A stretch of DNA of 64,000 nt, from positions 25,472 through 89,471 of the forward strand of contig JAIMKR010000009.1 of assembly GCA_020692325.1 (NCBI GenBank). Reading direction: 5' to 3'. Under the pieces are notes generated by a model. That model was not told where the DNA came from. It saw only the letters and a program-made list of their open reading frames with translations, and ran no database searches. The position numbers and the translations under genes were made by a program. Below are positions 1-64,000 of this stretch, one piece after another. Each line of letters begins with the position of its first letter. Position 1 is the stretch's first letter. The DNA comes from Desulfocurvus sp. (GTDB lineage: Bacteria; Desulfobacterota; Desulfovibrionia; Desulfovibrionales; Desulfovibrionaceae).

Positions 1-193
1 TGAGGATGCACAGCCCCCGGGTTTCGCGCAGACGGAGCAGGATTCCGGCGGAGCGCAGGCGGCGGCTGGCGTCGTCGTAGACCACGTTGGACTCGAAGCC
101 CCGGAAAAGACGGCGCGCGCCGAGTTCATCCAAGCGTTGGCGCAGAGCCGCGTGATCGGCCTCGATATATTTGACCTCGATTTCAAACGGCAT
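1..193 (-). CDS. CYTH-domain protein (class IV adenylate cyclase / triphosphatase-like), C-terminus off the left edge
   Basis: Only the N-terminal 64 residues are in the window. The protein begins MPFEIEVKY, the ExExK-type signature that opens CYTH domains, whose acidic and basic side chains line a tunnel binding triphosphates and divalent metal. Further on comes a 'Y-D-D...L-R-S-A-G-I-L-L-R-L-R' stretch, matching the second conserved strand with its paired arginines. Family members include CyaB-type adenylate cyclases and thiamine or inorganic triphosphatases; substrate cannot be read from this fragment. The ATG at 193 is preceded by GGGAGGGAAG, a good ribosome binding site, so the start is secure. 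The gene is leftward and downstream of the unknown gene ending at 336, with 142 bases between them. Confidence 0.75.
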   Translation of the reverse strand, partial: MPFEIEVKYIEADHAALRQRLDELGARRLFRGFESNVVYDDASRRLRSAGILLRLRETRGLCIL

Positions 194-335
194 CTTTATT
201 CTTCCCTCCCGAGGGGCGGACTGCTAGAGTGCGCGGCGCGGCCGGGCGGTTTCGGGGCGTTTGGGCCTCCGTCGGTCCAGCACTTTTCCGGGCCCGGGTG
301 GAAATCCGCGGTCCACGCCGACGCCGGGGGCGCGT

Positions 336-827
336 CTAGCCCGCGCTGCTTTCGGTCTGCACGATGGGCGGGTGCTGGCTCAGATCGTAGAAGCCGCGCA
401 GGGCGATGCCCAGCTTGAAGTGCGGGATGCGCTCGAAATGGATGAAACCGATGCTTTTGCCCTCGGTCAGGTCCGAGAGCGCCATGAGCCCGACGGGCAC
501 TGGGAAGGGAATCGCCCCGGAGTGGATGGCCGTGAGCCAGCTGGCGTAATGTTCTTTGAGGTAGGCGAGCACCTTGTCCCGCTCATCCTCGGTGAGGGCC
601 TCCAGCACAACATGGCGGCTGCCGGCGGCCTCGGCCGCCTCGCTCATGCCGGGCGCGGCGAGCAGGGCGTCCCAGTCGATGGCCTGCTCCTCCTCAAGGT
701 CCCACGAGTGGCGGAAAAGGTGCACGTCCACGTCGCGGCGGCCCTTGAAGCTCTTGATGGTCATGGACAGGGCGAATGCTCGGTCTATGGGCAGAGGGGA
801 AGTGGGGGCGACGATATCTATTTCCAC
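336..827 (-). CDS. Conserved hypothetical protein, 163 aa
   Basis: I do not recognise this family. The GTG at 827 is chosen because CGGAGG lies just upstream; the frame stays open to 998, but that would overlap the uvrB start. The protein is soluble-looking, with no signal peptide or membrane segment. It has an acidic, helical middle (residues ~35-80, including 'LEEEQAIDWDALL' and 'LTEDERDKVLAYL') and a C-terminal part with 'GKSIGFIHFERIPHFKLGIALRG'-like alternating hydrophobic strands that suggest a small beta sheet. It is divergent from uvrB, with 88 bases between the two starts, so the promoters of both must lie in 828-915. An ATG 19 codons inside (before TIKSFKG) is a possible alternative start. 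Confidence 0.6.
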   Translation of the reverse strand: MEIDIVAPTSPLPIDRAFALSMTIKSFKGRRDVDVHLFRHSWDLEEEQAIDWDALLAAPGMSEAAEAAGSRHVVLEALTEDERDKVLAYLKEHYASWLTAIHSGAIPFPVPVGLMALSDLTEGKSIGFIHFERIPHFKLGIALRGFYDLSQHPPIVQTESSAG

Positions 828-915
828 GGTGGGCCTCCGATTTTTTGTATGAGACCCGCAGTGTAGTGATTTTGGCCCTGCCGCACAAGGGGCGGGCCGT
901 CTTAAGGAAAAGCGC

Positions 916-6587
<5,672 letters not shown>

Positions 6588-6627
6588 CCGCGTCCGTACA
6601 ACTCAATTCCACCGGAGGAAAAGCAAC

Positions 6628-7419
6628 ATGTCCCCAGATTCCCACACCGACGTCATCGTCATGGGCGGCTGCGGCCGCATGGGCGCAACCCTCGTGCATC
6701 TCGCTCAGCAGGATGACGATCTCGCCCTGAAAGCCGTGGTGGAGCGCGCCGATCGTCTGACCGAGCTGGAGAATCTGGATTGCCTCGTCTCCGCCGATCT
6801 GGACGAGGTCCTGGCCCAGGCGCGGCGGGCCGTGGTGATCGAGTTCACCTCGGCCGACGCCACCATCGAACACGCCGCCATCTGCCGCCGCCACGGCAAT
6901 CCCATGGTCGTGGGCACCACCGGTCTCAAACCCGGACAGATGGAGACCCTCGGCGAGATCGCCAAGGACATCCCCGTATTTCATGCGCCCAACATGAGCG
7001 TGGGCGTCAACGTGCTGCTCAAGGTGCTGCCGCTGCTCGTGCAGATGCTGGGTCCCGATTACGACATGGAACTCATGGAGATTCACCACAACCGCAAGAA
7101 GGACGCTCCGAGCGGCACGGCCCTCAAACTCGCCCAGTGCATGGCCGAGGCGCGCGGGTGGAACTACGACGACGTGAAGCGCTACGGCCGCGACGGCATC
7201 ATCGGCGAGCGCCCCAAGAAGGAGCTCGGCGTCATGGCCCTGCGCGGCGGCGACGTGGTGGGCGACCACACGGCCTACTTCTTCGGCCCCGGCGAACGCA
7301 TCGAGGTGACCCACCGCGCCCACTCGCGCGAGACCTTTGCCCAGGGTGCCCTGCGCGCGGCAAAATGGCTTTCGCGCAAGGAACCGGGCCGCGTCTACTC
7401 CATGGCCGACATGCTGTAA
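6628..7419 (+). CDS. dapB: 4-hydroxy-tetrahydrodipicolinate reductase
   Basis: DapB reduces the dapA/DapA product in the diaminopimelate-lysine pathway, feeding peptidoglycan and lysine synthesis. It is 263 aa, usual length. The N-terminal Rossmann motif 'VMGGCGRMG' binds NAD(P)H, and the catalytic block '[15 protein letters not shown]' carries the histidine pair and the lysine conserved in all DapB proteins. The ATG at 6628 is preceded by an excellent ribosome binding site, GGAGGAAAAG; an in-frame upstream extension would run back over the ligA 3' end and is rejected. It follows ligA by 40 bases and probably shares its transcript. dapA is 29 kb away and on the other strand. Confidence 0.96.
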
Positions 7420-7451
7420 CCGGCGGGAATAGGGCTCTGGCCTCAGCCTTG

Positions 7452-7614
7452 CCGGGGCTCTGCCCCGGATCCCGCTCAGGGGCTCTGCCCCTGAGAACCC
7501 CGCCCAAGGGCATACGCCCTTGGGAATCCCGCATTCGTTCGGCTTCCCCGACGCTGAGCCGTCGGAAAAGCCGAACGACCGGTGCGGGGGCTGAATGCGT
7601 TGGTTATGGTGAAA
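7452..7614 (-). repeat. Modular intergenic repeat, copy A
   Basis: Read on the minus strand, this ~163-bp element runs: a TTTCACCATAACCA lead, a block CGCATTCAGCCCCCGCACCG, a long hairpin (7535-7578; outer arms TCGTTCGGCTT/AAGCCGAACGA, inner arms CCGACG/CGTCGG), then GGGATTC, the palindrome CCCAAGGGCGTATGCCCTTGGG (7503-7524, given on the minus strand in two halves CCCAAGGGCGT and ATGCCCTTGGG), and two GC hairpins (7475-7495 and 7452-7468). The same module order is found at 14302-14463 and 23412-23595. It sits between dapB and the convergent HPt gene. This gap (7420-7907) has no gene I can support. Confidence 0.8.
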
Positions 7615-7697
7615 CGCCGTGCCCGTATGGTGGAGCGTTTTCGAGCGAGCTGTAAGATTCGCGGGACCGCTCATTCAACGGCGGACGCCTTTGGAAT

Positions 7698-7748
7698 CCC
7701 GAACGAAAAGTCCCGGACGTGAAAGCGGCCCGGGACTTTTCGTTCGGG
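7698..7748. terminator. Bidirectional stem-loop terminator between convergent dapB and HPt gene
   Basis: A 19-bp perfect stem: arms 7698-7716 (CCCGAACGAAAAGTCCCGG) and 7730-7748, separated by a 13-base loop. The A-rich and T-rich segments in the arms (AAAAG ... CTTTT) give a short U tract in either direction. It is placed between two converging genes. Confidence 0.75.
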
Positions 7749-7843
7749 AAGGGGTTTGCTGAATATGGAACTGACGCGTGAAGATGACGACGAAGCGTTG
7801 GCCATGTCCGTGTCACCGATAAAAGCCTTTGGAAGGGGGGGAC

Positions 7844-7879
7844 GGGGGGAGAACCTTTCCAGCGGAAAGGTGTCCCCCC
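7844..7879. repeat. G/C-capped inverted repeat next to the HPt gene 3' end
   Basis: GGGGGG (7844-7849) and CCTTTCC pair with GGAAAGG and CCCCCC (7874-7879) around a 3-base loop. It lies just downstream of the leftward HPt gene and could end its transcript, since a TTTT lies beyond it on that strand. The composition (G-run, CCTTT/AAAGG) resembles intergenic hairpins that, from memory, are common in Desulfovibrio genomes; this was not checked. Confidence 0.5.
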
Positions 7880-7907
7880 GATTGGTCTTTGCTTTGGGGA
7901 AGGGCGG

Positions 7908-8297
7908 CTACACCGGGGCAAGCGCCGTGCGCATGGACAGGAAGACCTGCTCCATTTCGCGCGTCACGGGGACGAGCAGGGTGACCATGGCCGTTTGGTC
8001 GCCATCGCGGGCGGCGTATTCCAAGGCGCGCGATGCGTCGCTCAGGCGTTCCAGGCCGAGGGTGGCTGCGCCGCCCTTGAGGGCGTGGGCCAGGAAGCGC
8101 GTCTTTCCCACATCTTGTTCAAACACTGCTTGAACGAGTGCGGCGAGTCGCTTGGGTTCCTCGGTCAGAAAGACCTCGAAGAGCCGCTGCAGAAATTCCG
8201 GTTTCCGTTCGCGCATGCGCGTCAGCCACTCCACGTTGATGGGGGGGCGCGTGTCCTGCTCGGGCTGGCCGGAAGAAGGGGTGTCCGCCTGTATCAT
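7908..8297 (-). CDS. Histidine phosphotransfer (HPt) domain protein
   Basis: A 129-aa stand-alone HPt module. The helix motif 'AHALKGGAATLG' holds the phospho-accepting histidine (H71) followed by the K-G-[GSA] pattern typical of HPt domains, which relay phosphate between hybrid kinases and response regulators. Residues 1-20 are a short disordered leader. The ATG at 8297 is taken as the start because upstream extension would run into the ACT-domain gene; its ribosome binding site is weak. The gene lies 31 bases after the ACT gene on the same strand, with a GC palindrome (8303-8323) between them. The cognate kinase is not in the window. Confidence 0.8.
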   Translation of the reverse strand: MIQADTPSSGQPEQDTRPPINVEWLTRMRERKPEFLQRLFEVFLTEEPKRLAALVQAVFEQDVGKTRFLAHALKGGAATLGLERLSDASRALEYAARDGDQTAMVTLLVPVTREMEQVFLSMRTALAPV

Positions 8298-8328
8298 GAT
8301 TATGGCGAGGGGGCTTGCGCCCTCGTAT

Positions 8329-8760
8329 TTACATCTTGTACAGCTTGTCGCCCGGCACCATGTTGATGGCGTGCTGCTGCAACAGTTCGATGGCCTGATC
8401 CGTGCGGTCGAAGCGGAAAATGATGACCGCGTGGGAGCCACTCTGCTGTACGAAGGCGTACATGTACTCCACGTTGATGCCGGCGGAGCGCAGCATTTCC
8501 AGAATGCCGTGCAGTCCGCCCGGATGATCGGGCACCTCGACGGCGACCACGGTGGTGCGGCCCACGGTGAAACCGCTGGCCTTGAGCGCCTCCTTGGCCT
8601 TCTCGAAGTCGGAGACGATGAGACGCAGAATGCCGAAGTCGGAGGTGTCGGCGAGGGACAGGGCGCGAATGTTCACGCCCGTCTCGCTAAGGATGCGGGT
8701 GACCTCGGCCAGACGACCGGCGCGGTTTTCCAGGAAGATGGAGAGTTGGTCGACCTTCAT
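8329..8760 (-). CDS. Tandem ACT-domain amino-acid-binding protein
   Basis: 143 aa made of two ACT domains: one beginning '[20 protein letters not shown]' (~residues 5-65) and one beginning '[20 protein letters not shown]' (~70-140). Each has the beta-alpha-beta pattern with a conserved glycine before the first helix, where ACT domains bind amino acids between subunits. There is no catalytic domain, so it is likely a ligand-sensing accessory subunit. It follows the phenylacetate-CoA ligase by 35 bases on the same strand. This pairing is common in anaerobes that oxidise aromatic amino acids, and the ligand is therefore plausibly an aromatic amino acid (inference). Confidence 0.85.
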
Positions 8761-8795
8761 GATTCTCCTCGCTTGGTTGTGGGCCAGGGCCCGCG

Positions 8796-10100
8796 TTAGG
8801 CCTTCTCGCGCAGATCGATGATGCGCTTGGCCTTGCCTTCGCTGCGTTCGATGCCCTTTGGCTCCACGAGCTTCACCTTGGCGGTGATGCCCAGGAACTC
8901 CTTGATGTTCTTTTCTAACTTTGTTTCGAGGCGTTGTAAATTCTTGATCTGGTCGGAGAAGGCCGGTTCACCCACCTCCACGCGCACCTCCAGGGTGTCC
9001 AGCGTGCCTTGGCGATCGACGATGAGCTGGTAGTGAGGGGTGAGGCCGTCGGTCTCCAGCAGGATGGTTTCGATCTGGCTGGGGAACACGTTGACGCCGC
9101 GGATGATGAGCATGTCGTCGCTGCGTCCGGTAACGCGTTCCATGCGCGCGGTGGTGCGCCCGCAACGGCAGGGTGTGGTGTTCAGGCGGCTCAGGTCGCG
9201 CGTACGGTAGCGCAGCATGGGCAGGCCTTCCTTCGTCAGCGTGGTGAAGACGAGTTCGCCCTTTTCGCCGGCGGGCAGGCGCTCCCCCGTCTCGGGGTCG
9301 ATGATCTCGGCCAGGAAGTGGTCTTCCTGAATGTGCAGACCCTTTTTCACATGCGCGCACTCGATGGCCACGCCGGGGCCCATGACCTCGGAGAGACCGT
9401 AGATGTCGATGGCGGTGATGCCGAGTTTGGCCTCCACGTCGGCGCGCATGGCGTCGGTCCACGGCTCCGCGCCGAAGATGCCGATGCGCAGGGGCAGCTC
9501 CTTGAGGTCGATGCCCATCTCCTTGGCCGCCTCGTACAGATGCAGGGCGTAGGAGGGCGTGCAGGTGATGACCGTCGCGCCGAAGTCGCGCAGGAGCATG
9601 GCCTGCCGGCGCGTATTGCCGCCGGAAATGGGGATGACCGTCGCGCCGAACTCCTCCACCCCGTTGTGGATGCCCAGCCCGCCGGTGAACAGGCCGTAGC
9701 CGTACGCGTTGTGGACGAAGTCGGCCGAGGTGGCCCCGGCGGCTCCAAAAGCGCGGGCCACGATCTGTCCCCAGGTCTTGATGTCGCGCTTGGTGTAGCC
9801 CACGACGGTGGCCTTGCCGGTGGTGCCGGAGGACGAATGGATGCGGACGATGTTCTCGCGGCTAACGGCGAACAGTCCGAAGGGATAGTGGTTGCGGAGG
9901 TCCTGCTTCTCGGTGAAGGGCAGCAGCGCGACGTCTTCGAGCTTCTTGATGTGCTCGGGCCGCACGCCGCGCTCGTCGAGTTTCTTGCGGTAGAAGGGCA
10001 CGTTCTCGTACACCCGCGCGACCATGTTCTGCAGGCGCATGAGCTGAAGCTTCTCCAGATCCTCACGCGGCATGGTCTCGTGTTCCACGTCAAAAATCAT
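8796..10100 (-). CDS. paaK: Phenylacetate-CoA ligase (AMP-forming)
   Basis: 434 aa, normal length for the AMP-forming PaaK family, which converts aryl acetates plus CoA and ATP to aryl-acetyl-CoA (or runs the reverse for energy conservation in anaerobes). The P-loop-like '[15 protein letters not shown]' (~residues 92-106) is the AMP-binding signature; later motifs include '[10 protein letters not shown]' and '[10 protein letters not shown]', and the C-terminal lid with '[16 protein letters not shown]'. The ATG at 10100 is preceded by AAGGAGGAACC. It is first gene of a leftward group with the ACT and HPt genes. Substrate could be phenylacetate or indoleacetate; the sequence does not decide. 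Confidence 0.9.
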
Positions 10101-10402
10101 GGTTCCTCCTTGCGGAAACGCAGCGGGCGCGCTGCGGGGCGTCTGAGGTAAAGCGGGCGATCACTCTGGCCCGGCTGTCCGTGACAGGACGGGCGTCGCC
10201 CCGTTCGTCCGCGCCGTGGGAACGCCGGCCCGGTAAGGGCTGGCGATGCGAAAACGCGGCGTGGACGCGGGTGAAGCAGGCATTGCCGTTTCATGCCCGA
10301 ATCGACCGGCCGCGTCAAGAAATGCCCGGGAAATGCGGCGGTTGACAGACACAGTTGCGAAGGCTTGCGCATGGTCGCGCCTTGAGGCAAAGCTGTCGCG
10401 TC
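10101..10402. other. Divergent intergenic region without a supported gene
   Basis: 302 bases between the leftward ligase and the rightward permease. No convincing open frame, tRNA or strong hairpin was seen. A TTGACA at 10343-10348 could be a -35 element for the permease, but no good -10 follows at normal spacing. Confidence 0.5.
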
Positions 10403-11638
10403 ATGATGCTGGATTATGTGCTGATCGTGTTCGCCGTGGTGTACCTCGGCATGATGCTGGGGCGGTTGCCGGGCCTGGCGCTGAATCGCGCGGGCGTGGC
10501 GATTCTCGGGGCCGTGGCGCTGCTCGCCGGCGGGGCGTTGACCTCGCGCGCGGCATGGGCCGCCGTGGACATGCCGACCATGAGTCTCCTCTTCGGCCTC
10601 ATGCTTGTCTCCGCGCAACTGCGCCTGGGCGGGTTCTACACGCTGTGCGCCCGGCGTATAGCCGGGGCCCGGCTGGGGCCGCGCGGCCTGCTTTTCCTTG
10701 TCATGACCGCCGGAGCCGGCCTTTCCTCGCTGCTCGTCAACGACATCGTCTGCCTGGCCATGACACCCGTTCTGGCCGAGGGCTGCCTCAAGCGGGGGCT
10801 CAACCCCGTGCCCTTCCTCCTCGGGCTGGCCTGCGCGGCCAACATCGGCTCTGCCGCCACGCTCATCGGCAACCCGCAGAACATGCTCATCGGGCAGGTG
10901 GGCGGACTGCCGTTCGGCGCGTTCGCTCTGGATTGCCTTCCCCCGGTCGTCGCCGGACTCGTGGCCGCGTGGGGCGTCATCGCCCTGCTCACGCGTGACC
11001 GCTGGACCCTCGATCGCCCGGTGCCGCCGGTTCCGGCCGTGCCTTTCCGCGCGTGGCCGAGCCTGAAGGGCTGCCTGCTTCTCGCCTTCGCACTCATTGG
11101 TTTTCTCTTTCTGCCTATCCCGCGCGAGGTTGTGGCGTTGTGCGCGGGCGGATTCGTGTTGCTCAGCCGCCGCACGGAGTCGCGCGCGGTGTTCGAACTC
11201 GTGGACTGGCAGTTGTTGCTGCTTTTCCTCGGCCTGTTCGTGGTCAACCACGCGCTTGCCCAGACGGGGCTGCTGACGCGCATGTACGACGCCGTGGGCT
11301 CGGCCGGTATCGATCTCGCCTCGCCCGCTTGGTTGTTCGTGGTCACGGCGGCGCTCTCCAACATCATCTCAAATGTTCCGGCGGTGATGTTGCTGTTGCC
11401 GGCCAGTCCCACACCACAGGCGCGCCTGCTTCTTGCGCTCTCCAGCACACTCGCCGGAAATCTGTTTCTGCTGGGCAGCATCGCCAACCTCATCGTGGCC
11501 GAGCAGGCGGCGCGTCTGGACATCTTCATCACATGGCGCACGCACCTGCGCGTGGGCCTGCCGGTGACACTCGTCACCTTCGCCATCGCCGGGGGCTGGC
11601 TGTGGCTGCGTTGGAATGGCCTTTTCGTCGCCGGGTGA
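10403..11638 (+). CDS. SLC13/ArsB-NhaD superfamily membrane transporter
   Basis: 411 aa with about 11 hydrophobic segments, an integral inner-membrane permease of the ion-transporter superfamily (arsenite pump, citrate and Na+/dicarboxylate carriers). The hallmark 'GSAATLIGNPQNMLIG' and the mirrored 'ALSNIISNVPAVMLLLP' are the two re-entrant hairpin signatures that form the substrate site in this fold. Transported substrate is not deducible. Two successive ATG codons (10403 and 10406) are equally plausible starts; upstream GAGG is rather far. It ends 82 bases before rsfS and is probably its own unit. Confidence 0.85.
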   Translation: MMLDYVLIVFAVVYLGMMLGRLPGLALNRAGVAILGAVALLAGGALTSRAAWAAVDMPTMSLLFGLMLVSAQLRLGGFYTLCARRIAGARLGPRGLLFLVMTAGAGLSSLLVNDIVCLAMTPVLAEGCLKRGLNPVPFLLGLACAANIGSAATLIGNPQNMLIGQVGGLPFGAFALDCLPPVVAGLVAAWGVIALLTRDRWTLDRPVPPVPAVPFRAWPSLKGCLLLAFALIGFLFLPIPREVVALCAGGFVLLSRRTESRAVFELVDWQLLLLFLGLFVVNHALAQTGLLTRMYDAVGSAGIDLASPAWLFVVTAALSNIISNVPAVMLLLPASPTPQARLLLALSSTLAGNLFLLGSIANLIVAEQAARLDIFITWRTHLRVGLPVTLVTFAIAGGWLWLRWNGLFVAG

Positions 11639-11720
11639 CTTCCCGCGCGGATTGCGCTTATGGTCTGATTCCAGTACAAGCCTGCACAAGCACGCGCCAG
11701 TGGGCGCACCCCGAGGAGCC

Positions 11721-12131
11721 ATGATCAGAAAACCGACCCTGCCGACCATCCCCGCCATTTCGACTGAGGAAAAGAGCCTCGCCCTCGCCACGTTGTTCGA
11801 CGAGAAGCAGGGCGAGGACATCGTCGTGATCGACGTCACCGGCGTGTGTCCCATCGCCGAAAGCATCATCGTCGTCACGGGCCGTGGCCAGCGCCACGCG
11901 CAGTCACTGGCCGACGCCGCCGTGGAGCTGGCCAAACAGCGGAAGTTCTTGTCCTTCGGCGTGGAGGGCTATGAGGCCGGCATGTGGATCCTCGTGGACC
12001 TGAACGACGTCATCATCCATATTTTCCAGGAAGACGCGCGGCATTTCTACAACATCGAAGGTCTGTGGGCCGAGGGCGAACGCGTGGACGCTCCGCGCGG
12101 CGTCGTCCGCGACGCGGAGGATGATTTCTAA
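11721..12131 (+). CDS. rsfS: Ribosome silencing factor RsfS
   Basis: RsfS binds ribosomal protein L14 on the 50S subunit and blocks subunit joining in starvation. The 136-aa protein has the family core: 'GEDIVVIDVTG', 'ADSIIVVTGR'-like 'AESIIVVTGRGQRHAQSLAD', 'GYEAGMWILVDLNDVIIHIF' and the C-terminal 'ARHFYNIEGLW'. The start at 11721 is backed by CGAGGAGCC immediately upstream; longer in-frame extensions lack such a site. The stop codon is directly followed by the gpmI ATG (no spacing), so the two genes are cotranslated, an arrangement that links a translation regulator to glycolysis. Confidence 0.93.
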   Translation: MIRKPTLPTIPAISTEEKSLALATLFDEKQGEDIVVIDVTGVCPIAESIIVVTGRGQRHAQSLADAAVELAKQRKFLSFGVEGYEAGMWILVDLNDVIIHIFQEDARHFYNIEGLWAEGERVDAPRGVVRDAEDDF

Positions 12132-13673
12132 ATGTCCACCGTCGCGCCCACGCTGCTGCTCATCCTCGATGGCTGGGGCGTCGCTCCCGCCGGTCCGGGC
12201 AACGCGGTCTCCCTCGCCAAAATGCCCGTGCTCGACGGTCTCTTCGCCAAGTACCCGCACACGACCCTGGCCTGTTCCGGCCGGTCCGTCGGCCTTCCCG
12301 ATGGCTTCATGGGCAATTCCGAGGTCGGGCATATGAACATCGGCGCGGGCCGCGTCGTCTATCAGGACATGACGCGCATCGACATGGCCATGGAGGACGG
12401 GAGTTTCGCCCAAAATCCCGTGCTGCTCGACCTCTGCGCCAAGGCCCGGGCCAACTCCGGCCGTCTGCATCTCATGGGGCTCGTCTCCGATGGAGGCGTG
12501 CATAGCCATCAGCGGCACATCCGCGCCCTCGTGCGACTGGCGAAGGAGCAGGGCGTGCGCGAAATCCTCATCCACGCCTTCATGGATGGCCGCGACACCC
12601 CCCCATCCAGTGGGCTGGGGTACATCCGCAATCTGCAGGCCGTGCTCGCGGAACTTGGGGCCGGACGCATCGCTTCCGTCTGCGGACGCTACTACGCCAT
12701 GGACCGCGACAAACATTTCGAGCGTAACGAGCCGGCGTTCCTCGCCCTGTGCGGCCAGGGCCTGCGCGCGCCAAGCGCCGTGGAGGCCGTCGAGACCGCC
12801 TACGCCGCCGGCGAGACTGACGAGTTCATCAAGCCCCGCGTCGTCATCGACGCCTCGGGCGCGCCCGTCGGGGCAGTCTCTGATGGCGACGCGCTGTTTT
12901 TCTTCAACTTCCGCGCCGACCGCGCCCGGCAGATCAGCCGCGCGTTCTTCGAAAACGACTTTAAGGAATTTCCGCGGCCCAATCGGCCCAGCCTCAGCAT
13001 CTTCGCCACCATGACGCGCTACGAGTCCACCTTTCCCATGCCCGCCGCCTTCGGTCCGCAGTCCCTCGACGATTTCCTCGGCAGCGTCGCGAGCGCCAAC
13101 GGGTTGAGGCAACTGCGCATCGCCGAGACCGAGAAGTACGCCCACGTGACGTACTTCCTCAATTGTGGTCAGGAGCAACCCTTGTCCGGCGAGGACCGTG
13201 TGCTGATCCCGTCGCCCCGTGAGGTGGCCACCTATGACCTCAAGCCGCAAATGAGCGCTCGCGAGGTTACCGACGCGCTGCTCGCCCATCGCGAGGGGCA
13301 CGACCTGTGCGTGTGCAACCTGGCCAACCTGGACATGGTCGGACACACCGGGATCATACCCGCCGTCATCACCGCCTGCGAGGTGGTGGACGAGTGCGTC
13401 GGCCGGCTCGTTCCGGCCTTCCTCGACGCTGGCGGTCAGGTTTTCCTCACCGCCGACCACGGCAACGCCGAGGAGATGCTCGACGCCTCCGGCGGTCCGC
13501 AGACCGCCCACAGCACCAATCCCGTGCCATTGCTGCATCTCGACCGGCAGGGCGGCCGCGCCCTTCGTCCCGGCAAGCTGGGCGACATCGCCCCGACCAT
13601 TCTCGCCTCCTGGGGCGTCACCCAACCCGCCGCCATGACCGGCGAATGTCTCTTCGCCGCCAACAACCGTTAG
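12132..13673 (+). CDS. gpmI: 2,3-bisphosphoglycerate-independent phosphoglycerate mutase
   Basis: GpmI interconverts 3- and 2-phosphoglycerate using two Mn2+ ions and a phosphoserine intermediate. At 513 aa it has family length. The N-terminal metal ligand lies in 'LILDGWG' (D13), the catalytic serine is S63 in 'GNSEVGHMNIGAGR', and further motifs are 'DGRDTPP', 'CGRYYAMDRD', 'FFNFRADRARQ' and the late metal-binding 'TADHGNAEEM' and 'TAHSTNPVP'. It immediately follows rsfS and is followed, 10 bases on, by a small zinc-ribbon gene. Soluble cytoplasmic enzyme of glycolysis and gluconeogenesis. Confidence 0.97.
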   Translation: MSTVAPTLLLILDGWGVAPAGPGNAVSLAKMPVLDGLFAKYPHTTLACSGRSVGLPDGFMGNSEVGHMNIGAGRVVYQDMTRIDMAMEDGSFAQNPVLLDLCAKARANSGRLHLMGLVSDGGVHSHQRHIRALVRLAKEQGVREILIHAFMDGRDTPPSSGLGYIRNLQAVLAELGAGRIASVCGRYYAMDRDKHFERNEPAFLALCGQGLRAPSAVEAVETAYAAGETDEFIKPRVVIDASGAPVGAVSDGDALFFFNFRADRARQISRAFFENDFKEFPRPNRPSLSIFATMTRYESTFPMPAAFGPQSLDDFLGSVASANGLRQLRIAETEKYAHVTYFLNCGQEQPLSGEDRVLIPSPREVATYDLKPQMSAREVTDALLAHREGHDLCVCNLANLDMVGHTGIIPAVITACEVVDECVGRLVPAFLDAGGQVFLTADHGNAEEMLDASGGPQTAHSTNPVPLLHLDRQGGRALRPGKLGDIAPTILASWGVTQPAAMTGECLFAANNR

Positions 13674-13683
13674 GAGCCACGCC

Positions 13684-13926
13684 ATGACCGGATCCAGCAA
13701 GCCCATCACCCCCGTCAAGCCCGCCGGCATGGAGATCGTTTTCCTCTATCAGTGTCCGCACTGCGGGCGTGAGGTCACCCTCATCGCGCCCACACGGCCC
13801 GCCATGGCCCAGTGCGACGCCTGCCGCAAGAGCTTCCCCATCGTGCCCGTTGACGACCGAGCTCTGCGTTACTTTAAGATTATGCTTGCCGGCGGAAAGG
13901 CCGCCATCGACCCCGATTTTTTGTAG
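13684..13926 (+). CDS. Small zinc-ribbon protein
   Basis: 80 aa. Two CxxC pairs (C24/C27 in 'CPHC' and C44/C47 in 'CDAC') form a typical zinc ribbon, separated by a 16-residue beta-hairpin. The ribbon is flanked by a flexible N-terminus and a short helical C-terminus. No catalytic domain. The function is unknown; zinc ribbons of this size bind nucleic acid or protein partners. GGAGCC lies ahead of the ATG. It closes the rsfS-gpmI unit and is followed by a rho-independent terminator. Confidence 0.75.
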   Translation: MTGSSKPITPVKPAGMEIVFLYQCPHCGREVTLIAPTRPAMAQCDACRKSFPIVPVDDRALRYFKIMLAGGKAAIDPDFL

Positions 13927-13944
13927 TCGGCGTTTGTTTCGCTG

Positions 13945-13981
13945 AAAAGGCCCGTTCCGATGACTCGGCGCGGGCTTTTTA
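13945..13981 (+). terminator. Rho-independent terminator after the zinc-ribbon gene
   Basis: AAGGCCCG pairs with CGGGCTT, with an inner CCGA/TCGG stem, followed by a T run and AT-rich DNA. It closes the rsfS-gpmI-zinc ribbon unit. Confidence 0.75.
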
Positions 13982-14301
13982 ATTTTATACAGTATTTTAG
14001 TATGTAGAAAAATGATAGATTTTTTCTAGACTAAAAAACGGGGGAGCAAGAGTCTTTTCGAGGAGCGCAAGGCACCTCGAGCACCCCTTTGCCGCGCGTT
14101 TTCCCACATCGGGGACGACGTGGAAAAACGCGCGGGATTTGCCTTGGAAAAACGGCGGACGTTTAATGTCGTGGTTGACTTGAAGATCGCAGGGAATGGG
14201 CCGGCGTCGTTGGCGAGGGGATGGGGGTGAAGCCCCCGCTTACTGAACATGTTGGCACGCCACGGGAGGCGGGATTGGTTATGCCCGCCCCATGTTCACA
14301 G
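13982..14301. other. Gene-free tract with nested inverted repeats
   Basis: An AT-rich stretch (13979-14038, unusual in this window) is followed by an inverted repeat with 16-base arms 14092-14107 and 14120-14135 (CCGCGCGTTTTCCCAC and its near complement), a fragment of the modular repeat at 14191-14238 (AGGGAATGGG ... GGGGATGGGGG ... AGCCCCCGC), and another inverted repeat with GAACATG at 14245-14251 and CATGTTC at 14291-14297 enclosing GGCGGG/CCCGCC. No gene is supported. Confidence 0.6.
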
Positions 14302-14463
14302 AAAATTTTATCACCAAGTGGTGCGAGGAGTTTCGTCGGCGCATTCTGCCCTCGCACCTGTCGAGGATGTTCGCCGCCGCGAAGTCGGCGGAAAACATCC
14401 TCGAATGTGGAATTCCAAAGGGCGTATGGCCTTTGGCAGGGGGATGGGGGGCGGAGCCCCCGG
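14302..14463 (+). repeat. Modular intergenic repeat, copy B
   Basis: Same module order as copies A and C: an AAAATTTTATCACCA lead, the block GGCGCATTCTGCCCTCGCAC, a long hairpin at 14361-14404 (outer arms TCGAGGATGTT/AACATCCTCGA, inner arms GCCGCCG/CGGCGG), GGAATTC, the palindrome CCAAAGGGCGTATGGCCTTTGG at 14415-14436 (halves CCAAAGGGCGT and ATGGCCTTTGG), and a terminal GGGGG/CCCCC hairpin. It lies beyond the 3' end of the leftward nucleotidyltransferase-like gene. Short open frames through it are treated as chance. Confidence 0.8.
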
Positions 14464-14481
14464 ATTGCATTTTCTCCGCCC

Positions 14482-15087
14482 TTAGGGCCGCCATGTCTCC
14501 AGCTCCGACATGGGCGTGGCGGCGCGCCAGGCGTCGAAGCCCGTGACGTCGCGCACGCCGCCTTCGAGCGCGGCGCGGTAGATGTCGATGCCGCGTGGTC
14601 GCTGGGCTCCAGTGTGTTTTGCTCGCTGGGAGAGTTCGTCCTTCAGACGCAGAATGCGTTCGCGCGACTGATCCGTCAGCGTGCGGACCATGGCTTCGGC
14701 GAAGGCCTCGGCCATGCCGGCGCGCGGATGGCTGAAGGGGACGAGCCAGATGTCGAAGTCCCAAAGTTCGTCGTGCTCGTCACGATAGTCCAGCCGCCAG
14801 TACAACCCCGGATCATCCGTGTTCATGAAGTCGTGGTGGATGACGCCGGTCACGCCGGGTGTGGTGGCGATTTCGCGCATGACGGCCGCGCCTGCGGCGA
14901 CCTCGGGCCGCTCCACATAGACTTCGAAATCGATATTGGGCGAAATCATGAGACCGAAGCGGGCCGACCCCACGAGGCGGACGTCGCCCACGCGAGCCCA
15001 GCAGTCACGCACGCGCAGACGCTCGATGATGACTTCGGATCGGCGGCGCAGGCGCTCGGCGTGGCTCGGGAGGGGGGCGGCGGACAT
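14482..15087 (-). CDS. Nucleotidyltransferase-fold protein
   Basis: 201 aa. The segment 'VRLVGSARFGLMISPNIDFEVYV' has the G-S-x(n)-D-x-E/D arrangement of the nucleotidyltransferase superfamily (G40, S41, D53, E55), and 'WDFDIWLV' near residue 125 could give the third acidic ligand. This resembles GrpB/kanamycin-nucleotidyltransferase-like domains, but I cannot assign a family. The start at 15087 (MSAAPLPSH) follows AAGGAGTCGCC; an ATG 14 codons upstream lacks a good site. The gene is divergent from the FAD-dehydrogenase gene with 156 bases between. Substrate unknown; roles of such proteins range from tRNA end processing to antibiotic modification. Confidence 0.6.
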   Translation of the reverse strand: MSAAPLPSHAERLRRRSEVIIERLRVRDCWARVGDVRLVGSARFGLMISPNIDFEVYVERPEVAAGAAVMREIATTPGVTGVIHHDFMNTDDPGLYWRLDYRDEHDELWDFDIWLVPFSHPRAGMAEAFAEAMVRTLTDQSRERILRLKDELSQRAKHTGAQRPRGIDIYRAALEGGVRDVTGFDAWRAATPMSELETWRP

Positions 15088-15243
15088 GGCGACTCCTTTG
15101 TGATCGGCGGGGGGGCGGCCTTTGGACAAACGCGCGCGTTGCCGGTATACGGCGCTTGCGCGTGGGGAGAGGCATTCTGCTCACGCCGAACCGTCGCGTC
15201 AATTCCGCGTGACGGCGACAGAAACATCACGCACGAGGCCCCG

Positions 15244-16890
15244 ATGCTGCGACTGACCGATATCCGCCTGCCCTTGCCCGAGGGGGCCGCCCACGATGAG
15301 GCCGAGCTGCGCGCGGCGGCGGCCGAACGGTTGGGCGTGACCGGGGACGACATCGCGACGGTGCGTGTGGCGCGTCGATCTTTGGATGCGCGCAAGAGGA
15401 ACGCGCCGGTGTTCCTGTACAGTCTCGACATCACGCTGTCCGAGCAGGGCGACGAGGCGTGTTTGACCGCCAAGCCGGGCGTGAGCGCGCATGAGGACGA
15501 GCCTTACCTGTTTCCGGCGGCCGCACCGGCTGGGCTCGCGGCGCGGCCTGTGGTGGTAGGCGCGGGGCCGTGCGGGCTATTTGCCGCGCTGGCGTTGGCG
15601 CAGGCCGGATTCGCGCCGGTTCTGTTGGAGCGTGGCCGGCCGGTGGATGAGCGCGCGCGCGCGGTGGACGCCTTCTGGGCCGGCAGAGCGCTCGACCCCG
15701 AAAGCAATGTGCAGTTCGGCGAGGGCGGGGCGGGCGCGTTCTCCGATGGCAAGCTGACCACGCAGATCAAGGAGCGGCGCGGCCGCTGCCGCAAGGTGCT
15801 GACCGAGCTGGTGGCGCAGGGCGCGCCCGAGGATATTTTGTGGCGCAACAAGCCGCACGTGGGCACGGACTTTCTGCGCGGCGTGGTCGCGGGCATCCGG
15901 CGCGAGATAACGCGGCTGGGCGGGACGGTGCGCTTCGGCGCGCGGGTGGACGGTCTGGTTGTCCGCGAGGGCGTGCTCGTCGGATTGCGGCTCGCCGGAG
16001 GCGATGAGATCCCCGCGACGCACGCGGTTTTCGCCGTGGGGCACAGTGCGCGCGACACCTTCGCCATGTTGCTCGCGGCCGGTGTGCGCATGGAGCGCAA
16101 GCCCTTCGCCATCGGCTGCCGCATCGAGCATCCGCAATCGCTCGTGGATCGGGCGCAGCTGGGTGCGCTCGCGGGGCACCCAGCCATTGGCGCGGCGGAC
16201 TACAAGCTGGCTTGGCAGACGCGCGGCGGGCGCGGGGTCTATACCTTCTGCATGTGCCCCGGCGGCCGGGTCATCGCGGCGGCGTCCGAGGAGGGCGGCG
16301 TGGTGACCAACGGGATGAGCCTGCACGCGCGCGCCGAGGCCAACGCCAACAGCGCGTTGCTCGTGGGGGTGGGACCGGAGGACCTCGGCGGAGAGCATCC
16401 GCTGGCCGGCGTGGATTTCCAACGCAGATGGGAGCGGCTGGCCTTTGAGCTGGGCGGCCGGAACTTTCGCGCGCCCGCGCAGCTGGCCGGCGATTTCGTG
16501 GCTGGCCGGGCGTCGAAGCGGCTGGGCCGCGTGCCCGCGAGCTACGCCCCGGGCGTCGCTCCGGGGGATCTGCGCCGCTGTTTGCCTGAATTCGTGTGCG
16601 AGGCCATGGCCGAGGGCATCGGCATGTTCGACCGCCGGTTGCGCGGCTTCGCCGATGCCGACGCCGTGCTCACGGGCGTGGAGACGCGCTCATCCTCGCC
16701 GGTGCGCCTGACGCGCGGGGCGGACGGTCGCAGCGTGAGCCTGCCTGGACTGTATCCGGCGGGTGAGGGCGCGGGCTACGCCGGGGGCATCGTGTCCAGC
16801 GCGGTGGATGGTCTGCGCGCGGCCGAGGCCGTGGCGCGAAATATTTGTGGGTTGCCGGCAGAGGCCGAGAGCGCGGGGGCGGCGCAGTGA
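15244..16890 (+). CDS. FAD-dependent dehydrogenase (COG2509-type)
   Basis: 548 aa. After a ~95-residue N-terminal domain comes a Rossmann FAD motif 'VVVGAGPCGLFAALAL' (GAGPCG at residues 106-111), then 'LERGRPVDERARAV', the family-specific 'NVQFGEGGAGAFSDGKLTTQIK', and a C-terminal 'GLYPAGEGAGYAGGIVSSAVDG' that closes the FAD site. This is the widespread, poorly characterised group of flavin dehydrogenases sometimes annotated as NAD(FAD)-utilising. The ATG at 15244 is chosen because it begins the conserved N-terminal domain; the frame is open for another kilobase upstream, but that DNA lies over the repeat tract and the antisense gene. Its TGA overlaps the next gene's GTG. Confidence 0.88.
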   Translation: MLRLTDIRLPLPEGAAHDEAELRAAAAERLGVTGDDIATVRVARRSLDARKRNAPVFLYSLDITLSEQGDEACLTAKPGVSAHEDEPYLFPAAAPAGLAARPVVVGAGPCGLFAALALAQAGFAPVLLERGRPVDERARAVDAFWAGRALDPESNVQFGEGGAGAFSDGKLTTQIKERRGRCRKVLTELVAQGAPEDILWRNKPHVGTDFLRGVVAGIRREITRLGGTVRFGARVDGLVVREGVLVGLRLAGGDEIPATHAVFAVGHSARDTFAMLLAAGVRMERKPFAIGCRIEHPQSLVDRAQLGALAGHPAIGAADYKLAWQTRGGRGVYTFCMCPGGRVIAAASEEGGVVTNGMSLHARAEANANSALLVGVGPEDLGGEHPLAGVDFQRRWERLAFELGGRNFRAPAQLAGDFVAGRASKRLGRVPASYAPGVAPGDLRRCLPEFVCEAMAEGIGMFDRRLRGFADADAVLTGVETRSSSPVRLTRGADGRSVSLPGLYPAGEGAGYAGGIVSSAVDGLRAAEAVARNICGLPAEAESAGAAQ

Positions 16891-18020
16891 CGCGCGGCGG
16901 CGGAAGGCCGGGGCCGAGACCGGGGGGCGAATCCGACGCCCGTCGGCACGAACGCCTTGGCGCGCGGGAGCGCTACACCCGCCGCGAGTTCGTGCATGGC
17001 GGCGAGGGTTCCGCTTCGGACTCCGATGCGGGGCCGCGGTGGCTTTTCCCGCTGCCGGAGCTGTCGGCGGAGAAGTTGCCGGAGTGGATGCGCGACGCGG
17101 CGTTCACTGGCTATCTGGCCGCGCGGGGTTTTCTGCCGGAGCTGCTGGCCGATCTCGGTGTGGCGGGGGGACAAGGCCCGGAGCACCTCGTCTTCGGCGA
17201 CATGGTTTTCACGCCGGAGGAGCGGCCGGTCTTCTGGACGCAAAACGTCTGGCGCGGGGCGCGGCTGCTGCCCGCGCCGAGCATCGGTCAGGCGGCGAGA
17301 GCGCTGCGGGACGTTCAGCGCAACTGGTGGCCGCACCCGGTGCGTCTGGCCCGGCGCGCAGCCCTCGTGGCGGAAAAACTCCCCAAGGTCTCCGCGCGGG
17401 AGCATGTGTTCGGCGTACCCGCCCCGGTCGCGCCGCTCGGCTCCTTCACGCTGTGGGACGAGACCGCGCTCATCGCCGCGGCCGAGTGCTCCAGCCCTTT
17501 CCCCGATGGCCACGTGCGCTTCGTCGAGGACCGGATTTCCGCGCCCAGCCGTGCGTACCTCAAGTTGTGGGAGGCGCTGACGCTCGCCGGCGCGCTGCCG
17601 AGGCCGGGCGAACTCTGTTTGGACTTGGGCTCATGCCCCGGCGGATGGACCTGGGTGCTGGCGAGCTGCGGGGCGCGGGTGCTGAGCATCGACCGTGCGC
17701 CCATCGAGGAACGCATCGCGGCCATGCCTGAGGTGGAGTACTGCCAGGGCTCGGGCTTCGGTCTGGAGCCGGGGCTCGCCGGCGGGCCGGGCGCGCGGGT
17801 GGACTGGTTGTGCTCGGACATGGCCTGTTATCCGGCGCGGCTGCTTGAGCTGGTGACGCGCTGGCTCGACGCCGACGCCTGCCGCAATTTCGTCTGCACC
17901 CTCAAGTGCCAGGGCGAGGAGGATCGTGCGACCATCCGGGCTTTCGCGGCCATTCCCGGCTCGCGCGTGCTGCACCTTTCGCACAACAAGCATGAGCTCA
18001 CCTGGATGCTGGTGCGCTGA
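16887..18020 (+). CDS. SAM-dependent methyltransferase, FtsJ/RlmM-like
   Basis: 377 aa. The C-terminal half is a Rossmann methyltransferase: motif I 'CLDLGSCPGGWTWVLA', an 'LSIDRAPI' acidic loop, 'VDWLCSDMACYP', 'FVCTLKCQG', and a late conserved lysine/glutamate, the K-D-K-E layout of rRNA 2'-O-methyltransferases such as RlmE and RlmM. The N-terminal half contains 'ERPVFWTQNVW', resembling the THUMP-linked part of RlmM-like proteins. Likely role: 23S rRNA or other RNA ribose methylation, inferred. Start is the GTG (16887) overlapping the stop of the FAD-dehydrogenase gene (GTGA), so the pair is translationally coupled. Confidence 0.8.
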   Translation: MTRGGGRPGPRPGGESDARRHERLGARERYTRREFVHGGEGSASDSDAGPRWLFPLPELSAEKLPEWMRDAAFTGYLAARGFLPELLADLGVAGGQGPEHLVFGDMVFTPEERPVFWTQNVWRGARLLPAPSIGQAARALRDVQRNWWPHPVRLARRAALVAEKLPKVSAREHVFGVPAPVAPLGSFTLWDETALIAAAECSSPFPDGHVRFVEDRISAPSRAYLKLWEALTLAGALPRPGELCLDLGSCPGGWTWVLASCGARVLSIDRAPIEERIAAMPEVEYCQGSGFGLEPGLAGGPGARVDWLCSDMACYPARLLELVTRWLDADACRNFVCTLKCQGEEDRATIRAFAAIPGSRVLHLSHNKHELTWMLVR

Positions 18021-18324
18021 TCGCGCCGGCATCCTCCACGGCTTCCGCAACGCCTTCCCATCTGAACGCCTACGCCCCAATTTACGCAGGCGCACGACCG
18101 ACCTGGAGCCAGGCCTGTCCTCCCCGAATTCTAGCGCTCCTTGCTTGTGGCGGCGTATATGCCTCTCCGGCGGCTAGCGGCCCCCTTCGGGGTTCAACCG
18201 CGTCCCCTGGACCCCGCATACAGAAAAGTCTTCAAGTGGCGGCATGGTCCGTCGAGGTCTCGGCAAATGCGGACCACGGCGACACTTGGGCGTCATCATC
18301 TCGAATGATCCTGCTCTCCATTCC
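18021..18324. other. Gene-free stretch containing a second intergenic repeat type
   Basis: 304 bases between convergent genes. 18141-18217 resembles 23341-23401: both contain CTTGTGG-GGCG, TATGCCTC and CGGCGG followed by a G/C hairpin (here CCCC/GGGG at 18181-18192). Otherwise nothing recognisable is present; the long hairpin annotated separately starts at 18325. Confidence 0.5.
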
Positions 18325-18396
18325 GCCGCGCCGCATGTGATCGAAAGGGCGGGGGCGTTCGCGCGCCTCCGCCCTTTCGATCACATGCGGCGCGGC
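18325..18396. repeat. Near-perfect 33-bp hairpin abutting the chemoreceptor stop codon
   Basis: Bases 18325-18357 pair with 18364-18396 over 33 bp with a single G.T wobble and a 6-base loop. The left arm opens GCCGCGCCGCATGTGATCGA. The right end shares one base with the TAG stop of the leftward chemoreceptor gene. There is no T tract on either side, so it is not a standard rho-independent terminator. Confidence 0.85.
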
Positions 18397-20291
18397 TAGA
18401 ACTTCTCGAAGCCGCTGTCCTCGCCGGCGTCGGGGGGGATGCCCCTGGCCGGCTTACCGGGCTTGGCCGAGGGACCGGCCTCCAGCGCCAGCGGCTGGCC
18501 CTGCCGGCGCGTGTTGTCCATCTTGAAGAACTGCATGACCTGGGTGAGGCGTTGGGCCTGCCCGGCCAGCTCCTCGCTGGTGCTCGCCGTCTCCTCCGAT
18601 GCCGAGGCGTTCTGCTGAATGACTTGGTCGAACTGCTGGATGGCCTTGTTCACCTGCTCGGCGCCGGTGGTCTGCTCGCGGCAGGTGGCGCTGATCTCCT
18701 GCACCAGCTCGCTGGTGCGTTCGATGTCCGGCACGATGGAGGCGAGCATTCCGCCGGCCTTCTCGGCCACGGCCAGGCTGGCGGTGGAGAGCTGCCCGAT
18801 CTCGCCCGCGGCCGTGCCGCTGCGCTCGGCCAGCTTGCGCACCTCGGCGGCGACCACGGCGAAGCCCTTGCCGTGTTCGCCGGCGCGCGCGGCCTCGATG
18901 GCGGCGTTGAGGGCGAGCAGGTTGGTCTGCCGGGCGATTTCCTCGATGAAACCGATCTTCTCGACGATCTGCCGCATGGCGCTGACGGTTTGGGTCACGG
19001 CCTTGCCGCCCTGCCGGGCGTCCTCGGCGCTCTTCCGGGCCAGCGATTCGGTCTGGGCGGCGTTGTCGGCGTTCTGCCGGATGTTGGCGGTCATCTCCTC
19101 GACGCTGGAGGAGATTTCCTCGACGCTGGCGGCCTGTTCCGTGGCGCCTTGCGAGAGCGTCTCGCTGGAGGCGGAGAGCTCCTCCGAGCCGGAGGCCACG
19201 GATTCGGCGGCGGCGTTCACGTGGATGACCACCTCGCGCAGGCGGCTGGCCATGTCCGTGAGGGCGGCCGCCAGGGCCCCGATCTCATCCTTCTGGTCCA
19301 CGTCGATGCGCGCATCGACATGCCCGTCGGCCAAACGCTTGGCGAAGGCCACGCCCTTGCGCACCGGTCCGGCGATGGCGCGGGTGATGAGCACCGCCGC
19401 AATCACACCGAGAATCAGGGCCAGCAGCGCGCCGACGGAGAGCATTCCGCGCGTCCAGGCTATTTCGCTGAACATCTTGACCTTCATGTCCTCGCGGGCG
19501 CTTTCGCAGACCTTCTGCATCTCCCGCGCACTCTGGATGAGCTGATCCTCCATGAGCTTTTGCTGCCGCACGGCGTCGGCCACCTCACGGACGCTCTTCA
19601 TGTAGCCGTCGGTATCGCGCGCGATCTTGTCCGTCTTGTCGAGGTCCGCCTGATCCTTCATATGCCCGCGCATCGAGGCGACCTGCCGGACGATGTCGCC
19701 GCCGGCGGCCAGCGCCTTGTCGGCGAAGCCCTGGTCCTCGGTCTGCAGGAAATACATTGCGCTCACACGCATGGAGTAGAGCTGGGAGACGACGTAGTTG
19801 ACTTCCGACAGGCCGGCTCCGCCCTTGCCTGCCGCCACGGCGAGCCCGCGCTGCATGTCCTCGGCGCTGGCGATGGCCGAGCGGCCCGCCGCGCCCATGG
19901 TCTCCTGCTGCCGCGCGCGGGCTGTCTGCCTCTGCACATACCCCTTGAAGGCCGTCTCATACTGCTTTGTGGCCGCGAGCACCTGGTCCATCTGCTCCCG
20001 GTTTTTCGGGTCGTGGAACCGCGCCTTGTACTCCTGCGCCTTGGTGACGACCCCGGCAACGTTCCTGGCAACCTCGTCCTGGCTCTTCTGGTCGTGGCGA
20101 ATCTGGAAGTTTTTTTCGTGCCTGCGGGATTCCAGCACCATGCGGATGATGTCGTTCATGCCGTTGGCCTTGTCCACCCGGTCCATTATATTGGATATGC
20201 CGTTCAGACTGACGGCTGCGAGCAGCGCGGTCAGAATGAGCACCACACCGAACCCGGTGGCGAGCTTCATGGCCAGACGCAGGTTTTTCAT
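18396..20291 (-). CDS. Methyl-accepting chemotaxis protein with helical bimodular-type sensor domain
   Basis: 631 aa. Topology: TM1 (residues ~10-30), an all-helical periplasmic region of about 250 residues, TM2 (~282-303), HAMP (~305-357), and a cytoplasmic signalling coiled coil with the conserved tip '[19 protein letters not shown]' that contacts CheA and CheW. The periplasmic '[12 protein letters not shown]' (from residue 54) matches the R-x-x-E-K-[DN]-F motif of the HBM sensor family, whose characterised members bind organic acids. The ligand here is unknown. The C-terminus lacks an obvious CheR-tethering pentapeptide. GGGAGGAGCC precedes the ATG. Transcribed away from sahR, with a candidate promoter at 20340-20368. 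Confidence 0.95.
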
Positions 20292-20339
20292 GGCTCCTCC
20301 CGGAGAAAATGATAATAAAGCTAGTTGATAGTATTTTGA

Positions 20340-20368
20340 TTAATAGCCCAAGTTTTCCCTCAAGGCAA
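20340..20368 (-). promoter_or_regulatory. Candidate sigma-70 promoter of the chemoreceptor gene
   Basis: On the minus strand: TTGCCT (-35), 17 bases, TATTAA (-10), about 50 bases ahead of the ATG. No sigma-28-like GCCGATAA box was seen, so this receptor may not depend on the flagellar sigma factor. Confidence 0.5.
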
Positions 20369-20434
20369 GCCGGAACCGCATGTGAACCAAGTGTTCCCCT
20401 TGACGGAACCGGGGGGATCGTCTACTTATCACTT

Positions 20435-20452
20435 CATCAGCATATCTTGATG
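20435..20452. promoter_or_regulatory. Imperfect palindrome upstream of sahR, candidate operator
   Basis: CATCAGCATATCTTGATG is palindromic at 14 of 18 positions (CATCA...ATAT...TGATG). It lies 47 bases ahead of the regulator's start and in front of the sahR-ahcY pair. ArsR-family dimers bind such sites, so autoregulation and ahcY control by S-adenosylhomocysteine are plausible. No binding evidence is available here. Confidence 0.55.
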
Positions 20453-20498
20453 TAGTTATGAGGCCGAAGGCCGCTCCGACAAACGAGAAAGGGTGACG

Positions 20499-21413
20499 AT
20501 GAATCTACTGCGCATCCATAAGGCACTCGCCGACGAAACCCGGATCCGACTCATGGACGTTCTGCTCGTCCGCGAGCTGAATGTGGGTGAGTTGGTCGGC
20601 GTGTTTGGAATGGGGCAGTCGCGCATCTCCCGCCATTTGCGTATTCTTTCCGAGGCGGGGCTCGTGGAGTGCCGGCGCGAGGGGCTGCGGGCCTATTACC
20701 GCGCGGCCGTGCGGGGCGAGGGACGCCGCTACCTCGACTGCGCCGCCTCCTTTTTCGCCGAGACTCCTTCACACGCCCAGGACGCCGCCCGCGCCGGGGA
20801 GGCCGTGCGTGAGCGTGTGCTGGCCTCGCGGCGTTTTTTCGACGCCGTGGCCGGCCAGTGGCGCGATCTTTCGCGCGAGGTGCTGGGCGACTTCAATCTC
20901 GCCGAGGAGCTGGCCGGAAGGCTGCACCCTGGCATGTTGGTGGCCGACCTGGGCTGCGGCCCTGGCGAACTGCTGGCCAAGCTGGCCGAAACCGCCCGCC
21001 GGGTGGTGGGGGTGGACGCCTCGCCGCGGATGCTGGAGTTGGCGGCCGCGCGTTTGGCCGACAAGCCCAACGCGAGCCTGCGCCTGGGCGAGTTGGAGCA
21101 TCTGCCCCTGCGCGAGGGCGAGGTTCAGGCCGTGACGCTTTCGCTTGTTTTGCACCATCTGGACGACCCGCGCGCGGCGTTGGCCGAGGCCCGGCGCGTG
21201 CTGGCCCCCGGCGGATTGCTGCTGGTGGCGGAATTCGACCGCCACGGCAACGAGGATATGCGCGTCAAATATGGCGACGCCCGTCTGGGCGTGGATGAGG
21301 AAACGTTGTATGACTGGCTCCGCGCCGCCGGGTTCGCTCCCGTCGGAATGGACGCCTTCCCCGTCAACCAGGGGCTGACCGTGCGCATCGCCGAGGCGGC
21401 GGTTGCGGACTGA
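20499..21413 (+). CDS. sahR: ArsR-family regulator fused to a SAM-binding methyltransferase domain (SahR-like)
   Basis: 304 aa. Residues ~1-85 are an ArsR winged helix ('[16 protein letters not shown]', '[23 protein letters not shown]'); there are no metal-binding cysteines of the ArsR/SmtB type. The rest is a class I methyltransferase domain with motif I '[10 protein letters not shown]' (~residue 150) and '[18 protein letters not shown]'. In Desulfovibrio, ArsR-methyltransferase fusions beside ahcY are, from memory, SahR, a repressor of methionine/SAM-cycle genes that senses S-adenosylhomocysteine. The adjacent ahcY (35 bases downstream) supports this. ATG 20499 is preferred for its position after GAAAGGG; GTG 20493 is possible. 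A palindrome upstream could be its operator. Confidence 0.85.
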
Positions 21414-21448
21414 CCGGCGGCCCGAGAACCACTGAGAGGAGTTTTTCC

Positions 21449-22867
21449 ATGCTCGCACTCGATCCCAAACTCAAGTTCCGCGTGGCCGACATGGCCCTGG
21501 CCGACTGGGGCCGCAAGGAGATGCAGCTCTCCGAGAACGAGATGCCCGGCCTGATGGCCCTGCGCAAGAAATACGGCCACAAAAAGCCGTTGAAGGGCCT
21601 CAAAATCATGGGCTCCCTGCACATGACCATCCAGACCGCCATGCTCATCGAGACCCTGTACGCCCTGGGCGCTGACCTGCGCTGGGCCTCGTGCAACATC
21701 TTCAGCACGCAGGACCACGCCGCCGCCGCCATCGCGGCCAACAAGAGCGCCGCCGTTTTCGCCTGGAAGGGCGAAAGCCTGGAGGACTACTGGTGGTGCA
21801 CCGAGCAGGCCCTCACTTGGCCCGACGGCTCCGGTCCCGATCTCATTGTGGACGACGGCGGCGACGCCACCCTGTTCATCCACCAGGGCGTCAAGTGCGA
21901 GAAAGACCCGAGCCTGCTCAAGCAGAAGGCCGACAGCAAGGAGTTCCAAATCGTGCTCGACCGCCTGGCCGAGAGCGTGAAGAACAATCCCGGCAAGTGG
22001 ACGAAGATCGCCGCCAAGGTGCGCGGCGTTTCCGAGGAGACCACCACCGGCGTGCATCGTCTCTACGAGATGGAGCGGAAGGGCGAGTTGATTTTCCCGG
22101 CCTACAACGTCAACGATTCCGTGACCAAGAGCAAGTTCGACAACCTCTACGGCTGCCGCGAGTCCCTGGCCGACGGCATCAAGCGCGCCACGGACATCAT
22201 GATTGCCGGCAAGATCTGCGTCGTGGCCGGCTACGGCGACGTGGGCAAGGGCTGCGCCCAGTCCATGCGCGGCTTCGGCGCGCGCGTGCTCATCACGGAG
22301 ATCGACCCCATCTGCGCCTTGCAGGCCGCCATGGAGGGCTTCGAGGTCATGCCCATGGACAAGGCCGTGGAGCTGGGCGACATCTTCATCACCGCAACGG
22401 GCAACTACCACGTCATCACCGGCAAGCACATGCTCAAGATGAAGAACGAGGCCATTCTCTGCAACATCGGCCACTTCGATTCCGAGATCGAAATGAGCTT
22501 CCTCGAGGGCAACGCCAAGTGCTCCAAGGTGGAAATCAAACCGCAGGTGGACAAGTGGCTTCTGCCCAGTGGCCATTCCATCATCATCCTGGCCGAGGGA
22601 CGCCTCGTGAATCTGGGTTGCGCCACCGGCCACCCAAGCTTCGTCATGAGCAACAGCTTCACCAACCAGGTGCTGGCCCAGCTGGACCTCGCCGCCAACA
22701 AGTACGAGCCCAAGGTCATGATTCTGCCCAAGAAGCTCGACGAGGAGGTCGCGCGTCTGCACCTCGACCGCCTCGGCGTGGTGCTGGACAAGCTGACCAA
22801 GCAGCAGGCCGACTACATCGGCGTGTCCGTGGACGGTCCCTTCAAGGCCGACCACTACCGCTACTAG
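21449..22867 (+). CDS. ahcY: Adenosylhomocysteinase
   Basis: S-adenosylhomocysteine hydrolase splits the product of SAM-dependent methylation into adenosine and homocysteine, keeping methyltransferases from product inhibition. 472 aa, typical of the longer form with the ~40-residue insert. Conserved features: '[14 protein letters not shown]' at the start, the NAD+-binding '[14 protein letters not shown]', 'ATGNYHVI', 'NIGHFDSEI' and the C-terminal 'KPDHYRY'-like end 'KADHYRY' that reaches the neighbouring subunit's NAD site. GAGAGGAG precedes the ATG. Cotranscribed with sahR, and followed by a G8/C8 hairpin. Confidence 0.98.
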
Positions 22868-22882
22868 TCATCGCGCCATTTA

Positions 22883-22906
22883 GGGGGGGGCAGTTCCCCC
22901 CCCTTT
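22883..22906 (+). terminator. G-run/C-run hairpin after ahcY
   Basis: Eight G (22883-22890), a five-base loop, eight C (22896-22903) and TTT. A plausible terminator for the sahR-ahcY transcript. Confidence 0.6.
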
Positions 22907-22923
22907 CCTCCGCTGCACCCTCT

Positions 22924-22953
22924 TTACATCCCAGGCCGTTCGCGCCATATAAA
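22924..22953 (+). promoter_or_regulatory. Candidate promoter of the small Cys-rich gene
   Basis: TTACAT and TATAAA separated by 18 bases, about 85 bases before the ATG at 23038. Between them and the gene lies a GGCCC/GGGCC inverted repeat (~22970-23010) that could fold in the leader. Confidence 0.35.
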
Positions 22954-23037
22954 ATTACAGCTCCCCCAAGGAACCGGCCCGAAGCGCGGGGCCCGTTCTT
23001 TCCTCATCCGTGCGCGCAACACGCAAGGGGTGGTGAT

Positions 23038-23256
23038 ATGGCTGATTGTGAGATGATAGCCAAGTGCATATTTTTTAATGATAAAATGGCCGACAAGCCT
23101 GGAACGGCCGCGATGATGAAGCAGAAATACTGCCAGGGCGACAACAGCGGATGCGCGCGGCACATGGTCTGCAAATCCCTCGGTCGCGAGCGTGTGCCCT
23201 CCGACCTCTATCCCATCCAGGTTGATCGGGCCAAGGCGCTCATCCAGGCCGGCTAG
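23038..23256 (+). CDS. Small cysteine-rich protein, 72 aa
   Basis: Not recognised by name. Five cysteines (4, 10, 32, 39, 45) and one histidine (42) in 72 residues, in the pattern C-x5-C-x21-C-x6-C-x5-C, suggest a metal site or disulfide cluster. It is soluble, with no signal peptide and no membrane segment, and opens MADCEMIAKC. Unlike the surrounding DNA, the first 15 codons use A/T-rich choices (ATA, TTT, TTT, AAT, GAT, AAA), typical of a highly translated leader. AAGGGGTGG is the ribosome binding site. It stands alone after ahcY; I recall similar short ORFs in deltaproteobacteria but cannot confirm. Confidence 0.75.
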   Translation: MADCEMIAKCIFFNDKMADKPGTAAMMKQKYCQGDNSGCARHMVCKSLGRERVPSDLYPIQVDRAKALIQAG

Positions 23257-23661
23257 CCTCTGGATGTTTCCGTCCGATTGGCTTCGCGCCCGGTGCCTTT
23301 GTCCCTGGATTCGTTGCGCACTCCACAGGGAGATTTTTGTCCTTGTGGGGGCGCGGTTTGATTATGCCTCCGGCGGTCAGGGGGCTACGCGCCCCCTGAG
23401 CCTTGCGTTAAGGAGAATTTTTTACCATGCTTGGTGTTTCCGCCTTAGCCGGCGCATTTCGCCCTTGCACTGGTCGTGGATGAGTGCCGCCGGCTTCGCG
23501 GCGGTAATCATCCGCGAGTGAGGGAATCCAAAGGGCGTATGCCCTTTGGTGGGGTCCGGGGCGACGCCCCGGCGGGGCAGGGGACTGAGCCCCTCGTTTG
23601 GTTCCTCTCGTGATTCTATAAGCCCTGATTTTGTATTCGGGGCGGCGCTGCCGTGCCGTCG
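23257..23661. other. Gene-free intergenic region with two repeat types
   Basis: 405 bases between the Cys-rich gene and the convergent tadA. 23341-23401 carries the second repeat type (TATGCCTCCGGCGG, then CAGGGGGC/GCCCCCTG hairpin), directly followed by copy C of the modular repeat (23412-23595). No gene is supported. Confidence 0.6.
23412..23595 (+). repeat. Modular intergenic repeat, copy C
   Basis: Lead GGAGAATTTTTTACCA, block GGCGCATTTCGCCCTTGCAC, long hairpin 23474-23517 (outer arms TCGTGGATGA/TCATCCGCGA with one G.T pair, inner arms GCCGCC/GGCGG), GGGAATCC, palindrome 23528-23549 (halves CCAAAGGGCGT and ATGCCCTTTGG), and two GC hairpins (CCGGGGC/GCCCCGG, GGGG/CCCC). Same order as copies A and B. 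Confidence 0.8.
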
Positions 23662-24165
23662 TTACTTGCGCCGGGCGAGGAAGAAGCTTTTGAGCAGCGC
23701 CGAGCAGTCCTCGGCGAGGACGCCCGAGAGCGTCCAGAACCGGTGGTTGGCAAAGGGGAGATTGGCGCCGTCGAGATTGGAGACGAGCGCCCCGGCCCTG
23801 GGGTCGGGCGTGGCGAAGACGACGCCGGCGACGCGCGCGTGGATGAGCGCGCCGAGGCACATGAGGCAGGGTTCCAGGGTGACGAAAAGAACGCTTCCGA
23901 CGAGGCGGTGGTTGCCTATGGCGTCCCCGGCCTGGCGCAGACAGAGGATTTCGGCGTGGGCCGTGGGGTCGTGCAGGGCGATGACGCGGTTGTGCGCACG
24001 GGCGAGGATCGCGCCGTCCGCGCCGACGAGGACGGCCCCGATGGGCGTCTCGTCCTCGGCGGCGGCGGCGCAGGCTTCGTCAAAGGCCGTGGCCATGAGG
24101 CCGCGCCATGTCCGGCCGGACGGGTGTCCAGGCGGGCAGGGCGGCGGGCAGGGCGCGGGCCGCAT
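23662..24165 (-). CDS. tadA: tRNA-specific adenosine deaminase
   Basis: TadA converts A34 to inosine in the tRNA-Arg(ACG) anticodon. The zinc deaminase signature is complete: 'HAE' (H70, catalytic E72) and 'PCLMC' (C100, C103). 'FANHRFWTLSGVLAEDC' at the C-terminus is also family-typical. 167 aa, slightly long because of a Pro/Cys-rich N-terminus of about 23 residues; a start at 24096 (MATAFDEA) would give a more usual protein, but no good ribosome binding site precedes it. The gene starts 6 bases after the purQ stop on the same strand. Confidence 0.92.
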   Translation of the reverse strand: MRPAPCPPPCPPGHPSGRTWRGLMATAFDEACAAAAEDETPIGAVLVGADGAILARAHNRVIALHDPTAHAEILCLRQAGDAIGNHRLVGSVLFVTLEPCLMCLGALIHARVAGVVFATPDPRAGALVSNLDGANLPFANHRFWTLSGVLAEDCSALLKSFFLARRK

Positions 24166-24171
24166 GAGGCC

Positions 24172-24981
24172 TTACAGGGAATGCAGGTAGTCTACGCCGC
24201 CCGCGAGCACGGCCAGACCGAGGGGCGAGGTCTCGCCGCGTGTCCAGCCAGGGTGATTGCACGGGTGGTTGAAGGCCTCGGGGTGGGGCATGAGCCCCAG
24301 GATGCGTCCGCTGGGATCGGTGAGCCCGGCGATGGCGTTGGCCGCGCCGTTGGGGTTGAGCGGGTACTCCATGGTCGGTTCGCCTGTGGCGGGATCGATG
24401 TAGCGCAGGACCACGAGGTTCGCGGCCTCGATGGCGTCGAGCGTGGGCTGGTCGAAGGGCACGATCTTGCCTTCGCCGTGGCGCACGGGCAGGTACAGGC
24501 GCGAAAGGCCCCTGGTGAAGACGCAGGGCGACTTGGCGTTGACGCCGAGGTGGACCCAGCGGTCCTCGAACCGGGCGGAGTCGTTGATGGAGAGGGAAAC
24601 CTGCCGCTCGAAGTATTTGCCGTTCAGGGCGGGGAGCAACCCGAGTTTGACGAGGAGCTGGAAGCCGTTGCAAATGCCGAGGATGACGCCGCCGGCGTTG
24701 AGGAAGGCTTTCAACTGGTCGAGCACGGGCTCGCCTGCGTCGGTTTTGGCGAAGCGCCAGCGCAGGGCGGCCGCCTGGGCCGAGCCGAGATCGTCGCCGT
24801 CGAGGAACCCGCCGGGGAAGATCAGGAAATTGTAGCGCTCCATGCGCACTCGGCCGGAGGAAATATCCGAGAAATAAGCTATTTCCGCTTCTTCCGCACC
24901 GGATTGCCGGGCTGCGTGTGCGGATTCCTGTTCACAATTGGTGCCGTATCCTGTAAGAACAAGTGCTTTGACGCGGGCCAT
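24172..24981 (-). CDS. purQ: Phosphoribosylformylglycinamidine synthase glutaminase subunit-like protein (PurQ)
   Basis: PurQ supplies ammonia from glutamine for the fourth step of purine synthesis. Class I glutamine amidotransferase triad: nucleophile C104 in 'GICNGFQLL', H233 and E235 in 'MPHPEAF'. The N-terminal 'LTGYGTNCEQES' is typical of PurQ. At 269 aa it is longer than the ~230-aa PurQ used with PurS/PurL and closer to the amidotransferase domain of the large fused enzyme. purL and purS are not in the window. It pairs with tadA and is divergent from pyrG. Confidence 0.9.
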   Translation of the reverse strand: MARVKALVLTGYGTNCEQESAHAARQSGAEEAEIAYFSDISSGRVRMERYNFLIFPGGFLDGDDLGSAQAAALRWRFAKTDAGEPVLDQLKAFLNAGGVILGICNGFQLLVKLGLLPALNGKYFERQVSLSINDSARFEDRWVHLGVNAKSPCVFTRGLSRLYLPVRHGEGKIVPFDQPTLDAIEAANLVVLRYIDPATGEPTMEYPLNPNGAANAIAGLTDPSGRILGLMPHPEAFNHPCNHPGWTRGETSPLGLAVLAGGVDYLHSL

Positions 24982-24983
24982 GA

Positions 24984-28099
<3,116 letters not shown>

Positions 28100-28102
28100 T
28101 GG

Positions 28103-28687
28103 ATGCGCAAACCGTTTTTCACCATCGTCGTCATATTTCTGCTGGGACTGGCCATCGGGCTCGTCATGAATCAGCAGCGGGGCTCGCGCGGGGCGGCCGT
28201 TGAGAAGCAGCCCCCCGCGGCGAATTCAGAGCCGGCGGTGCATGCGGAGGACCTGGAGCTGGTGCAGGGCAGCGAGGGCAAGGAGCTTTGGCGCGTGCGC
28301 GCCACGAGCGCGCAGTACGGCGTGGACCAGCGCATCATCCAGGTCATCAACCCGCAGCTCTTCGCCTATGTCGGCCCGAATCGCGAAGAGGTATTCATCC
28401 GCTCGGACACTGGCGAGATAAACCAGAGGGGCAACACCGTGACCCTGCGTGACAACATCGCTGGGCGCTTTGGCGAGTTCACCCTCACCTCGGACGTGTT
28501 CGACTACATCGGGGCCATGAAAAAGGCTTATTTCAAGGGGCGCGTCATGGTCACCCGGCCTGATTTCTCGGCCAACGCCACCACGGTGGAAATCAACCTG
28601 GACACCCGGGTACTCACCGCCGCCGGAGGCGTCTCGGCCGAGCTCACGCCGGCGGCCCTCGGCGCCATGAACAAGGAGAAGAAGTAG
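28103..28687 (+). CDS. lptC: LPS export protein LptC
   Basis: LptC is the bitopic inner-membrane protein that passes LPS from the LptBFG extractor to LptA. 194 aa: one N-terminal membrane anchor (residues ~5-22, 'FFTIVVIFLLGLAIGLVM') and a periplasmic beta-jellyroll ('ELWRVRATSAQYG', 'INQRGNTVTLRDNI', 'LTSDVFDY'), where strands follow the LptA/C repeat pattern. The ATG at 28103 starts directly at the anchor. Stop and the following GTG share a base (TAGTG), so lptA is translationally coupled. Confidence 0.88.
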   Translation: MRKPFFTIVVIFLLGLAIGLVMNQQRGSRGAAVEKQPPAANSEPAVHAEDLELVQGSEGKELWRVRATSAQYGVDQRIIQVINPQLFAYVGPNREEVFIRSDTGEINQRGNTVTLRDNIAGRFGEFTLTSDVFDYIGAMKKAYFKGRVMVTRPDFSANATTVEINLDTRVLTAAGGVSAELTPAALGAMNKEKK

Positions 28688-29643
28688 TGCGGCAGCGTGG
28701 ATTCCGTTTCTTCACCGCTGCTTGTGCAGCCGCGATCATGCTGACGTTTTGCCTTGTGCAGGGCTTTGCGCAGACTCCCTCCTGGGGGGAGGTCCGCGTG
28801 GCCGAGCACCCGGTGAGCGTGCGCCACCGGCCCGATCCCGCTTCGCCCCTGGTGCGCACACTGCACGTCGGCGACGCCGTCCGCGTGATCCCCGTGGCCG
28901 GAGGATGGGCCGAGCTGTACGACACGACCGAGCCCCGGCGCGACGTGACCAAGGCCATCGGTTACGCACCGTTGGGTCAGCTCGTCCCGCAGGCTCAGGC
29001 TCACGTGCCCGCGCCGGTCAAGCGCCCCCCCGCAGCGCGCCAGCCAGCGCCTGCCGTGTCCGGCTCGTCCGAGGTCAAGGGCGAGGTGCAACCGGCAGGC
29101 GGCAAGCCGCTGCTTTCCGGTTCCGCGCCCAGCTCCACCCCGCAGGATCCCGTGCGCATCACCTCGGACAGGATGGTCTACAGCAAGAATGAGAACGCCG
29201 TCATCTTCCTTGGCAACGTTCATGGCACGCAGAAGGACATGGCCATCTGGGCCGCCAAGATCACCGCGTATTTCTCCGAGAAGGCCAAGGACGGCAAGAG
29301 CGCGGGGAGTAAAAAAATCACCGCCCAGAAAAACATCCCCAAAAGCACCGAACCGGCCGGCGCGGTGGGATCCGGCGAGGACAACAAGATCGAGCGCATC
29401 GTGGCCGAGGGCAACGTGCGTTTGGTTTCCGGTAAGAACGAGGGAGCGTGCGCCAAGCTCTTTTATTTCGTGCCCGAGGGCGTATTGCGCATGGAGGGCA
29501 ACCCGATCCTGTGCGAGGGCAAAAGCACCGTGCGCGGCGATATCATCAAATTCTACATCCACGAAAATCGCAGCGAGGTCTTGAGCGGCCAGAAGAAGCG
29601 CGTCGAGGCCATCTTCTATCAGGAGAAGGGTGAGGGAAAATAA
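28687..29643 (+). CDS. lptA: LPS transport periplasmic protein LptA with N-terminal SH3-like domain
   Basis: 318 aa, against about 180 in E. coli. Residues 1-28 are a signal peptide (cleavage after 'GFAQ' likely). Residues ~34-95 look like a bacterial SH3 domain ('VSVRHRPDPASPLVRTLHVGDAVRVI', 'GWAELYD'). A Pro/Ala-rich linker leads to the OstA/LptA beta-jellyroll (~150-318: 'VRITSDRMVYSKNENAVIFLGNV', 'IVAEGNVRLV', 'VLRMEGNPILCEGKSTVRGDII'). The jellyroll forms the periplasmic bridge that carries LPS to the outer membrane. The SH3 domain suggests peptidoglycan binding (inference). GTG start overlapping the lptC stop. Confidence 0.85.
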   Translation: MRQRGFRFFTAACAAAIMLTFCLVQGFAQTPSWGEVRVAEHPVSVRHRPDPASPLVRTLHVGDAVRVIPVAGGWAELYDTTEPRRDVTKAIGYAPLGQLVPQAQAHVPAPVKRPPAARQPAPAVSGSSEVKGEVQPAGGKPLLSGSAPSSTPQDPVRITSDRMVYSKNENAVIFLGNVHGTQKDMAIWAAKITAYFSEKAKDGKSAGSKKITAQKNIPKSTEPAGAVGSGEDNKIERIVAEGNVRLVSGKNEGACAKLFYFVPEGVLRMEGNPILCEGKSTVRGDIIKFYIHENRSEVLSGQKKRVEAIFYQEKGEGK

Positions 29644-29644
29644 C

Positions 29645-30367
<723 letters not shown>

Positions 30368-30644
30368 CCTTATCTTTTTATTAAGAATATCAAATAGTTT
30401 TGATGTTGATACCGGCGAAACGCGCGGTTGCCTTCCGATTTGTGGATTTACACGGTCGCTGAAGGTTGGTACACTTTTTTCATACGCGTGGAACTCCTTT
30501 GGAAAAGCGCGTATATTTGCGGGGTTATCAAAAAAATCTTGCACGCGCCGTGCGCCTGTGGCAGTATGTGCTTGTGGCAGTCTCCGGGACGGGGACTTTT
30601 TTTAATCTCGAACGGTCGTTTTTCAGGGGCAGTGGTCATCAATT

Positions 30645-32093
30645 ATGGGTCTTGAGCTTCGCCAACAACTGAAGCTGACACAGCAGCTGGTCATGACGCC
30701 ACAGCTGCAGCAAGCCATCAAGCTTCTGCAGCTCTCCCGTCTGGAATTGGCGGAGACCATCCAGCAGGAATTGATGGAAAACCCGCTTCTGGAAGAGATC
30801 GATCCCGAAGTCGCCGACACCGCCCCCGACACCGAAACCCTCGATGACTACGAACACATCCACGCCGATCCCGAAAGCAAGGGCGACGAGGATGTCATGC
30901 GCAACGCCGACTGGGAGAACTACCTCGGCGAGTTCTCCAGCGTGAGCAAGCAGGCCGCTGGACGGGATCTCGAAGTCCCGGAAGAGGGCCTTTCCTTCGA
31001 GGCGCGGCTGACCTCCTCCCCCAATCTCGATGGGCATCTCGCCTGGCAGATGCGTCTGTCCAACTTTTCCGAGCAAGACCTCGCCATCGGCGAAATCGTC
31101 GTGGGCAACCTCGACGCCCGCGGTTATCTACAGGCTTCGACCCAGGAAATCAGCGAACAGCTTCCCGGAGGCGCCACGCCGGAATCCGTCGAGGCCGTCG
31201 TCAAGCGCATCCAACGGCTCGACCCGGTGGGCGTCGCCGCGCGCAGCATCGCCGAATGCCTGCTCATTCAGATCGAGGTTCTTGGCTACGATCGCGACCC
31301 CATCCTCGTATCGCTCGTGCGCGATCATCTGGAGGACCTGGAGAAGCATCGCTACAAGCCGCTGACCAAGAAGTTCCGCCTGACCATGGATGACCTGAAG
31401 GAATACCTCGACGTCATCCAGAGTCTGGAGCCCATGCCCGGCGCGCGCTTCGCCTCCGTGGAGCCACATTACGTGAGCCCGGACGTGTTCGTGTACAAGA
31501 ACGGACAGGAATTCGTCATCATCCTCAACGAGGACGGTTTTCCCCGGTTGCAGCTCAACAGCTTCTACATGGAGAACGCGAAGACCAAGTCCGGCACCGA
31601 CAAGGAATACTTCCAGACCAAGGTCAGGAGCGCGGAATGGCTCATGAAGAGCCTTTACCAGCGGCAGCGGACGCTGTACAAGGTGATGGAAAGCATTGTC
31701 CGTTTCCAACACGATTTCTTCGAACACGGCGTGACCAAGCTCAAGCCGTTGATTCTGAAGGAAGTGGCCGAGGACATCGGAATGCACGAGTCGACGGTGA
31801 GCCGCATCACCACCAGCAAGTACGTGGCCACGCCGCACGGGATTTTCGAGCTCAAGTTCTTCTTCAACAGCGCGCTGGAGCTGGACGACGGCACCCAGGT
31901 GGGGTCGGAGTCGGTCAAGGCGCTCATCAAGCAACTCATAAACGAGGAGAATTCCAAGAAACCACTTAGCGACGAACAGATAGGCGAGATCCTCAAGCAG
32001 AAGTTGGAGGTGAACATCGCGCGACGGACCGTGGCCAAGTACCGCACGGCCATGAACATCGAGTCCTCCTCCAAGCGCAAGCAGGTCTTCTAA
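30645..32093 (+). CDS. rpoN: RNA polymerase sigma-54 factor
   Basis: RpoN directs polymerase to -24/-12 promoters and needs AAA+ activators. 482 aa: Gln/Leu-rich region I ('LRQQLKLTQQLVMTPQLQQAIKLLQLS'-type, residues ~4-30), acidic region II (~50-90), core-binding region, and the near C-terminal RpoN box 'ARRTVAKYR' with its HTH upstream ('MHESTVSRITTSKY'). lptB-rpoN-hpf-ptsN-rapZ is the standard proteobacterial arrangement. The 277-base leader (30368-30644) is AT-richer than its surroundings and probably holds an extra promoter, but I cannot pick one confidently. Confidence 0.97.
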   Translation: MGLELRQQLKLTQQLVMTPQLQQAIKLLQLSRLELAETIQQELMENPLLEEIDPEVADTAPDTETLDDYEHIHADPESKGDEDVMRNADWENYLGEFSSVSKQAAGRDLEVPEEGLSFEARLTSSPNLDGHLAWQMRLSNFSEQDLAIGEIVVGNLDARGYLQASTQEISEQLPGGATPESVEAVVKRIQRLDPVGVAARSIAECLLIQIEVLGYDRDPILVSLVRDHLEDLEKHRYKPLTKKFRLTMDDLKEYLDVIQSLEPMPGARFASVEPHYVSPDVFVYKNGQEFVIILNEDGFPRLQLNSFYMENAKTKSGTDKEYFQTKVRSAEWLMKSLYQRQRTLYKVMESIVRFQHDFFEHGVTKLKPLILKEVAEDIGMHESTVSRITTSKYVATPHGIFELKFFFNSALELDDGTQVGSESVKALIKQLINEENSKKPLSDEQIGEILKQKLEVNIARRTVAKYRTAMNIESSSKRKQVF

Positions 32094-32133
32094 ACAGGCG
32101 TCGCCCGCCTACAAGCCTCAACGGAGGTATTGC

Positions 32134-32676
32134 ATGAACATCTCCTTTACCTTCAAGAATTTCGAGCCCTCCGAGCACTTGAAGGAATACGCGTCGTCCC
32201 GCTTCGGGAAGATGGCCAAGTTCATCGGCGATACCGTCGAGACGGAATTGCAGGTCAATCTCTGTGTCGAGAAGTTCCGCCATCAGGCGGACGTGGTTCT
32301 CTTTTCCGACAACGTGCACATCTCGGCCTATGAAGAGTCCGAGGACATGTACGCCACCATCGACAAGGTGCTCGACAAGCTGCAATCGCAGCTCAAGCGT
32401 CTGCGCGAACGCCAGAAGGACCGCCGTCGCGGCGGCACCCCGCGCTCCGCGCGCACGGAAGTCATCAGCTTCTCCGACGACGACGGTGTGCGCACGCCGA
32501 AGATCAAGGAAAGCGATAACTTCGAGCCCAAGCCCATGAGCGTCGAGGAGGCTGCGGAACAGCTGGTGAGCCGCAAGGACGACTTCCTGGTGTTCCGCAA
32601 TTCGGAAACCTCGCGCGTCAACGTGATCCATCGAACCAAGAACTCGGACTTCGGTCTCATCGACCCTGGAAACTAA
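32134..32676 (+). CDS. hpf: Ribosome hibernation promoting factor, long form
   Basis: 180 aa: an N-terminal S30AE/YfiA domain that sits in the tRNA channel of idle 30S subunits ('NISFTFKNFEPSEHLKEYA', 'KFRHQADVVLFSDNVHISAYEES'), a basic linker, and a C-terminal dimerisation domain ('KPMSVEEAAEQLVSRKDDFLVFRN', 'FGLIDPG') found only in long HPF, which joins 70S particles directly to 100S. GGAGGTATTGC precedes the ATG. It lies between rpoN and the PTS IIA-like gene, which starts 2 bases after its stop. Confidence 0.95.
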   Translation: MNISFTFKNFEPSEHLKEYASSRFGKMAKFIGDTVETELQVNLCVEKFRHQADVVLFSDNVHISAYEESEDMYATIDKVLDKLQSQLKRLRERQKDRRRGGTPRSARTEVISFSDDDGVRTPKIKESDNFEPKPMSVEEAAEQLVSRKDDFLVFRNSETSRVNVIHRTKNSDFGLIDPGN

Positions 32677-32678
32677 CG

Positions 32679-33128
32679 ATGCGTCTGGAAGAGTATCTTG
32701 ACCCGGATTTGGTGCTGCCCGAGCTCGCATCGACCACCAAGCCCGAAGTGCTGCGGGAACTGACCGTCGCCATAGCGGCCAAGCATCCCGAGGTGAACGC
32801 CGACGAGGCCCTCTCGGTCCTGTTGGACCGGGAGGCCCTCGGCTCCACCGGCATCGGCGACGGCGTCGCCATCCCCCACGGCAAGCTGTCGGACCTGGAG
32901 AAGATCATCGTCCTCGTGGCGCGCAGTAAAATAGGCGTGGATTTCGAGGCGTTGGACTTCAAGCCCTGCTTTATCTTTTTCCTTGTGCTGGCACCCGAGC
33001 AGATGACCGGCATTCATCTGCGTATTCTGGCCCATATCTCGCGCCTTATAAAAGACGACTCCTTCCACAAGGACTTTTTCGACGCGCCCGACAGGGAAGC
33101 GTTGTTCAAGTTGTTGTTGTCGTATTAA
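32679..33128 (+). CDS. ptsN: PTS IIA-Ntr family protein
   Basis: 149 aa PTS EIIA type-2 (fructose/Ntr) domain. The phospho-accepting histidine is H67 in 'GDGVAIPHGKL'. In Proteobacteria PtsN receives phosphate from a PTS-Ntr chain and regulates K+ transport, sigma-54-related functions and envelope stress by protein contact, without transporting sugar. Its position between hpf and rapZ is the classical rpoN-cluster location. The next gene begins 13 bases after the stop. Partner PtsP and NPr are not in the window. Confidence 0.93.
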   Translation: MRLEEYLDPDLVLPELASTTKPEVLRELTVAIAAKHPEVNADEALSVLLDREALGSTGIGDGVAIPHGKLSDLEKIIVLVARSKIGVDFEALDFKPCFIFFLVLAPEQMTGIHLRILAHISRLIKDDSFHKDFFDAPDREALFKLLLSY

Positions 33129-33141
33129 AAAGGTGGCGGCA

Positions 33142-34029
33142 GTGGCGCAGTCTCCGCGGGAATCCCTCTCCGTCGTGGTCGTCACCGGGCTCTCCGGTTC
33201 CGGCAAGAGCACCGCGCTCAACGTTTTCGAGGATCTTGGCTACTTTTGCGTGGACGGCCTGCCAGCCGCCATGCTGCCCAAGCTGGCCAGCCTGTTCCTC
33301 GGCAAGGACGCCACGCATCGCGGCCTCGCCCTGGGCATGGACCTGCGTCAACATGAGTTCCTCGACCAGTGGAACGGCGCGGCGCAGGAGCTCTCGGCCA
33401 TGGGCGTCTCCGTGCGTGTGCTCTTCGTCGAGGCGAAAAACGACGTCATCATGCGCCGCTACGCGACCACCCGCCGCCCGCATCCTCTGGAGGGCGGCGA
33501 ACTGGGGCTGGAGCAGGCGCTGGCCAAGGAGCGCGAGATGCTTGCGCCGCTGCGACGCGACGCCGAACTCGTACTCGACACCAGCGAGTACTCCATCCAC
33601 GACCTGCGCCGCATGATTCAGGAACGCTTCATGTCCAAGGAGCCCGGCGGGCACGGAATGCGCGTGCATGTCATCTCCTTTGGTTTCAAATACGGCGTTC
33701 CGGCCGAGGCCGACCTGGTGTTCGACTTGCGCTTTCTGCCCAATCCCTATTTCGTGCCCGAGCTTCGCCCCATGTCCGGCAAGGACAAGCCCGTGGCCGA
33801 TTATGTGTTGGAGAGCGAGCCTGGTAAAACCTTCAAGGACAAATTTCTCGATTTCCTGCAATACCTGCTGCCGCTGTATGCGGCCGAGGGACGCTACCGC
33901 ATCGCCGTGGCCATCGGCTGCACCGGCGGCCGGCACCGTTCTGTGGCCATGAGCGAGTTGCTCTACGCCACGTTGCGCGACGCGGGGTATTCCGTGACAC
34001 TGGAGCACCGGCACTTCGACCTGGGGTGA
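33142..34029 (+). CDS. rapZ: RNase adapter protein RapZ (YvcJ family)
   Basis: 295 aa. N-terminal P-loop 'VVVTGLSGSGKSTALNVFEDLGYFCVDGLP' (written in shorter motifs: GLSGSGKS Walker A, 'EDLGYFCVD') and C-terminal 'AIGCTGGRHRSVAMSE' are diagnostic. In E. coli RapZ binds GlcN-6-P and small RNAs and delivers them to RNase E; in other bacteria it is a nucleotide-binding regulator. Start: GTG 33142 has AAGGTGG five bases upstream; an in-frame GTG at 33133 sits inside that site and is less likely. Followed by mannose-type PTS genes. Confidence 0.95.
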   Translation: MAQSPRESLSVVVVTGLSGSGKSTALNVFEDLGYFCVDGLPAAMLPKLASLFLGKDATHRGLALGMDLRQHEFLDQWNGAAQELSAMGVSVRVLFVEAKNDVIMRRYATTRRPHPLEGGELGLEQALAKEREMLAPLRRDAELVLDTSEYSIHDLRRMIQERFMSKEPGGHGMRVHVISFGFKYGVPAEADLVFDLRFLPNPYFVPELRPMSGKDKPVADYVLESEPGKTFKDKFLDFLQYLLPLYAAEGRYRIAVAIGCTGGRHRSVAMSELLYATLRDAGYSVTLEHRHFDLG

Positions 34030-34087
34030 CATCCCCGGGCTGGACCAAAACCTTTGCGCGGTCGCGAAGACGCGCGTGGGCGGAACA

Positions 34088-34525
34088 ATGGCGGAAACAA
34101 GCGAAGAACAAAAGCGTGAGAAACGTGTGGGCGTGCTCCTCGTCACCCATGGCGTGTTTGGCGGCTCGCTGCTCGACGCCGGCCAGATGATCGTTGGCCC
34201 CCAGGAGGGGATCGAGGCCGTGAGCGTGGTCGTTTCGAGCGGCGTGGACGAGATTCTTGCCGAACTCAAATCCGCGCTTTTGCGATTGGATCGCGGCCTT
34301 GGCGTGTTGGTGCTCACGGACCTTTTTGGCGGCACGCCGACGACGCTCAGTCTCTCCTTGCGCAAACTCGGCAACATCGAGGTGGTGGCGGGCGTGAACC
34401 TGCCCATGCTGCTTAAGGTGTTTCAATGCCGCGCGCTGCCGCTCTCCGAGCTGGCTGCGCAGGCTAGGGACGCCGGTCAGCAGGGCATTGTCGTTCCCGG
34501 CGAAATGCTGCGCAAGAAGGCGTAG
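34088..34525 (+). CDS. Mannose-family PTS component IIA
   Basis: 145 aa EIIA-Man domain. The active histidine is H21 in 'VLLVTHGVFGG', and 'LTDLFGGTPTTLSL' is the second conserved loop that surrounds it. It would take phosphate from HPr and hand it to IIB. ATG 34088 is preferred (GGCGG upstream); GTG 34076 is in frame. Follows rapZ by 58 bases and precedes IIB by 14 bases. With IIB and IIC it forms a mannose-class set, but no IID gene lies beside them. Confidence 0.88.
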   Translation: MAETSEEQKREKRVGVLLVTHGVFGGSLLDAGQMIVGPQEGIEAVSVVVSSGVDEILAELKSALLRLDRGLGVLVLTDLFGGTPTTLSLSLRKLGNIEVVAGVNLPMLLKVFQCRALPLSELAAQARDAGQQGIVVPGEMLRKKA

Positions 34526-34539
34526 GGGAGAGGGGAGCC

Positions 34540-35001
34540 GTGTTCTGGGTTCGCGTGGACAACCGTCTCATCCATGGCCAGGTGGTGGAGGCGTGGGTGC
34601 CCTACATCGGGGCCCACCACATCATCGTCGTCAACGACGCCCTGGCCGACGACGAGTTGCAGCAGGAGATCATGTCGCTGGCCATCCCGAACAACGTGGA
34701 GAGCGCCTTTCTCACCATCGATGAACTCATCGGCGACGCGCACCTTGACAAGGACGGACGAGAGAACACGCTGTTGCTTTTCTCCACCTGCCTGGACGTG
34801 CGCCGGGCCATCGAAAAGGGGTTGCGCCTGCCCGTGCTGAACATCGGCAATCTGCATTACGCCACAGGCAAGCGCCAGCTTTCGCCCAGCGTCGCCTTGG
34901 GACCTGAGGACGAGGCCTGCCTGCGCTTCATGCTGGAGCGCGGCGTGGAACTTGATTTTCGTTGCGTTCCGAACGATCATGACGCAGTGAGGTTCCCATG
35001 A
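34540..35001 (+). CDS. Mannose/sorbose-family PTS component IIB
   Basis: 153 aa. The phosphorylated histidine is H12 in 'VRVDNRLIHGQVVEAW', the standard IIB-Sor signature, and 'IIVVNDALADDELQQ' follows as usual. It accepts phosphate from IIA (upstream) and would pass it to a sugar carried by IIC/IID. GTG start with GGGGAGAGGGGAGCC immediately upstream. The stop overlaps the IIC ATG as ATGA (34998-35001). Confidence 0.9.
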   Translation: MFWVRVDNRLIHGQVVEAWVPYIGAHHIIVVNDALADDELQQEIMSLAIPNNVESAFLTIDELIGDAHLDKDGRENTLLLFSTCLDVRRAIEKGLRLPVLNIGNLHYATGKRQLSPSVALGPEDEACLRFMLERGVELDFRCVPNDHDAVRFP

Positions 35002-35701
35002 TGGAGACGAGCATGACCGGTCCTGTGTGGTTCGCCGCCGTCGGTTTTTTTTTGCCCTGCTTTCGCAGTTTCGCTTCTCGGTAAGCCTCGGCCTGCTGGA
35101 GCGGCCGCTCGTCGTCGGGCTGCTCTGGGGCGTGTTCTTCGGCCAACTTGAGACCAGCCTGTTCATCGCCGTCTTCTACGAGCTGCTCTGGCTCGACTTC
35201 ATTCCTGTTGGTACATTCATTCCGCCCAACATGATTGCGGCCTGCCTCACCGCTTTGGCCATCAGCAACTATCTCGGGCTGAACAGCCTGCCTCTGCTCG
35301 CGCTGCCACTGGCTGCCGGTCTGCCCATGGCCTGGCTGGGCGCGAAGCTGGAGCGCGTCATGCGCGACCGGCTCAATCGCTCCTACACCAAGGTGCTCCT
35401 GTGGTCGCGCAAGCCGCTCGACGCGAACGTTCCGGGCCGGCTGCTGCTGGGGAGTCTGGCCGGCAAGGTGCTCGCCAGCTGGCTGTTCTTTCTCGTGGGC
35501 GCCGGGGCGCTGACGCTGCTGACGAAGTTCGCGCTGCGGCACTACACCCCGTTTCTCGCTTCATTGAATCTCTCCTGGGCCTATCTGCTTATCGCCGCCA
35601 GTGTGGGCGGGTTGCTTGCGCTGCGGCTGCGCAGTCTCTATGTCGCCATCGCCGCCGGCGCGGTTGCGCTTGGAATTTTGCGCTTCCTCGGCATGTTCTG
35701 A
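34998..35701 (+). CDS. Mannose/sorbose-family PTS component IIC, interrupted by a frameshift at a T9 run
   Basis: The coding frame starting at ATG 34998 (overlapping the IIB stop) encodes 'TGPVWFAAVGFF' and then meets nine T at 35045-35053; it stops at TAA 35082. One base back, the -1 frame continues 'FALLSQFRFSVSLGLLERPLVVG' and stays open to 35701, giving about six membrane helices typical of EIIC-Sor ('YELLWLDFIPVGTFIPPN'). Together they make a ~234-aa membrane permease. Ten T would fuse the frames. Explanations: sequencing error, a recent mutation, transcript slippage or -1 ribosomal frameshifting on T TTT TTT. A GTG at 35027 could start the second frame but has no clear ribosome binding site. 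Confidence 0.8.
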
Positions 35702-35702
35702 C

Positions 35703-35730
35703 TTGGCAAAGCCCACGTCTTGTGATAATT
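35703..35730 (+). promoter_or_regulatory. Candidate promoter of ppaC
   Basis: TTGGCA and ATAATT with 16 bases between them, 64 bases before the ATG. It lies immediately after the PTS IIC stop codon, suggesting ppaC has its own transcript. Confidence 0.45.
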
Positions 35731-35793
35731 AGCACAATCGTCCTAAGGGAATGGACCTTACTTGGCATCCACATACTTTGAGGAGGACTTTAC

Positions 35794-36717
35794 ATGGCTA
35801 TTATCGTTTGCGGTCACAAAAACCCCGATTGCGACTCCATCACCGCCGCCATTGCCGTTGCCGATCTGCTGAGCAAGCGCGGCATGGAGGCCACCCCTGT
35901 CGCCCAGGGTCCGGCCACCCCGGACGCCGCCTTCGTGCTGAAGAAGTTCGGCCTGGCCGCTCCCGCCATCGAGAAAGACGCCACCGACAAGGAAATCGCC
36001 CTTGTCGACCACTCCGACATCGCCCAGGCTCTGGACAATCTGAACAAGGGCAAGGTCGTCTGCATCGTCGACCACCACAAGCTGGGCGACGTGACCACGT
36101 CCAACCCGCTTGAGATGTGGGTCATGCCCGTGGGCTGCTCCGGCACGGTCATCAAGGCCATGTACGACTTCTACGGCATCGCGGTTCCCAAGGGCATCGC
36201 CGGCGCCATGCTGTGCGCCATCCTGAACGACACCGTGCTCTTCAAGTCGCCCACCTGCACCGACGCCGACAAGGCCGCCGTCGAGGCGCTGGCCAAGATC
36301 GCCGGCGTGGCCGACTACAAGGCCCTGGGCATGGAGATGCTCAAGATCAAGGGTTCCGTCGAGGGCATCCCGGCCAAGGATCTCATGAACCGCGACTACA
36401 AGGACTTCAACATGGGCGGCAAGAAGGTCGGCATCGGTCAGGTCGAAGTGCTCGATCTGGGCCTGCTCGACAAGATCAAACCCGCTCTCGTCGAGGAGTG
36501 CAAGAAGGCCAAGGCCGACGGCCGTCACACCGTTCTGCTGCTCCTCACCGACATCATGAAGGAAGGCTCCGAGGTCCTGGTTGTCTCCGACGACGCCTCC
36601 CTGGTGGAGAAGGCCTTCGGCGGCAAGATCGGTGGTCAGTTCCATTCCATGTGGATCGATGGCTGCATGAGCCGCAAGAAGCAGGTCGTGCCTCCCATGG
36701 AGAAGGCTTTCGCCTAA
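35794..36717 (+). CDS. ppaC: Manganese-dependent inorganic pyrophosphatase (family II)
   Basis: 307 aa DHH-superfamily pyrophosphatase. Metal-binding motifs: 'GHKNPDCDS' near the N-terminus, 'VDHSD', and 'VDHHKLGD' (the DHH signature); the C-terminal DHHA2 domain holds 'SRKKQVVP', the substrate-binding SRKKQ motif. There are no CBS domains, so it is the unregulated form. In sulfate reducers it pulls ATP sulfurylase forward by removing the pyrophosphate made during sulfate activation. GAGGAGG precedes the ATG, and a good terminator follows. Codon choice is strongly biased to GC-ending codons, as in highly expressed genes. Confidence 0.97.
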   Translation: MAIIVCGHKNPDCDSITAAIAVADLLSKRGMEATPVAQGPATPDAAFVLKKFGLAAPAIEKDATDKEIALVDHSDIAQALDNLNKGKVVCIVDHHKLGDVTTSNPLEMWVMPVGCSGTVIKAMYDFYGIAVPKGIAGAMLCAILNDTVLFKSPTCTDADKAAVEALAKIAGVADYKALGMEMLKIKGSVEGIPAKDLMNRDYKDFNMGGKKVGIGQVEVLDLGLLDKIKPALVEECKKAKADGRHTVLLLLTDIMKEGSEVLVVSDDASLVEKAFGGKIGGQFHSMWIDGCMSRKKQVVPPMEKAFA

Positions 36718-36743
36718 GTCCTCCGCTTCCGCTTGATTCATCA

Positions 36744-36773
36744 AGGCGGGCCCTTCGGGGTCCGCCTTTTTTT
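36744..36773 (+). terminator. Rho-independent terminator of ppaC
   Basis: AGGCGGGCCC TTCG GGGTCCGCC followed by seven T; a TTCG tetraloop hairpin. Confidence 0.9.
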
Positions 36774-36792
36774 GTACCTGCGGGAGTGCATG

Positions 36793-36824
36793 AAAAAGCC
36801 CCGGCCGTTTCCGGTCGGGGCTTC
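36793..36824 (-). terminator. Rho-independent terminator of dapA
   Basis: On the minus strand AAGCCCCGACCGG, a short loop, CCGGGGCTTTTT. It ends the leftward dapA transcript, back to back with the ppaC terminator. Confidence 0.85.
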
Positions 36825-36845
36825 GATGCGAACGTAAGGGGAAAG

Positions 36846-37724
36846 CTAAAGCAGGTGCCCGGCCTTCAGCGCGGTCTTGAGCGCATCCAGGTGCACGGCC
36901 TCCAGCGGGACGAGCGGCAGCCGGAATTCCAGCGTCATCTTGCCCATGAGGTGCACGGCGGTTTTGACCGGGATGGGATTGGTCTCCACGAACATGGCGC
37001 GGTGCAGGGGCATCAGCTCCAGATTCAAAGCCTGGGCGCGGGCGTTGTCACCCTTGAAATAGGCCTGACACAAGGCGGACATTTTGGCGGGTGCGACGTT
37101 CGAGGTGACGGAGATGACGCCCTGGCCACCCACGGACATGAGGGGCAGGGCGGTGAAGTCGTCGCCGGAGAGCACGCAGAAGTCGGGTCCGCAGGCCTCG
37201 ATGAGCTCGGCACCCTGCTTCATGTCGCCGGTGGCCTCTTTGCAGCCCACGACCTCCGGCACCTCTTTCACGATGCGGGCGATGGTCTTGGGCAGCACGT
37301 TCTGGCCGGTTCGACCGGGCACGTTGTAGAGCACGTAGGGCATGGGAGCCTCGGCGGCCAGCGCCTTGAAGTGGGCGACGAGACCGTCGGGCGAGGGTTT
37401 GTTGTAGTAGGGGGTGATGATGAGTGCGGCGTCCGCCCCGGCCTCCTTGGCCATGGCCACCAGCTCGATGGCCTCACGGGTGTTGTTGGACCCGGCGCCG
37501 GCGATGACGGGCACGCGGCCTTTGACCTGGTCCACGCAGATTCTGATGACCTCGCCCTGCTCTTTGTGCGAGAGGGTGGCTGCCTCGCCGGTGGTGCCGC
37601 AGGGCACAACGCCGTCGATACCTTGCTCGATCTGCCATTCGATGAAGGCCCTGTAGGCCTCCTCATCCACGGCGCCGTTCTTGTACGGCGTCACCAGTGC
37701 GGTAAACGCGCCGCGAAAGCTCAT
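36846..37724 (-). CDS. dapA: 4-hydroxy-tetrahydrodipicolinate synthase
   Basis: DapA condenses pyruvate with aspartate semialdehyde, first committed step to diaminopimelate and lysine. 292 aa TIM barrel. Visible: 'GTTGEAATLSHKEQ' (Thr pair binding substrate carboxylate), 'YYNKPSPDGLVAHF', catalytic tyrosine in 'YNVPGRTGQNV' and Schiff-base lysine in 'VGCKEATGD'. AAGGAGGACTGA precedes the ATG. The upstream gene on the same strand (the probable selenoprotein) ends 12 bases before it, so dapA is likely the last gene of the leftward operon. Confidence 0.97.
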   Translation of the reverse strand: MSFRGAFTALVTPYKNGAVDEEAYRAFIEWQIEQGIDGVVPCGTTGEAATLSHKEQGEVIRICVDQVKGRVPVIAGAGSNNTREAIELVAMAKEAGADAALIITPYYNKPSPDGLVAHFKALAAEAPMPYVLYNVPGRTGQNVLPKTIARIVKEVPEVVGCKEATGDMKQGAELIEACGPDFCVLSGDDFTALPLMSVGGQGVISVTSNVAPAKMSALCQAYFKGDNARAQALNLELMPLHRAMFVETNPIPVKTAVHLMGKMTLEFRLPLVPLEAVHLDALKTALKAGHLL

Positions 37725-37736
37725 TCAGTCCTCCTT

Positions 37737-38630
37737 CTAATCGGTGCCCATGCTCTGCATGAGCGTGAGTAGCCGCGGGTCCTCCTGATACTGCTCAGTC
37801 AGCCCGAAGAGGCTCATACGAATATTTTTGTCTTCCGTCCATTTAAATATGGAATCGTGCTCGGGCCAAGCCAAAATATCCACGCGCATGACCGACTTGC
37901 CCTCGGTGTAGGCGCGCACCCAGGCTATTTTACCACCGGCGGCGAGTTCGCCCGTCTGCCCCGCGCCGGGGCCGGAACCCAGCAGGATGTCGGGCAATGA
38001 ATTTCTGTCGGCGTGGGCGAGCAGCTCCTGTTCCTTACGGGCTCCCCAGGGGCTTAGCGCCACCACGAGCCGGACCTTCGGACGCAGCCTGCGCACAGCC
38101 ATCTCCAGCTGGTGGATGCGGCTTTCGGGCAGGGTTGGGGCTGCGTATGGCGTCGGTGGCAGCAGGATGACGCCGATCCTCGGTCCGCCGTGGGTATGAA
38201 GGATGTGCTCCTCGATTTTGTCCGAACCGAGCCAGTAGCCGCGGGGCTTCACTCCGGCGCGGGCAAGGGCCGTGCGTTCATCGGGCGTGACAAAGAGCAG
38301 ATCATGCCCGATGCGGTCGAATGCCGCCGCCATGAAGGCCAGTCGCTTGCGCGAGGGCGGAGGGGCTGGAGCCTGCCGGGCAAACTCGTTGCCGCCCGCG
38401 AGGAAATAGACGGGGGATTCCTTGGTGGCGTTCTTTCTAAACGCATTCTGCGCGCTGACCCGCCGGGCCAGTCCTCCAACGAGATGGCCCCCTCAGGATG
38501 GACAGGGCCTGACCTCGCCTTCGGTGTTGGCGCAAAAAAGGAGGGTGAGCCGAGGCCCACCCGCCAGTGCCCGCGAAGCAGGCGCGAGCGAAAGGAAGAG
38601 GAGAAGCAGAAAAAGGAAAGCGCGACGCAT
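37737..38630 (-). CDS. Probable exported selenoprotein, UshA-like, with in-frame TGA read as selenocysteine
   Basis: The ATG at 38630 overlaps the IHF-like gene's TGA by one base and opens with a signal peptide (residues 1-23, 'RRAFLFLLLLFLSLAPASRALA'-type hydrophobic core, AxA cleavage). The mature protein begins 'LTLLFCANTEGEVRPCPS', then TGA (38493-38495), then 'GGHLVGGLARRVSAQNAF' in the same frame and on to residue 297. 'NTxG...PC..U/C.GGLARR' is the N-terminal pattern of metallophosphatase (UshA-like) proteins, known in both Cys and Sec forms, so the TGA is read as Sec46 in C-P-S-U. A hairpin directly 3' fits a bacterial SECIS. Residue-level function unknown; a redox or metal site is likely. 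Confidence 0.8.
38465..38490 (-). promoter_or_regulatory. SECIS-like hairpin just downstream of the in-frame TGA
   Basis: On the minus strand, starting 2 bases after the TGA: GGGCCA, TCTC, loop GTTG, GAGG, AC bulge, TGGCCC. A 6-bp perfect lower stem and a 4-bp upper stem (one G.T) carry an apical loop with GU, as SelB-binding bacterial SECIS elements do. The loop lies 12 bases after the TGA, a little closer than in most described cases. Confidence 0.6.
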
Positions 38631-38905
38631 CAGTCGTTGATGAATTCCTTGAGTTCCTTGCCGGGACGGAAGAAGGGCAGGCGCTTGGGCTGAACCTCCA
38701 CCACCGCTCCTGTTTTGGGATTGCGTCCGGTGTATCCTTCGTAATCCTTGACCTTGAAGCTCCCGAAGCCACGGATTTCCACGCGGTCGCCTTCGACGAG
38801 GGCGTCCTTGATGGAATCGAAGAAGGCGCTCACGACCTTCGTGGCGTCATCGATGTGCAGCTTCTTTTCGTCCGCCAGAGCTTTGATCAGTTCACTTTTG
38901 TTCAT
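38630..38905 (-). CDS. HU/IHF-family DNA-binding protein (IHF-like)
   Basis: 91 aa histone-like protein. 'KSELIKALADEKKLHIDDATKVVSAFF' is the helical dimer body and 'VEIRGFGSFKVKDYEGYTGRNPKTG' runs into the beta arms; the arm-tip 'GRNPKTG' contains the proline that intercalates into DNA to bend it. 'KRLPFFRPGKELKEFIND' is closer to IHF than HU at the C-terminus. ATG 38905 has GGAGCGGTCA upstream; extension to 38983 adds non-conserved residues. Its stop overlaps the start of the selenoprotein gene (TGATG). Confidence 0.93.
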   Translation of the reverse strand: MNKSELIKALADEKKLHIDDATKVVSAFFDSIKDALVEGDRVEIRGFGSFKVKDYEGYTGRNPKTGAVVEVQPKRLPFFRPGKELKEFIND

Positions 38906-39019
38906 TGACCGCTCCATTTCGTTGGGCAGTTCGTCAAGCCCCGGGGGGGCAGGCTCGTGGTGCTTTGCAGCATTAGGTGGCAATATGCATAAAATTCATT
39001 GCTTTCGTCAAGAGTTTCG

Positions 39020-39841
39020 TCATCTTGTGACAAAAGGAATTTGCCGGAGCGGTTTTCGGGCGGCAATTGTGTCAAGATTGTCATCCCGGAAGCGTGCCAC
39101 GCGACTGGCGAGCGTCGTGATATCCTTGATGGCCGGACATTGCGGGGCGTGCCGGGCAAGGGCTGTCTGGTGCAGCACGGCCTGTGTCATGGCCTTGTCC
39201 TGGCGCACGTGGCCCAGGTGCATCAGCTCGAATCCGAGAAAATTGATGCAGGCGTTGTTCAGCCGCTCGAATGTTTCCCGCGCTTCCTGCGCGCTGGCCT
39301 GATTCACCACCACGAGAAAGTCGCGCACGCCGTACTTGGCGTTGAGCACCTTGATGACCGCGTAGCCGTCCGTGAGAGAGGTTGGTTCAGGGGTCACCAG
39401 CACCACGCGCATCTGGGCCATGCGCGCGAGCGACAACACCGTGCCGCTGATTCCCGCGCCGAGGTCGAGCAATAGGAAGTCGTACCCCGTGATGATGCCG
39501 TTGAGCGTGTCCATGAGTGAGTCCTGCTGGTTCTCGTCCATTTCGACCATCTCCGGCACACCGCTGGCCGCGGGAAGAATGTCCAGACCATCCTCCACTG
39601 TCTGCACCACCTCGCCGGCGTCAACGCGACCGGCGAGCAAGTCCTGCAAATTCTTTTCTGGGGCTAGTCCCAGCAGAACGTCCAGGTTGGCCAGTCCGAG
39701 ATCGCAGTCCATGAGCAGCGTTTTGTGCCCCATGTCGCGCAGGGCGTAGCCGAGGTTGAGCGAAAGGTTCGTTTTACCCACACCGCCCTTGCCGCTCATG
39801 ATGCACAGGCTGACGGTCCTGCCTGGATTTATGTCGCTCAT
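39020..39841 (-). CDS. flhG: MinD/ParA-type ATPase FlhG
   Basis: 273 aa. Deviant Walker A 'SGKGGVGKTNLSLNLG' (residues 16-31), 'DCDLGLANLDVLLG' (switch), and 'LLLDLGAGISG' (Walker B/switch II) identify a MinD-type ATPase; 'DLGLANLDVLLGLAPEKNLQDLL' is typical of FlhG (FleN/YlxH), which limits flagellar number and place together with FlhF. The C-terminal membrane-targeting helix of MinD is absent. Two genes upstream of IHF-like in a leftward operon; fliM in the window agrees with a flagellated cell. flhF itself is not present. Confidence 0.88.
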   Translation of the reverse strand: MSDINPGRTVSLCIMSGKGGVGKTNLSLNLGYALRDMGHKTLLMDCDLGLANLDVLLGLAPEKNLQDLLAGRVDAGEVVQTVEDGLDILPAASGVPEMVEMDENQQDSLMDTLNGIITGYDFLLLDLGAGISGTVLSLARMAQMRVVLVTPEPTSLTDGYAVIKVLNAKYGVRDFLVVVNQASAQEARETFERLNNACINFLGFELMHLGHVRQDKAMTQAVLHQTALARHAPQCPAIKDITTLASRVARFRDDNLDTIAARKPLRQIPFVTR

Positions 39842-39852
39842 GACGCCTCCAG

Positions 39853-40566
39853 CTATTCCGGCAGCTTCTTGCCGGTGAAGAGAAAATGCTTTTCGCAGGC
39901 GCGCACCAACGTGGCGCGCGAGGCCAGCACCGCGTCGGCGCTGGGCGCGACCTCCAGGCGGTTGCCGCCCAGCCTGCGCGCCTCGTCCAATGCCTGGCGC
40001 GCGCGATCGAGCAGGGCGTCGGGACCGACTTCGGCCAACCCTCCGTAGCCGATGAGTCCGGCCGAGCAGACGATGCCCGGCTCGCTGACCTGCCGGATGC
40101 GGCGCAGCATGGAGGCCATGACGCGTTCGGCCGCGTCCAGCGGTGAGGCCGAAAGCAGTACGCCGAGACTTCCGCCGCGCAGAGGCACCACCCGGTCGAA
40201 CCGTCGGATTTGCGCCTGCACCAAAGCCCGCACCGTCGTCAGGGACGCGGCCGGATCGGGCTCCACCAGCGCCAGGGCGAAGGGCTGACGGCAGGCGCGG
40301 GTGCGGGACATTTCCTCAAGCATCAGTTCACGGAACAGACCGTCGCCGGTGAGGGGGGAGATCCCGCCGCCCCGGGCGAGTTCGGCCGGAGTCGCCGCCC
40401 GCCAGTCGGAAAGGGCCAGCTCGCGCTGAATGCGCCGCCACGTTTCGGGGGCCAGACCCTCGACCACGCGTAAAAGGCAAAGAGGATCCCCGGACGCGCC
40501 TCCGTCATCCCGATCGCAGACGGCTTCGATGCGGGCCAGTTCGCGCGCGAGGTCCTCGGCCGTCAT
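39853..40566 (-). CDS. GGDEF-domain protein with degenerate active site
   Basis: 237 aa. The C-terminal ~160 residues follow the GGDEF fold ('SPLTGDGLFRELMLEEMSRTR', 'FALALVEPD', 'LLDRARQALDEARRLGGNRL'), but the signature is RGGSLG in place of [RG]GGDEF, so the catalytic acidic pair is gone and cyclic-di-GMP synthesis is unlikely. It may serve as a regulatory or binding domain. The N-terminal part (1-65) is unassigned. Its ATG overlaps the prfB stop (ATGA), and flhG follows 11 bases downstream, suggesting a motility-linked role (inference). Confidence 0.8.
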   Translation of the reverse strand: MTAEDLARELARIEAVCDRDDGGASGDPLCLLRVVEGLAPETWRRIQRELALSDWRAATPAELARGGGISPLTGDGLFRELMLEEMSRTRACRQPFALALVEPDPAASLTTVRALVQAQIRRFDRVVPLRGGSLGVLLSASPLDAAERVMASMLRRIRQVSEPGIVCSAGLIGYGGLAEVGPDALLDRARQALDEARRLGGNRLEVAPSADAVLASRATLVRACEKHFLFTGKKLPE

Positions 40567-41685
40567 CGCGCGCCCATCCTTTCCTCGTGGGCGTGCAGAA
40601 GCGTGGAGCGCAGGAAGTCGTCCAGCTTGCCGTCGAGCACGGCGTCCACGTTGCTGTCCTCATGGTTGCTGCGGTGATCCTTGACGAGCCGGTAGGGCTG
40701 TAGCGTGTAGGTGCGGATCTGGCTGCCGAAGGCGATGGCGTCCTTGCTGGCGTAATCAGCCTTCTTGGTGGCCTCCAGGGCCTTGATCTCGCGTTCGTAG
40801 AGCCTGGCCTTGAGGATCTTCATGGCCAAATGCTTGTTTTTGAGCTGCGATTTCTCGTTCTGGCACTGGACCACAATATTGGTGGGCAGGTGCGTGATGC
40901 GCACGGCGGAGTTGGTGCGGTTGACATGCTGGCCGCCGGGGCCGCTGGCGCGGAACACGTCGATGCGCAGATCCTCCTCCTTGACCTCGATCTCGATGTT
41001 CGTGTCGATGTCCGGGTACACGTCCACCGAGGCGAAAGCCGTGTGCCGACGTCCCGAGGCGTCGAAGGGGGAGATGCGGATGAGCCGATGGATGCCGGCC
41101 TCGCCCTTGAGCAGACCATAGGCGTAAGGCCCGGTAATCTGCAACGTGACGCTTTTTATGCCCGCCTCCTCGCCGGCGAGCCGGTCCAGCTCCTCCACCT
41201 GGAAACCGCGCGATTCGACCCAGCGCAGGTACATGCGCAGCAGCATTTCGGCCCAGTCCTGGGCGTCCACTCCGCCGGCACCGGGATGGATCTCCAGGAT
41301 GGCGGCGCTGTTGTCGTCGGGACCATTGAGCAGGATGGCGAGTTCCGTGTCGCCCAGACGCTTTTCCAGGTCGTCCAGATTCTCGTTCAGAGCCTCGAGG
41401 GCGTCCTCTTCCTGGCCGTCCTGCGCCAACTCCAGCCATTCGCCCACGTTGTCGCGCGCGGTGGTGAGGGCGTCGTACATGCCGACGCGGAATTCCAGGC
41501 CGCTCTTCTCGCGCAGAACAGGGGTCAGCTCCTCTGGCTTGTCCCAGGCGCCTGGCTTGGAGAGTTGCGCCTCGATTTCCATGAGGCGTTCGCGGGCCGC
41601 CGCGGAGTCAAAGACGCCCCCAGAGGGTTGCGTACTGGTCCAGAAGGGTCTGGGACCGCGACTTGAGATCGGCGAGTTGCAGCAT
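40563..41685 (-). CDS. prfB: Peptide chain release factor 2, with programmed +1 frameshift
   Basis: RF2 ends translation at UGA and UAA. The first frame starts at ATG 41685 ('MLQLADLKSRSQTLLDQYATLWGRL') and stops at TGA 41608-41610; reading continues +1 at CTT-TGA-C (41607-41613) into 'DSAAARERLMEIEAQL'. GGGGG a few bases ahead acts as the stimulatory Shine-Dalgarno-like element. This is the classic autoregulatory device in which scarce RF2 lets the shift occur. The second frame has the catalytic 'GAGGVDAQDWAEMLLRMYLRW' (GGQ region 'SGPGGQHVNRTNSAVR') and the codon-recognition part with SPF ('RISPFDASGRRHTAFAS'). Total about 373 residues. Confidence 0.97.
41607..41613 (-). promoter_or_regulatory. 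RF2 programmed frameshift site
   Basis: CTTTGAC on the minus strand with a G5 run upstream (GGGGGCGT CTT TGA C). Matches the conserved prfB recoding signal. Confidence 0.95.
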
Positions 41686-41692
41686 ATGTTCT

Positions 41693-43237
41693 TTACCGAC
41701 GGGCGCGCTTGCGTCCGACAGAGTTTTGCGACGGGGTAGCCCCGCCGGTGATGAGTAAAAAGACGAAGACCGCCGCCAGGACTCCGAAGCCCGGCAGCAG
41801 ATAACCATAAATGTCGTGGAACACGGTCATCCGCGTGCGCGGGTGCACCACGCCGGACGCCGCGACATCGACGAACTGAGGCCCGGCGATCTTGATGCGC
41901 CCCAGCGGGTCGATGAAGGCCGAGATGCCGGTGTTGGTGCAGCGCACGATGTAGCGCCCCTGTTCGATGGCCCGCAGCGCGGTGAGCTGCAGGTGCTGGT
42001 GCGGGGCGCTGGTGTCGCCGAACCATGCGTCGTTGCTGATGTTCACAAGCAGGTTCGCCCCATCGTTCACGCGGTCCTGAGCCAAGCCGGGGAAAATGGC
42101 CTCGTAGCATACGAGCATGCCGACGGACAAATCGCCGCTGCGCAGAGCCTTTTCGTTCTCGCCGGCGGCGAAGTCGCCCACGCTGGAAACGAGCTTCTGC
42201 AGGGGAAGGATGTCCGCGAGTGGCATATACTCGCCGAAGGGGACGAGGTGCTCCTTGTCGTACCACTCGAAATCCACGTTCCGGCTGTCCAGCAGGAACG
42301 CGCGGTTGTAGAGCACGAAGGGACGTGGACCGTCATCCGTGCGCTTGTACGCGGGCGCCCCCAGCACCAGCGCGATCTTCCCCTCGCGCACGAAGTCGAG
42401 CACGGGGCGGCGCAAGGGGCCGGCGTCCTGGAAGTAGAAGGGCATGGCGGTTTCGGGCCAGACGATGAGCTCCGGCGAGGAGGCGTCGGCCACGCGCCGG
42501 CTCAGGGTCACGTACTTGCGCACGGTGGCCTGCTGATATTGCGGGTCCCACTTGAGGCTTTGATCGATGTTGCCCTGAACCAGCGCCACCGTGTGCGCCG
42601 GGGTGGTCTCGGCGTAGCTGGAAAGGCGCTGCCAGCCCACGCCGAAGATGAACGCCAGGGCCAGGGCGCTCACGGCCAGACTCCAGCGGCTGCGCTCGCT
42701 CATCACGAGTCCGGCCACAGCCGCGACCATGACGCCGGAGAGGCCGTAGGCCCCCACCCAGCTGGCCGCCTGGACCGTTATTGGCCACGCCACGAAGGCC
42801 GAGGACAGCGTGAGCCAGGGGAAACCGGAGAACAGCGTGGCCTGCAACAGCTCCATGGCGGTCCAGGCCAGCCCCAGGTACACGGCGGCCGCCACGGCGT
42901 GCAGCCGCTGCGACGCCCGGGCGGCCAAGCCGAACAGACCGTAGTAGCAGCCCATGACCATGGACAGCAGCACGGGCAGGGGCAGGGCGAGCAGCCAGTT
43001 CACCTCGCCGTAATGCTCCACCGGCCAGAACACCCAGTACAGGCACGCCAGCGAGGCCAGCGTTCCGGCCTGCCACGTGTACTGAAAGGCCAGTCGCGTC
43101 GTGGGGGCGGCCAAGCCAAGAAGCATGATCGCCAGCGGCACGAGCAGCGCCGCCGGTGGAAACTGCGCCCAGGGACTCGCGTAACCGAGCAGCGCGCCCA
43201 AGGCGGCGATGATGGCCCAGAGCAGCGGGTTGAGCAC
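41693..43237 (-). CDS. lnt: Apolipoprotein N-acyltransferase
   Basis: Lnt adds the third acyl chain to lipoproteins in the inner membrane. 514 aa: six to seven N-terminal membrane helices, then a periplasmic carbon-nitrogen hydrolase domain with catalytic Glu in 'LIVWPETAMPFY', Lys in 'YDKEHLVPFGEYMP' and Cys in 'GMLVCYEAIFP', followed by 'NISNDAWFGDTSAPHQH' and a last membrane helix near the C-terminus. It starts 8 bases... downstream of the CBS-domain gene (43238-43249 gap), the usual corC-lnt neighbourhood of Gram-negatives, and ends just before prfB. Confidence 0.95.
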   Translation of the reverse strand: MLNPLLWAIIAALGALLGYASPWAQFPPAALLVPLAIMLLGLAAPTTRLAFQYTWQAGTLASLACLYWVFWPVEHYGEVNWLLALPLPVLLSMVMGCYYGLFGLAARASQRLHAVAAAVYLGLAWTAMELLQATLFSGFPWLTLSSAFVAWPITVQAASWVGAYGLSGVMVAAVAGLVMSERSRWSLAVSALALAFIFGVGWQRLSSYAETTPAHTVALVQGNIDQSLKWDPQYQQATVRKYVTLSRRVADASSPELIVWPETAMPFYFQDAGPLRRPVLDFVREGKIALVLGAPAYKRTDDGPRPFVLYNRAFLLDSRNVDFEWYDKEHLVPFGEYMPLADILPLQKLVSSVGDFAAGENEKALRSGDLSVGMLVCYEAIFPGLAQDRVNDGANLLVNISNDAWFGDTSAPHQHLQLTALRAIEQGRYIVRCTNTGISAFIDPLGRIKIAGPQFVDVAASGVVHPRTRMTVFHDIYGYLLPGFGVLAAVFVFLLITGGATPSQNSVGRKRARR

Positions 43238-43249
43238 CGGCCGAACTTC

Positions 43250-44080
43250 CTATTCCGCGCGCATCACGCGCAGGCTTTCGATGTGTTTCTTGTCGCCCTC
43301 GTGCACCTGGAAGCGCCAACCGCCCAGGTCGAAGGTTTCACCCTTCTCCGGGATGTGCCCGGCGATTTCACTCAAATGTCCGCCGATGCTTTCCACCAGA
43401 TCGGAGGCGAGGTCAAGACCGAAGCGCTCGTTGATCTCGTCGAGCGAGAGCCGGCCGGAGACGATCTGGCTGCCGTCGGGCATCTGCTGGACCTCCTCCG
43501 GGCGCATGGCGTCGTATTCGTCGCCGATTTCGCCAACGATCTGTTCCAGTACGTCCTCCATGGTCAACATGCCGGCGGTGCCGCCGTATTCATCCAGCGC
43601 CACCACGAGGTGGACCTTGCGCGACTGCATGTCGTGCAGCAGCGTTTTGAGGTTCGTGGTCTCGGGCACGAAGTGGACCGGCCGCATGATGCTCGTCACG
43701 GGAGGCTGCTTGTCCGCCGGCAGAAGAAGGGGACCGATGACGTCCTTGGCGTGCACCACGCCGACCATATGGTCTCGGTTCTCGCGGTAGATGGGAATGC
43801 GCGAATGTCCGTTCTGAATGATGAGCTCCGCGACCTCGGCGAGCGGGCTGTCCTGCTCCGCGCAAATGATGTCGGGCCGGGGAACCATGACCTCGCACAC
43901 GCGCCGGTCCTCCAGCTCGACGACGTTCTGCAGGATGCGCACGTCGTCGCTTTTAATCTCGCCTTCGGCCACCGCATCCTTGAACATTTCGTCGAGCGGG
44001 GAATCGCTCTTGCGGAACAGGCTGCGAATGGCCGACAGTATTCTGCCGTTAGACCCTTCGTCCAAGACTGGACTCCTCAT
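43250..44080 (-). CDS. CBS-domain protein, CorC/HlyC type
   Basis: 276 aa: two CBS domains (~residues 65-185: 'VCEVMVPRPDIICAEQDSPLAEVAELI', 'HSRIPIYRENRDHMVGVVHAKDVIG') and a C-terminal CorC_HlyC transporter-associated domain ('IVSGRLSLDEINERFGLDL', 'GETFDLGGWRFQVHEGDKKHI'). There is no membrane domain. Members were linked to Mg2+/Co2+ efflux and to membrane integrity; as in E. coli ybeX-lnt, it sits directly upstream of lnt. The ATG at 44080 is the first in frame and has no strong ribosome binding site. Confidence 0.9.
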   Translation of the reverse strand: MRSPVLDEGSNGRILSAIRSLFRKSDSPLDEMFKDAVAEGEIKSDDVRILQNVVELEDRRVCEVMVPRPDIICAEQDSPLAEVAELIIQNGHSRIPIYRENRDHMVGVVHAKDVIGPLLLPADKQPPVTSIMRPVHFVPETTNLKTLLHDMQSRKVHLVVALDEYGGTAGMLTMEDVLEQIVGEIGDEYDAMRPEEVQQMPDGSQIVSGRLSLDEINERFGLDLASDLVESIGGHLSEIAGHIPEKGETFDLGGWRFQVHEGDKKHIESLRVMRAE

Positions 44081-44167
44081 GCGTGCGGTCTTCCGGACCG
44101 TTTTGTCGGGTTGTGCGCGGCAAAAAGGATGCGCAACGATTAAAAATAGGTGGCGAATGCGTCGATG

Positions 44168-46084
44168 TCAATGATCCCGGGCGGATTCGGTCGTCGTCTG
44201 CGCCAGCCGCGCGCGTTTGCGCAGGGCGATTTCCAGGCAGCAAACCGCCGCGGGCGTGATGCCGCTGATGCGTCCAGCTTGGCCGAGGGTGGCCGGCCGC
44301 GCGCGCGTCAGCTTTTCCACCGCCTCCCGCGTCAGCCCGGGGATGCCAGAATACGCCATGTCCGGCGGCAGCGGCGTGTCCTGCACGTCACGACTATGCG
44401 ACACGCGCTCGGCTTCGCGTTCGAGATAGCTCTCGTAGCGGATTTGGGTCTCGGCCTCGCGCAGGACCTCGGGGGATTCGTCCGCGATGGCCGGCAGCAG
44501 TGGGGTGAGGGACTCCATACTGAGCTGATGCTGCCGCAGCAGCGCGGCGAGGCTCACCGCCTTGCCCGGAACGGCCGCGCCGATGCGCGCGAGAATGTCC
44601 CGGGTGGGGGCGTCCGGCCGGATGATCGTGCCCCGGCAGGCCGCGAGCAGCGCGTCGAGGCGGCGCATTTTGTCGATGAAACGCGCCTGACGCGCGTCGT
44701 CCACCAGACCGAGCCGGCGGCCGAAGGGCGTGAGCCGGGCGTCGGCGTTGCCCTCGCGCAGCAGCAGGCGGTGTTCCGCGCGCGAGGTGAACATGCGGTA
44801 GGGTTCCTTGGTGCCCAACGTCACCAGGTCGTCCACGAGCACGGCCATGTAGGCCTGGTCGCGTCGTGGCAGGAAGGGCGGCAGGCCGCGCAGGGAGCAA
44901 AAGGCGTTGAGCGCCGCCCACAGCCCCTGCGCCGCAGCCTCCTCGTAGCCGCTGGTGCCGTTGATCTGCCCGGCGAGAAAAAGCCCTGGCAGCGGCTTGG
45001 ACTCCAGCGTGGGCAACAACTGCGTGGGCGGAGCGAAGTCGTACTCGATGGCGTAACCGGGACGAGCGATGACCGCGCGCGCCAACCCGGGGATGGTGGC
45101 AAGCAGGCGCTTCTGGATGTCCAGCGGCAGGCTGGTGGCGATGCCGTTGGGGTAGACCTCCGGGCTGTCCAGTCCCTCGGGCTCGATGAAGACCTGATGG
45201 CGTTCCTTGTCTGGGAAGCGCGCCACCTTGTCCTCCACGGACGGGCAGTAGCGCGCGCCGGTGCCGTGGATAACGCCCGTGAACAGCGGGGAGCGGTCGA
45301 AACCCGCGCGGATGGCCTCGTGCGTGGCCGCGTTGGTGTAGGTGAGATGACAGGGAACCTGCGGCAGCGGCGCTGCGGCGTCCATGAAGCTGAAGCGTTG
45401 CAGGGGCTCGTCGCCGTACTGCGGCTTCATGGCGGAGAAATCGACGCTGCTTTTGAGCAGCCGCGGCGGTGTGCCGGTTTTCAGCCGGCCCAGCTCGAAG
45501 CCGTGGGCGCGCAGGGAGTCGGACAGTCCCTGCGCAGGGGCGTCGCCGAGCCTGCCGCCGGGGAAATGCATGAGGCCGATGTGCATGAGTCCAGAAAGAA
45601 AAGTGCCGGTAGTGAGCAGCACCGCGCGGGAGGCGAAGGTCTGGCCGGCGCGCGTGCGGATGCCCGAGGCGCGGCCATGCTCGGCGAGCACCTCGGTGGC
45701 CATGTCCTGCACGATCCACAGATCGGGCTGGGCGAAGAGCTCGGCCTGCACCACGCGCATGTAGGCGGCGCGGTCGATCTGCGCGCGGGTGGAGCGCACG
45801 GCCGGCCCCTTGCTCTGGTTGAGCTGGCGGAACTGGATGCCGGCGGCGTCGGCCCACTGGCCCATGCGACCGCCCAGGGCGTCGATCTCGCGGACCATAT
45901 GCCCCTTGGCGAGCCCGCCGATGGCCGGGTTGCAGGACATGTGGCCGATGCGGTCGAGATTGCTGGTGACGAGCAGGGTGGCGAGCCCCAGGCGCGCGGC
46001 CGCGCTGGCCGCCTCGCAGCCGGCGTGACCGGCCCCGACGACGACGAGGTCGAAGACTTCGGGCAGAGCGCGCACTGTGTCCAC
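44168..46084 (-). CDS. mnmG: tRNA uridine-5-carboxymethylaminomethyl synthesis enzyme MnmG
   Basis: MnmG (GidA) with MnmE modifies wobble uridine 34 of several tRNAs. 638 aa. FAD motif 'VVVGAGHAGCEAASAAARLG' near the N-terminus, 'NPAIGGLAKGHMVREIDALGG' and 'GTFLSGLMHIG', 'LKTGTPPRL', and the C-terminal MnmE-interacting part ('YEGYLEREAERV'-like 'YESYLEREAERV', 'GRISGITPAAVCCLEIAL'). GTG 46084 is preferred: AGGAGGG lies 11 bases upstream, inside the end of the preceding peptidase gene. An ATG at 46135 would overlap that gene by 35 bases. mnmE is not in the window. Confidence 0.95.
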   Translation of the reverse strand: MDTVRALPEVFDLVVVGAGHAGCEAASAAARLGLATLLVTSNLDRIGHMSCNPAIGGLAKGHMVREIDALGGRMGQWADAAGIQFRQLNQSKGPAVRSTRAQIDRAAYMRVVQAELFAQPDLWIVQDMATEVLAEHGRASGIRTRAGQTFASRAVLLTTGTFLSGLMHIGLMHFPGGRLGDAPAQGLSDSLRAHGFELGRLKTGTPPRLLKSSVDFSAMKPQYGDEPLQRFSFMDAAAPLPQVPCHLTYTNAATHEAIRAGFDRSPLFTGVIHGTGARYCPSVEDKVARFPDKERHQVFIEPEGLDSPEVYPNGIATSLPLDIQKRLLATIPGLARAVIARPGYAIEYDFAPPTQLLPTLESKPLPGLFLAGQINGTSGYEEAAAQGLWAALNAFCSLRGLPPFLPRRDQAYMAVLVDDLVTLGTKEPYRMFTSRAEHRLLLREGNADARLTPFGRRLGLVDDARQARFIDKMRRLDALLAACRGTIIRPDAPTRDILARIGAAVPGKAVSLAALLRQHQLSMESLTPLLPAIADESPEVLREAETQIRYESYLEREAERVSHSRDVQDTPLPPDMAYSGIPGLTREAVEKLTRARPATLGQAGRISGITPAAVCCLEIALRKRARLAQTTTESARDH

Positions 46085-46100
46085 GGGAAGCGCGTCCCTC

Positions 46101-47324
46101 CTAGTCGAAGAGCATGGACGCCATGACCTTGGCATCCTTCATGCTGACGGAAATGGACGAGCGCTCGTTGGGCTGGTGGGCGTTGTGCATCAGCGTGGCC
46201 CAGACCACGGCCTTGTGGCCGGCGTTGCGCAGGTACGCGGCCACGGTGCCGCCGCCGATGCCTTGCAGCTTGGGCTGGTTGCCGTACACGGCGCGGATAC
46301 GCGGCAAAAGGCGCGTCACCACCTCGCTGTCGTCTGGGGTGGCCGGCGCGGCCTGCTCGAACTGCACGTAGTCGTAAGTGATGTGCACGCCGTGCTTGGC
46401 CTCGATCTCCGCGCCGATGGTCTTGATCACCTCGACGATCTCCTCGAGCCGGTAGTTGGGCATGACGCGGCAGTCCACGTAGAAGACGTCGCGGCCGGGA
46501 ATGATGTTCACGCTCTCCACGTTGGCCTCCTTCTTGGTGGGCTCGAACGTGGAGAAGGGCGGGTTGAACAGCTCGTCGCGGGCGTCGAAACGCTGGTGCA
46601 GGGATGGAATGCGGGTGATGAAGTCGGCGGCGGCGAGCAGGCTGTTCACGCCGGCGGCTGGCGTGGAGGCGTGGCACTGCCGGCCTTCCACCATCACCTT
46701 GAGCCAGAGGATGCTCTTCTCGGCCACCTCGACCATTTCGGCGTCCGGGCCGCCGAAGTCGGGAACGAGGAAGAGGTCGTCGGGGCCGAAGAGATCGGGG
46801 TACTTGCGCACCACGTAGTCCAGCCCGTACTTGCTGCCGGTCTCCTCGTCGGCCACCAGGAGCACGCCGTAGTTCATGTCCGGGGTGATATTGGACTCCA
46901 CGAGCGCCTTGGCCACGAGCAGCGAGCTGACGATGCCCTGCTGGTTGTCCTCCACGCCGCGTCCGATGAGGATGTCGCCCTCGACCCGCAGCGTGTAGGG
47001 ATCGGACCGCCACAGGGCGCGGTCGCCGGGGGGGACAATGTCCAGGTGCGAGATGATCCAGCAGGTTTTTCTTGTATCGCGTCCGGGAATGACGGCGACG
47101 AGGTTGGGCCGGTAGCCGCAGGGAACGGCGGGGTCGGGGGCCTGAAGTTCGCGGACCGAGGGAATGCCCATGTCCCGCATGAATTTCGAAAGGAAATTCG
47201 CCTTGTCCGCCTCGCCTGGACCGCCGTTGATGGGGCCGAGGGCGGGGATGGCCGTGAGCGCGCGTTGCAGATCGATGACGAACTGGGACGAGGACTCGAT
47301 GTTCCGGTTGATTTCGGCGAGCAT
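46101..47324 (-). CDS. M20 family metallopeptidase
   Basis: 407 aa zinc di-metal aminoacylase/carboxypeptidase (DapE/CPG2/ArgE superfamily). Metal and catalytic motifs: 'WIISHLDIVPPGD' (H, D), 'IGRGVEDNQQG' (bridging D), 'LLVADEETGSKYG' (catalytic E and metal E), 'PDFGGPDAEMVEVAE' and the C-terminal 'GGGTVAAYLRNAGHKAVVW' with a late His. The dimerisation lid is present in the middle. Substrate is not clear; despite the lysine genes in this window I do not call it DapE. ATG 47324 follows GGGGGAG. mnmG starts 16 bases after its stop. Confidence 0.88.
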   Translation of the reverse strand: MLAEINRNIESSSQFVIDLQRALTAIPALGPINGGPGEADKANFLSKFMRDMGIPSVRELQAPDPAVPCGYRPNLVAVIPGRDTRKTCWIISHLDIVPPGDRALWRSDPYTLRVEGDILIGRGVEDNQQGIVSSLLVAKALVESNITPDMNYGVLLVADEETGSKYGLDYVVRKYPDLFGPDDLFLVPDFGGPDAEMVEVAEKSILWLKVMVEGRQCHASTPAAGVNSLLAAADFITRIPSLHQRFDARDELFNPPFSTFEPTKKEANVESVNIIPGRDVFYVDCRVMPNYRLEEIVEVIKTIGAEIEAKHGVHITYDYVQFEQAAPATPDDSEVVTRLLPRIRAVYGNQPKLQGIGGGTVAAYLRNAGHKAVVWATLMHNAHQPNERSSISVSMKDAKVMASMLFD

Positions 47325-47375
47325 TTCCCGACTCCCCCTTGCCGGCGATGCGGCGAGTTTTGGCGGTTCAAAAAG

Positions 47376-47402
47376 AAAAGGCGGGGTCGCCCCCGCCTTT
47401 TT
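47376..47402. terminator. Bidirectional terminator between the PxxKW and M20 genes
   Basis: AAAAGGCGGGG tcg CCCCGCCTTTTT; A run on one side, T run on the other. On the minus strand it ends the PxxKW transcript before the peptidase gene. Confidence 0.8.
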
Positions 47403-47416
47403 CGCCGTGCTTCCGA

Positions 47417-47707
47417 TCAGCGACCCCTGGCGGCGCGCTTGGACGCCTTCAACGGGTTCACCTTGGTCTTGCCTTCCTTGTCCACCGTGGCCTTGACGTG
47501 GGTGGCGAAGTTGCAGATGCCGTTGGTCCATTTCTTGGCCGGCTCCGCATAGGTGGGACAATAGCTCTTGTCCTCGAAGGCGGCGATACGCTCGCACCCC
47601 GTGCAGTTCTCAACGATGGGCGCGAGGATGAAGCCCTTGTAGGACAGCCCCTCGGCGGTCATCACAGCGCCTTCGAGGGCGCTGGCTTTCTTTTTGCCAT
47701 CAGCCAT
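47417..47707 (-). CDS. PxxKW family cysteine-rich protein
   Basis: 96 aa. Four cysteines (C35, C38, C50, C65) surround the name-giving 'PAKKW' (residues 56-60); C-x2-C-x11-C-x14-C suggests one metal centre. N- and C-termini are Lys-rich. The family is known from sulfate-reducing and related deltaproteobacteria and has no established function. AAGGAGGAAATCCC precedes the ATG, and a terminator follows, so it is monocistronic. The adjacent upstream gene is mtnP. Confidence 0.88.
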   Translation of the reverse strand: MADGKKKASALEGAVMTAEGLSYKGFILAPIVENCTGCERIAAFEDKSYCPTYAEPAKKWTNGICNFATHVKATVDKEGKTKVNPLKASKRAARGR

Positions 47708-47828
47708 GGGATTTCCTCCTTGTCCGGCGCGCGCTGCCGCCAGATTGTCATCAAAAAATAGAGACGAAACTTTTAGACGGCAAAGCCCCGCCTTGTCAAG
47801 TCCCGCGAGGCGCCGCCGCGAAGAATTC

Positions 47829-48578
47829 TCACGCGATGGTGCGAACCGCGTGCATGAGCACGTCCGTCACCTTGCGGGCGTTCTGGTTGAAGATGGCCAG
47901 GATCTCCTCCCAGGTGGCGGGGGCCTCGTCGGTCTTCCAGCAGTCGTAGTCCGTGCTCATGGCGATGCTGGCGTAGGGAATGCCGGCCTCGTTGGCCAGA
48001 ATGCACTCCGGGGCGATGCTCATGTTGATGACGTCCGCGCCGAGGATGCGGAACATGTTCGATTCCGCGCGGGTGCTGAAGCGCGGGCCCTCGATGGTGA
48101 CCACCGTGCCCGTCTTGTGATGCGGGATGTCAAGTGCCTTGCAGGCATCGATGAGCGTCGCGCGCAGACCGGCGTCGAAGGGGGCGGCCATGGGGCAATG
48201 CACGGGCTGGTGCGGGGCGAAGGCCTCGTGGAACGTCTCCGCGCGATGACGGGTGAAGTCGATGAACTGGTCGAGCACCACGAGGTCGCCGCGGTGGATG
48301 TCCTCGCGTAGCGATCCCACGGCCGTGGTGCTGAGAATAGCCGTGCAGCCAAGCTTTTTGAGCGTGGCGATGATGGCGCGGTAGTTGATCTGCGAGGGCG
48401 GCACGGTGTGTTCGCGCCCGTGCCGGGCGATGAGGCAGACCTCCCGGCCGGCGATGGAGCCGACACGGGGAGGCGAGGGCAGCTCGCCGTATAGCGTGGC
48501 GACCGGTTCGTCGTGGGCGTCCTTCAGGATGTCCGGATTGTCGAGTCCGCTGCCGCCGATGATGCCGATGAGGGACAT
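47829..48578 (-). CDS. mtnP: S-methyl-5'-thioadenosine phosphorylase
   Basis: 249 aa PNP/MTAP-type nucleoside phosphorylase. 'GIIGGSGL' opens the protein, 'RHGREHTVPPSQINYRA' carries phosphate-binding residues, 'LSTTAVGSLREDIHRGD', and 'IEGPRFSTRAESNMFR' with 'VINMSIAPECILANEAGI' form the purine site. MTAP releases adenine from methylthioadenosine, and apt, 11 bases upstream on the same strand, converts adenine to AMP, so the pair salvages the by-product of polyamine or autoinducer synthesis. A related inosine-specific activity cannot be excluded from sequence. Confidence 0.92.
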   Translation of the reverse strand: MSLIGIIGGSGLDNPDILKDAHDEPVATLYGELPSPPRVGSIAGREVCLIARHGREHTVPPSQINYRAIIATLKKLGCTAILSTTAVGSLREDIHRGDLVVLDQFIDFTRHRAETFHEAFAPHQPVHCPMAAPFDAGLRATLIDACKALDIPHHKTGTVVTIEGPRFSTRAESNMFRILGADVINMSIAPECILANEAGIPYASIAMSTDYDCWKTDEAPATWEEILAIFNQNARKVTDVLMHAVRTIA

Positions 48579-48589
48579 TGAATATCCTC

Positions 48590-49099
48590 CTACAATTTCA
48601 GCAGATATTCGTGGGGAATGCCCTCAAGCTGCTTTGCGCCGTCGAGGAAGCCGAGCTCAAGGAGGTAGCCGATGCCGGCCACCTTGGCGCCGGCGTTTTG
48701 CACCAGCTCGATCATGCCATGGGACGTGCCGCCGGTGGCGAGCAGGTCGTCGATGATGAGCACGTTGTCTTTGCTCCCAAGGGCGTCCACGTGCATTTCG
48801 AGCGTGTCCGTGCCGTACTCCAGGGAGTAGGAGACGGACGTGGTTTTGTAGGGCAGTTTGCCGGGCTTGCGCACCGGGATGAAGCCCACGCCGAGCTTGT
48901 AGGCCAGCGGAGCGCCGAAAATGAAGCCGCGCGCCTCGGCCGCGACGAGCTTGTTCGCTCCGGCGTCCTTATAGCGTTCGGCCAGCGCGTCGATGGCGTA
49001 ATGAAAGGCCTTGGGGTCGGCGAGCAGGGGGGTGATGTCAAAAAAAGTGATGCCGGGCTTGAAGTCGAGCACGTCGCGAATGTAGCTGCGCAGATCCAT
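48590..49099 (-). CDS. apt: Adenine phosphoribosyltransferase
   Basis: 169 aa. The PRPP-binding motif 'VLIIDDLLATGGTSHG' and the adenine-loop 'EARGFIFGAPLAYKLGVGFIPVRKPGKLP' are diagnostic; 'PGITFFDITPLL' is the typical Apt N-terminus. Enzyme joins adenine to PRPP, producing AMP. GGAGAGACATCA precedes the ATG. Divergent from rsmA (about 93 bases to that start), first gene of apt-mtnP. Confidence 0.96.
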   Translation of the reverse strand: MDLRSYIRDVLDFKPGITFFDITPLLADPKAFHYAIDALAERYKDAGANKLVAAEARGFIFGAPLAYKLGVGFIPVRKPGKLPYKTTSVSYSLEYGTDTLEMHVDALGSKDNVLIIDDLLATGGTSHGMIELVQNAGAKVAGIGYLLELGFLDGAKQLEGIPHEYLLKL

Positions 49100-49192
49100 T
49101 GATGTCTCTCCTTGATCGGAAACGGATACAAGATGTTACAGGGCGTACGAAGCTATTGTCAACAACCGGCGCTCTTGCTAGGGCATGTGACC

Positions 49193-49990
49193 ATGACGAA
49201 CGAGGGATACGCACCGGCGAAAAGAAGCCTGGGACAGAACTTTCTGGCCGACCCGAACATCGCGCGCAAGATCGTCGCCGCGGTGGACATCCGTCCCGGA
49301 GACAACGTGCTTGAGATCGGCCCCGGGCGGGGGGCGCTCACGCAAATCGCGCTCGCTCGCGGCCCCGCGCGCTACGTGGCGCTGGAAATGGACAACGCCC
49401 TGGCCGGGGCGCTTGAGGCCGCCCATCCGCAACTTGAAGTGGTGCGCGGTGACGCCATGTCCTACCCCTGGGCCGGACTTACCGCCGGATCCTCTTGGAA
49501 GATCTTCGGCAACCTTCCTTATAATATCGCGTCGCCGCTCATCTGGGACATTCTTGGCCAAGCGGACTTCGAACGCGCGGTGTTCATGGTACAGCTCGAG
49601 GTCGCCCAGCGCCTGACGGCGAAGTTCGGAGGAAGACAGTATGGCGCGCTGTCCGCTTTCATTCAGAATCACGCCACGGGCGAACTGCTGTTCAAGGTGC
49701 CGCCGCAGGTGTTTCGGCCACAACCCAAGGTCACTTCCGCTGTTGTGCGGTTTTTTTTGCGTGACGGCCGCCCGGACGCCAAGGAGAACGAACTGTTGTC
49801 GCGGACGCTGCGCACCTGTTTTCAACAGCGCCGCAAACAACTTGGCACCATATTGAAATCACAAGGTTTTTTACAAATACTCAACGATATTAGGACGATC
49901 GGTATAGACCCGGTGCAGCGGCCGGAGACGCTAGCGCCAGAACGCTTTCGGGCTCTGTCGAAAGTCCTGTTTCCTGATTTTCCTGCTTGA
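49193..49990 (+). CDS. rsmA: 16S rRNA dimethyladenosine transferase
   Basis: RsmA (KsgA) dimethylates A1518 and A1519 in helix 45 of 16S rRNA late in 30S assembly. 265 aa. 'KRSLGQNFLADPNIARKIV' at the N-terminus, SAM motif I 'LEIGPGRGALTQ', acidic loop 'ALEMDNA', catalytic 'NLPYNIASPLIW' and 'RPQPKVTSAVVRF' are conserved. ATG 49193 gives the standard N-terminus; a GTG at 49187 and an upstream ATG at 49112 are in frame but add unconserved residues. It is monocistronic or followed by HU 207 bases later. Confidence 0.95.
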   Translation: MTNEGYAPAKRSLGQNFLADPNIARKIVAAVDIRPGDNVLEIGPGRGALTQIALARGPARYVALEMDNALAGALEAAHPQLEVVRGDAMSYPWAGLTAGSSWKIFGNLPYNIASPLIWDILGQADFERAVFMVQLEVAQRLTAKFGGRQYGALSAFIQNHATGELLFKVPPQVFRPQPKVTSAVVRFFLRDGRPDAKENELLSRTLRTCFQQRRKQLGTILKSQGFLQILNDIRTIGIDPVQRPETLAPERFRALSKVLFPDFPA

Positions 49991-50197
49991 CTTGCCTTTT
50001 GCTTTGGTGTTTATCGACACTCAGTCGCATTTTGAGGCGGGTGCAGGGTTTGGCGTCCCCCTCGGGCGACGATGAGGAAATGTGGAAGGAGCGCTCGGTA
50101 TTCCGCTCCGTATTGCAAACTGCGACCGCTGAATTTTCTGACGGACGCGAAACCGGGCCGCACAATCATGACCCACCAATTTGAGGAGGAAGGACAG

Positions 50198-50470
50198 ATG
50201 ACGAAGGCTGAGCTGGTTGTCAAAATAGCGGAAAAGGCCAACTTGACGAAGGCCAATGCGGAGCGCGCCCTGAACGCTTTCATTGATGCCGTCGAGGGTG
50301 TCCTTGTCAAGGAAGGCAAACTGACTCTCACCGGCTTCGGCACCTTCCAGGTCGAGGAGCGCAAGGATCGCGTTGGCCGCAACCCCCGCACCGGCAAGGA
50401 AATCAAGATTCCGGCCACCAAGGTCGTCAAGTTCCGTCCCGGCAAGCTTTTGAAGGATGCCGTAAAGTAA
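50198..50470 (+). CDS. hup: HU family DNA-binding protein
   Basis: 90 aa, a second histone-like protein distinct from the one at 38630-38905. 'TKAELVVKIAEKANLTKANAERALNAF' dimer body, 'LTGFGTFQVEERKDRVGRNPRTGKEI' arm with the intercalating proline in 'RNPRTG', and 'KVVKFRPGKLLKDAVK' end, which is HU-like. GAGGAGGAAGGAC gives an excellent ribosome binding site and fits high expression. A small membrane-protein gene starts 15 bases after the stop, with its own GGAGG. Confidence 0.94.
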   Translation: MTKAELVVKIAEKANLTKANAERALNAFIDAVEGVLVKEGKLTLTGFGTFQVEERKDRVGRNPRTGKEIKIPATKVVKFRPGKLLKDAVK

Positions 50471-50485
50471 TATCGGAGGACGACA

Positions 50486-50662
50486 ATGCTTCACGGTGAA
50501 ACTGTTCATAGTCCGCTTCCGCAGGATCTGCCCTGGTTCCAGGCTGATCACGCGGTGTTTTTCGGCGTGCTTTACATTGTGCTTTTCGTCATCTGCTGCG
50601 GTCTGGGCTATTGCATCATGAAAAGCTGGTGTGAATCGCGCAGAGATCATCACGCGCAGTAA
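50486..50662 (+). CDS. Small single-span membrane protein, 58 aa
   Basis: Starts at ATG 50486 after CGGAGGACGACA and ends at TAA 50660-50662. The N-terminal 22 residues ('HSPLPQDLPWFQADHAV') are soluble, one transmembrane helix spans ~24-45 ('FFGVLYIVLFVICCGLGYCIM') and contains three cysteines, and the tail 'KSWCESRRDHHAQ' is polar with two histidines. The tail is positively charged next to the helix, so N-out/C-in topology is expected. No name recognised; it is probably cotranscribed with HU and closed by the terminator at 50693. Confidence 0.75.
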   Translation: MLHGETVHSPLPQDLPWFQADHAVFFGVLYIVLFVICCGLGYCIMKSWCESRRDHHAQ

Positions 50663-50692
50663 ACCGCCAGACTAGCTCCGTACGCGTTTTTT

Positions 50693-50734
50693 GGACCCTC
50701 CTGGCCGCTGAGGTTTTGGGGGGTCCGTTTTGTC
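50693..50734 (+). terminator. Rho-independent terminator before rpsU
   Basis: GGACCC (50693-50698) pairs with GGGTCC (50721-50726), with partial inner pairing, followed by GTTTTG. Ends the HU-small membrane protein unit. Confidence 0.65.
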
Positions 50735-50818
50735 AGCTCCATTTTCTTGCATTCCGTGAAAAGATGGGGTAGCTGTTCGTCTCGCGTTTGATCAAGTTCG
50801 TTCGGGGAGGTGATTTAA

Positions 50819-51022
50819 TTGCCCGGTATTCTGTTGGATGAAAACGATAACTTCGAAATCGCCCTGCGTCGTTTTAAGAAGCAGGTCGAAAAAGCCGGCA
50901 TCCTTTCCGAGCTGAAGAAGCGGCAGCACTACGAGAAGCCCAGCGTTCAGGAAAAGAAGAAGAAAGCCGCCGCCAAGAAGCGTCTCGCCAAGAAGATGCG
51001 CAAGTCTAGGATTGACGGATGA
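50819..51022 (+). CDS. rpsU: 30S ribosomal protein S21
   Basis: 67 aa: '[33 protein letters not shown]' then a Lys/Arg-rich tail ('[15 protein letters not shown]'), typical of S21. The start is TTG at 50819, with GGGGAGGTGA 5-9 bases upstream; no ATG or GTG is available at the conserved N-terminus. It begins the macromolecular-synthesis cluster. The stop overlaps the next gene's ATG (ATGA, 51019-51022). Confidence 0.95.
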
Positions 51023-51468
51023 GCACCATCCAAGGACGCCTCGAGTCCGATTACATAGCGGCCTATAAGGCCAAAGACACCGTTCGGGTGGCTGTCTTGA
51101 GACTTCTCAAGACAGCCGCCAAGAACCGGGCTGTCGAGGTCATGCGCCCGCTCACCGATGACGACATGCTGGAACTGCTCACTCGTGAGATCAAGCAGCG
51201 CCGCGAGTCCATCGAACAATACGAAAAGCACGGTCGACCTGAGCTCGCGGCTAATGAGGCTGCGGAGTTGAAGGTGCTGCGGGAGTATATGCCCGCCCCG
51301 CTCTCGGATGAAGAACTCGTCCAGGCTGTCGATCGCCTCGTGGTCGAGACCGGGGCCCAATCCCCAAAGGACATGGGCAAGGTCATGCAGGCACTGGCGC
51401 TAGCCTACAAAGGCCGGTACGACGGGAAGAAGGCCAGCGAGGCCGTCCGGTCCAGACTCGCCTCCTGA
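51019..51468 (+). CDS. GatB/YqeY domain protein
   Basis: 149 aa YqeY-type protein: '[30 protein letters not shown]', '[34 protein letters not shown]', and '[33 protein letters not shown]', which matches the tRNA-binding tail domain of amidotransferase subunit GatB. Stand-alone members may act on mischarged tRNA, but function is not proven. Its place between rpsU and the dnaG/rpoD genes is conserved in many bacteria. ATG overlaps the rpsU stop. Confidence 0.93.
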
Positions 51469-51480
51469 CGCTGCTGCCGC

Positions 51481-53787
51481 ATGGAAGCCAGAACCCTGCA
51501 TTTGCTGGAGTTCCCGAAAGTTCTCCGTGAACTTTCGGGATTCGCCGTCTCCGAGCCCGGCGCGTCCGCCTGTCTGGAGCTGGCGCCCCTCGCCACAGCC
51601 GAGGCCGTGCGGTCCCAGCTTGCGCTGCTCGACCAGGCGTTGCGTTGGGTCGGGGAGTCCGGCTTCCGACTGATCGCCTTCCCTGACTTTGCCAATTTTT
51701 TCCCCGAACTCGACATCGCACACCGCGTGCTCGATCTCGACGCTCTGGTCGCCCTCTCGCTCACGCTGGAGCAGGCGCGGCATGCGCGCGATCTGCTGGA
51801 ACCGTATCGCGAGCGCGGTTGGAACGAACTTTTCGAGGCCGTCGCCGGCGCTCCCTGGCCGCAGGGCTCGTGGGGCGCGCTGAAGCGCTGTCTGGATCAG
51901 GATGGACGTCTGAAGGACGAAAGTTCGCCGGGACTTTTCTCCGTACGCCAGGAAATCCGCTCCATTCATCAAAAGTGCACCAAGCGTGTGCGTGATTTTG
52001 TGCTCGAGGAGAACATCTCGCAATATTTGCAGGATGAATTCATCACCATCGCCTCAGATCGCTACGTCTTGCCCTTAAAGGTAAACTTCAAGAACCGTTT
52101 CCCCGGCATCATTCACGATTACTCACAGACCGGCGAGACATGCTACTTCGAGCCCATGTTCCTGGTGGAGATCAACAACACCCTTCAGGAACTCAAGCGC
52201 GAAGAGCGCGACGAGGAACGCAAGGTTTTCGAGTACTTGACGGATCTCGTCCGCCAGGAACGGCCCGGCGTTGCGGCCAGCTACGAGAGTCTCGTGCAGC
52301 TCGACGTACTCATGGCCAAAGCGCGCTTTGCCGACGCCACGGGGGCGCGCGCGCTGGACATCGGCCCGGACAAGCCGGCCAGATTGCTGCGGGCGCGGCA
52401 TCCGCTGCTGGCGCTCTCCAACCCGGACACGCATCCCCTTGACATCAAGCTGCAGGACGGTCAGCTGGCCCTCGTGGTCAGCGGCGGCAACGCCGGCGGC
52501 AAAACGGTCTGCCTCAAAACCGTGGGGCTCATCGCGCTTATGGCTTTTTCCGGCCTGCCGGTGCCCGTGGCCGAAGGCTCCTCGCTGCCGCTGTGGACGA
52601 ACATCTTTGTGGTTCTTGGCGATGAGCAAAGCCTGGAAGAGCACGTCAGCACCTTCACGGCGCAGATTCAGTACATCGCACGCGTGTGGGACCGCGTGGA
52701 CGACAAGACGCTTTTTCTGCTCGACGAGTTCGGCGCTGGCACCGACCCGACCCAGGGCGCGGCCCTGGCACAGGCCGTCATCGACAGTCTGCTCGAGCGT
52801 GGGGCGACCACTTTCGCCGCGACGCACTTCCCGGCGCTCAAGGCCTATGCGCTGGCCACGGAGCGCGTGCGCGCCGCCAGCGTGCTGTTCGACCCGGCCA
52901 CCAAGAAACCGCTATTCCGCTTGGCCTACGATCAGGTCGGCGCGAGCATCGCCCTCGACGTGGCCAGGGAGCACGGTCTGCCACGCGCCATCCTCTCGCG
53001 TGCGGAGCAATACCTTTTGCTGGATGGCAACGACGCCAGCGCCGTGCTCGACCGGCTCAACGCCCTGGCCGTGCGCCGCGAGCGCGAGAATGACGAGATC
53101 GCGGCGGAACTCGCCGCCCTGCGCAAGAAGCGCGCGGGCCTGGAGGCCAGTTTCGAGAAGGAGCGCGGCCGGCTCGTCGCCGAGATCCGCGCCCAGGCGC
53201 AAGATGTGCTGCGCGAATGGAAGAGCGAACGCATCGGCCGCAAGCAGGCCCTCAAAAAGCTCGCCGAGGCGCGGGAACGGCTTGAGCCATCTCAGGAGCC
53301 CGCGGTCGCTGTTCCCTCCGTTTTCCAGTGGGACGACATCACCATCGGCTCGCGCGTGAGCTACAAGGCCTGGAACAAGACCGGCAAGGTGCTGGAGCGG
53401 GACGAGCGCAAGCGGCAGGTCAAGGTTGACTTTTCCGGGGTGGCCATGTGGGTGGCCTTCGGCGAACTCTCGCAGGATGGCAAGGCTGCGCGCAAAGTGG
53501 AGAAGGCTGCGGCCGGAACGGGCGGCGTCGCCGCCGACCTGGGCTACACGCCGCGCATCGACCTGCGCGGCCAGCGCGCCGACGAGGCGCTTTCCGCGCT
53601 GGCGCAATTCCTCGACGCCTCGCTGCTGCGCGGGGCGAGCGCCGTCGAGATCGTTCACGGACGTGGCACCGGCGCGTTGCGCCGGGAAATCCACGCATTT
53701 TTACGCACCGCGCCGGGCGTGGCCTCGTTCACTCTGGCCACCGAGGAACATGGCGGCGACGGCATGACCGAGGCGACGCTCAAGTAG
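51481..53787 (+). CDS. mutS2: Endonuclease MutS2
   Basis: 768 aa. MutS-type core without the mismatch-recognition domain: clamp/lever helices, then the ATPase with Walker A 'SGGNAGGKTVCLKT', 'LGDEQSLEEHVSTFTAQI', Walker B 'TLFLLDEFGAGTDPTQGAALA' and 'ATTHF'-like 'AATHFPALKAYA'. A KOW-like segment and coiled coil lead to a C-terminal Smr nuclease domain ('IDLRGQRADEALSAL', 'VEIVHGRGTGALRREIHAFL'). In other bacteria MutS2 suppresses recombination or rescues collided ribosomes. Starts 12 bases after yqeY-like gene; dnaG follows in 15 bases. Confidence 0.95.
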   Translation: MEARTLHLLEFPKVLRELSGFAVSEPGASACLELAPLATAEAVRSQLALLDQALRWVGESGFRLIAFPDFANFFPELDIAHRVLDLDALVALSLTLEQARHARDLLEPYRERGWNELFEAVAGAPWPQGSWGALKRCLDQDGRLKDESSPGLFSVRQEIRSIHQKCTKRVRDFVLEENISQYLQDEFITIASDRYVLPLKVNFKNRFPGIIHDYSQTGETCYFEPMFLVEINNTLQELKREERDEERKVFEYLTDLVRQERPGVAASYESLVQLDVLMAKARFADATGARALDIGPDKPARLLRARHPLLALSNPDTHPLDIKLQDGQLALVVSGGNAGGKTVCLKTVGLIALMAFSGLPVPVAEGSSLPLWTNIFVVLGDEQSLEEHVSTFTAQIQYIARVWDRVDDKTLFLLDEFGAGTDPTQGAALAQAVIDSLLERGATTFAATHFPALKAYALATERVRAASVLFDPATKKPLFRLAYDQVGASIALDVAREHGLPRAILSRAEQYLLLDGNDASAVLDRLNALAVRRERENDEIAAELAALRKKRAGLEASFEKERGRLVAEIRAQAQDVLREWKSERIGRKQALKKLAEARERLEPSQEPAVAVPSVFQWDDITIGSRVSYKAWNKTGKVLERDERKRQVKVDFSGVAMWVAFGELSQDGKAARKVEKAAAGTGGVAADLGYTPRIDLRGQRADEALSALAQFLDASLLRGASAVEIVHGRGTGALRREIHAFLRTAPGVASFTLATEEHGGDGMTEATLK

Positions 53788-53802
53788 CGCCGGGGGACGG
53801 CG

Positions 53803-55565
53803 ATGGACCGGCAGGTCATTCAGGCGATCAAGCAGCGGTTGAACATCGTTGACGTGGTGCGGCGTTATGTGGCTCTGCGCCCCGGCGGCGGCAGGCAGAT
53901 GGGCTTTTGCCCATTCCATCAGGAGAAAACGGCGTCCTTCAGCGTCAACGAGACCGAGGGCTTTTTCTACTGCTTCGGCTGCGGTGTGGGCGGCGACGTC
54001 ATCGATTTTTACCAGCGCATCAACGGCCTCGAGTTCAAGGACGCGCTGGAGCAGCTTGCCTCCGAGGCCGGTGTCGACATTGGCGACTTCCGACCGGACC
54101 CGGAGTACGACGCGCGCCAGCGGCTCAAAAAAAGCTGCCTGGAGATGCATACAGCCGCGCAGGAATATTATCGCAGCAATTTGAACCTGGCAGCTGGCGA
54201 CGCCTCGCGCGCGTATCTGCGCCGTCGGGGCATGAACGACGGGATCGTCTCCGCCTTTGGCCTGGGCGCGAGCTCCGACGACTGGCAGGGATTGGCGAAT
54301 TTTCTCAAGGGTCGCGGCTTCGAATCGGATGAGGCCGTGCGCGCCGGGCTGCTTTCCCAGAAGGAGGGCGGCGGGCGCGCCTATGACCGTTTTCGCGGAC
54401 GGCTCATTTTTCCCATACAAAATTTATCGGGTCAGGTTATTGCCTTTGGCGGTAGAGTACTTACTGATGGAGAACCCAAGTATCTGAACAGTAGCGACAC
54501 GCCCATATATAAAAAGGGGGAACACCTCTACGGTCTCTTCCAGGCCCGTCAGGCCATGACCCGCAGCAAGCGGGCGATACTCACGGAAGGGTACATGGAT
54601 GTGCTTTCGTTGCATCAGTTCGGCTACGTGGACGCTTGCGGAGTCCTCGGCACCGCGCTTACCCAGGATCAGGTGAAGCGCGTCGCCGGTTTTTGCTCGC
54701 GCATGGTGTTGGTTTTTGACGGTGACGGGGCGGGGCGCAAGGCCGCCCTGCGCAGTGCGGAGATGATCCTGCAATATGGGGTTTCGTGCAGCGTGGTGCG
54801 CCTACCCGATGGCGAGGATGTGGACAGCCTGCTGCAGACGCGCGGCAAAGAAGGGTTCGACGTTTGCCTCGACGACGCCGTGGACGGCCTGGACTACTGT
54901 TTTTCCGTGGTGCGAGATGGTTTCGCCCCACGGGAAATAGTGGCCTGGGCCAATGGGTTTTTGGCGCACTTGGCCGATAACTCATTGCGTCCGTTCTACA
55001 TCCCGCGTCTGGCCCAGGGACTCGGTTTGGCCGAGGCCGATCTGCGTCGCTTTGGAGCGGGACAGGGCAGGCTGGATGCCGGAACGACGAATCGGGCCCC
55101 GAGCGGACAGGCGCGGGGGCGCGACAAGCGCCGCGATGCGCCGCGCGCACCGGCCGTGGGAAGCGAGGAGCGGGATGACCGCTACTTCCTGCGTTTGCCC
55201 ATCCAGTATCCGGAATACGTGCCGGAGCTGGCCAAACGCGGGTTCGAGGCGTTGCTGACCACCGACTTCGGTCGGGAGTTGTGGCGCAAGCTGGCGCAGG
55301 CGGGAGTGGATGACGTCCTGCCCGACCTGAGCCAGGAGGAAAAGAGTTTTTGGGCCGACACCCGGTCCAAGGACAAGCCCGAGGGCGACGATCTGACGCA
55401 GGAATGGCTGCACGTGTGCCGGCGCATCGAAAATGCCGGCGTGCGCAGATCGCGTGAGGACCTGATGGATCAAATCCGCGCGGCCACGAGTCGGGGCGAC
55501 GCGGAAGAAGTGAAACGGCTCATGGCCGCGCTTACTGATCTCAATGCCCCCAGCAGGGAGGAAGA

Positions 55566-55569
<4 letters not shown>
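53803..55569 (+). CDS. dnaG: DNA primase
   Basis: DnaG makes RNA primers at the fork with DnaB helicase. 588 aa: CHC2 zinc finger C36, H39, C57, C60 ('[12 protein letters not shown]', '[12 protein letters not shown]'), the RNA-polymerase core ('VIAFGGRVL', '[21 protein letters not shown]'), TOPRIM with catalytic Glu in '[12 protein letters not shown]' and '[14 protein letters not shown]', and a helicase-binding C-terminal domain. A part around 54400-54540 uses AT-richer codons than its surroundings. The TGA overlaps the rpoD ATG. Confidence 0.96.
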
Positions 55570-57326
<1,757 letters not shown>

Positions 57327-57341
57327 CGAGCAATCCCGCCG

Positions 57342-57378
57342 GGCGGGGAGGGCACGCAACGCCTTCCCCGCCTTTTTT
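57342..57378 (+). terminator. Rho-independent terminator after rpoD
   Basis: GGCGGGGA-GGGC, loop ACGCAAC, GCCTTCCCCGCC and six T. Ends the rpsU-yqeY-mutS2-dnaG-rpoD operon. Confidence 0.9.
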
Positions 57379-57398
57379 CCCTCCACACGGAGAACCCC

Positions 57399-58373
57399 GT
57401 GAAAATTCTCATTTGGACGATTTTCAGCCTGCCGACGCTCGCATTCATCATCGATCTGATGCTGGGCGATCCGCTTTGCCTGCCGCATCCCGTGCGCTGG
57501 ATCGGGCGGTTCCTGGAGTGGCTGGAACCTAAGGCCCGGCGCTGGCGCACGAGCCTGCGCGTCACCGGTGCGCTGTGCGTGGCCGCGACCGCGGCGCTGT
57601 GCGGCGTGGCCGTTTACGCGCTGACGGAAATCAAAATCATCGGAATAGTGCTGACCGTGTACTTCGCCTACGCCGGTCTGGCGCTGGGTGAGCTGCTCGA
57701 CTGCGCTCGCGACGTGGTGGAGATGCTCGACGAGGGCTCCCTCGACGAAGCGCGCGAGGCCGTGGGCGAACTGGTGAGCCGTACCACCAGCTACATGAGC
57801 GAGAAGGAAATTCGCCGTACGCTGGCCGAGACCGTGAGCGAGAATTTCTGCGACGGCTTCGTGGCGCCGCTGTTTTATCTGGTGCTTGGCGGACCCGCGC
57901 TTATGTGGGCGTATAAGGCCGTGTCCACCATGGATTCCATGTGGGGCTACAAGACGCCGCAATACCGCGAGTTCGGCTGGGCCGCCGCGCGCGCCGACGA
58001 CGTACTGGCGTATGTGCCGGCGCGGCTCGCCACCGCGTTGCTGCTGGCCGCCGGAGCCATCCTGAAGCTCGACTGGCGGCAGGCCAAGGCTCGCTTCCAC
58101 GCGGACGCGGTCAAGATGGAGAGCCCCAACGCCGGTTGGCCCATGGCCGCCACCGCCTGGCTCATGCAGAGCACCATGGGCGGTCCCGCCGTCTACTTCG
58201 GCACGGCCAAGGACAAGCCGCACCTGGGACCAGAATGCCAGGATTGGACACTGGAAAAACTCAAGAAAATGTTTAACCTTGTGTTATTGGCGGGGATTCT
58301 CGGCGTGTTGTCCTTCCAGTTCGTGCGGGCCTCGGCCTCGGCTGTGCTGGAGTCTTTTGGCGTGGCGCTGTAG
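57399..58373 (+). CDS. cbiB: Adenosylcobinamide-phosphate synthase CbiB
   Basis: CbiB (CobD in aerobes) attaches aminopropanol phosphate to adenosylcobyric acid during B12 synthesis. 324-aa integral membrane protein with four to five hydrophobic segments; conserved 'IDLMLGDPLCLPHPVRWIGRFL' at the N-terminus, 'SENFCDGFVAPLFYLVLGGP', 'STMDSMWGYKTPQYREFGWAAARADD' and 'ESPNAGWPMAATA'. GTG start after ACACGGAGAACCCC. Monocistronic, between the rpoD terminator and a bidirectional terminator. No other cobalamin gene is in the window. Confidence 0.94.
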   Translation: MKILIWTIFSLPTLAFIIDLMLGDPLCLPHPVRWIGRFLEWLEPKARRWRTSLRVTGALCVAATAALCGVAVYALTEIKIIGIVLTVYFAYAGLALGELLDCARDVVEMLDEGSLDEAREAVGELVSRTTSYMSEKEIRRTLAETVSENFCDGFVAPLFYLVLGGPALMWAYKAVSTMDSMWGYKTPQYREFGWAAARADDVLAYVPARLATALLLAAGAILKLDWRQAKARFHADAVKMESPNAGWPMAATAWLMQSTMGGPAVYFGTAKDKPHLGPECQDWTLEKLKKMFNLVLLAGILGVLSFQFVRASASAVLESFGVAL

Positions 58374-58393
58374 ACTTTCCGTCTTCCGGGCGC

Positions 58394-58431
58394 AAAAAAG
58401 GCCGGAGGGGAGCGATCCCTTCCGGCCTTTC
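58394..58431. terminator. Bidirectional terminator between cbiB and proC
   Basis: AAAAAAGGCCGGAGGGG / CCCTTCCGGCCTTT hairpin with an A run on one side and T run on the other, placed between convergent genes. Confidence 0.9.
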
Positions 58432-58452
58432 GCGTGAATGCGGAAGCGCGTT

Positions 58453-59247
58453 CTAGCCGAGTTCGATGTTGCGGTTGTTGGCCTCGGTGCAAGCGTCCAC
58501 GATGACGCCGCGCAGGGCCATGCGGTCGAAGTGCATGGTGGCGCGGATGGTGGACCCGGCGGGTGAGGTGACCATCTCGCGCAGCTCGGCCAGATGCAGG
58601 GGGCTTTTCTCGGCCAGCTTGGCCGAACCGCTGAACAGGGCCTTGACGATCTCCGTGGACTGTCCGCGGGTGAGGCCAAGGTTCACACCGGCCTCGACGA
58701 GTGCATCCATGAAGTAGAACACGTAGGCCGGGCCGCAGCCGGCGATGCTGGTGAAGGCGTCGAAGAGCCTCTCGGGCAGCACATGCACCTGCCCCAGCGG
58801 CTTGATGACGTTCTGCACGAAGTCGCGACGCTCGGCGTCCAGCGCCGGATCGTCGAAGCACAGGGCGAAAACGCCCGCGCCAACGAGGACCGGCGTGTTG
58901 GGCATGATGCGCACCACGGGACAACGCTTGCCGGTGAGCTCCATCAACGTGGACTCGGTAACGCCGGCGGCGATGGACAGCAGGCAGTGCCCGGCGGTGA
59001 GGAGCGGGGCGATCTCGCGCACCAGCGGAGGCAGGTGCTGCGGCTTCACGGCCAGCAGCACGTAGCGGCAGTTCTGGACGATGTCCGCCGGCGTGGCCTC
59101 CACTTTGAGTCCGGTCTCTCCAGCCAGCTTGGCCAAGCGGTCCGTGTTCGGGTCGCAGCCATGGACTTCGATTCCGTGGGCGGCCATCCCCTTGATGATG
59201 GCCGTGCCCATGTTTCCGACCCCGATGAAGCCGACGCTGTTGTTCAT
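58453..59247 (-). CDS. proC: Pyrroline-5-carboxylate reductase
   Basis: ProC performs the last step of proline synthesis. 264 aa: Rossmann 'VGFIGVGNMGTAIIKGM' at the N-terminus, 'VLLAVKPQHLPPLV', 'LLSIAAGVTESTL', 'VVRIMPNTPVLVGAGVFAL' and the dimer domain 'FDAFTSIAGCGPAYVFYFMDALVEAGV', 'SPAGSTIRAT'. Starts four bases after the ndk stop (59252), so ndk and proC are cotranscribed. Confidence 0.96.
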   Translation of the reverse strand: MNNSVGFIGVGNMGTAIIKGMAAHGIEVHGCDPNTDRLAKLAGETGLKVEATPADIVQNCRYVLLAVKPQHLPPLVREIAPLLTAGHCLLSIAAGVTESTLMELTGKRCPVVRIMPNTPVLVGAGVFALCFDDPALDAERRDFVQNVIKPLGQVHVLPERLFDAFTSIAGCGPAYVFYFMDALVEAGVNLGLTRGQSTEIVKALFSGSAKLAEKSPLHLAELREMVTSPAGSTIRATMHFDRMALRGVIVDACTEANNRNIELG

Positions 59248-59251
59248 CGTC

Positions 59252-59671
59252 CTACCCCACGAGCTCCAGGCAGCTGAAGAAGTAGGCCACTTCGACCTTG
59301 GCGGTGTCGGGACCGTCGGAGCCGTGGCAGGCGTTGGCCTCGATGCTCTTGCCGAAACGCTTGCGGATGGTGCCCTCGGCGGCCTTCTTGGGGTCGGTGG
59401 CGCCCATGAGCTCGCGGTACCGCGCGATGGCGTTCTCGCCCTCCAGGCAGGAGACGACCACCGGGCCGGAGATCATGTACTCCACGAGATCCTTGAAAAA
59501 GGGGCGCTCCTTGTGCACGGCGTAGAAGCCTTCAGCCTGGGCGCGGGTGAGCTGGATCATTTTCATGCCCTTGATGGCCAGTCCGGCGTCGAGAATCATC
59601 TGAATGATGGCACCGGTCTGCTTGGCTGCCACGGCGTCGGGTTTGATGATGGAGAAAGTGCGTTCGGTCAT
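59252..59671 (-). CDS. ndk: Nucleoside diphosphate kinase
   Basis: 139 aa. The phosphohistidine is H116 in 'NACHGSD', and '[18 protein letters not shown]' is the N-terminal signature. Balances NTP and dNTP pools. ATG 59671 with CGGAGGACAC upstream; an earlier in-frame ATG (59707) is not conserved. Transcribed toward proC and 113 bases downstream of fliM. Confidence 0.97.
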
Positions 59672-59784
59672 GTGTCCTCCGTGGGATAGGAATGAAGCGG
59701 GGCGCACGTCGCCCAGCCTATGTTCATGTGCAGGGGAAATGCACCGGTATGGCGGGATTAGTCAAGGGGTTTGCCGGAGCCGGG

Positions 59785-60762
59785 CTAGAAATGCAGCTGT
59801 TCGTCCTTCATGATTTTAAAGCTCTTGTTGCCCTTCACTCGGCCGGGAAGGCCGTAGAACTTGCGCACGCCCTCCACCTCGGCCTCGAGCAGGGCGTCGG
59901 CGTCTGTATCGAGCAAAAGAATGTCGCCAACCTCCAGATTGAGCAGCTGTCGTCCAGTGATGCGCGTGCGGCCCAGCCGCGCCAGGAACTCCACCGGGGT
60001 TTCCAGCAGACGCTCCTTGAAGCGGTTGATCCACACGTGATCGACTTCCAGGCGTTCGGACTGAAACGAGGCGTGCAGCTTGGAGCGGATGGGCTCCATG
60101 GTGGCGTAAGGCAGGCAGCAGATGAGCGAACCGATGGCGTTCTCCAGCTCCACCTCGAAGGTGATGACGATGACCACATCGCTCGGCGGCACGATGGCCG
60201 CGAACTGCGGGTTCACCTCGGAGCGCACCACCTCGATGTGCACTTCGTGCACGGGTTTCCAGGACTCCTCCATGTTGGACAGGGCGATTTTGACCACCTT
60301 GTCCACGATGGCCTGCTCAATGGGCGTGAAGTCGCGCCCCTCCACCTTGGGCTGGCTGCCCGCGCCACCGAAAAAGTTCTCCACCAGCGCGAAGACGAGA
60401 CGCGAGTCGACCACGAGCAGGGCGTTGCCACGCAGCGGTTCCATCTTGAAGATGGAGATGCTCGTGGGCACGGGCAGGCTGCGCATGAAGTCCCCGAACT
60501 TGCTCATGTCGATGGAGATGGGATTGATGTCCACGCGCTTGCGCATGGTGTTGGCGAGCGTGTTGGTGCATAGGCGGGCAAAGCGGTCGTTGACGATCTC
60601 CAAAACGGGCATGCGGCCGCGGATGATGCGGTCCTGATTCGTCAGGTCGAAGGGGACGATGCCGGAGTCGTCCTCGGGGATGTCCGGGGTGGTTTCCACC
60701 TCGCCGCCGGAAAGACCCCGAAGGAGGACATCTACCTCATCTTGTTCAAGAATCTTACTCAT
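59785..60762 (-). CDS. fliM: Flagellar motor switch protein FliM
   Basis: FliM links CheY-P to the rotor C ring. 325 aa: N-terminal CheY-binding peptide ('KILEQDEVDVLLRGL'), the CheC-like middle domain with the conserved 'GGAG' loop ('ENFFGGAGSQPKVEGRDFTPIEQ'), and the C-terminal SpoA domain with 'LEVGDILLLDTDADALLEAEVEG'. ATG 60762 follows GAGGATATCGCGG; an ATG 11 codons upstream is possible. It is isolated from other flagellar genes, followed by ndk. Confidence 0.95.
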   Translation of the reverse strand: MSKILEQDEVDVLLRGLSGGEVETTPDIPEDDSGIVPFDLTNQDRIIRGRMPVLEIVNDRFARLCTNTLANTMRKRVDINPISIDMSKFGDFMRSLPVPTSISIFKMEPLRGNALLVVDSRLVFALVENFFGGAGSQPKVEGRDFTPIEQAIVDKVVKIALSNMEESWKPVHEVHIEVVRSEVNPQFAAIVPPSDVVIVITFEVELENAIGSLICCLPYATMEPIRSKLHASFQSERLEVDHVWINRFKERLLETPVEFLARLGRTRITGRQLLNLEVGDILLLDTDADALLEAEVEGVRKFYGLPGRVKGNKSFKIMKDEQLHF

Positions 60763-60927
60763 GTCCGCGATATCCTCGTGGGCCGCGTGATCCATGCCGA
60801 CCGGGACGAAACGTCCTGGCGGAATTTATAAGCAAAAATCGGACCGGACAGCTTTTTCCTTTAGCCCGGCGCGGCCATTACGATAGCCCGAGGCGGGCGA
60901 CATTGGCAAGCCGGCCGGGGAGAAAAC

Positions 60928-62118
60928 TCACAGCGCCGGTTGCGCGGAGAGGCTCACCACGTGCACGGTCTGGTCTTTTTCCTTCAGCCATTGTCGGATC
61001 GCCGCGATGGTCTGCTTGTGCGGATGGCCAATGGCGATGGCATGGCCGCGTTCCTTGGCGATGCCCTCGGCCTGACGCAGCTGCTTGAGGATTTCCGGCA
61101 CGCTCTGCACGTTGTCCAAAAACACATCGCGCTGCAGAACGCGCACACCCTGCTTTTGGGCCTCGGCAGGGCCGGCAGTGGCGGCTGTCGTGCGGCTGTC
61201 CAGGAAAAACAGGCCATCGCGCTTCATAACGGCGAGGACGGCGCGCATTCCCGCGTGGTATTGCGTGAAGTCCGACCCCATGTGGTTGTTGATGCCGACG
61301 GCGCCGGGCACGCGCCCGACGGCCCTGACCACCAGCGCCTTGATCTGGTCGGCGCTCATGTTGGTGAGCAGCGGATGCGGGCCGGGCTTGATCTTGGGAT
61401 AGCCCAGGGGCTGCATGGGCAGATGCACCAGAATCTCACGGTCGGCCGCCTTGGCGATTTGCCGAACCTGCTCGTGGTGGCTGCTGTCCGGCCAGATGGA
61501 GAAGGCGATCGGCGCGGGAAGTGTCGCGAGCTCCCGCGCGGCGGCCACGTCCTCACCCATGTCGTCGATGACAATGGACACCCGTCCCTTGACCGGCGCG
61601 GGCGTGGGTTTGGGAGCCTCGGGGGGCAGGTTCAGGCGATGCGTGGGCAGGCCGTCGATGGAAATGTCCCAAATGTTCGGTGCGACGCGCGTCAGGGCTG
61701 CCTGGGGAACGAGCTCCGCCAGTTCCTTGACGAGATGCTCGTACAACGCCTTCCGGTCCACTTGCGGCAGGCGCAGGGTGGTGAACGGATACTGCTGGCC
61801 ATCGTGCTCACGCGGTTCGGTGCTCTCCACCTGCAGGGCGGCGAGGTCGGCGTGTTGGGCCTTGAGGGACTTGTGCAGCGCCTCCTCGACGCGCTTGACG
61901 CGGCGTTCGAGCTCGCTTGCCTCGTGCACCGTACCTGTGGCGTTCTGTGCCGGCGGCGGCGTGGACGGCCGCCAGCGACCGATGAAAAAGAGGATGGCCA
62001 GCACGGCGCAGACAACGACCACGGCGATGGCCGCGCGACGCTGCTTGGTTTTCCTCGAAGAAGAGGGACCAGACCGGTGCTTTCCGGCCTGGTCCCCAGT
62101 GCGCTTGCGGATGGTCAT
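60928..62118 (-). CDS. Divergent polysaccharide deacetylase family protein
   Basis: 396 aa: a basic cytoplasmic start, one membrane anchor (residues ~29-47), a coiled-coil stalk, and a C-terminal DUF610/YibQ-type domain ('VSIVIDDMGEDVAAARELATLPAPIAFSIWP', 'ILVHLPMQPLGYP', 'GINNHMGSDFTQ', 'GHAIAIGHPHKQT'). The fold is a polysaccharide deacetylase barrel with altered metal site; function in peptidoglycan remodelling is suspected but unproven. It follows ctpA by 12 bases and the EnvC-like gene, a common trio. Confidence 0.9.
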   Translation of the reverse strand: MTIRKRTGDQAGKHRSGPSSSRKTKQRRAAIAVVVVCAVLAILFFIGRWRPSTPPPAQNATGTVHEASELERRVKRVEEALHKSLKAQHADLAALQVESTEPREHDGQQYPFTTLRLPQVDRKALYEHLVKELAELVPQAALTRVAPNIWDISIDGLPTHRLNLPPEAPKPTPAPVKGRVSIVIDDMGEDVAAARELATLPAPIAFSIWPDSSHHEQVRQIAKAADREILVHLPMQPLGYPKIKPGPHPLLTNMSADQIKALVVRAVGRVPGAVGINNHMGSDFTQYHAGMRAVLAVMKRDGLFFLDSRTTAATAGPAEAQKQGVRVLQRDVFLDNVQSVPEILKQLRQAEGIAKERGHAIAIGHPHKQTIAAIRQWLKEKDQTVHVVSLSAQPAL

Positions 62119-62130
62119 GTCGGTACGGGC

Positions 62131-63444
62131 TTACCGGATATCCCGAATCTTGGGCAGGGTCTTCACCATTTCGAGACCCAGGCGCATCTGGTTGTCCTTG
62201 TCCAGGAGCGCCTGCCCGGTCTCGTTTTCCATATCCTCGACCTTGTCCGTGGCCTTTTGGCCCTTCTTGGGCGTGCCGTTTGCCAAATGGCGGGAGAAAT
62301 CCTTCTCGCGGAAGGTGAAACGATCCTTGTCCTTGTCGTCGTCGGACTTGGCGGGCATCTCGAAGGGAACGTTCAGATCGGGAACGATGCCCTCGGCCTG
62401 AATGGAACGGCCGTTGGGCGTGTAGTACAGGGCAGTGGTGAGCTTGATGCCGGAGCCGTCGCGCAGGCCGACCACGGTCTGCACCGAGCCCTTGCCGAAG
62501 GACTTTTCGCCTATGATGAGGGCCCGCTTACGGTCCTGCAGGGCACCGGCCACGATCTCGGCGGCCGAGGCCGAGCCCGCGTTGATGAGCGTTACGATGG
62601 GCACGCTGACGTACTTGCCGTCTTCCTTGGAACCGTTGAAATCCTTGCGGCTCTGCGGATCGCGTCCCTGAATGTAGACCACGAGGCCGTCGCCGAGGAA
62701 GGTGTCGGCCACGGTGACCGCCTGGTCGAGCAGACCGCCGGGGTTGTTGCGCAGGTCGAGCACGATGCCCTTGATGGGAGTCTTCTTGGCGTACTCGTCC
62801 AGCTTCTCGCGCAGCTCCTTGGTGGTGTGCTCATTGAAGCGGGTGATGCGGCACAGAACGTAGCCCTTTTCCAGTTCCTGAGCCTTCACGCTCACGATGG
62901 GAATGGTTCCGCGCGCGATGGTGACATCGACAGGCTGCTGCGCGCCCTTGTGCAGGATGGTGAGCGTGACCTTGCTGCCGAGCGACCCGCGGATTTTTTT
63001 GACCGCGTCGTTCAAGCCGAGTTCAATGGTGGGCTCGCCGTCGATCTCAAGAATGGTGTCGCCGCTCTTGAGGCCGGCCTTATATGCGGGCGTGTCCTCA
63101 ATGGGGGAGACCACGACCAACCGGCCGTTTTCGGAGCTGATCTCGATGCCGATGCCGTGGAAGGCGCCGCTCGAGGAAATCTGCAAATCCTTGAAGTCAT
63201 CGGGCGTCAGGAACGCCGAGTGCGGATCGAGCTGCTCCAGCATCCCCTTGATGGAATCCTGAATGAGCTCGCCCTTGGACACCGGTTTGACGTAATTCTG
63301 TTCGACCAGGTCCAAAACCTGGCTATAGCGTTTGAGCGCCTCGAACTGATCGTCCTTGGCTGTGGCGGCGGCGTCGAGAGGGACGGGGGCCACGGTCAGG
63401 GCCAGAAGCATAGTGAAGCACACGAACCAGATGCCAACGCGCAT
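62131..63444 (-). CDS. ctpA: C-terminal processing protease (S41), CtpA
   Basis: 437 aa exported serine protease. Signal peptide (~1-26), PDZ domain (~100-180, 'GIGIEISSENGRLVVVSPIEDTPAYKAGLKSGDTIL'-type), and the S41 catalytic part with Ser S293 in 'NAGSASAAEIVAGAL' and Lys K318 in 'GEKSFGKGSVQTVVGL'. Cleaves C-termini of envelope proteins, often regulating peptidoglycan hydrolases such as the M23 gene next to it. ATG 63444 with CCTGGAGGGACT upstream. 32 bases after the EnvC-like gene. Confidence 0.94.
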   Translation of the reverse strand: MRVGIWFVCFTMLLALTVAPVPLDAAATAKDDQFEALKRYSQVLDLVEQNYVKPVSKGELIQDSIKGMLEQLDPHSAFLTPDDFKDLQISSSGAFHGIGIEISSENGRLVVVSPIEDTPAYKAGLKSGDTILEIDGEPTIELGLNDAVKKIRGSLGSKVTLTILHKGAQQPVDVTIARGTIPIVSVKAQELEKGYVLCRITRFNEHTTKELREKLDEYAKKTPIKGIVLDLRNNPGGLLDQAVTVADTFLGDGLVVYIQGRDPQSRKDFNGSKEDGKYVSVPIVTLINAGSASAAEIVAGALQDRKRALIIGEKSFGKGSVQTVVGLRDGSGIKLTTALYYTPNGRSIQAEGIVPDLNVPFEMPAKSDDDKDKDRFTFREKDFSRHLANGTPKKGQKATDKVEDMENETGQALLDKDNQMRLGLEMVKTLPKIRDIR

Positions 63445-63476
63445 AGTCCCTCCAGGAACGATCTTACGGGGACGCC

Positions 63477-64000
63477 CTATTGGGCGGGCATGAGCCACAG
63501 CAGGGGATTAATGGGTTTCTGATGAAAACGCAATTCGAAATACAACCCGCTTCCGTGAGCCTCGGGGTAGTAGCCGACATGACCGATGCTCTCGTCCTTT
63601 TCGACCTCCTGCCCGGTCTGGACGGTGGCGTCGGCCAAGTAGGCGTAGAGCGAGTAGTAGTCGTTGCCGTGGTAGATGATGACCACCCGGCCCAGGCCGC
63701 GCAGAATGTCGTTGTGGACCACCTTGCCCCAGAACACGCTGCGCACGGTGCCACCCTCCAGAGCGGCCAGGCCGATGCCCCGGCGCGGCGTTTTGGCGCT
63801 GGGCGCGTAGCCCGTCACGACGCGTCCGGCCACGGGCCAGGGCAGGCTGGCCTTGAACGCATCGAACTTGCGGCTGCGCTGGCTCACCAGCTGGTAGTTC
63901 AGCTGCCGGATGGTCGTGAGGATGGATTGCAGCTCCCCCTCGAGGTCGCGGCGCTGATCGCTCACCTGATTCATGCGGGCGTTGACGGCGAGCCGGTCGC
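63477..64000 (-). CDS. EnvC-like murein hydrolase activator (M23-type), N-terminus off the right edge
   Basis: About 173 C-terminal residues are visible. A coiled coil ('DRLAVNARMNQVSDQRRDLEGELQSIL') leads to a LytM/M23 domain ('LPWPVAGRVVTGYA', 'VVIIYHGNDYYSLYAYLAD', 'GSGLYFELRFHQKPINPLLWL'). Two of the usual zinc ligands are replaced (the first His-xxx-Asp by 'RRGIGLA', the HxH by YAY), as in E. coli EnvC, which activates amidases instead of cutting peptidoglycan itself. Located just upstream of ctpA on the same strand; the gene continues beyond base 64000. Confidence 0.88.
   Translation of the reverse strand, partial: DRLAVNARMNQVSDQRRDLEGELQSILTTIRQLNYQLVSQRSRKFDAFKASLPWPVAGRVVTGYAPSAKTPRRGIGLAALEGGTVRSVFWGKVVHNDILRGLGRVVIIYHGNDYYSLYAYLADATVQTGQEVEKDESIGHVGYYPEAHGSGLYFELRFHQKPINPLLWLMPAQ

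Follow-up and report, generated by a model that had tools for sequence, protein, structure and literature searches.

A probable exported selenoprotein of the UshA-like family NF049981 in a relative of Desulfovibrio, on a metallophosphatase fold that appears to have lost its metal site

We analysed a stretch of 64,000 nt of DNA (the window, in whose positions all coordinates are given) from a bacterium related to Desulfovibrio. On the minus strand of the window a gene for a predicted selenoprotein lies between genes for an HU/IHF-type DNA-binding protein and dapA (Table 1). The frame runs from an ATG at 38630 to a TAG ending at 37737 and its sole break is a TGA at 38495-38493, residue 46, with C43-P-S on the N-terminal side and G-G-H on the C-terminal side, while its ATG overlaps the stop codon of the HU/IHF-like gene as TGATG. 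A standard list of open reading frames (ORFs) represents the gene by a tail of 198 amino acids (37737-38333). An earlier note on this DNA had described a single minus-strand frame broken by one TGA between C-P-S and G-G-H, the overlap of start and stop codons and the reduction of the gene to the 198-aa tail by plain gene calling, and all three are found in the sequence. The long frame that it proposed is matched over its whole length, across the TGA, by the curated profile NF049981, and the N-terminus resembles a secretion signal when judged by eye; the protein is probably exported. Elsewhere in the window (33133-35001, plus strand) a RapZ-like gene is followed by genes for mannose-type PTS IIA and sorbose-type IIB proteins.

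Table 1 Features at the selenoprotein locus (window positions)
Feature	Position	Strand	Details
Selenoprotein gene (predicted)	37737..38630	-	297 residues + TAG stop; NCBIfam NF049981 match
In-frame TGA, probable selenocysteine codon 46 (C43-P-S-U46)	38493..38495	-	TGA in 73/83, Cys in 10/83 relatives
Signal-peptide-like N-terminus: MRR, hydrophobic core, A-L-A	38562..38630	-	Judged by eye from sequence
HU/IHF-type DNA-binding protein, upstream	38630..38905	-	PF00216 E 1.3e-32
dapA (dihydrodipicolinate synthase), downstream; frequent neighbour in relatives	36846..37724	-	PF00701 E 4e-100
Most likely SECIS hairpin: 7-bp stem 38471-38465 with 38461-38455, loop GGC, +22 to +38	38455..38471	-	Comparative
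GTTG-loop hairpin of the earlier note; not conserved, probably not a SECIS	38465..38490	-	Folds in window

The match to NF049981, the "UshA-like (seleno)protein family 2" of NCBIfam, reaches 279.8 bits against a cut-off of 140 (E 2.1e-83, profile positions 1-262 of 262), and the window gene scored 271.1 bits in the search of its genome. The window protein gave no significant match in Pfam (best E 0.28) and none in a single-sequence search of the PDB, and matches to Rfam within the gene region all fell below gathering scores. A 2026 review lists NF049981 as family 2, with the motif CxxU and as annotated in GenBank (PMC13188914). The gene thus adds one member to an already catalogued selenoprotein family and is not new. 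All four named relatives that were identified belong to the Desulfovibrionaceae; one carries the label Humidesulfovibrio, and their identity to the window protein in the best segment is 59-76%.

To compare codon 46 across relatives we aligned 83 frames with a phmmer match at E <=1e-4, taken from the best-scoring loci and 20 picked regions and comprising 61 rows of the closer family (E <1e-20) and 22 distant ones (L022, L028 and L032 are absent from this alignment). In this partly hand-picked set 73 of the 83 rows have TGA in the column and 10 have Cys, a ratio that is not a frequency because 9 of the 10 Cys rows come from regions picked for showing no stop. The CxxU motif listed for NF049981, with Sec or Cys in the same column, is found among these relatives, and both the earlier note's statement that UshA-like proteins occur in Sec and Cys forms and the Cys that it had suggested seeking at the TGA position in homologs were confirmed. 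Residues G52, G53 and R56 are identical in all 83 rows, and only one Cys-Sec pair falls in columns with conservation of 80% or more. One Sec-form relative (L030, 1/83) has Val replacing the otherwise conserved first Cys. Across a sample of 395 genomes from the phylum five scored above the NF049981 cut-off, each with one TGA, and in a sample of 288 genomes from the bacterial family 150 did so; among the matches listed for the latter sample 21 were without a stop and every other row had exactly one TGA.

The open frame across the TGA is far beyond chance, because the curated profile matches its whole length and the column at codon 46 is restricted to TGA and Cys. Were the TGA a real stop, as the 198-aa reading of a plain ORF finder would have it, the locus would be a pseudogene or would encode a functional cytoplasmic tail starting at 38333. 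We consider this very unlikely given that conservation of the sequence preceding and surrounding the alternative start extends to distant relatives, that the TGA/Cys-only column is followed by the invariant G52, G53 and R56, and that in 38 of the 61 closer rows a stop codon overlaps the gene start or ends <=2 nt from it. The window is a single assembly and TGC homologs exist, so that TGA might also be a sequencing error for TGC or TGG; the recurrence of TGA in separate assemblies and genera, in 73/83 rows and in all but 21 among the family matches listed, makes the probability of such an error negligible.

The genome of the window contains matches over cut-off to all four components of the selenocysteine machinery whose presence the earlier note had suggested checking, namely SelA (533.6 bits), SelB (375.9 bits against 242.25), the tRNA-Sec selC (83.1 bits against a gathering score of 47) and SelD (315.3 bits against 125). 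The SelD gene of this genome itself has one in-frame TGA (L052 1501-2430; C21:301789-302718), and selenoprotein forms of SelD are known. Within the bacterial family a SelA match was present in 229 of the 288 genomes and the gene in 150, many SelA-plus genomes being without the gene. Nineteen gene-carrying genomes were without a SelA match, ten with the stop-free form only (all TGC when read) and nine with a TGA copy.

We compared the two forms in high-quality genomes (>=90% complete, <=5% contaminated), of which 120 carry the gene, 8 without and 112 with SelA; G416, G417 and G420 were left out of the SelA-plus count, leaving 109/112. Six of the 8 SelA-minus genomes have the Cys form only (G497, G503, G504, G505, G512 and G659) and two keep a TGA copy (G415, in ~820 contigs, and G647), as against 3 Cys-only genomes in 109 with SelA among the matches listed (G399, G400 and G502). 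The association of Cys-only status with SelA absence gives a Fisher p of 7e-7, on hand-compiled counts that ignore shared ancestry, and four of the six Cys-only SelA-minus genomes belong to one genus. Most rows in this comparison were classed by internal-stop count. G399 was taken as Cys from a 'none' entry, and G599 as TGA although its match is fragmented, with a TAG in one of the fragments. Both G502, whose SelA match is weaker (E 5.9e-51), and G539, whose SelA match contains an internal TAG (G539:C60:41434-42531), were placed in the SelA-plus group; the TGA gene is retained in G539. Within the genus g263 the codon is TGA in the SelA-plus genomes G499, G500 and G509 and TGC in the SelA-minus genomes G503-G505, G507 and G510-G512; the exceptions are G501 (65% complete, no SelA match) with TGA and G502 (weaker SelA match) with TGC. 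Cys forms accompany the absence of selA in most well-assembled cases and the direction is clear, with shared ancestry weakening the count. The TGA of codon 46 is almost certainly read as selenocysteine, as the earlier note had proposed, because its column is confined to TGA and Cys, the full Sec machinery is present and most well-assembled SelA-minus relatives carry Cys forms.

Two hairpins can form downstream of the TGA in the window and compete with one another. The earlier note had assigned the SECIS role to a GTTG-loop hairpin beginning 2 bases after the TGA. This hairpin does fold in the window (pairs +3 to +28), no better than expected by chance, and the role did not hold up in comparison: all ten pairs are formed in 1/52 Sec rows, namely the window alone, the 47 distinct Sec sequences have 50.6% of cells paired with no excess over shuffles, and dinucleotide shuffles fold as well in 51/200 cases for a 42-nt stretch and 37/200 for a 56-nt stretch. 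We rejected it as a conserved SECIS and, because it is not conserved, it is probably not the SECIS of the window gene.

The conserved SECIS is most likely a second hairpin, at +22 to +38, which spans the codons for L-A-R-R and the residues after; the majority of Sec rows retain it, whereas it has decayed in the majority of Cys rows. Counted in the closer rows, namely 52 with Sec and, after removal of one with an insertion, 8 of the 9 with Cys, its stem is complete in 35/52 Sec rows versus 1/8 Cys rows and lies above the synonymous-codon expectation in 49/52 Sec rows. Among the 47 distinct Sec sequences 92.7% of cells are paired, compared with 25.5-48.0% when the pairing is slid by 1-3 columns. 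None of 500 shuffles reached the percentage paired, the covariation score or the number of both-side changes (16 cells), and the two other measures of the five were reached by 9/500. Two pairs of the stem have changes on both sides, 15 of these 16 changes falling in the outermost pair (22-38), which is unpaired in 17/47 rows. Folding energy over codons +6 to +14 has a mean z of -1.69 in the 52 Sec rows and -0.49 in the 9 Cys rows, with controls in the closer Sec rows that are not all zero (means of -0.43 and -0.16 for two downstream windows and -0.46 upstream); the window's own energy over the hairpin is unexceptional (z -0.41 and -0.36). The stem is weak in some Sec rows, including L092 and L088 (4/7 pairs each), L090 (3/7), G656 (4/7) and G411 (2/7), the last with a two-codon insertion. 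Spacing between the Cys and G-G is altered in 5/10 SelA-minus Cys loci read, as expected once spacing is free of constraint, and the insertion in the Sec form G411 also falls there.

Within the flanks examined HU is found near the gene in 57/61 and DapA in 48/61 of the closer rows, and neither is found near it in the 22 distant rows. Such a neighbourhood suggests joint expression more than a common pathway. The ORFs listed for 20 loci, 19 around distant members and one around a Cys paralog, had no common partner by eye. The ORFs immediately upstream of the UshA-like gene at four distant loci (L117, L120, L121 and L122) share a similar start. Cys-form paralogs in G494 (L087/L136), G423 (L089) and G425 (L091) lie away from the HU-dapA site, and a gene with a type IV pilin N-methylation motif is near them in 3/3 loci read; T2SSE is near the paralog in L136, and AAA/peptidoglycan-binding genes are present in L136 and L091. 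The genus g281 (L086, L095, L139; G639:C11) carries a tandem pair of the same family, the Cys form directly followed by the Sec form, and would be a good place to compare both forms.

A profile of 39 relatives searched against the PDB matched the N-terminal domain of 5'-nucleotidases (2z1a, E 8.9e-24), SoxB (4uwq, E 4.7e-12) and UshA (1ush, E 4.1e-11). We located the dinuclear metal ligands and catalytic His of this fold using eight positions known from the UshA literature (E. coli UshA numbering). All eight are replaced in the window protein, D41, H43, D84, N116, H117, H217, H252 and Q254 of UshA corresponding to N, E, N, P, D, P, G and G respectively. The first two UshA ligands correspond to N35 and E37 of the window protein, and C43 and U46 follow <=11 residues later. 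An AlphaFold model built from five sequences had a mean pLDDT of 47.3, too poor to place the Cys-Sec pair. From these alignments we infer that the window protein keeps the N-terminal-domain fold of UshA/SoxB-type metallophosphatases and that its metal site is gone. Having lost the metal-ligand residues it should not be a phosphatase, and because those positions are lost the term 'metallophosphatase' denotes ancestry only. The earlier note had called the protein a UshA-like metallophosphatase; the UshA-related fold stands, but the enzyme label does not.

A true metallophosphatase or 5'-nucleotidase in which the Sec is incidental would accord with the profile similarity to 5'-nucleotidases and with the minority of the 39 rows that keep a ligand letter at single positions (D41 in 7, D84 in 7, H217 in 4 and H252 in 3). 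Such an enzyme is nevertheless extremely improbable at this locus, where every one of the eight positions differs, where UshA positions 252 and 254 are Gly in 34/39 and 35/39 rows, and where no room exists for a C-terminal nucleotidase domain because the protein has 297 residues versus 550 in UshA.

The literature searched gave no function for the NF049981 family. A redox role for the C-x-x-Sec pair is plausible, and we favour a periplasmic selenol/thiol redox protein because heme motifs in distant members suggest electron transfer. Matches to Cytochrome_C554 occur in two of the 39 aligned members, and four ORFs with 4 CxxCH motifs (L126, L127, L130 and L133) either overlap or extend distant UshA-like matches, which together suggest electron transfer in those branches. 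SelB with Sec-tRNA would decode UGA46, guided by the hairpin 22-38 nt downstream for which there is comparative support. The predicted Cys-x-x-Sec pair lies immediately behind the strand on which the first metal ligands once sat. In the most likely mechanism the selenolate at 46 would use the former active-site cleft to attack a substrate of the disulfide, sulfane-sulfur or peroxide type. Cys43 would resolve the resulting intermediate by forming a selenenylsulfide, which carriers of electrons in the periplasm, perhaps c-type cytochromes, would then reduce. The frequent neighbours HU and DapA, which are not redox proteins, and the Val for the first Cys in L030 count against this redox mechanism for Cys43 and Sec46, in which we place about as much belief as doubt.

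Certain features of the family could also be read in terms of binding, the Cys-Sec pair of a SoxB/UshA-derived selenoprotein holding a soft metal or metalloid or carrying sulfane sulfur and having no redox role. The fold is that of SoxB, and 14 of the 39 aligned members match the SoxB model. SoxB's partner carries sulfur on a cysteine, and the lone C-P-x-[CU]-G loop resembles a metal knuckle; the neighbours HU and DapA, not being redox proteins, also fit a binding protein. However the single pair of this kind among the well-conserved columns and the heme motifs of distant members speak for electron transfer, and we consider the binding protein rather unlikely. A metal-free periplasmic selenol/thiol redox protein stands, on the sequence comparisons made here, at roughly even chances with all other roles combined, chiefly sulfur or metal binding. 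More tentatively, and with our judgement tending somewhat against it, an entire clan of exported proteins may have converted the metallophosphatase fold to a selenol enzyme that works without metal, in which a loop with Cys-x-x-Sec or Cys-x-Sec replaces the dismantled dinuclear metal site and whose partners in some branches would be c-type cytochromes.

If true, such a conversion would provide a redox-active selenoprotein on a fold without thioredoxin ancestry. The family-level evidence assembled here covers the Cys forms in relation to selA, a likely SECIS hairpin separated from a nearby decoy and a dismantled metallophosphatase. It makes the function of UshA-like selenoproteins testable as redox chemistry or sulfur binding, not as phosphatase activity, and cautions that a good-looking hairpin directly after a UGA need not be a SECIS.

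Compared with known systems the window protein is closest to NF049981, with which it shares a whole-length match at twice the cut-off, the CxxU motif and the Sec/Cys position; no difference was found that would exclude it, and it is very probably a selenoprotein, probably exported, and an ordinary member of that family. The UshA-like (seleno)protein PCGU (NF041198), with a model of 519 positions, has in common with it the N-terminal pattern N-T-x-G...P-C...[UC]...G-G-L-A-R-R, and its profile matches the window protein weakly, at 34.3 bits. This is far under the cut-off of 275, and the window protein has one more residue between Cys and Sec, its motif being CxxU and not CxU. A CxU UshA-like family (COG0737) is recorded in a 2008 marine survey (PMC2398784). 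Certain CxU relatives (L023 and the Cys-bearing L018) extend into heme motifs. With the N-terminal domain of UshA, the 5'-nucleotidases and SoxB the likeness is one of fold, seen by profile (2z1a, 4uwq and 1ush), and the window protein differs from all of these in being without the metal ligands and the C-terminal nucleotidase domain and in having gained a probable Cys-x-x-Sec pair.
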